Of a stretch of 24,281 nucleotides of DNA, positions 1-24,281 are shown piece after piece. The stretch lies in the IMG/VR virus record IMGVR_UViG_3300030385_000589, positions 1 through 24,281 of that record. One strand, 5' to 3'. The number at the start of each line of letters is the position of its first letter. Position 1 is the stretch's first letter. The notes under the pieces were generated by a model that was given only the letters and a program-made list of their open reading frames with translations, did no database searches and was not told the DNA's origin. The stretch comes from a virus. Both the position numbers and the translations under genes were made by a program.

Positions 1-369
1 CTCTGTAGCTGAGGGTGCGTAGCTTTCGCCTATTTGAATCTCATAATTAATTTGTGCTTTCCCTGTGTTTTTTAAAAAAAAAGTACTTGGTGAATCTTCT
101 CCTGGCTGAAAACCATAAGCTACATTATCCCCATTTAGACAAAAAATCTCAGGGCTTAACTGATCTTGGCAAAGCTCCCTAAAGTTAAAAACTCCAGCTT
201 CTGCATTATTCTGAGAGATCAAAACTCTCCCTTTCAAAACAGAATTAACGTACACATCAAAAACATACTTAAATTTTGGTTCCGTGGTGTTATTACTACT
301 TACCACTATTATTAAATCTCTACCTATTGGCTCAAATTGTGAAGGTGATTGTTCTAAATAAACTGCCAT
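1..369 (-). CDS. Truncated phage structural protein (N-terminal 123 residues)
   Basis: The ATG is at 367-369 on the minus strand and the frame stays open to the window edge, so the C-terminus is missing. The protein starts MAVYLEQSPSQFEPIGRDLI and continues as alternating short hydrophobic and polar stretches (for example KYVFDVYVNS and QINYEIQIGE), typical of an all-beta virion protein, with no signal peptide or membrane segment. It starts 3 bases after the stop of the gp10-like gene and follows tail-terminator- and chaperone-like genes, so a tail, baseplate or adsorption role is likely. I cannot assign a precise function. That it is coding is fairly certain; the structural role is inferred from context. 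Confidence 0.7.
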   Translation of the reverse strand, partial: MAVYLEQSPSQFEPIGRDLIIVVSSNNTTEPKFKYVFDVYVNSVLKGRVLISQNNAEAGVFNFRELCQDQLSPEIFCLNGDNVAYGFQPGEDSPSTFFLKNTGKAQINYEIQIGESYAPSATE

Positions 370-372
370 TTT

Positions 373-936
373 TTAAGTTGTTTCAATATTATCTAATTTA
401 CCAAAAGTAAAGTCCACATTAAACTCCACATCTTTAAGCCATTCATTTTGTAATTCCTCTCCTAACTTATTATACTCCTCAATAAAAGCCTCAGTATAGA
501 AGTGGGTGGCCTCTGTTCCATACTTACCTATTTTACGAGCTATTACATAAGCCATACTTTTAAGCCTTGCATCTGTCCTCTTTAAAAGTTGACCGTTTTT
601 AAGGTTTCTGGGGTTTAGAGGTTTAATCCGTACCCACTTTAAAATATCAGAAATAGGTGGCTGCTTTCCTGGTGGCCGCCCCTCTTCTACATACTCTAAA
701 TAATTACCTCCCACTCCTCCAGCTCCAAAGTCTAATGTAATTTTATCACCTCTCTGGTTAAGGTCATAAAGTAGAGATTTGGAAAGCCTACCACTTGAAT
801 TAATCTTAGTCGAATAGCTGGCTCCTCTTGGGCTTTTACGCCTCCTTTTTACAGCCAACAACTGTTTAGCTTTCTCCACTACTTTCTCAGAAAACTGCTC
901 CAGCTCGGCAAAGGTATTATTTGTTTCTATGCTCAT
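373..936 (-). CDS. HK97 gp10-like tail completion / head-tail joining protein
   Basis: 187 residues. A basic N-terminus (KRRRKSPRG near residue 31) is followed by a short beta-rich core containing YLEYVEEGRPPGKQPPI near residues 81-97 and a C-terminal helix with KYGTEATHFYTEAF. The pattern of a 'valid-orientation' EEGRPPG loop, a conserved tryptophan in ILKWVRIK and a late AThFY helix fits the HK97 gp10-like family, which completes the neck or top of the tail in siphoviruses. The ATG overlaps the upstream stop codon by one base (TAATG), indicating translational coupling with the tail-terminator-like gene. The family assignment comes from pattern recognition, not a search. Confidence 0.6.
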   Translation of the reverse strand: MSIETNNTFAELEQFSEKVVEKAKQLLAVKRRRKSPRGASYSTKINSSGRLSKSLLYDLNQRGDKITLDFGAGGVGGNYLEYVEEGRPPGKQPPISDILKWVRIKPLNPRNLKNGQLLKRTDARLKSMAYVIARKIGKYGTEATHFYTEAFIEEYNKLGEELQNEWLKDVEFNVDFTFGKLDNIETT

Positions 937-1424
937 TATCCACTTACCAAATTAGTGTCTATAGGATCCTTTTTTGGTTGGTCACAAGCGTTAGACGAAT
1001 AAGGAACTGTAATACTAAAGGAGGCTGTGTAGCCACAAAGTACATTTTTATACTCCTCAATAAATGGCTGGGCCTGTAAAGGGTAACCCACTGTAAATAG
1101 TTCATCTCTCTTGAAAACTGTTAGTCCATGCCTTATCTCTGCATCTAAATCTGTGAGGTTTCTAAGGGTGTCACTCAACAACTCCAAGATCCTTTCCTCC
1201 TTATTCTCTTTCTGAAATAACAAGTCTGCACACACAACTTCTATGTTATAAGTTATTTGCCCCACCTCTACAGAAACAAGCCCAGGAATAACATGGACTA
1301 GAGGAAATAGAGTTTCCTTCTTTAAGTCCATCAAATCTATCTGGCCATAATTAAAGGACTTTACAAAGTAGTGATCTGTGTAATACTCTTTAAGTAATTC
1401 GATAAGGTTTAAAAGTGTGATCAT
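936..1424 (-). CDS. Tail-terminator-like protein (putative)
   Basis: 162 residues. The N-terminal helix MITLLNLIELLKEYY is followed by beta strands (LFPLVHVIPGLVSVEVGQITYNIEV), a charged helix (ENKEERILELLSDTLRNL) and a final strand set. Size, fold order and position beside an HK97 gp10-like gene fit tail-terminator or head-closure proteins, which end tail polymerisation and join the tail to the head. The start codon overlaps the stop of the frameshifted upstream product (TAA at 1424-1426, ATG at 1422-1424), and its own stop overlaps the next ATG. I recognise the general type, not a specific family, so this call is moderate. Confidence 0.5.
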   Translation of the reverse strand: MITLLNLIELLKEYYTDHYFVKSFNYGQIDLMDLKKETLFPLVHVIPGLVSVEVGQITYNIEVVCADLLFQKENKEERILELLSDTLRNLTDLDAEIRHGLTVFKRDELFTVGYPLQAQPFIEEYKNVLCGYTASFSITVPYSSNACDQPKKDPIDTNLVSG

Positions 1425-2217
1425 TATCCTCTATTTCTTTGGGTTCTTACTGTTTCTGCGTTCTTATCTTTTAGCCAAGATAGGTATGTTAGGCTTTCAT
1501 AAATTGGTTTTTTGGTTATCTCCTCAATATCTAAAAACCTATCATTGCTCATTACTCCAAGGGTATTGTACCACCCATACTTTTCAGCTACGGAGTTGTG
1601 CAATTTTTCGCCTTCTCTTTCGTTTTCCTCCTCCTCTCCTTTTCCTCCACTGTAAAGGTTTTCAAAGTCATTAATAAGTCCGTCCCTAAACGAAAAAAAA
1701 AAGACTGAGCACCGATCACTTTATCCATTGGCAAATCTAAAAACCCCTCTGCATTTTCTTTAATGTGCTGGTCATTGTATTCCTCTATACTATAAAGCTC
1801 CTTCTTTTGTTTCTCTATTGGCCTGAATAAAATACTCATTATTTTGTGAGCGTTCTGCCAATATCCACCTTGTTTCATTAGCTCCTCATAATCCACCCAC
1901 TCCCCAGTGGAGAGCTTGCTGAGGTTAGGCACAAAGCCAAAATCTTTCCCTTTAAAATTAAACGTCTGCTGAAATTTAATTTCTGCATTGTTGTCCTCTA
2001 ATATCTTGACTACATCTGAATAAATACTATTAAGGTCTTTTAGGTTTAAGCTCCTTACGTCTTTGGTGCTCATACCACAGAACATCTCCACCACCACCAT
2101 TTTTTCCTCTAAAGGTGAAGCGTTACGACTTCGGGCTTTGTGTAAGGTATAGGCTCTGAATTGCCCTAGAGTAATCTCACTCCACTTTGTTGGTATAGTT
2201 ATCTCCTTTGTATTCAT
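1424..2217 (-). CDS. Tail-assembly-chaperone-like protein, expressed through a -1 frameshift
   Basis: The zero-frame ORF (2217-1588, 209 residues) begins MNTKEITIPTKWSEITLGQF and contains a central FGFVPNLSKLSTGEWVDYEE segment, then MSILFRP and DKVIGAQSFFF near residues 166-175. It ends abruptly in a Lys/Arg/Glu-rich tail. In the -1 frame an uninterrupted reading continues from 1720 to a TAA at 1424-1426 that overlaps the next start codon; it encodes HNSVAEKYGWYNTLGVMSND, a stretch like the C-terminal domain of flavobacterial phage relatives I recall. Both frames are open between 1720 and 1588, so the shift could fall at the ten-T run or later in the purine-rich stretch. Either programmed frameshifting, as in lambda G/GT chaperones, or a homopolymer error would explain it. 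The chaperone role is inferred. Confidence 0.6.
1693..1702 (-). other. Ten-base homopolymer, candidate -1 slippery site
   Basis: On the coding strand the gene reads CAG TCT TTT TTT TTT CGT, a run of ten T. A T_TTT_TTT heptamer is a textbook -1 slippery sequence. Slipping here moves translation into the frame that runs without a stop to 1426. After the run, G/C at third positions is commoner in the zero frame than in the -1 frame, which favours the -1 frame in this AT-rich genome. A miscounted homopolymer (11 T instead of 10) would have the same effect. Confidence 0.45.
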
Positions 2218-2258
2218 CTGTTATTAATTAGTATCAGTTAGTTTCTTTTTGTTCCTTA

Positions 2259-3419
2259 TTACATCACCTCATACTGTCCACTGAAAGGCTGCTGGAGCTT
2301 CATAATTAAACCGTACCGAATGGCATCTATACTATGGTTAAATTTATCCAGTGGCTCATTAAGGATCTTTTGGTTTTTGTCCTCCTTGTATTTGTAGTTC
2401 CTAAACTCCTTAATGATGTCTGTACTGGAGGAGGTCACAAATAGCTTATAAGTCCTCATTAAGTCAATGCCTATTCTTATGCTGTCTGGCCCTTTTTTAG
2501 TGGGCTTAATATTAAAACCCGTTCGGTGTATCTCCTCAATGCTTTTAGGTTCTGCGCTATCCGCAAATATCTCAGCAGCTCTGGTTATCTCTAATATTTT
2601 AAGCTCGGTGCTAATATCTTGGTTGGTTAGTCCTGTGGTGTAAATAAGCTGGTCAAAGTATAATTCCTCTCCTCTCTTATAAATCCTCACTAAGCAAGTT
2701 GGATCGTTGGAGTACCCAAAATCTAACCCCATGCAAAGCTCTTTTGCATTCTCTGGCACTTCATCTACTTGGCCCACATTATCGAATACTAAGCTCCTAG
2801 ATTTACCTCTTTCACCTAATCCATAAATGGCCCAGTAATTACTATCTGTTTCCTTTAATCTTTCAATCTCCTCAATTACTGACTTAGGGAGGAATGGATT
2901 ATCTAGGTAGGTGCTTTTGTAAAAGGTGGCATCCTCTCTGGTCATTACCTTTTCATAGATCCAATGGAATTCGTCTGAGGGGTTGTAGTCTATTATAATT
3001 TTGTCTGTAGTCCTAAGTGATAACTGCACCCAACTTTCCAAATCTATCTCATTGCACTCATTTATAAAAAGTATATTCCTTTTACGACCTCTTACTTTCT
3101 GGGGCTGGTCTAGGCTTATAAACTCCACAAGGTTTCCAAACAGTAAATATGTTTGCTCACTTTTATTGTGGTGCTTTTCTGTGTAGTAATTCTCCTTTTG
3201 TATTATCTCTAAAAAATCCCTCATGGCAGAGGCTTTCAAAGCTGGTAATGTCCTTCTACATATTGTAATAATGGAGCCGCTATCTTTATTTTCCCAGCAG
3301 TAATCTACTAATACTTTTATGATGGAATAAGTCTTACCTGACCTTGTGCCACCCTGGTTTATGGATATTCTAGTTTGACAATTTGAAACATCGTAATATG
3401 TTTTTGGTTGGCTAATCAA
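2259..3419 (-). CDS. terL: Terminase large subunit (packaging ATPase/nuclease)
   Basis: 386 residues. The N-terminal ATPase has Walker A GGTRSGKT at 23-30 and Walker B ILFINE at 116-121, ending in the catalytic glutamate, followed by the DYNPSDEFHW coupling segment near 144-153. The C-terminal RNase H-like nuclease shows acidic residues in GLDFGYSND (D233), FADSAEPK (D287) and NHSIDAIRYG (D365). This matches PBSX/Terminase_3-type large subunits, which cut concatemers and pump DNA into proheads. The length is slightly short for the family but all motifs are present. Its start overlaps the end of the VRR-NUC gene by 8 bases, and the small-subunit gene lies three genes upstream. Confidence 0.95.
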   Translation of the reverse strand: MISQPKTYYDVSNCQTRISINQGGTRSGKTYSIIKVLVDYCWENKDSGSIITICRRTLPALKASAMRDFLEIIQKENYYTEKHHNKSEQTYLLFGNLVEFISLDQPQKVRGRKRNILFINECNEIDLESWVQLSLRTTDKIIIDYNPSDEFHWIYEKVMTREDATFYKSTYLDNPFLPKSVIEEIERLKETDSNYWAIYGLGERGKSRSLVFDNVGQVDEVPENAKELCMGLDFGYSNDPTCLVRIYKRGEELYFDQLIYTTGLTNQDISTELKILEITRAAEIFADSAEPKSIEEIHRTGFNIKPTKKGPDSIRIGIDLMRTYKLFVTSSSTDIIKEFRNYKYKEDKNQKILNEPLDKFNHSIDAIRYGLIMKLQQPFSGQYEVM

Positions 3420-3753
3420 AGTATTTGTCTATTGTTTCTTTGGCTTGGTCGAATCCAGTACACACCTCAGCTTTGTAACCTCTCTCTCTTAATTTAGTGA
3501 TCACCTCTTTCTGGTGAATGGAGGCATAATTTCCTTTTACTTTTAACTCTATGGCTAGGCCATGATATTCTCCTCTAGGCTCTAGGATTAGAAGATCTGG
3601 CCACCCTTTTTTATAGCCAGCCGCTTTCATCTTTCTGGCTTGTGTTATGCTTGTCCTTATCCCTCCAGGACTTCCATTAAATAGAATGTCCTTTACTTTC
3701 ATTCTTAGGTAACCCACCACCGCCACCTGTAAACCTTGTTCACTTTGTTTCAT
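3412..3753 (-). CDS. VRR-NUC domain nuclease
   Basis: 113 residues making a single PD-(D/E)XK-type VRR-NUC domain. The expected elements are visible in order: a SPGG turn at 28-31, GWPDLLI with D53, a core strand LAIELKVKG with E69 and K71, and a Q81-containing helix (HQKEV). Stand-alone VRR-NUC proteins are common in phages and are thought to act on branched or structured DNA during recombination or packaging. Here it sits directly before the large terminase and after a ParB-like gene (TAA directly followed by ATG), which suggests a role in preparing concatemers for packaging. The domain call is strong; the role is inferred. Confidence 0.88.
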   Translation of the reverse strand: MKQSEQGLQVAVVGYLRMKVKDILFNGSPGGIRTSITQARKMKAAGYKKGWPDLLILEPRGEYHGLAIELKVKGNYASIHQKEVITKLRERGYKAEVCTGFDQAKETIDKYFD

Positions 3754-4302
3754 TTACTTTGGTGAGTATGTTTTTAAGAGTTTATGTAGGATAGTTCCCA
3801 CACACATACCTTGCTCCTTCCAGTAATTAATTAAGGTATTGGCCTCTTCATAATTCTTTAATGGAAAGGCTATGGAAATAGTTTTGTGCGTTTCGTTTTC
3901 CTCCTCCTCTTCACCCTCCACAGCATCCAGTTCCACCTCCTCGAAAGGGAAACCCTCCAGCCCCCATTCCTGGAGTTGTAAAGCATCCCACTCATTCCCT
4001 AATATATCCCAATCCCACTCTCCAAAGCCTACATTGTCTTTTACTATAAACTCCCTTTCCTGTTCCTCAGTTAGCCCCTCAGCTTTCAAGATGTACACCT
4101 CTTTAAGTCCAGCCTCAGCACAAGCCTTTAATCTCATGTTACCACCTAATACAATCATATCCTTATTTACCACTATGGGCCTAAGTTTTAACATCTCAGG
4201 AAACTCCTTAATCGACTTTACCAGCTTCTTAAATTTGTCCTCCTTTATAAATCTAGGGTTGTCTTTATTTGGCTTAACCTTTCCAATTTTTACTAATTCC
4301 AT
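3754..4302 (-). CDS. ParB/sulfiredoxin-like domain protein
   Basis: 182 residues. The N-terminal 90 residues form a ParB-like domain: VKIGKVKPNKDNPRFIKEDK, then a helix, IVVNKDMIVLGGNMRLKACA, where GGNMR corresponds to the family's GxxR phosphate-binding region, and AEGLTEEQEREFIVKDN. An acidic linker (EGEEEEENE near 129-137) leads to a small C-terminal alpha/beta domain starting near KTISIAFPL. Phage proteins of this type are often found next to methyltransferase or terminase genes, and their activity is poorly defined (nuclease or NTP-binding). There is no ParA partner, so plasmid-type partitioning is unlikely. The stop is immediately followed by the ATG of the VRR-NUC gene. Confidence 0.85.
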   Translation of the reverse strand: MELVKIGKVKPNKDNPRFIKEDKFKKLVKSIKEFPEMLKLRPIVVNKDMIVLGGNMRLKACAEAGLKEVYILKAEGLTEEQEREFIVKDNVGFGEWDWDILGNEWDALQLQEWGLEGFPFEEVELDAVEGEEEEENETHKTISIAFPLKNYEEANTLINYWKEQGMCVGTILHKLLKTYSPK

Positions 4303-4665
4303 TTATTTATTATTTAATAGTTCGTTGGCTTTTACTATGGCTTTGTTTCGGGCTTCTATAATTGTATTGAAATCTTGCTCATGTACAATCACCCAATTAT
4401 CCTTTCCATGTATTTCTTTAACTATAGATACATCAGTAGTGAATTGTTTTTTTGCTTCCACTAAATCCCTGAAACGTCCTATACTAATAGATATAATTTC
4501 ACTATAAAAGAAGTCAACGTACACCCCCCACTTCATAGCGTTAGGTTGAGTGTAGAAAGCCTCTATAAAGTCAAACATTAGTTTATCGTGGGAGCTGTAG
4601 TCTTGATACATATTCTCTAAAAACCACTCTTCAAACTTATTTTTTGCCTCTCCTGTTAATTTCAT
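4303..4665 (-). CDS. Conserved phage protein of unknown function
   Basis: 120 residues, mostly helical with a short beta centre. The core MKWGVYVDFFYSEIISISI (residues 44-62) and the C-terminal helix ARNKAIVKANELLNN resemble a small protein I have seen repeatedly in Bacteroidota phages, beginning with F..WF and containing a KWGVYVDFFDS-like centre. No catalytic motif is visible. It lies between the small terminase and the ParB-like gene, with the stop and start codons of neighbours directly abutting, so it is expressed with the packaging genes. The function is unknown. Confidence 0.75.
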   Translation of the reverse strand: MKLTGEAKNKFEEWFLENMYQDYSSHDKLMFDFIEAFYTQPNAMKWGVYVDFFYSEIISISIGRFRDLVEAKKQFTTDVSIVKEIHGKDNWVIVHEQDFNTIIEARNKAIVKANELLNNK

Positions 4666-5106
4666 TTATTCCTCTTCTTTTGGTTTCTGTTTATTCAATA
4701 CCCAGCTTGGAGCCAGAAGCTCATTGCCTCCACTTGTTACATCTATCCTCTCAACTCCATAACCTCTTTCCCTACCTCTATTATTCAGCTCGTACATGAT
4801 CAAAGTATTACTACCTGGCTCCTTCTTTTGGATCCTACTGAGCAGCTCGTTTTCTAAGAAGTCTAATCTTAAATTCATTACTTCACTCACCTTCTTTGCA
4901 AAGTCTTTGTCCTCTCTCTTCCAATAGTTGTATTGGGTTGCGCTAACCTCAGCAGCTTTGCAAGCAGTTGTAGCAATTCCCATTGTTTTCTCTAGGGCTT
5001 TTAATACTCTAGCCTTAGATACTGTGGTTCTAAGCTGCTCCTCTTTTTTTAAGATGACGGTTACTTTCGGTTTATCCTCACTCTTAACCTCTTCTTTGTC
5101 CTCCAT
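4666..5106 (-). CDS. terS: Terminase small subunit-like DNA-binding protein
   Basis: 146 residues. After a charged N-terminus, residues 33-70 form a helix-turn-helix: LKALEKTMGIATTACKAAEV, then SATQYNYWKREDKDFAKKVSEV. The pattern 'A.K..GVS..T...W...D..FA' is typical of phage small terminases, which recognise the packaging site. A second helical stretch (LDFLENELLSRIQKKEPGSN) probably mediates oligomerisation, as in many TerS proteins. The large subunit is three genes downstream in the same direction. A generic HTH protein is the alternative; position and the WKREDKDFA motif favour TerS. Confidence 0.75.
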   Translation of the reverse strand: MEDKEEVKSEDKPKVTVILKKEEQLRTTVSKARVLKALEKTMGIATTACKAAEVSATQYNYWKREDKDFAKKVSEVMNLRLDFLENELLSRIQKKEPGSNTLIMYELNNRGRERGYGVERIDVTSGGNELLAPSWVLNKQKPKEEE

Positions 5107-5112
5107 GTTTTG

Positions 5113-5907
5113 CTAATTAATTATGGTATTCGTAAGATATTCGTAAGAATCGTAATCACTCACTAGATTATCCATAGGCTCATAAAGCTCTAGGTTATCA
5201 CAGAAGGGTATGTCTAAAGAATCTGGAATGTTTATGGTGGCTACTCCTATATTTGTCCTCTCATAAACTTGACCGTTTAAGAATATTTTACAAGTCATTT
5301 CCTGAGCTCCATTACATAAAGGCTGGAAACTATCAAACTCATTACACCCTCCGTTGTTTCCATAGGTGTACCAATCCATTTTAAAGGGGTTTACGCTCAC
5401 CAATGAATCTTGTACGCCATAATCTAAGTCTGTATAAAACCATTGGACTGTAAGGCCCTCTAAGGGTAAATAAAGATAAGGATTACCATTACACTTTACC
5501 CTGTGCGTGGCATCCCAATCTAACCCACAGTTTACATCTTGAATCTTATTATTCCATAAAGGGATAACGTCTACAATATACTCAGCTCCGTAGTTTATTA
5601 AGAACTCATTAATATCTTCTAGGGTGTATGTGGTTCCATATCCTGAAAACACTACCTGAAAATCATTAATATCTACTGCTCCATTAAAGTCAAAGTCAAA
5701 CTTACAAGGCTGGTTACTGCTTTCTTTTAATAGTCTGGAAACCTCCTCTATGGGGATCTCTTGAATGTTATGTTTCACCAGTTCTTGGTGGAGGGTTTTG
5801 GCTGTTTCTGCATCATTATTAAAAAGGAGTTTATTACATGATATAGCAATGAGGGCCACTAATGCAATTAAAATCCAAATAACCGTAGGGTGGGTGTATT
5901 GTTTCAT
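5113..5907 (-). CDS. Exported lipoprotein with dockerin-like calcium loop
   Basis: 264 residues. The N-terminus has one hydrophobic helix (residues 8-23) ending in a lipobox-like AISC, so Cys24 is the probable lipidated residue and the protein would be anchored in the host envelope. Residues 68-108 carry a Cys followed by a perfect EF-hand-like loop, D71-x-D73-x-N75-G-x-V-D79-x-x-D82, then FQVVFSGYG and a second helix LEDINEFLINYG. This resembles the dockerin-like repeats of secreted flavobacterial proteins. The remainder (110-264) is Cys-rich, with seven cysteines, and looks like a folded extracellular domain. It lies just upstream of the small terminase gene. Possible roles are superinfection exclusion or host-surface modification; both are guesses. 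Confidence 0.7.
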   Translation of the reverse strand: MKQYTHPTVIWILIALVALIAISCNKLLFNNDAETAKTLHQELVKHNIQEIPIEEVSRLLKESSNQPCKFDFDFNGAVDINDFQVVFSGYGTTYTLEDINEFLINYGAEYIVDVIPLWNNKIQDVNCGLDWDATHRVKCNGNPYLYLPLEGLTVQWFYTDLDYGVQDSLVSVNPFKMDWYTYGNNGGCNEFDSFQPLCNGAQEMTCKIFLNGQVYERTNIGVATINIPDSLDIPFCDNLELYEPMDNLVSDYDSYEYLTNTIIN

Positions 5908-5916
5908 TTGTTTGAT

Positions 5917-6093
5917 TTATTCTGAATAAAGAGCGGGTGACTTGTGGGCTTCTATAACTTCTTTAGCATCATCTAATGTTCCCGAGGTATTACTAAAAAA
6001 ACACTCAATCCAAAAAGGAAACCACCACCTCCAAACTTGCGCTTCAAACCCGTTATAATTATCTTTTACTACTCTGTATTTTTTAATTTTCAT
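5917..6093 (-). CDS. Small Trp-rich conserved protein (58 residues)
   Basis: The ATG at 6091-6093 overlaps the previous stop by 4 bases (ATGA) and the frame ends with TAA at 5917. It encodes MKIKKYRVVKDNYNGFEAQV followed by WRWWFPFWIECF, then a Thr/Ser turn and a C-terminal helix. The tryptophan-rich WRWWFPFW core and the YRVVKDNY..FE lead resemble a small protein family I recall from Bacteroidota phages and genomes. No membrane segment is long enough to be convincing. Overlap coupling and a sensible composition support real coding; the function is unknown. Confidence 0.7.
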   Translation of the reverse strand: MKIKKYRVVKDNYNGFEAQVWRWWFPFWIECFFSNTSGTLDDAKEVIEAHKSPALYSE

Positions 6094-6413
6094 TTGTTTG
6101 TTTTAAGTTCTAGCTCTGTTCCTGTTAATGCAAAGTAAAGGTTCTGTAGTTGGTGGACGTGTTTTAATGCCCTACTATTCCCACCTGATTCATAAGGCAC
6201 TCCCACCGCAAAAGTCAAGTCTTTTTCAATCCGCAAATAAGCATAACTTCCAATGGAAATGCTATTTTCAACAAACCCAAACTTTACAAGCCACTCTTCT
6301 GTTAGTGGGATGGGTTCATAATTGTGGGCCATTCCTATAGTAATATAGTCAGCCTCAAAATAATCCATACCCTTAAAGACTAAGTTTCCAACTCTTAATT
6401 CTATCGCCTTCAT
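6090..6413 (-). CDS. Conserved Bacteroidota phage protein (ELRxGNLV ... HVHQLQNLYFALTG)
   Basis: 107 residues. It begins MKAIELRVGNLVFKG, has a central PIPLTEEWLVKFGF (residues 55-68) and ends with KHVHQLQNLYFALTGTEL. This signature is very recognisable from Bacteroidota phages and mobile elements, where the protein is small, soluble and of unknown function. It is translationally coupled to the 58-residue protein downstream through an ATGA overlap. The gene lies between an exported protein and a lipoprotein, in a group of short accessory genes. Confidence 0.8.
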   Translation of the reverse strand: MKAIELRVGNLVFKGMDYFEADYITIGMAHNYEPIPLTEEWLVKFGFVENSISIGSYAYLRIEKDLTFAVGVPYESGGNSRALKHVHQLQNLYFALTGTELELKTNK

Positions 6414-6419
6414 TTTGTT

Positions 6420-6929
6420 TTAATCTTCTAATAGAGTGAACAGCTTATTATCTATGGCATAAATTAACTGGATAAAGTATCTGGGGTTTGTAATTTCGCT
6501 GGAGGTAACAGAATTATGATTATAACCATTAGTAACTCTAATAGTTTTCACCTCTAGGGTGGTGAGCTTTGTTAGCTGCTGAGGTGTAAGATTAAGATAA
6601 GCAGAACCATCACAGTTAAAATCATTCCAGGAGGTTAAATTTATCTTTGTACCGTCCTTAAATAGAATGATTATTTTGTTATCCTCCACACAGTTTCCCA
6701 ACCCTATTAATTTAGCAGTAAGAAAACCAACCTTATCTCCTGTGAGATGTATAGTTAATTTAGCTCCTCTGCTCCTGTCCTCATTTGCTACTACTAAATC
6801 GTAAGAGGTCATGTAATAGGTTTCATCTTCCATCATGTCCTCCCAGTAATAAACGTAGGCACTATCTGTTTGGGCTTGTAAATTTATAGCTCCTAAAGCT
6901 ATAGCGAGTATTAAAATTATTTTTTTCAT
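6420..6929 (-). CDS. Secreted protein with signal peptide
   Basis: 169 residues. The first 20 residues (MKKIILILAIALGAINLQAQ) form a classical signal peptide with a likely cut after AQ, and no lipobox Cys is present. The mature part is beta-rich: YDLVVANEDRSRGAKLTIHL near residues 44-63, a NWNDFNC-like segment SWNDFNCDGSAYLNLTP near 100-116, then KTIRVTNGYNH and RYFIQLIY. It is therefore probably periplasmic or exposed at the surface. The upstream leader is A-rich (AAACAAACATG). Its presence next to another exported phage protein suggests a function at the host envelope, but none can be named. Confidence 0.75.
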   Translation of the reverse strand: MKKIILILAIALGAINLQAQTDSAYVYYWEDMMEDETYYMTSYDLVVANEDRSRGAKLTIHLTGDKVGFLTAKLIGLGNCVEDNKIIILFKDGTKINLTSWNDFNCDGSAYLNLTPQQLTKLTTLEVKTIRVTNGYNHNSVTSSEITNPRYFIQLIYAIDNKLFTLLED

Positions 6930-6957
6930 GTTTGTTTGTTTTTACTTGATTATTAAT

Positions 6958-7077
6958 TTATGTCTTATTTCCGTTCGTAAAGAACCAGCCAAAGGATTCG
7001 TTGAAGAACTCCTCAAAGTGCCTCCATGCCCTTCTTAGGGGTATTAGGAAGCGTGTTATGTATTCTCTAGTTCTCAT
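6958..7077 (-). CDS. Small aromatic basic protein (39 residues)
   Basis: The ATG at 7075-7077 overlaps the end of the Cys-rich protein gene (stop at 7067-7069) by 11 bases, and the frame ends with TAA at 6958. The product starts MRTREYITRFLIPLRRAWRH and continues FEEFFNESFGWFFTNGNK; it is amphipathic, with an Arg-rich first half and an aromatic second half. It fills what would otherwise be an empty 137-base gap, and the WFFTNG ending resembles small phage proteins I have seen in flavobacteria. The function is unknown; a peptide interacting with membranes or a host protein is conceivable. Confidence 0.6.
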   Translation of the reverse strand: MRTREYITRFLIPLRRAWRHFEEFFNESFGWFFTNGNKT

Positions 7078-7495
7078 TTAGTGTTGCTTCTATTTTCTTA
7101 ATTACTTTTTTTAGGTCGTTTATTATGCAAGGTGGGCAGCTGGTCGGGGTTTTCCTTGTGCCTAGAATATCACTGTATAGGAAATAAGCCTTTTGCAAAT
7201 CCTTTGCGCTCACTCTTTCTAAACTTAGAATGTCTTTTAGAAACTCCTTGTTATCCATTAGCTCCTCCATCTCCTGTTTAGAGCTGCCCCAAATATCCAG
7301 AGGGCAACTTCCAAACTTTAACTTTGTTTTGTAATCCATAAAACACCCGCAAAGCCTTTTCTTTTCTCCTTCATGCACCACCCACTCACCCACTACTGGC
7401 TTTCCACAAGTTCTGGTTTTATCCCTAAAATGAATGCAAGAACTACAGAGGGCAATTCTTTTCTCCTGTCTTTCTTTGCTAGACTTCCAGATCAT
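7067..7495 (-). CDS. Cys-rich, zinc-ribbon-like phage protein
   Basis: 142 residues. The N-terminal half has paired cysteines: CSSC (17-20), TCGKP (C30), LCGC (49-51) and a later SCPLDIW (C64), arranged as expected for a metal-binding domain. The C-terminal half is helical (LKDILSLERVSAKDLQKAYF) and ends with a second motif GTRKTPTSCPPCIINDLKKV. This two-part build is common in Bacteroidota phages. The gene overlaps the end of the sigma-like gene by 17 bases, so the two are probably made together; a role with it in transcription control is an inference. No catalytic residues are evident. Confidence 0.7.
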   Translation of the reverse strand: MIWKSSKERQEKRIALCSSCIHFRDKTRTCGKPVVGEWVVHEGEKKRLCGCFMDYKTKLKFGSCPLDIWGSSKQEMEELMDNKEFLKDILSLERVSAKDLQKAYFLYSDILGTRKTPTSCPPCIINDLKKVIKKIEATLNEN

Positions 7496-7997
7496 TGTAG
7501 TGTTCTTTAATGTGGGCCTTTACTTTCTCGATTGTGTTGTATAAAATTTTCCTAGATATTCCACTTTGTTCTGCAAATTTGGTGAAGCTCAATCCTGAGC
7601 CTCCGAAATACACATTGAATACTTCTCTCTCAAAAAATGGCAGTCTCTTAATTATGAGCTCCACCTTTTCCATTTCCACCAGATGCATAAAGTCAAACTC
7701 TGTTTGTTCCTCCTCCAAGTAATCAATTACCTTATTCTCGGATCTGTTTTTATTCCATCTTAATTCACTTTTGTAAAAGTTTGATCTTTTACTATAGAGC
7801 TGGAATTTCATTATCTGAATACAATACGCCTCGGCTTTGTCCTCCTTATCTAACCTCTCCAGAAGTTCCTTATCTTTCTTGAGCAAGATCAAAAACAACT
7901 CCTGTACTAACTCCTCTCCTACCTCTACGCTTTTAGCTAAACCTATAGCTACTGACCTATAAAATTGATATTTACCCTCATACCTTTTAAAGCTCAT
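7479..7997 (-). CDS. Sigma-70/ECF-like transcription factor
   Basis: 172 residues. The N-terminal half (residues 8-85) is helical and resembles a sigma region 2, with VEVGEELVQELFLILLKK and KAEAYCIQIMKFQLYSKR. The C-terminal half resembles region 4: IIKRLPFFEREVFNVYF followed by a helix-turn-helix LSFTKFAEQSGISRKILYNT (residues 135-154). Small sigma-like proteins of this size are common in Bacteroidota phages and may direct late transcription. It is the first gene after an intergenic region with promoter-like boxes, and a TACTTTTG box lies only a few bases before its ATG, so its mRNA may be almost leaderless. Sigma activity is inferred. Confidence 0.65.
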   Translation of the reverse strand: MSFKRYEGKYQFYRSVAIGLAKSVEVGEELVQELFLILLKKDKELLERLDKEDKAEAYCIQIMKFQLYSKRSNFYKSELRWNKNRSENKVIDYLEEEQTEFDFMHLVEMEKVELIIKRLPFFEREVFNVYFGGSGLSFTKFAEQSGISRKILYNTIEKVKAHIKEHYNDLEV

Positions 7998-8003
7998 TAT
8001 TTA

Positions 8004-8011
8004 CAAAAGTA
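8004..8011 (-). promoter_or_regulatory. Candidate -7 box (TACTTTTG) for the sigma-like gene
   Basis: TACTTTTG on the minus strand matches the Bacteroidota consensus TAnnTTTG. It ends 7 bases before the ATG of the sigma-like gene, so a transcript started from it would have almost no leader. No clear -33 TTTG is visible at the expected distance. The flanking TGTTCTA and TGTAAATAA words recur at 14819-14836, so this could also be part of an operator. Confidence 0.4.
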
Positions 8012-8023
8012 GAACATTATCTT

Positions 8024-8031
8024 TATATTTG
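8024..8031 (+). promoter_or_regulatory. Candidate rightward -7 box (TATATTTG)
   Basis: TATATTTG on the plus strand matches TAnnTTTG and is followed by GC, as in many flavobacterial promoters. It faces away from the sigma-like gene and has no plus-strand gene downstream, only a hairpin with a T run at 8059-8108. The arrangement TTTACAAAnnTAGAACA followed by TATATTTG resembles paired opposed promoters around phage regulators. Confidence 0.4.
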
Positions 8032-8036
8032 CAGAA

Positions 8037-8108
8037 GTTTGTAATTTTTATTGGTTAGGGGTGGGCTGAGCTTTTTTAGGAATAATTTAAGTTGGCCCAC
8101 CCTTTTTT
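8037..8108 (+). ncRNA. Possible short plus-strand RNA
   Basis: If the TATATTTG box at 8024 is used, transcription would begin near 8037 and stop at the hairpin with T run ending at 8108, giving an RNA of about 70 bases. It has no ORF worth noting. It would be the only plus-strand transcript supported by signals in this window, and it lies in the gap between two regulatory-looking genes. The prediction rests on one promoter box and one terminator only. Confidence 0.3.
8059..8108 (+). terminator. Intrinsic terminator hairpin followed by T6
   Basis: GGGTGGGC at 8059-8066 pairs perfectly with GCCCACCC at 8095-8102 and is followed by TTTTTT on the plus strand. A weaker inner extension (GAGCTT with AAGTT) narrows the 28-base loop. 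On the minus strand there is no T run after the stem, so the orientation favours plus-strand termination, although it could also hinder minus-strand read-through from 8113. Confidence 0.55.
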
Positions 8109-8112
8109 CATT

Positions 8113-8502
8113 CTAATAAAGTTCTGTGTATTGTGACTCCATGGCCTCCATCACTATCAACTGGCTTTTAATCCTTTCATCTAAGCTAATTATACACCTC
8201 AGAAACTCCTCCTTTGTTTCGGCTACAAAATAGCCTTGTGAGTTCGCACATAATCCTTTTATGCATCCAAGAACTCTAATGGCTGCAATTACTTTTCTAA
8301 GCCTTGCAGCTGAGATTATATTTTTGCATCCAGCACCAATATCAGGGTGGAGCAGAAAATTAACCGTCAGGAGTATTTGGTGGTTTGGTGTGGCCTTTCC
8401 CTTGCCTATTTTAGTTTTTAGCATATCCACCACTAAAGGCATTATAACTCGGGTTTCAAAACCGCTAATTTCTTTTGTAATCTGTTCAAAGTTCGTAATC
8501 AT
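8113..8502 (-). CDS. Winged-helix-like conserved phage protein
   Basis: 129 residues. The order is: an N-terminal helix (MITNFEQITKEISGFE), IMPLVVDMLKTKIGKGKATP near 20-39, a predicted recognition region ISAARLRKVIAAIRVLGCIK (63-82), GLCANSQGYFVAE, and a C-terminal helix EEFLRCIISLDERIKSQ. The ARLRKVI..IR...C..GL.A.S.GY pattern is a family I recognise from Bacteroidota phages; it looks like a winged helix and is probably DNA-binding. It lies between the cassette-like region and the sigma-like gene. A regulatory or replication role is inferred. Confidence 0.65.
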   Translation of the reverse strand: MITNFEQITKEISGFETRVIMPLVVDMLKTKIGKGKATPNHQILLTVNFLLHPDIGAGCKNIISAARLRKVIAAIRVLGCIKGLCANSQGYFVAETKEEFLRCIISLDERIKSQLIVMEAMESQYTELY

Positions 8503-8526
8503 TGTTTTGTTTTTAATTGGTTAAAA

Positions 8527-8590
8527 TTTTAACGAGGTATAAAATAAACCCTACGGGTCGTTAACACTTAATTTTATACAGGTGTTAGGC
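8527..8590 (-). repeat. attC-like recombination site A (after the methyltransferase gene)
   Basis: Read on the minus strand after the methyltransferase stop: core GCCTAAC (8584-8590), then stem arm GTATAAAAT paired with ATTTTATAC (plus-strand 8537-8545 with 8571-8579, nine bases), a central small hairpin ACCC-GTA-GGGT (8548-8558), and a closing GTTAAAA (8527-8533). R''-L''-loop-L'-R' with RYYYAAC and near-GTTRRRY ends is the integron attC plan, at 64 bases within the usual range. Confidence 0.5.
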
Positions 8591-8594
8591 ACAA

Positions 8595-9197
8595 TTAAAA
8601 CATTGTTAATTGCTGTTGGTGTTTCTTTAATCTTTTGGTAGCTGCTTCAAAATAATCTTTGTCCATTTCGCAGGCAGTTAAATCATACTTTAAGTTGTGG
8701 CAAGCTAAAGCAATACTACCGCTTCCTAAATGAGTATCAAGTATTTTATTACCCTCTTTTGCATACCTCATTAATTGCCACTCATAAAGCTCAATTGGTT
8801 TTTGTGTTGGGTGTATTCTATTTAATTGCATTGCACTTGTTTTGTAAATCTTAGCACCATTTTTAAAAGAAGTCCAAGCCATTTCACACATAGCAAAACT
8901 CATATCTTCAGCTATTTTTTTATCCCAAACAATATAACATTTGCAGTTTCCTAATCTATCTAAAAAATAATTACCACCCCAAATAATTTGGTTCTTACTA
9001 ACTCTTTTTAGTTCTTCAAAGTATTCAGTTGTAGGTGTGTTTTTATCCCAGTCCTTTACTTCATACTTTTCTTTAAAGTGAGTTCCGCTTGAGTTTATAT
9101 TAATACCATAAGGTGGGTCAACTATTGCAAGGTCGAAATAATTATCTTCATACCTTGCCATTAGCTTCATATTATCTTCATTCGTTATTGTAATCAT
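8595..9197 (-). CDS. DNA adenine/cytosine-N4 methyltransferase, cassette-borne
   Basis: 200 residues. The catalytic motif IV DPPYG is at 27-31. The SAM-binding motif I comes later, as DTHLGSGS at 154-161 (a variant of the usual DPFxGSGT), after HPTQKP at 129-134. This order (IV, then I) is that of beta-class N6-adenine or N4-cytosine methyltransferases. It is short, with a small target-recognition region (about residues 32-120). No restriction enzyme gene is adjacent, so it is an orphan; likely roles are protecting phage DNA from host restriction or regulation. The gene is bounded by a perfect 12-base inverted repeat (TGTGCCTAACAC at 9225-9236, GTGTTAGGCACA at 8582-8593), suggesting it arrived as a cassette. 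Confidence 0.9.
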   Translation of the reverse strand: MITITNEDNMKLMARYEDNYFDLAIVDPPYGININSSGTHFKEKYEVKDWDKNTPTTEYFEELKRVSKNQIIWGGNYFLDRLGNCKCYIVWDKKIAEDMSFAMCEMAWTSFKNGAKIYKTSAMQLNRIHPTQKPIELYEWQLMRYAKEGNKILDTHLGSGSIALACHNLKYDLTACEMDKDYFEAATKRLKKHQQQLTMF

Positions 9198-9227
9198 ATC
9201 TATATTTTAATTCGTTAATAAAACTGT

Positions 9228-9286
9228 GCCTAACACACTTTATATGTCATTCGTACCTCACGCCACATACAGTAGTCATTGTAGGC
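9228..9286 (-). repeat. attC-like recombination site B (before the methyltransferase gene)
   Basis: On the minus strand the site runs from GCCTAC (9281-9286 on plus as GTAGGC, one base short of the usual core) through stem arm TGTATGT paired with ACATATA (seven pairs, one G-T) to a perfect GTTAGGC (9228-9234), which matches GTTRRRY. It is 59 bases long and lies directly between two short genes. Confidence 0.45.
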
Positions 9287-9296
9287 AATTAAAATG

Positions 9297-9542
9297 CTAA
9301 TGTTCTTTTAGTAGTTTCCCGCAACTTAAACATTCCTTTTTTTTTGATAGATTGTTAGCATAGTAAGATTCGCATTCTAAGTGTTCGCTTTGCCCTACAA
9401 CACTATCTATAGGTAATGTTTGCCCTTGCTTTAGTGCTTCAATTAGTTTCGGTATTCTGTCCTTATACGCTTGTGGGCAAGTTTCCCAATAAGTTAAATT
9501 GTCAAGTATTTCAGCTATGTCTTTTTTTTGATATTCAGTCAT
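9297..9542 (-). CDS. Small protein with C-terminal Cys pair, in the cassette-like region
   Basis: 81 residues. A helical N-terminal half (MTEYQKKDIAEILDNLTYWE, then YKDRIPKLIEALKQGQ) is followed by LPIDSVVGQSEHLECESYYANN and an ending with CLSCGKLL, possibly a partial metal-binding knuckle. I do not recognise the family. It is separated from its neighbours by 98 and 59 bases, unlike the overlapping genes elsewhere, and has attC-like sequence on its downstream side. It is probably a passenger gene. Coding is likely from composition and length, but it is unsupported by any known motif. Confidence 0.55.
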   Translation of the reverse strand: MTEYQKKDIAEILDNLTYWETCPQAYKDRIPKLIEALKQGQTLPIDSVVGQSEHLECESYYANNLSKKKECLSCGKLLKEH

Positions 9543-9601
9543 AATTCAGTATTTATTTATTCGGGCAAAAACTACCCATAGATTTGACGTTAGGCTTAAT
9601 A
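9543..9601 (-). repeat. Partial attC-like spacer C with GCCTAAC core
   Basis: Immediately after the 60-residue gene, the minus strand reads TAAGCCTAAC (plus 9589-9598), a full RYYYAAC core. A small hairpin GGG-TAGTTTTT-GCCC-like element follows (plus 9563-9577), but no matching GTTRRRY end is visible before the next ATG, so the site looks degenerate or unusual. Confidence 0.35.
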
Positions 9602-9784
9602 CTAAGCTAGTTTTTTCAAAGCCTCTTCAATCTCTATATTGTGTTGCATTTTGTCTTTAAGTACTTGTTTATACTCAAGTAATTTTTGACCCTTACACCC
9701 TTCTTTTATTGCGTTATCTGCGTTCTTTATTTGGGTTTCATTCCAATCTAAAGCGTCTTTTAATATCATTATTGCTCTATTCAT
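9602..9784 (-). CDS. Small helical protein, cassette-like
   Basis: 60 residues, predicted to be two helices: MNRAIMILKDALDWNETQIK, then a turn near KEGCKGQ, then LLEYKQVLKDKMQHNIEIEE. There is no recognisable motif. The gene is bounded by a perfect 10-base inverted repeat (TAAGCCTAAC at 9812-9821 and GTTAGGCTTA at 9589-9598), exactly the relation between the start and the attC core of an integron cassette. It may be a passenger protein of unknown function. The small size limits confidence that it is expressed, but the frame and start are clear. Confidence 0.55.
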   Translation of the reverse strand: MNRAIMILKDALDWNETQIKNADNAIKEGCKGQKLLEYKQVLKDKMQHNIEIEEALKKLA

Positions 9785-9814
9785 CTTTTTTTTATTTTAA
9801 TAATCCGTACATAA

Positions 9815-9868
9815 GCCTAACACTAAATAAAACCCATAGAAAAAACCGGTCTTATTCTTAACGTTACC
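9815..9868 (-). repeat. attC-like recombination site D
   Basis: On the minus strand: GGTAACG (plus 9862-9868), stem arm AATAAGACC paired with GGTTTTATT (plus 9848-9856 with 9826-9834; nine pairs including one G-T), then a perfect GTTAGGC (9815-9821). It is 54 bases long. The left core is poor, which would fit if the upstream gene belongs to the phage and not to a cassette. Confidence 0.45.
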
Positions 9869-9875
9869 AATAATA

Positions 9876-10058
9876 CTAAACTTTAGTGCTATCAATTAAC
9901 TCATTGTATTCTTCAATCCATTCAACTGGTATTTTCATACTTGCATCATAGTATCTTACTATAGCACCTCTAACCTCTTGCAATCTTTCTAGTCTATTTA
10001 CAAACTTAGGCTTCAATCCTATTGGTGGCATTTCTACTTTTTCGTGTTCTTTTTTCAT
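9876..10058 (-). CDS. Small conserved phage protein (EWIEEYNELI)
   Basis: 60 residues. The segment MPPIGLKPKFVNRLERLQEV (residues 10-29) and the ending IPVEWIEEYNELID resemble a small protein I have seen often in Bacteroidota phages. It is predicted to be helical, soluble and without catalytic residues. It follows the DnaC-like loader gene by 55 bases and is the last gene before the attC-like spacers; no matching GTTACC start was found upstream of it, so it is more likely native to the phage than a cassette. The function is unknown. Confidence 0.7.
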   Translation of the reverse strand: MKKEHEKVEMPPIGLKPKFVNRLERLQEVRGAIVRYYDASMKIPVEWIEEYNELIDSTKV

Positions 10059-10113
10059 TTTTTTATTTATTAAGTTTTATTATTATTTACCGCTACTAAT
10101 ATTATACCTATCA

Positions 10114-10833
10114 TTAAGTTCTGAATGTTTTCCCTTTAAATTCCACTATGTTAAACATGGAAAAGATCCTATCATAAACTCTAGGCCCGTACTTGGCAGA
10201 AAACTCATATATCCCAGCCTCCAAATTACCCTCCTCTTTTGGATCATAGTTACAAGTGAGGTGAGTGAGTGCATGGTTACTGTATCTCTTCTCTAAAATA
10301 TCTTTGAATAAATTTATCTTTCCGTAATTGCTGGCGTCTCTTTCTGTTTTTAGATCATCAAAGTATTTAGCTTTAGCTTTAAACCCGTTGAAAGTTCCTT
10401 TAATGTATTTCTTATTGAATACCTCTTTATCTGAGGGGCTACCACAAGCCTCATATTCATCCACTATTCCCATAGCGTGGTAACTCATAAAACTCTTATC
10501 GCATCCATTTAGGGCCAACTGTAGAGCTGCCATGTAAGAACTCTTACCAGTTCCATACGTTCCAATAATTAATAAGCCCTTTTCAAAGCTGGGAGTATTC
10601 TTTGAGCTCCAGAGGTTCTCACAATCAAAAAACCTTTTATCTTCTGAGAAATAAAAAATTAAAGTCTTTAGGTTATTAATGGCCTCTGGGGTTTCCTTAA
10701 ACTCCTGGAGAGGGTTAAGCTGTTTCCAGAAGTATCTAAACCTACTCCATAGCTCTTTATCTGTAAATTGTATTTTGGGATCTTGAAATTTAAGCTCCTC
10801 TTTCCTTTTGGTATTTACTTCTGAAATTTTCAT
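10114..10833 (-). CDS. DnaC-like helicase loader ATPase
   Basis: 239 residues. An N-terminal region (1-80) probably binds the helicase. It is followed by an AAA+ core: Walker A GTYGTGKS at 91-98, Walker B KYFDDL at 156-161, a sensor-like TCNYD near 193-197, and KYGPRVYDRIFSMFNIVEFK with R218 and R222 as candidate arginine fingers. This matches DnaC/IstB-type loaders, which place DnaB helicase on the origin. No helicase gene is present here, so it probably captures the host DnaB. It follows the initiator-like gene by 2 bases. Confidence 0.85.
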   Translation of the reverse strand: MKISEVNTKRKEELKFQDPKIQFTDKELWSRFRYFWKQLNPLQEFKETPEAINNLKTLIFYFSEDKRFFDCENLWSSKNTPSFEKGLLIIGTYGTGKSSYMAALQLALNGCDKSFMSYHAMGIVDEYEACGSPSDKEVFNKKYIKGTFNGFKAKAKYFDDLKTERDASNYGKINLFKDILEKRYSNHALTHLTCNYDPKEEGNLEAGIYEFSAKYGPRVYDRIFSMFNIVEFKGKTFRT

Positions 10834-10835
10834 TT

Positions 10836-11471
10836 TTATCTCATTAAAGGGTTTCTGGTGGTTTGTTTATTATCATAATTTCCTTCTATTATCTTGACGA
10901 AATTAGAGGAATTAATTACCCAGTCAAAATTTGCTTTCCAGTTCCTGTCGTTTTCACCTTGTAAAAAATCAGAACCTTGTACTTTTTTAAAAGCATTACT
11001 CAGCTCCTCTCTGCCATGTTCTTTTATTCTAATTTTTAGATGATTTTTCCTTTCGGTGTTTAGAGCTTTTAACTTTGAAAGTTTCCAATTAAAGGAATTC
11101 CACTCTAAGATTATACCTTTATAATCTACATTAACATTATCATTTACATTTACATTAACATTAACAGTTGACTTAGGTTTAACCTTGGTTAACGTAGGTT
11201 GAACCTTGGTGCTAGCCCTTGCCTCTGCTGACTTTTTGCCCATGTTACTATAGCTTTTTAGCTGTTTATCCCACTTTAGAAGGTCAGCTTTAAGCATAGG
11301 TTTCATGTGGCCAAAAGCCATTTTAACAAGTAGGTTTTTACTCTCTGGGTTTTCATCATTCACATAGGCCAGAATATGTTTTAAGAGCTCACCAGCATCC
11401 TCGTTGGGCATCTCCTTAATCATGTTACTCCAATCTGAATAGAAGACGAATGTCTTTTTTCCTGTGGCCAT
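10836..11471 (-). CDS. Replication-initiator-like protein with low-complexity linker
   Basis: 211 residues. The N-terminal domain (1-85; VFYSDWSNMIKEMPNEDAGE, LLKHILAYVNDENPES) resembles DUF6291-type domains found at the start of phage replication proteins. A linker at about 86-118 contains repeated KV/TV units and a striking NVNVNVNDNVNV run. The C-terminal region ends with KKVQGSDFLQGENDRNWKAN and FDWVINSSNFVKIIEGNYDN, a pattern common to phage primosome and initiator proteins. It lies directly before the DnaC-like loader, the usual initiator-loader pair. DNA binding is inferred. Confidence 0.7.
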   Translation of the reverse strand: MATGKKTFVFYSDWSNMIKEMPNEDAGELLKHILAYVNDENPESKNLLVKMAFGHMKPMLKADLLKWDKQLKSYSNMGKKSAEARASTKVQPTLTKVKPKSTVNVNVNVNDNVNVDYKGIILEWNSFNWKLSKLKALNTERKNHLKIRIKEHGREELSNAFKKVQGSDFLQGENDRNWKANFDWVINSSNFVKIIEGNYDNKQTTRNPLMR

Positions 11472-11683
11472 TATAATTCCATTTTATTAATTTCTGTCCT
11501 GAGAGTTTTAGCCAGTTTTATGGCTGTGGATTTATCCAAGTATATCCAGGAGGGAGAGTAATCTTCATCTTTCATATCTACCTCAATATAAATTCTATTT
11601 TCTTCATCGAGGTAACAAATCAACTCATGTTCCTCTGCGTGGGTGTTTTCTTGACCAAGAAATACTATCTTTAAATTTGCCAT
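11471..11683 (-). CDS. Small acidic protein of unknown function
   Basis: 70 residues, beta-rich and acidic: MANLKIVFLGQENTHAEEHE, LICYLDEENRIYIEVD, then WIYLDKSTAIKLAKTLRTEI. It looks like a small single-domain protein ending in one helix. Its stop overlaps the initiator ATG by one base (TAATG), so the two are translated together. It begins just after the pseudoknot region and might be controlled by it. No motif is recognised. Confidence 0.65.
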   Translation of the reverse strand: MANLKIVFLGQENTHAEEHELICYLDEENRIYIEVDMKDEDYSPSWIYLDKSTAIKLAKTLRTEINKMEL

Positions 11684-11726
11684 TTTTATAAAGGTTTTTG
11701 AGATACCAGTAAACTATTAAATGAAA

Positions 11727-11803
11727 AGCCCCTTACTAAGTGGTGCATAGGACAGACCAAAATAGTAAGGGGCTCGAAAAAAGTGTTTTGAAGTGTCCTA
11801 TGC
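11727..11803 (-). promoter_or_regulatory. Interlocked perfect inverted repeats (H-type pseudoknot / terminator)
   Basis: AGCCCCTTACTA (11727-11738) pairs with TAGTAAGGGGCT (11763-11774), twelve perfect pairs. GCATAGGACA (11745-11754), inside that loop, pairs with TGTCCTATGC (11794-11803) outside it, ten perfect pairs. The order gives an H-type pseudoknot on either strand. On the minus strand the long stem is followed by TTTTC, so it may also act as a terminator or attenuator before the replication genes. Confidence 0.6.
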
Positions 11804-11827
11804 TTCTAAGCTATAAATATAACCTTT

Positions 11828-12058
11828 TTAATCGAACTTTCGGTTTAAATTGATCACATCTTTTTTTAAAATTACATATTCGTACTCTCCAATCTCTGAA
11901 ACGTCAACGCTATAATCTCTCCAGAGCATCATTCTGTTAATGTAATTTTTAATATTCACGTACCTCTTGTTTTTAACTATAAAATTCACCTCTCCATTAT
12001 CTGGAAAACTTATTGTGATCAAAGCCAGAGGTATTCTTTTTTGTCTGCTCTCCTTCAT
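11828..12058 (-). CDS. Small protein of unknown function
   Basis: 76 residues: basic start MKESRQKRIPLALITISFPD, then NFIVKNKRYVNIKNYINRMM and EYEYVILKKDVINLNRKFD. It is predicted to be mixed alpha/beta and soluble. It overlaps the preceding HTH gene by 4 bases. It is followed by 144 bases without a gene that hold the pseudoknot, so it may be the last gene of the upstream transcript. No family is recognised. Confidence 0.6.
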   Translation of the reverse strand: MKESRQKRIPLALITISFPDNGEVNFIVKNKRYVNIKNYINRMMLWRDYSVDVSEIGEYEYVILKKDVINLNRKFD

Positions 12059-12273
12059 GGCTTGTTATTTTCAATTAAAAAAAAGAGTTTAGAGGCTTTC
12101 ACCTTCATAATTCTTGAAAGGGTTTCTAGGTAAGGGAGGAACCTACGCTCCTCCCTCATATTTCTATCCAATGTTGGCCTAGATATTTCAAGTACCTCCA
12201 TAATTTCAGCTTTAGTTTCAAAGCTCCCTTTCAGAGTTTCTTGGAATTGTGTTATAGGAATCCAGGTTCTCAT
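12055..12273 (-). CDS. Small helix-turn-helix protein
   Basis: 72 residues. The stretch TKAEIMEVLEISRPTLDRNM (residues 20-39) has the spacing of a helix-turn-helix, with VLEIS as the turn and RPTLDRNM as the recognition helix; a further helix RFLPYLETLSRIMKVKASKL follows. It may regulate early genes or help replication. It is coupled to both neighbours by 4-base overlaps. A DNA-binding role is inferred from the motif only. Confidence 0.6.
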   Translation of the reverse strand: MRTWIPITQFQETLKGSFETKAEIMEVLEISRPTLDRNMREERRFLPYLETLSRIMKVKASKLFFLIENNKP

Positions 12274-12719
12274 TCTTTGTTGAGTTTTACCGCTATAACT
12301 TGGCCAGCTTCAATGTACGTGGCTGGCTCGATTATCTCACCGTCCTCTGTTACCATCTGGTGCTTTTTTTGAGCCATCTTATAAGCTGTTTTATGACTTT
12401 CTTTAAGCCTTTTCAGCTTCATTTCTAAAACACTTATTTCTGAAATATGCTCAAACGACCACCTACCAGCTCCATTCCTCACTTGGATCTGTGCGCCATG
12501 GATCTTTAAATCCTTTGCCTCTACTCCATAGGTTTCTGCTTCTGTAAGGGCTTGATCTTTTAGCTGTTTATTAGCCAGTTTACAAGTTTCCTCCATATGC
12601 TTAATGGCTACAAAGGCTTCTAAGGGATTAGTAAAGCCCTCATTAACTGAGTTCACTAAATCTTGTGCCATTTTCGTAACTGAATTGTGCTCTAATAAGA
12701 GCGAATTTTCTTTTTTCAT
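12270..12719 (-). CDS. Conserved helical phage early protein
   Basis: 149 residues, mainly helical. NEGFTNPLEAFVAIKHMEET (residues 26-45) and the segment GVEAKDLKIHGAQIQVRNGAGRWSFEHI (two parts, near 70-96) followed by a long helix of Lys/Glu/Leu resemble proteins found beside single-strand-binding or annealing proteins in phages. The GRWSF element is conserved in those I recall. It lies two genes downstream of the SSB-like gene, so recombination or replication support is likely. The exact function is unknown. Confidence 0.65.
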   Translation of the reverse strand: MKKENSLLLEHNSVTKMAQDLVNSVNEGFTNPLEAFVAIKHMEETCKLANKQLKDQALTEAETYGVEAKDLKIHGAQIQVRNGAGRWSFEHISEISVLEMKLKRLKESHKTAYKMAQKKHQMVTEDGEIIEPATYIEAGQVIAVKLNKE

Positions 12720-12737
12720 GTTTGTTTTTTAAAAGGG

Positions 12738-13034
12738 TTAGTCAATCATTTCCATTACTCGGTTAATATTTTGGGCCACCTCATCCATAGAGTAGGAGAT
12801 TCTTCCATTTACAGAATTAAAAAGTTCTATTAGGTTTTGTGTAGGTTTTGGATCGCTTTCCTTTTCCTCACAAGTTGGCAATATAGGCTGCCTTGTGAGC
12901 TTTCTTATAAGGTGTTCACTCATTAATCTGAGCTCATCCATTCGGTTCTCAGTGTATAACAACCTTTCGTGTGCGGCCATTAAATTATCGTTCTGAGCTT
13001 TTACTTTTGTTGGTTCTTGTGTTAAATTTTCCAT
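12738..13034 (-). CDS. Small helical protein of unknown function
   Basis: 98 residues, helical at both ends (LMAAHERLLYTENRMDELRL; NSVNGRISYSMDEVAQNINR) with a Pro/Glu-rich centre containing one Cys. It is preceded and followed by the same 22-base junction (starting CATGTTTG on the plus strand), a local duplication of the intergenic leader. No family is recognised. It sits between the SSB-like gene and the conserved helical early protein and is presumably co-expressed with them. Confidence 0.6.
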   Translation of the reverse strand: MENLTQEPTKVKAQNDNLMAAHERLLYTENRMDELRLMSEHLIRKLTRQPILPTCEEKESDPKPTQNLIELFNSVNGRISYSMDEVAQNINRVMEMID

Positions 13035-13043
13035 GTTTGTTTT

Positions 13044-13685
13044 TTAAAAGGGTGCATCTTTATCACTATCTAATCCTAGCTTTTTAGCTAGCTTTAATTT
13101 CTCAGGGCTTAACTCTTCACCTTTCGCTGTGGTAATATCCTCAAACTCTGGTGTCATTTTCATTTCGTCTTTTATGAAATCAGGGAGGGTTTCAAACTTT
13201 TCTAAATCCCAATTCTCATTATAGTCTAAAATAAAAATATCGTTAATTCCTTTCTCTGCTTTCACTCCTTTAGGTACTCCAGAAAGTGAGCTAATATTGG
13301 CATAAGATTTTCCATTTTTGCTTTCCTTATGAATCACACCCAAACTACAAGCAACCCCGATTAAATTTAAGATGTCGAAATCTCTAGCCTCGGCCTCAGT
13401 AAAGGTTTTACCTCTCCAGCTTTCAAGATCCTTTCTTAAATTAGCTTTCTCATGCATAGACAAAGTATATTCTTTAGAGATCACCATTGGCTCCATCTCT
13501 CCAGGCTTAAACTCTCTCATTTCTGCTGGTATCTCAAAAGTTAATCTAACCTTATCTGTTTCTTTAACTTCACCTTGATACTCCCAAGTGACCGTACCCA
13601 CATGGATCATTGAGTAACATCTGGCTATGTGCGTTCCAGATGGTACTTTCTCTCTATTGCTCTCTTTTACTTTTGCTTTAATCAT
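13044..13685 (-). CDS. Putative single-stranded DNA-binding protein
   Basis: 213 residues. The core is beta-rich: GTHIARCYSMIHVGTVTWEY, VRLTFEIPAEM, ISKEYTLSMHEKANLRKDLE, SWRGKTF, NLIGVACSLGVIHKE and SYANISSLSGVPKG. This order is typical of an OB-fold phage SSB/DUF669-like family. The protein ends in LGLDSDKDAPF: an acidic tail closing in Pro-Phe, the tip that SSB proteins use to recruit replication and repair partners. It is placed among early genes upstream of the initiator and loader. Binding to ssDNA is inferred from fold pattern and tail, not from a search. Confidence 0.7.
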   Translation of the reverse strand: MIKAKVKESNREKVPSGTHIARCYSMIHVGTVTWEYQGEVKETDKVRLTFEIPAEMREFKPGEMEPMVISKEYTLSMHEKANLRKDLESWRGKTFTEAEARDFDILNLIGVACSLGVIHKESKNGKSYANISSLSGVPKGVKAEKGINDIFILDYNENWDLEKFETLPDFIKDEMKMTPEFEDITTAKGEELSPEKLKLAKKLGLDSDKDAPF

Positions 13686-13831
13686 TACCTTAATTTATTG
13701 GTTTGTGGGTTTCTTTTAGGCGTTCCCGTATTCCTTTTACCATAATGAAATGAATCATCTAAATATTTACTTTGTTCTTTTTCTAAGCTCTGCTCCTGGA
13801 GCCTTAAAAACTCTCTGCTACTTTTGCTCAT
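13685..13831 (-). CDS. Small basic protein (48 residues)
   Basis: The ATG at 13829-13831 overlaps the end of the upstream gene by 14 bases, and the TAA at 13685-13687 overlaps the SSB-like ATG by one base (TAATG). The product begins MSKSSREFLRLQEQSLEKEQ and ends in a basic, disordered-looking tail (GKRNTGTPKRNPQTNKLR). Tight coupling at both ends argues that it is translated. The function is unknown; it may be an SSB partner or only keep ribosomes flowing into the SSB-like gene. Confidence 0.65.
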   Translation of the reverse strand: MSKSSREFLRLQEQSLEKEQSKYLDDSFHYGKRNTGTPKRNPQTNKLR

Positions 13832-14147
13832 TGTCTATAAGTTTTTTGAGTGCTCTTTCTTTTATGAAGATTGCAGCCCCTCTGTGAGTAATTGATAAGC
13901 TCATGAAAGTGTTTACATTCATTTTTAAAGCTCTCGAGTTGTTTTCTTTTACAACTTTCTGGCTATCCTTTCCGATCAGTAAAACATGAAATTTGTTATA
14001 CTTCTGTGGAAGGTGGGAGTGTAATTCGTCTGTAAGTTTTATCACTTCATAATCACCTTTTAAAATCTCCTTTACGTGTGCAAGTGTTTCTATTTCTTGC
14101 TGCTGAATAGTTCCATTTAGGAACCATATTACGGGTGCTGAATTCAT
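13818..14147 (-). CDS. Phage early protein of unknown function
   Basis: 109 residues, alternating strands and helices: APVIWFLNGTIQQQEIETLA, HVKEILKGDYEVIKLTDELH, KFHVLLIGKDSQKVVKE, then ITHRGAAIFIKERALKKLI. It looks like a small alpha/beta domain. The start overlaps the upstream stop by 4 bases (ATGA). It lies in the run of short early genes that leads to the SSB-like protein. I do not recognise the family. Confidence 0.65.
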   Translation of the reverse strand: MNSAPVIWFLNGTIQQQEIETLAHVKEILKGDYEVIKLTDELHSHLPQKYNKFHVLLIGKDSQKVVKENNSRALKMNVNTFMSLSITHRGAAIFIKERALKKLIDNEQK

Positions 14148-14344
14148 GAGTAATAAATTTCTAAGTGAATTTTTTGGCGTTGTATTTCTATATCCAGGAG
14201 GGTGCAGCCTATATTGTCCTCTCCTACTTTCAAAGTGAAATTACTTACCATATTCTCACAGCTTGTAATTTGCTCCTTTGTTATGGATGTCCAAATAATT
14301 CTCATTATTTGCAAAACCTCCTCTTTATTGGTTAAGGTGCTCAT
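14144..14344 (-). CDS. Small protein of unknown function (66 residues)
   Basis: I chose the ATG at 14342-14344 (MSTLTNKEEVLQIMRIIWTS), which overlaps the previous stop in an ATGA, over a farther upstream ATG that would run 52 bases into the preceding gene. The product has an N-terminal helix, then SCENMVSNFTLKVGED, NIGCTLLDIEIQRQKIHLEI: a strand-rich end. The same ATGA arrangement links it to the next gene. No motif is visible. Confidence 0.65.
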   Translation of the reverse strand: MSTLTNKEEVLQIMRIIWTSITKEQITSCENMVSNFTLKVGEDNIGCTLLDIEIQRQKIHLEIYYS

Positions 14345-14511
14345 GAGTTTAAAGTTTTCATTTTTAAATTCGTTAGCTTGCTTTCTGCTAGCCACCTATT
14401 AGCTCCTATTTCATCACATAACTCTATGCACTTGTTTGCTCTCTTTATCTGAATAGCAAAATCTTCTTCTAGGTATTTTAATTCAAGCTCTACTCTGTTA
14501 ATCTTTCCCAT
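14341..14511 (-). CDS. Small helical protein (56 residues)
   Basis: The start is taken at 14509-14511 (MGKINRVELELKYLEEDFAI), because the leader AAAAACATAAACATG fits the A-rich starts used here; the longer ORF would run into the upstream hairpin and gene. The rest is helical (IKRANKCIELCDEIGANRWL) and ends with a basic tail. It is the first gene after the hairpin at 14540-14556, so it may begin a new translation unit. The function is unknown. Confidence 0.6.
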   Translation of the reverse strand: MGKINRVELELKYLEEDFAIQIKRANKCIELCDEIGANRWLAESKLTNLKMKTLNS

Positions 14512-14539
14512 GTTTATGTTTTTATTGGTTTTTAAAAGT

Positions 14540-14556
14540 GGGGGAATTTCACCCCC
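14540..14556 (-). terminator. GC-rich hairpin between early genes (terminator or attenuator)
   Basis: GGGGG (14540-14544) and CCCCC (14552-14556) form a compact stem with a 7-base loop, conspicuous in this AT-rich DNA. On the plus strand it is followed by eight T; on the minus strand by ACTTTTAAAAA, a weaker tail. It separates the 68-residue first early gene from the rest of the early transcript and may reduce read-through. Confidence 0.45.
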
Positions 14557-14563
14557 GTTTTTT

Positions 14564-14770
14564 TTATCTAAAGTCTTTTTTGAAGTGTATTTTTGTAGGT
14601 ATGCCTTTTTCGTTTCTCTCACTACCTACCAAATAATAAACTCCTTCTGTTTTTTGTTGGTATATTTCAACTTCACTTGGTTCTAATCCTAGCTGCATCT
14701 CACATTCCATTTTAGCTGTTCCCATTATGAAATACATATCTGATTTTTGCTGTTCTGTAAATTTTGACAT
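14564..14770 (-). CDS. First early gene: small protein of unknown function
   Basis: 68 residues: helix MSKFTEQQKSDMYFIMGTAK and EMQLGLEPSEVEIYQQKTEG, then strands GVYYLVGSERNEK and IPTKIHFKKDFR. It is the first gene after a 131-base gap with a TATATTTG box and is closed by a GC-rich hairpin, so it may be expressed early and more strongly than its neighbours. No family is recognised. Confidence 0.65.
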   Translation of the reverse strand: MSKFTEQQKSDMYFIMGTAKMECEMQLGLEPSEVEIYQQKTEGVYYLVGSERNEKGIPTKIHFKKDFR

Positions 14771-14802
14771 TTTTAAAAGTTTTATTGGTTTGCAATTATA
14801 TT

Positions 14803-14810
14803 CAAATATA
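14803..14810 (-). promoter_or_regulatory. Candidate early promoter -7 box (TATATTTG)
   Basis: TATATTTG on the minus strand matches the Bacteroidota TAnnTTTG box, 33 bases before the first early ATG. The 131-base gap is strongly AT-rich. A plus-strand TATTTTTG (14849-14856) and the words TTTACA and TAGAACA, also seen at 8001-8016, suggest a shared regulatory element. No convincing -33 TTTG was found. Confidence 0.4.
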
Positions 14811-14901
14811 ACACTTTATTTACATTAGAACACATAAAAAAGCATATTTATTTTTGTAAATATTCACTATAGGCTCTTAATAAGTAGACGGGATAAGGGT
14901 T

Positions 14902-15204
14902 TTACTCCTTTTCAAAAACTGTAAATAATATTGGAATAATAGAAAGAGCTGCTAAAATAAGGTTGTAATGATTCACACCATTAAGCTCGATATCTCCAAA
15001 AGCTGCTGCTGCCAAAATACCCGTTACCGTTCTTTTCGAGCTGAGTTTACCTTTCTTATCCTTTAACACCCCAAAGAGAGCTGTAAGCATAGAAAGAGAT
15101 CCTTTTAATATTCCCATATTATTTTTAATACTAAATGCCTTAGAAACGATCTGAGGCCGTTTAAATAGGTTCCTTATACTGAACTTCTTTTTAGTGCTTT
15201 CCAC
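14902..15204 (-). CDS. Small membrane protein of the lysis block (GTG start)
   Basis: 100 residues. A basic N-terminus (ESTKKKFSIRNLFKRPQIVS) is followed by hydrophobic segments near 30-47 (MGILKGSLSMLTALFGVL), 58-70 (RTVTGILAAAAFG) and 81-97 (NLILAALSIIPILFTVF), so two or three membrane spans. The start is GTG, 14 bases inside the end of the preceding small gene. With the M15 peptidase upstream, it could be a holin, antiholin or spanin-like partner. It is the last gene of the late transcript before the 131-base gap. Confidence 0.6.
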   Translation of the reverse strand: MESTKKKFSIRNLFKRPQIVSKAFSIKNNMGILKGSLSMLTALFGVLKDKKGKLSSKRTVTGILAAAAFGDIELNGVNHYNLILAALSIIPILFTVFEKE

Positions 15205-15361
15205 CAGTGTTTTTTCTGTTAGGAATTAGCGTATCTACTATCCTTTTTATAAGGTTGTAAATTGAATTGTCCTTTTCGCTCGGTGTTAATCTCACAATCA
15301 ACTCAAAAATAACAAGGGCCACACTAATGATCTCCCAAAGGTTTTCTGTAATAATATCCAT
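15191..15361 (-). CDS. Small single-span membrane protein (56 residues)
   Basis: The frame runs from an ATG at 15359-15361 to a TAA at 15191. It encodes MDIITENLWEIISVALVIFE, with a membrane span at about 8-25, then a short charged part (RLTPSEKDNSIYNLIKRIVD) and a basic end. It fills the space between the endolysin and the GTG-started gene, overlapping the latter by 14 bases. Size and position fit a holin or antiholin. Coding is supported by the tight overlap and membrane-protein composition. Confidence 0.6.
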   Translation of the reverse strand: MDIITENLWEIISVALVIFELIVRLTPSEKDNSIYNLIKRIVDTLIPNRKNTGGKH

Positions 15362-15376
15362 AATTCTAATTTTTAA

Positions 15377-15766
15377 TTAATTTCTTGTTGTATTGTTCCA
15401 CCTTGCTCTGGTTTCTCTAATATCGTAATGTACAAAAGTATTATAAATTCCTATTCCTCCATCTAAAACATAACCAAACTGAGTGAGCACCTCTAAAGTC
15501 CTAAATAACCCCTCTGCGCTCAAATCTGAGGGGTTTAAGTCTGCCGCCTTACCTAATAGGTGTTGGCTGTTTTTAGAGCCTCCTATGCGCTTGTTGTGTT
15601 TTGTACATCTGTAGGCACTATTTATGGTAATTGACCTCCCTATGAAATCACGAATATCTTGTAACTCCTCAGCTAATTTTTTAATTTCCCATAAAACTTC
15701 ATCTGGCATTTTGCACCCACACTTACACTCAAACTCTCTAAGCTTAAAATTATTTGTCAATCTCAT
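15377..15766 (-). CDS. M15 family peptidase, phage endolysin
   Basis: 129 residues from the ATG at 15764-15766, chosen because GAAAAGAGAATAATG precedes it and the conserved part starts here; an upstream ATG in the same frame would add 25 unrelated residues overlapping the holin-like gene. It is a Peptidase_M15_3-type domain: NNFKLREFECKCGC, ITINSAYRCTKHNKRIGGSK, then SQHLLGKAADLNP with zinc ligands H69 and D76, and VHYDIR with H113. It cuts peptide cross-bridges of peptidoglycan for host lysis. The upstream gene overlaps it by 17 bases. Confidence 0.88.
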   Translation of the reverse strand: MRLTNNFKLREFECKCGCKMPDEVLWEIKKLAEELQDIRDFIGRSITINSAYRCTKHNKRIGGSKNSQHLLGKAADLNPSDLSAEGLFRTLEVLTQFGYVLDGGIGIYNTFVHYDIRETRARWNNTTRN

Positions 15767-15944
15767 TATTCTCTTTTCTTTTCTTGCACATTTGATATAT
15801 TTTGATAGCTGTATAAACAGCGGACAGGGAGAGCACCACAATTTTTAGCATAGTTTCCACGTTTGTTAAAGTGAAACTAACTGCTCCAGTATTTACCAAA
15901 AGTATGTGGTCAGATAATAGACTACTTAGTACTTTTTGGCTCAT
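15750..15944 (-). CDS. Holin-like small membrane protein
   Basis: 64 residues from the ATG at 15944; a second ATG five codons upstream (15959) would give 69. A polar N-terminus (MSQKVLSSLLSDHILLVNTG) precedes one span (NVETMLKIVVLSLSAVYTAI) and a Lys-rich tail CKKRKENNE. It overlaps the endolysin start by 17 bases. A one-span protein with a basic tail just before an endolysin is probably a holin or a related pore or signal-arrest partner. The call rests on topology and position. Confidence 0.6.
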   Translation of the reverse strand: MSQKVLSSLLSDHILLVNTGAVSFTLTNVETMLKIVVLSLSAVYTAIKIYQMCKKRKENNEIDK

Positions 15945-16035
15945 TTCCTTTCCCAGCATTGCTCTCTTTTTTGTTAAGTTTTAAAAATAATCTAAGTTTC
16001 TTCTCGTTTTCTATTTTTTGCTCTTTTCTGTTCAT
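15922..16035 (-). CDS. Tiny Lys-rich ORF (37 residues), nested before the holin-like gene
   Basis: The ATG at 16033-16035 overlaps the stop of the connector-like gene (ATGA) and the frame ends at a TAG at 15922, inside the start of the holin-like gene in another frame. The product begins MNRKEQKIENEKKLRLFLKL and is very basic. It might be a real peptide, or a coupling ORF whose translation sets holin expression. Very short length keeps confidence low. Confidence 0.4.
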   Translation of the reverse strand: MNRKEQKIENEKKLRLFLKLNKKESNAGKGNEPKSTK

Positions 16036-16553
16036 CCTATTTCCATACCTCCCTCATAGTAAACTGTTCCTTTAATTGGCCACATTTGGTCGTTCGACCT
16101 TCTTACATTATACTCAGGAAATAAGCTGCTATTTGCACATAGATAGTCAATTAATCTCTCACTATAAAACTGTGCGTTATTTCTCTGCTCCTCCACTAAT
16201 CTATCCAGCTCTCCTCTACTTATTGGAGAGCTATCTTCTGAACTGTAAGTGCTAAGACTTCCGTTATTAATCTTGTAAAGCATAGAGGGCAATATTTCCA
16301 ATAAGGCCCAGTGTAAAGTGGCCCTCATAATAAAGTCCTCCAGGAGTGTTTTCTGGTCTGCTGTTAAATTAGCCGCCACAATAGCATCCTGTATTGTTTT
16401 GTAAAGGTTAGTTCCCAAAAGAGGCTGGATCCATTTATCCTGTGCTAAAATAAGTCTGGGCTCCAGAAAAGTAGGGTCTACACTTCCATTAATAGTTGAA
16501 TACCTTTTTATGTATTCTTCATCTATAAATAATACGCTTTGAGGTAATGCCAT
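16032..16553 (-). CDS. Head-tail connector-like protein
   Basis: 173 residues, mostly helical: LPQSVLFIDEEYIKRYSTIN, VDPTFLEPRLILAQDKWIQP, LLGTNLYKTIQDAIVAANLT, MRATLHWALLEILPSMLYKI, then a long helix with SRGELDRLVEEQRNNAQFYS and a C-terminal strand. The order 'FI...I...ID...L.P.I..AQ..I.P.LG..L' is typical of a Bacteroidota phage protein found next to portal or capsid genes and looks like gp6-type connectors that bind below the portal. It follows the portal gene by 2 bases. Confidence 0.6.
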   Translation of the reverse strand: MALPQSVLFIDEEYIKRYSTINGSVDPTFLEPRLILAQDKWIQPLLGTNLYKTIQDAIVAANLTADQKTLLEDFIMRATLHWALLEILPSMLYKINNGSLSTYSSEDSSPISRGELDRLVEEQRNNAQFYSERLIDYLCANSSLFPEYNVRRSNDQMWPIKGTVYYEGGMEIG

Positions 16554-16555
16554 TT

Positions 16556-18475
16556 TTAATCGTTTAAAACTTTAGGATTATAATTCGTAGCCGTTGGGTT
16601 GGTAATCGGAAAACTCGGCCTTCCAAGTACATCTGTAAAGCCATTAGGATTTATTACCTTAAAGTGCTTCATTAAGTCGGCTGGCAAAAATTGCCCTCCT
16701 TTGTAATCCTTTCCAGATATATTGATAGTCCTACCAGCTGGAACACGTTTAAGGAAATAAGTTAATCTCCTCCACTTGTGCCTACAGTTGTAACTCCCTT
16801 TCCATAAAAATATGGAGTAAGTACCAAAGGGCTTATTTGTAGTGGTAAAGCTCATTTGGTTAATATCCTCCTTTCGGTAAAGGTTATTCTTGTAGGTGGT
16901 AATCATTTCCACACAAAACTTTCTACTCGTGCTAATCGGTGCGCCTCCTACATACTCATATCTTATCCTATAAAAACCGCTGTCCATGAAAGAGCTAGCA
17001 TCTGGATCATTCTGAATTGCAAAACTGTAGTTTTTGGAATAGTGGTTGTCTGCCTGGGGTTCTCCATCTACATCCTCCTCATCAATTAATATCCAGTCCT
17101 CCTCAAATTCTGTTCTGTCCTGTCCAATCTTGCTCATTTGCTCCAGCACTCCACTCTCCTCTGTAGGGTTTGGGATATATTTACCCTCACTTTCTTGGCC
17201 CTTTCCATCTTCGCTGAACTCCATTTTAGAAGCACTACAACAATCACCACTTAAATTCTGCTGTGAGCTTATTTCATCTTCATCTAATATTGGAGCATCC
17301 TTTTTTATTAATGTGATAGGTTTTAAGCTCTCAAAATACAAGTCTAAATTTATCCCTACCTCATTTAATAACTTGCTCAATCCTTTTAAAACTATTAATT
17401 GGTAAGGCTGCACCACAGTAGCCTCAAATAACTCAAATGAGGTTCTTAATTCGTCTGCATTATTTCCAAAACCTGAGCTATCTCTTATACCAAACAACAT
17501 TGGGCTTGTTACCCTGTGGCCAATCATTATTTTTTGAGTAACCTCAGTACTTAAAAACTGGTATTGTTTGTCAGCATCCGAAAGAGGGAAAGGGGTCATG
17601 TCTGGAGCTCTGTCCTTTCCATCTGAAAAGGTCATAACAAACTTACCAGCGTTACCCGTTCCACTTAATTCCTTCTTTATCGTTTGCTTTATCTGGTTTC
17701 TTTTTTCAATTCCAGGAACTCCATTATTAAAGTTTATAAGAAAGCTAGGCGCTAAACCATTCTTAATATTATTAAGGTGGTAAATAGCTATCTCCTTATC
17801 CAGCTCTATGTAATTAACAGCCCCTAAATAGTCAGGCTTTGGATAAGTCTTATCTCCTACACTATAACCCTTAACACAAAATAACTGGTTTGGATAAAGC
17901 TGTTTGTCCTCTGGATTAAAAGCAGCTATTTCCAAAGGTGTATATTCCTTTCTTCTGTACTGAGCCCAATCTTCACTATAAAAGTAGGAAATTGGCTCTC
18001 CATCCTCATTAGGCTCTCCAGCTCTTACCTTTTGGAATGGCACATGGTACATTTCAGTAAAAGTTGTTCTATCTAAACTATAAACTACATTCAGATAAAA
18101 CCCGTTGAATACCTTTAAATCTTTAATGCACTTTTTTACTTCATCCTCTCCTAATGTTTCCATAAAGGATTGGAGCCTTAACCATTGGTCTGGTTTTTCA
18201 TCTCGATCTTTAGCATTTAACCCCTCTCCATAGATCATATCTGAGATACCGTTGATTAAAGCAGAATGTACAGCACTATTTCTAGCCAATCCAATTAAAA
18301 AATCTGGGTATAAATTATCCTCTCCATAATTTATCCAACCTCCTCTACTTGAATTCTCTGTAAAATCTTGATCATAATGAGAACTTAACCCAATACCATG
18401 GACTTCTGAAGAGGTAGGGGTTTTGGGTATAGTGCCTTTGTTAATTGTTCTGTTAATTGTTCTTTTATTGGCCAT
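16556..18475 (-). CDS. Portal protein with extra C-terminal Cys/His domain
   Basis: 639 residues. Residues 40-390 match a PBSX-like portal: GWINYGEDNLYPDFLIGLAR, SALINGISDMIYGEGLN, IYHLNNIKNGLAPSFLINFN, LSTEVTQKIMIGHRVTSPML, FGNNADELRTSFELFEATVV. The portal forms the ring at the capsid vertex through which DNA passes. A low-complexity linker (400-470) leads to a second domain: RIRYEYVGGAPISTSRKFC (C521), LYRKEDINQMSF, then FLWKGSYNCRHKWRRLTY with C564, H566 and W568, and SGKDYKGGQFLP. That CxHxW element resembles domains fused to other head proteins in Bacteroidota phages. The gene overlaps its upstream neighbour by 11 bases. Confidence 0.85.
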   Translation of the reverse strand: MANKRTINRTINKGTIPKTPTSSEVHGIGLSSHYDQDFTENSSRGGWINYGEDNLYPDFLIGLARNSAVHSALINGISDMIYGEGLNAKDRDEKPDQWLRLQSFMETLGEDEVKKCIKDLKVFNGFYLNVVYSLDRTTFTEMYHVPFQKVRAGEPNEDGEPISYFYSEDWAQYRRKEYTPLEIAAFNPEDKQLYPNQLFCVKGYSVGDKTYPKPDYLGAVNYIELDKEIAIYHLNNIKNGLAPSFLINFNNGVPGIEKRNQIKQTIKKELSGTGNAGKFVMTFSDGKDRAPDMTPFPLSDADKQYQFLSTEVTQKIMIGHRVTSPMLFGIRDSSGFGNNADELRTSFELFEATVVQPYQLIVLKGLSKLLNEVGINLDLYFESLKPITLIKKDAPILDEDEISSQQNLSGDCCSASKMEFSEDGKGQESEGKYIPNPTEESGVLEQMSKIGQDRTEFEEDWILIDEEDVDGEPQADNHYSKNYSFAIQNDPDASSFMDSGFYRIRYEYVGGAPISTSRKFCVEMITTYKNNLYRKEDINQMSFTTTNKPFGTYSIFLWKGSYNCRHKWRRLTYFLKRVPAGRTINISGKDYKGGQFLPADLMKHFKVINPNGFTDVLGRPSFPITNPTATNYNPKVLND

Positions 18476-18899
18476 TGTAAGCTATTGAGTTGGTTAATGG
18501 TTCTGCATATTCAGTAAAATAGTCCTGTGCCTCTCCAAATAATAAAAGTCCTCTTTCTACAAAGTGAGCTTTGTCTGGATCTGTGAGATCAATATCTATT
18601 TTAATCTCATCTATAGCGTAGCAAAGGTAATTATAATAACCACCAGACTGAATATTTAAGCCTTGATCGGTAGGTAATGCCGATCCGTCTGTGGTAATTT
18701 GAAAAATTCTCCAATATCTTGGGCTTTGCACAATATACTTTTTAGGCACAATTACCTTATGCTCTTTCTGTGTAAGCTGGTCTGTTATTACAAAAATAAC
18801 TCCTAAAATAGAATCTTTAAAAACCCAATCTTTAAAGCGTTCGTTTATTGTACATACCAGTTCTTGATAATAACTATCATTAGGCTTTAGCTGTAACAT
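18465..18899 (-). CDS. Putative phage structural protein
   Basis: 144 residues, beta-rich: LGVIFVITDQLTQKEHKVIV, RYWRIFQITTDGSALP, then GGYYNYLCYAIDEIKIDIDL and VERGLLLFGEAQDYF. The alternation and the YYNYLCYAIDE...VERG pattern resemble virion proteins of flavobacterial phages, perhaps an adaptor or tail component. The start overlaps the stop of the 60-residue gene by one base, and the end overlaps the portal start by 11 bases. No family can be named. Confidence 0.55.
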   Translation of the reverse strand: MLQLKPNDSYYQELVCTINERFKDWVFKDSILGVIFVITDQLTQKEHKVIVPKKYIVQSPRYWRIFQITTDGSALPTDQGLNIQSGGYYNYLCYAIDEIKIDIDLTDPDKAHFVERGLLLFGEAQDYFTEYAEPLTNSIAYNGQ

Positions 18900-19081
18900 T
18901 ATGCTTGGGTTTCTTTGTCCTCGTGCTGGGCTTTCTGCTCCTCTTTTACCTTCTTTGCCTTTACCTCCACAACTACATGAGGGGCCAGTTTTTTAATTAA
19001 CTTGAGGGTTTTCTGGGTGGCGTTTTTAAGGTCTACTTTTTTACTCCCAATATGTACGTTGTCTTTTATTGCTTTTAGCAT
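18899..19081 (-). CDS. Small basic protein of unknown function
   Basis: 60 residues: MLKAIKDNVHIGSKKVDLKN, then ATQKTLKLIKKLAPHVVVEV and a Lys/Glu/Gln-rich tail (KKVKEEQKAQHEDKETQA). It begins directly after the strong terminator at 19094-19134, so it is probably expressed at a lower level than the capsid genes. Small proteins of this kind near portal genes may be assembly cofactors, but there is no motif to support this. Confidence 0.6.
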   Translation of the reverse strand: MLKAIKDNVHIGSKKVDLKNATQKTLKLIKKLAPHVVVEVKAKKVKEEQKAQHEDKETQA

Positions 19082-19093
19082 CTTTTTAAGATT

Positions 19094-19134
19094 AAAAAAA
19101 AAGGGGCACCCAGTAAATAGAAGCCCCTTTTTTT
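19094..19134 (-). terminator. Strong bidirectional terminator after the capsid / tail-tube genes
   Basis: GGGGC (19103-19107) pairs with GCCCC (19123-19127), flanked by nine A and seven T, so the A/T arms extend the stem and supply a T run on both strands. It lies between the putative tail-tube gene and the 60-residue gene and probably cuts most transcripts after the highly expressed capsid and tube genes. Confidence 0.75.
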
Positions 19135-19164
19135 AAAGTTATTTTTATAAAGCTCTCTTATTAA

Positions 19165-19707
19165 TTACGCATAAGCGGGAGCCAAAGTAACTGTTCCGAA
19201 GTTGTCAAAAGGTAGTGTTGCATAACTTTCTAATCTTCTAGCTGGCAGCTTTTCGTTAGCTGAGAAAGTTAAAGTGTAACCATTGGCATCTCCTTTAGCT
19301 TTTCCCGTTGCTGCTGTTCCAGCTGTTAACTCTGCTGAATCGTACTGGCCAATTAACCAGATATTGTCATTGTTATCTAAGACAAAAACACACATTCTTG
19401 ACTGAGCCACGTTAAGAAGCTCCTCCCTGTCTGCTGCTGTTAACTGCATAAGTGAGATATTTACCACTTGGTTCCAGAAAACTGTACCATTATCTACTGA
19501 GCTGGTAATAGTTTCAATAAAATCACCTACCGCTTGGCTTAATTCGTATCTGTAAATTGTAGCAGTTGGTAAAACACTTATTTCCTCTCCAGCGTTGGTA
19601 GTTATTCCAGTAGTGAAGTCAGAGTGTAACCCTAAAAAAACCGTTTTAATTCCTCCAATCTTATCTTTACACTGGAGTAGTCTACCAGTTGTTAATGTAC
19701 AAGGCAT
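19165..19707 (-). CDS. Putative major tail (tube) protein
   Basis: 180 residues. It starts MPCTLTTGRLLQCKDKIGGI and has strands throughout: KTVFLGLHSDF, TATIYRYELSQAVGDFIETI, TVFWNQVVNISLMQLTAADR, EELLNVAQSRMCVFVLDNND, NIWLIGQYDSAELTAGTAAT, then GDANGYTLTFSANEKLPA. The C.DKIGG.K start, a self-complementary beta core and the late NGYTLTF.A.E segment resemble abundant tail-tube-like proteins in marine flavobacterial phages. It lies directly after the major capsid gene and before a strong terminator, which fits high expression. A capsid decoration protein is the alternative. Confidence 0.6.
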   Translation of the reverse strand: MPCTLTTGRLLQCKDKIGGIKTVFLGLHSDFTTGITTNAGEEISVLPTATIYRYELSQAVGDFIETITSSVDNGTVFWNQVVNISLMQLTAADREELLNVAQSRMCVFVLDNNDNIWLIGQYDSAELTAGTAATGKAKGDANGYTLTFSANEKLPARRLESYATLPFDNFGTVTLAPAYA

Positions 19708-19731
19708 CTATTTAATTTTTAAAGGTGAATA

Positions 19732-20688
19732 TTAAGCTGGTACATAATCATACGTTACAACGTCTGTTCCGATAGCGATCTGAGTACCTCCTGTGAATCT
19801 GTAAACAACTCTTACATTATCACTTCCATCCAAGTTACCCATATCCAAAACTTTCGCCTCATTTAGATCACCTAACAGGTTAGTTCCAAAGAAGAAATTA
19901 GTTTTTAAACTTAGCATCATTCTGTCAGCTTCCATTCCATTAGCAATCTCAATCTGGATCCCGTCAAAGTCTAATGGCTTAGTTCCTACATAAGACTGGA
20001 ATTGATAGTTTCCAGCTCCTAAAGCGTTAATGTATGCACTTGCAATTGCTGGCGATACATAAAGTCTAAGGTCTGGGTGGAATAATAACTGAGCTGGTAT
20101 TTGTGCTTTCAGTAACTCTAACGCCTCAATAACATCTGCTGAAACAGTCGGATTTTTCACCGCTGTTACTTTCTGAGCTGCTGGTACAAATGTTCCAACT
20201 TGTGAAACCTCCCAAAGTCCGTCAAAAGACTGGTAACCTCCAACTGCTAAAGTCTTATCACCTTGCCAGATATTGTACTCCACATCTTGACCAATCTTAC
20301 CAGCTACGTGTAGTAAAAGATAAGTTTCAAAGTTTGGTGGAATTACTGCATCTATTCTTAAACCTCCTGTTTGCATTGCCTCCCAATCTTCTCTAAATGG
20401 CTGCTTACAAAGCTCCAAGTTTACTTGTAAATTGTCTGGAGTTATTACCCTTTCAGCTAATGTAACCGCTGCACTCCCTACTGTGAAATCACAAGTTTGG
20501 GCCGCAATCAATCCACTAGATGCAAGAGTTTTTAGTACTCCTTTATATTTTACATTCTCTTTAATCTCAATAAGATTCTCAGAAAGTGTCTTTCCACTTA
20601 AAAGTGCGGCAGCAATATAGGCCTGTGCTAATTCACCAGCATAAGTGGTAGTGATAGTTGGCTCTGCGAAATTGAATTTTTTACTCAT
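19732..20688 (-). CDS. Major capsid protein (HK97-fold)
   Basis: 318 residues. The protein has an N-terminal arm (MSKKFNFAEPTITTTYAGEL), a long helix region, VITPDNLQVNLELCKQPFRE, IPPNFETYLLLHVAGKIGQD with VEYNIWQGD, then LLKAQIPAQLLFHPDLRLYV, SPAIASAYINALGAGNYQFQ and a final beta part ending RVVYRFTGGTQIAIGTDVVT. Size, domain order and its place after protease and scaffold genes fit an HK97-fold capsid. It forms the shell that the terminase fills through the portal. It starts 2 bases after the scaffold stop. Confidence 0.8.
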   Translation of the reverse strand: MSKKFNFAEPTITTTYAGELAQAYIAAALLSGKTLSENLIEIKENVKYKGVLKTLASSGLIAAQTCDFTVGSAAVTLAERVITPDNLQVNLELCKQPFREDWEAMQTGGLRIDAVIPPNFETYLLLHVAGKIGQDVEYNIWQGDKTLAVGGYQSFDGLWEVSQVGTFVPAAQKVTAVKNPTVSADVIEALELLKAQIPAQLLFHPDLRLYVSPAIASAYINALGAGNYQFQSYVGTKPLDFDGIQIEIANGMEADRMMLSLKTNFFFGTNLLGDLNEAKVLDMGNLDGSDNVRVVYRFTGGTQIAIGTDVVTYDYVPA

Positions 20689-20690
20689 TT

Positions 20691-21224
20691 TTAGTTATTT
20701 GAAGATTTAGAGAAAATATTCATTGCTCTCTCTGCTGCGTTCATTTGTGTAAGTGGCTTTTGCAACTCTACTTTCTGCACTTGGTTTAAATTACTTTTCT
20801 TGTGTACTGGAGTGGCTGCCGACAGCTTGCTAAAATTTCCGCTTAACTCCTTGGCTAAGTTTTCCATTTTAGTATCGAAGTCTTTACTTAACTCTTCAAG
20901 TACTGCAATCAATTCCTTTTTAGAAACTGAGGCCTCAACTACTTCCTCCACAACTTCCTCCTCTATTGCCTCTACAGGTATAATTTCGGTCACTGTTCCG
21001 TCTGCTATTACAATCACCCTTCCATCTTCGAGTTGAAAATCTCCAGTTGGTAATGGCATCTTATCACCCTCCTCTGTTACTACATACCCTAAAACACCAA
21101 CCGCCCAATCTTCGGCATCTGTGCCAATTACTGTTCCGTCTTTTAGTTGGGCTTCTGCCATAAGAGTAATCTCTTCTTGCATCCCTAAGAGTGCTTTAAT
21201 TTTTGAAAGTTTGCTTGTTGCCAT
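20691..21224 (-). CDS. Scaffold-like head assembly protein
   Basis: 177 residues. The N-terminal half has strand-turn repeats (AQLKDGTVIGTDAEDWAVGV, PLPTGDFQLEDGRVIVIADG). An acidic stretch follows (VEAIEEEVVEEVVEASVS, near 84-101), then a coiled-coil-like helix (LEELSKDFDTKMENLAKEL) and a flexible C-terminus. Acidic plus coiled-coil, directly upstream of the capsid gene and downstream of the protease, is the expected build and place of a scaffolding protein that shapes the prohead and is then removed. It lacks any sign of its own protease domain. Confidence 0.65.
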   Translation of the reverse strand: MATSKLSKIKALLGMQEEITLMAEAQLKDGTVIGTDAEDWAVGVLGYVVTEEGDKMPLPTGDFQLEDGRVIVIADGTVTEIIPVEAIEEEVVEEVVEASVSKKELIAVLEELSKDFDTKMENLAKELSGNFSKLSAATPVHKKSNLNQVQKVELQKPLTQMNAAERAMNIFSKSSNN

Positions 21225-21277
21225 TTCTGAATAAGTTAATTAATCGAATAATATCGTTGTAATATAGTAGCCCAATA

Positions 21278-21907
21278 TTAGTCTTGTTCCTTTATGATCT
21301 TTTTTATCTCCTCACAAAGCATCTCTTCACTCAGGTTTTTAGGCACTTCACTAAGTACTTTAGTCTGTCTTTTTACTTGCTCCATCTTATTTACAAAGAA
21401 GCCCTCAATACTAAATCCTTTTGTCTTACCTGACTTAATTTGATCTTTCCATATGCTTTCATCATTCACCTTTATGGCCACCATCCAAGTACCTATTGGA
21501 ACCTTAAAACCAAAAGCCTCAGATTTATCCACAGGGCTATCTTTTATCCAGCTCTCCACTACTGTTAATCCTTGCAGCTTTGTTTGGTGCTCCAGGGTTG
21601 TGTTGTGCTGTTTGTCATTCTGGAGGAATAACTGGCTGGCAAGTCTTACCGTACCCTTAGAAAACCACACGTAATACTCCTTTCCTGTTTCTTTGTCGTA
21701 CCTAAATATTTGCTTGTTAGGAATAAGGGCCGCACCGATTAAAATCTTTCGGTCTGTATCGGAAACCGCAAAAGTAAAATTACTTTTTGTTTGGTCTTTA
21801 AACGCCAGAAAGTTCTCTTGTATAGCTGGCTCACCAACCAAACTAATGGCATCTACTCCGAACTCACTTTCGTTTTCATCAATTATTAATTCTACTATTT
21901 CAGTCAT
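21278..21907 (-). CDS. XkdF-like prohead protease
   Basis: 209 residues. The core runs ISLVGEPAIQENFLAF (21-36), ILIGAALIPNKQIFRY (55-70), YYVWFSKGTVRLASQLFLQN, TLEHQTKLQGLTVVESWIKD with H107, VPIGTWMVAIKVNDE and KTKGFSIEGFFVNKM with S166. The H...S pair and these signatures match phage XkdF-type serine proteases, which cleave scaffold or capsid during prohead maturation. The GFSIEG motif is diagnostic. It lies just upstream of the scaffold-like and capsid genes. Confidence 0.82.
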   Translation of the reverse strand: MTEIVELIIDENESEFGVDAISLVGEPAIQENFLAFKDQTKSNFTFAVSDTDRKILIGAALIPNKQIFRYDKETGKEYYVWFSKGTVRLASQLFLQNDKQHNTTLEHQTKLQGLTVVESWIKDSPVDKSEAFGFKVPIGTWMVAIKVNDESIWKDQIKSGKTKGFSIEGFFVNKMEQVKRQTKVLSEVPKNLSEEMLCEEIKKIIKEQD

Positions 21908-21930
21908 TTTATTCTAATTTTAAATTTATG

Positions 21931-23979
21931 TTATAATGTGCTTTGATCTTTAATTACTTGGCTTGCCTCCTGTGAGCTGCTAACATCACTTTCTAAAACA
22001 TAGGCTTGTACTGGTGCAGCTTGGCCCACTTGGCTGGTATCTCCTTCTCCTAAAAAGCTAAAATCTATATTGGCCGACTCTTCTGGACTACCTAAGTCTG
22101 GAGCTCCACCACCTCCACCACCTCCACCACCACTTGGAAGGTCTGCCGTTGGTGCTGTTCCGCTACTACTTATGGCTTGAATACTTTTGGCCGCACTCGC
22201 TATTGTGGAGGCTATAGACAAAGCACCTTGCGCTGTGTTTGCCGCAATTACTGGAATGGCAGAAATACCACCACTCGCTATGGCTTGGGGTGTTGCTAAA
22301 GCTAAAGTATTAGCAGCATTAATACCAGATACCGATTCACTAACAGACTTAGCGGCAGTTCTTGTTACGTCTGCAATGGCTAATGCTTTAGATATGTTTT
22401 GCATTTTCTTACCACCCAATGAAAGAATGTTTTGAAGGTTACCCAAATTTTCTTGTAATTGTGATTCTTTAAACGCCTTGGCCTCCTCCTCTATTTGTTC
22501 ATCCTTTTTTATTTTGTCCTCTGCCAGCTCATTACTAAGTATTTTATACTTCTTTTCTATTGCTAACTTTTGGGCCTCAAAATTATCGGCATCCTCTATG
22601 GCTTTTAGTTCTCTTTCCTTTTGCTGTTCTAGTTCTAGTTGGGATCTTTCGTTTTCGCTTTCTATAGCCAATAAAGCCAGCTCATCAGTTAACGCCCTGA
22701 GCTGTTCGGCTTCGGTTCTTAGTTTTTCTGCTGCTGTCTTTTTTTCCTCTTTCTCTTTCTCCTCTTTTATCAGTTTGGCTTCCGCTATTTCATCATTACT
22801 TTTTTTCTTTATTTCCGCTAGAGTAGCCGCCTCTGCTTTGGCAGCATCAATTCGAGCTTGTGCGCTCTGTTCGTCTTGCTTTTTATCTTGTAATAAATAT
22901 CCCGCTTTGGTGTTCTCCAATACTCCTAAGGCTCTCTCTGTTTCTATTCTCAAAGCCTCACTTTCTGCCTCTAAATCCTCCGCATCAAATAAGAATGAAG
23001 CCGCACCCATAGCGAAGTCCTCAGCGAAGGTTGTGGCCTCATTTAACACCCCTATTTTTTCAAGTCCATAACTTAGAGCATCAACCGCCACCATAATTGA
23101 GGTGATAGGCAAAGTCATAAAAGCAATAATTCCAGCGGCTATCTTCTGGTTCCTTGCCTCTGCATCAATCTGAAATTGAATTGTATTTCTTTGCAGTTTT
23201 AAATCCTCCGTTTTTGCATCAATAATGGACTGTACTTGCTCTCTTTTTAGGTTTCTTATTTCTCTTTCACTTAATCCTTGTAATCTTAATGAATCTTCTG
23301 TTTCTTTTAAAAGCTCTAGTTTTAATTCCTCTTGAGCAATTATTTCTTTGGTAGTTTCAAGTAGTTTTTTATCTGCTTCATTTACTCCAGTAACTAACTT
23401 TTTAATGTCCTCCCAATACGCCACCAATAAACCAGCGGCCACCACAAAAGCACCTATTCCAGTAGTCAATAATGCCGCCCTGAATAACTTCATTCCTCCA
23501 GTAGCTAACTTAGTTACCGCTGTGGTGGCTATGGTTACAACCGCCCTTGCTTTCTCTGCTATTGCTGAGTTCGCTATTGTCTGGGTTAGTTTGGCTTCTG
23601 CTATAGAGCGATAACCTACAGCTATGGCAATAGCTCCCTGAGTTTTCACCATAAGCTCCTCCATCTCTTCGCTTTCCGTACCCATTAAGGCCATGGCTCC
23701 TGTGGCTACTGCAAAACCTCCAGCTACTCCCTCACCAAATTTTACAAACTGCTCGGCTTTGGCTGCTGGGTCTAGCGCATCTATTCCCCTTTGAAACCCT
23801 CCAAGCTCTCCTTTAGCTACTCCTAACTCCTTGCTTAATTGCTTAAACTCCGCGCTCCCTAAGTCTGCATTTTTTAACTCATTCTCTAAATCACTCACAG
23901 CAGTTTCTAAGCTGTTTATATTTCTAACAGATTCAGTTATACCGTCAACCTCTAATTTAACCACGTATGTTTTAGCCAT
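21931..23979 (-). CDS. Tail tape measure protein
   Basis: 682 residues. The N-terminus (MAKTYVVKLEVDGITESVRN) leads into coiled coil, then two hydrophobic stretches (LLTTGIGAFVVAAGLLVAYW near 169-188; IAAGIIAFMTLPITSIMVAV near 282-301), a long Lys/Glu/Ala coiled coil (about 365-510), an Ala/Ile-rich segment, about ten glycines in a row near residue 623 and a disordered end (PVQAYVLESDVSSSQEA). Length, coiled coil and hydrophobic segments are the hallmarks of tape measures, whose length sets tail length (at about 1.5 angstrom per residue, roughly 100 nm). Unusually it lies upstream of the capsid genes. Confidence 0.82.
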   Translation of the reverse strand: MAKTYVVKLEVDGITESVRNINSLETAVSDLENELKNADLGSAEFKQLSKELGVAKGELGGFQRGIDALDPAAKAEQFVKFGEGVAGGFAVATGAMALMGTESEEMEELMVKTQGAIAIAVGYRSIAEAKLTQTIANSAIAEKARAVVTIATTAVTKLATGGMKLFRAALLTTGIGAFVVAAGLLVAYWEDIKKLVTGVNEADKKLLETTKEIIAQEELKLELLKETEDSLRLQGLSEREIRNLKREQVQSIIDAKTEDLKLQRNTIQFQIDAEARNQKIAAGIIAFMTLPITSIMVAVDALSYGLEKIGVLNEATTFAEDFAMGAASFLFDAEDLEAESEALRIETERALGVLENTKAGYLLQDKKQDEQSAQARIDAAKAEAATLAEIKKKSNDEIAEAKLIKEEKEKEEKKTAAEKLRTEAEQLRALTDELALLAIESENERSQLELEQQKERELKAIEDADNFEAQKLAIEKKYKILSNELAEDKIKKDEQIEEEAKAFKESQLQENLGNLQNILSLGGKKMQNISKALAIADVTRTAAKSVSESVSGINAANTLALATPQAIASGGISAIPVIAANTAQGALSIASTIASAAKSIQAISSSGTAPTADLPSGGGGGGGGGAPDLGSPEESANIDFSFLGEGDTSQVGQAAPVQAYVLESDVSSSQEASQVIKDQSTL

Positions 23980-23991
23980 CTTTTTTATTGT

Positions 23992-24281
23992 TTATCCTTT
24001 ATAGGGTTTTAGTTGTGTATAGGTCTGGGTACAGGAGGCTGTAATATAATCTGAGCCTCTAGCTCCAGAATGTATTAAAAACATTTGGATACCAGATGTA
24101 GTTATGTGATAATGGATATAGTAATTAGTGCTGGTTTCATACTGATTTACTCCCTTTGCTACATTCACTCTGTAATCTTTAGCCCCAGTAGCCGCATTGT
24201 CCGAGTTTCTATAAATCATATTTGTATCTGTAAAGGCTTGGGGATTCATAACTGTAAAGGCTCCACTTTCAAAACTTAGAA
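23992..24281 (-). CDS. C-terminal part of a virion-like protein, 5' end outside the window
   Basis: An ATG exists at 24249, but the frame stays open to the window edge (reading LSFESGAFTV before MNPQAFTD), so this is more probably the last 96 residues of a longer protein. It is beta-rich and rich in Asn, Thr and Tyr: NSDNAATGAKDYRVNVAKG, NQYETSTNYYIHYHITTSGI, ASCTQTYTQL. That composition is usual for phage tail fibre, spike or tube proteins. It ends 12 bases before the tape measure start. The family is not known. Confidence 0.6.
   Translation of the reverse strand, partial: LSFESGAFTVMNPQAFTDTNMIYRNSDNAATGAKDYRVNVAKGVNQYETSTNYYIHYHITTSGIQMFLIHSGARGSDYITASCTQTYTQLKPYKG

Follow-up and report, generated by a model that had tools for sequence, protein, structure and literature searches.

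Four attC-like sites bounding three gene cassettes lie between positions 8525 and 9871 of the window, the 24,281-base linear virus contig that was analyzed over its whole length, and an earlier reading made from the DNA letters alone (the sequence-only reading) had described them largely correctly. The array and the site-specific turnover of its units are well supported, and we hold both with high confidence. The sequence evidence makes it probable that this is a genuine integron-type cassette array, exchanged at a TAA|C core by a recombinase that lacks the IntI insert and is supplied in trans. The assignment of this insert-less recombinase as the enzyme for these sites is judged likely based on its linkage to sites of the same family and to an attI-like site; its activity is inferred and has not been shown for the window. 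The observation made in the sequence-only reading is confirmed, and its interpretation is supported.

The window contains genes for a large terminase (PF04466, phrog_2), a portal and tape-measure proteins, which identify the record as a tailed phage. The named phages nearest to it by the methyltransferase gene have Nonlabens, Cellulophaga and Flavobacterium as hosts, making a Bacteroidota host likely but not shown; the earlier designation as a flavobacterial phage agrees with these relatives and has no other support. As had been claimed, no integrase was found in the array-bearing phage: searches of records G000, G669 and G670 with PF00589 and TIGR02249 detected no tyrosine recombinase in the window record, which may be incomplete. 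The array lies between a 129-residue gene (8113–8502, minus strand; 92% identical in relatives) and the gene for a DnaC-like helicase loader (10114–10833, minus strand; profile match, 96% identical in the related contig L364).

The four sites (W1–W4), all on the minus strand, are packed into 1.35 kb, and the inter-gene spacers measure 92, 99, 59 and 91 nt. W1 (8525–8592) is composed of a GCCTAAC core, the stem GTATAAAAT/ATTTTATAC and a degenerate right core, GTTAAAA. The first cassette gene (8595–9197, minus strand) encodes a 200-residue N6/N4 DNA methyltransferase (PF01555, E = 1e-15; phrog_67). W2 (9224–9286), recognized by its covariance match, has an imperfect stem and a degenerate left core (CCTACAAT), and its apical GAGGTACGAA is also found in the Polaribacter phage P12002L. 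W3 (9395–9595) is 201 nt long and reads GCCTAAC ... ATCTATGGGTA ... TACCTATAGAT AGTG TTGTAG, with the 81-residue ORF of the second cassette (9297–9542, minus strand; ORF call) starting in its apical part. The third cassette gene is a 60-residue ORF (9602–9784, minus strand), for which, as for the 60-residue ORF at 9876–10058, no relatives were found in the viral contigs and comparison loci searched. W4 (9812–9871) gives the best covariance match and resembles the site that precedes the methyltransferase cassette of the viral contig L028. The cores GCCTAAC/GTTAGGC fit the RYYYAAC/GTTRRRY consensus on the left of W1 and W3 and on the right of W2 and W4; the right cores of W1 and W3 and the left core of W2 are degenerate, and GTTATG.. 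is common across the wider family.

Two of these genes had been said to be bounded by perfect inverted repeats, and both repeats are exact. The methyltransferase cassette ends in GTGTTAGGCACA (8582–8593, plus strand), which pairs at 12 of 12 positions with the cassette start at 9225–9236 (minus strand; GTGTTAGGCACA on the gene strand, TGTGCCTAACAC as read), and the cassette-end repeat GTTAGGCTTA (9589–9598, plus strand) pairs at 10 of 10 with TAAGCCTAAC (9812–9821) around the 60-residue gene. These are the only two perfect GTTA-anchored 10-mer pairs spaced 0.1–1.5 kb apart in the window, where a Markov model predicts some 0.4 distinct pairs, or 0.8 with both strands included (maximum 6). The number of GTTAGGC heptamers is not significant (6 observed against 2.75 expected, with 7 of 100 shuffles reaching 6), nor could the AT-rich window sites be separated from shuffles by folding energy, and the argument therefore rests on architecture and relatives. 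The weak folding energy, the AT-rich stems and the position of the sites between genes would also be expected of transcription terminators or other hairpins that flank late-acquired genes and have no role in recombination. We regard this explanation as very improbable, given conserved AAC/GTT cores outside the stem, covariation within the stem and turnover at the cores, and the cassette exchange described below already contradicts it.

Two covariance models built independently of the window both detect the array. R1 rests on 46 sites drawn from other genomes and from viral contigs and contains no window sequence; its stem shows compensatory change in all ten pairs, a count that leans upward because the sites were picked for a good stem. 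In the window R1 matches 9815–9869 (minus strand, E = 1.2e-4), 8527–8590 (E = 0.3) and 9228–9284 (minus strand, E = 4), all among its six best matches. R2 derives from 125 matches, none of them in the window or its closest relative, and its five best matches in the 24-kb window all fall within 8527–9869 (9815–9869, E = 2e-5; 9395–9595, E = 0.004; 8527–8590, E = 0.13, on both strands; 9228–9284, E = 0.38). Two of the four sites score weakly, and all of these E-values are rough, since calibration was shortened. A covariance search of the 8500–9900 region, which had been proposed as the check on the array, is in this way answered with matches. A search of Rfam gave no match of note to any curated model for the window, and none to an attC family. 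With these models the criterion for a CALIN of at least two neighbouring attC sites is satisfied, as is the absence of an integron integrase from the record, within the limits of its completeness.

The sequence-only reading had counted four spacers with cores, three of them with a stem. The cores are present, but the fourth spacer (9536–9598) is the left end of the long site W3, whose partner arm is placed by R2 200 nt from the 9589 core, inside the 81-residue ORF. Both arms are kept in the contig L082 around a different interior, and the window and L082 cassettes both end in TTGCCTACAA; from the conservation of the arms we infer that the ORF starts in the apex of the site and runs on across the right core, which it translates as SVVGQSE. 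An ORF arranged in this way within a site is also seen in L365, with another stem and another tail. In all three contigs (window, 9297–9595; L082, 3312–3650; L365, 7470–7700) the ORF starts in the attC-like apex and continues in frame through the right core, and its N- and C-terminal parts vary between contigs. Judging from these sequences, cassette exchange through such a site may create chimeric proteins.

Comparison with close relatives revealed that units are gained, lost and exchanged at the predicted core. L364 is 93% identical to the window over 7001–8586 and 90% identical over 10082–10834, with nothing in common between, and its variable block holds six other cassettes, with ends such as GTTATGGTAC/GTACCATAAC and GTTATATGCT/AGCATATAAC. 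Homology with L364, L377 and L380 stops at 8586/8587, between the T and AAC of the W1 left core (GCCT|AAC), and L379 matches the window up to 8588. The W1 hairpin is thus found joined to three different cassettes: the methyltransferase in the window, a cassette ending GTGTTAC in L364, L377 and L380, and a third, ending GGTTGCT, in L379. Towards the helicase loader, a 60-residue ORF (9876–10058, minus strand; ORF call) lies at the left edge of the variable block, followed by a probable decayed half of an old site (10059–10113, minus strand); the end of L364 homology at 10082 falls within the hairpin of the attC that stands after the helicase-loader gene in L364. L364 also carries an extra YopX-family cassette (ends GTTAGGGCAA/TTGCCCTAAC) where the window has only a cassette-free junction (10834–10836) of two almost adjoining genes. 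The methyltransferase of L028 is 65% identical to that of the window and has the same leader, GTTAGGCACAGTTTTATTAACG, and the same end, TGTGCCTAAC; it is preceded by the W4-like site and not by a W2-like one. Conservation of the spacers among relatives without cassette turnover would have refuted the sequence-only reading, and the reverse was observed. The units meet the CALIN criterion of mobility as units. The further suggestion that the phage carries cassettes between hosts holds for exchange between related phages; carriage between hosts has not been shown.

Several further features of these contigs were noted. The YopX-family cassette of L364 (5199–5996) is positioned directly after the stop codon of the upstream gene (GATAA|C), which suggests that it inserted at a chance TAA outside any attC site. 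The W1 type of hairpin is present three times in L364 (5923–5996, 7322–7383 and 8069–8150), with different left cores, and two of the three stand directly before conserved phage genes. Two short viral contigs, L005 (86–4000) and L004, carry arrays composed almost entirely of cassettes for DNA methyltransferases (L005 has at least three, or four with a 215-residue one), and in L004 a block of methyltransferase and 93-residue cassettes is repeated, with edges at TAA|C. The methyltransferase family was considered as a cassette marker and rejected: only a few of 80 loci have cassette-type ends and most relatives are plain overlapping phage genes without sites, so the gene family itself is not diagnostic.

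The boundaries of shared blocks, analyzed with the loop-based site set, define the mobile unit. At identities of at least 93% and without redundancy, left ends fall at R″ in 15 cases and at R′ in 1, and right ends at R″ in 12 and at R′ in 6. Blocks bounded at both ends are R″–R″ in five cases and R′–R′ in none. A hairpin belonging to the preceding gene would predict shared cassettes that start and end at R′. Some shared blocks do end at R′, as expected for right ends where neighbouring hairpins are alike. The R″–R″ blocks lead to a unit of the form TAA|C-hairpin-GTTA-gene-TAA, and these boundaries place the hairpin of the viral mobile unit 5′ of its gene. Classical cassettes have the opposite layout, so that the criterion of a hairpin at the 3′ end fails. 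The genes are in the sense orientation relative to the hairpin at ratios of 110:5 and 54:3 in viral loci and 10:62 in bacterial contigs, which indicates that bacterial arrays mostly have the classical orientation and viral ones the reversed one; the related bacterial recombinases, of about 350–390 residues, are convergent to the array in 16 of 16 matches. The earlier proposal that the start of a cassette is complementary to the R″ core of its own attC was correct as to the complementary ends and mistaken in placing the hairpin at the 3′ end of the gene. Within a single site, R″/R′ complementarity equals that of shuffled pairs (2.59 against 2.42 of 6), as it should if the two cores are parts of different cassettes. 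A first count over neighbouring detected sites was diluted, since sites without the CGTTTTAATG loop were missed.

Whole-block exchange between the window and L364 could also stem from homologous recombination in their conserved flanks, and the hairpins of one array are often near-identical, so that ordinary mosaicism without a site-specific enzyme must be weighed. We consider this unlikely. Breakpoints pile up on the TAAC core, where 27 of 90 left ends share one offset; single cassettes with both ends at cores are common to otherwise different contigs at 94–99.9% identity; three cassettes join one core in near-identical phages; and the complementary cassette ends would be left unexplained.

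By sequence, the window sites are members of a site family that spans the Bacteroidota and occurs in genomes lacking a canonical integron integrase. Sites with the CGTTTTAATG loop pattern were found in at least 117 genome stretches, mostly Bacteroidota by title, and in at least 120 viral stretches. Across the phylum, 105 of 395 sampled genomes had a canonical IntI above cut-off, a search that serves as positive control for the host order: the order to which a site-bearing Aquimarina genome belongs (Flavobacteriales-type) gave none in 296 genomes, and the 28 genomes that carry the sites gave none either. A canonical IntI of the host order was for this reason rejected as the cassette mover. The occurrence of IntI elsewhere in the phylum nevertheless keeps alive a scenario in which ordinary attC sites were captured from bacterial integrons and are moved by a host IntI, the window being a passive CALIN. 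In keeping with this, five of six phage sites were shown to recombine with IntI1 and a site of P12002L did so in E. coli (PMC9892861), and the P12002L sites score 53–58 bits with R1, the model that finds the window sites. Recognition of the folded single strand by an IntI, a mark of classical cassettes, has been published for P12002L only. By analogy the window sites are probably usable by a classical integrase. We think the capture scenario improbable without dismissing it: besides the missing IntI, no such sites lie within 1.5 kb of 20 canonical Bacteroidota intI genes, genes in viral arrays face the opposite way with respect to the hairpin, and the sites are linked to another recombinase.

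This recombinase provides the strongest candidate for the enzyme acting on the array in the preferred reading. Among 50 records covering the window, its relatives and array-bearing contigs, 13 have a PF00589 protein; 12 of the 13 were inspected and all encode a similar protein, mostly of about 266 residues (one recovered only partly), positioned 3′ of the array on the same strand in 11 of 12. When 80 viral loci were fetched by the recombinase alone, 54 contained sites (E ≤ 0.01), and all 137 site matches were on the recombinase strand and all but one upstream; the other 26 loci, some of which begin near a contig end, had no match. Methyltransferase loci, as control, gave 3 site matches in 512 kb, and no sites below E = 0.5 were found beside canonical IntI or XerC/D within flanks of 1.5 kb. 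The protein scores 143–167 bits, in two stretches, against the IntI model TIGR02249 (cut-off 265), 133–174 bits against XerC/XerD (cut-offs 330–335) and, as its best family, 179–198 bits against NF040815 (family cut-offs 220 and 265 bits), and thus falls below the cut-offs of the IntI, XerC, XerD and XerA families. The expected catalytic residues are kept, the columns of the 31- and 11-residue inserts of Bacteroidota IntI are empty in viral and bacterial members, and in the tree its clades lie apart from IntI and from Xer (separate from XerC/XerD with support 0.999). The predicted fold (pLDDT 85) is most similar to XerA (5hxy) and IntI4 (2a3v). The IMG/VR contigs are predicted viruses, and a terminase is present in 20 of 44 records. 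Four contigs of 54–310 kb (G682, G686, G696 and G712; loci L400, L403, L405 and L401) contain both a terminase and the array-linked recombinase and are candidates for large phages with a complete integron-like platform.

Approximately 40–90 bp before the recombinase gene, 75 of 76 loci have an attI-like motif, TAAC...TATA, typically TAACTATTATATAT; by comparison, 16% of random windows contain the loose pattern. The sequence left of TAAC is variable, with the boundary between variable and conserved sequence at TAAC itself, and the nine bases left of it are complementary to the upstream GTTA start, the last cassette's own, in 32 of 52 loci, against 1 of 52 with the bases of another locus. This layout is as expected of an insertion site, although recombination there is inferred. 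The platform criterion of an attI-like site adjoining the integrase gene is satisfied by the linked recombinase (TAACTA..TATAT), without recombination data. The window and its relatives have no attI-like motif and no recombinase, and only the common site family connects them to the enzyme. In bacterial arrays (L548, L549 and L551) the terminal element is a different attI-like candidate, either xxxTAAC ATTTGGCTAAACGCCACTGTGGCG or the palindrome GATAACATCACCGGTGATGTTAT, beside convergent recombinases of about 380 residues. A bacterial chromosome (L554, 9127–9970; G131) encodes a 270-residue recombinase of the viral type, preceded at 20 bp by the TAACTATTATATAT motif; this may mark a prophage or a recent transfer.

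In the proposed mechanism the mobile unit would consist of a hairpin site and then a gene, extending from one TAA|C core to the next, and a site-specific recombinase would swap units at that core. Because the window phage encodes no such enzyme, one must be supplied in trans, most likely the approximately 266-residue tyrosine recombinase without IntI insert that in other viral contigs adjoins the attI-like site closing arrays of this site family on their 3′ side; it is inferred to act on a folded single strand. What the sequences alone establish is that the sites exist, that units are exchanged and where the breaks fall, and that sites, attI-like motif and recombinase are linked. The cassette genes are predicted to serve the phage, with the methyltransferase probably protecting phage DNA from host restriction, an inference that follows the suggestion of Qi et al. 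for similar genes.

It is somewhat probable, in our estimation, that Bacteroidota phages own a distinct integron class, with an insert-less recombinase, an attI-like site and 5′-hairpin cassettes whose genes read towards the recombinase, and that phages like that of the window are satellite users of its cassette pool, swapping anti-restriction and other small genes. The part that looks new lies outside the window, in the insert-less recombinase and attI-like arrays with sites of the same family; we found nothing in the literature on this type of recombinase array, subscription papers and preprints not being covered. Almost no complete integrons have been reported in Bacteroidetes proper, IntegronFinder 2.0 recording one only in Salinibacter (PMC9024848), and the tools used look for IntI with its insert, which would account for the scarcity. 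Were the linked recombinase to prove the missing enzyme, Bacteroidota and their phages would possess a large cassette system that has escaped notice, cassettes could recombine without the IntI insert, and phages would own integrons instead of merely carrying them, forming a standing reservoir in which methyltransferases and other accessory genes are reshuffled in single steps. The findings bear on what moves cassettes without IntI and on the fast turnover of phage accessory genes.

Clusters of attC sites in phages have been published, including those of the virulent phage P12002L with its methyltransferase cassettes (Qi 2023, PMC9892861), and the window array belongs to this kind: it shares with the CALINs of virulent phages an integrase-free attC-like array, methyltransferase cassettes and the same hairpin family, and one P12002L methyltransferase cassette has the core ends GTTAGGCAC/GTGCCTAAC of the window. 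Beyond that work, the present analysis adds exchange between close relatives, follows the site family to arrays that have a recombinase and an attI-like site of their own, and places the hairpin at the 5′ end of the gene. With XerA/XerC-like simple tyrosine recombinases (NF040815; PDB 5hxy, 4a8e) the linked recombinase shares its best family score and its fold; it differs from Bacteroidota XerC/D in standing separately in the tree and at cassette arrays. It was also compared with the "integron-like" tyrosine recombinase subgroup of Smyshlyaev 2021 (PMC8138268), the study in which the IntI insert was reported to be essential for integron function, so that an enzyme without it may do something else. 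With the classical integron (IntI, attI, attC) the viral system has in common R/L-box hairpins, complementary cassette ends, joints at AA|C and an attI-like site beside a simple tyrosine recombinase gene, whereas its recombinase lacks the 31- and 11-residue IntI inserts and groups outside IntI, and the genes of viral arrays point towards attI, co-directional with the recombinase.
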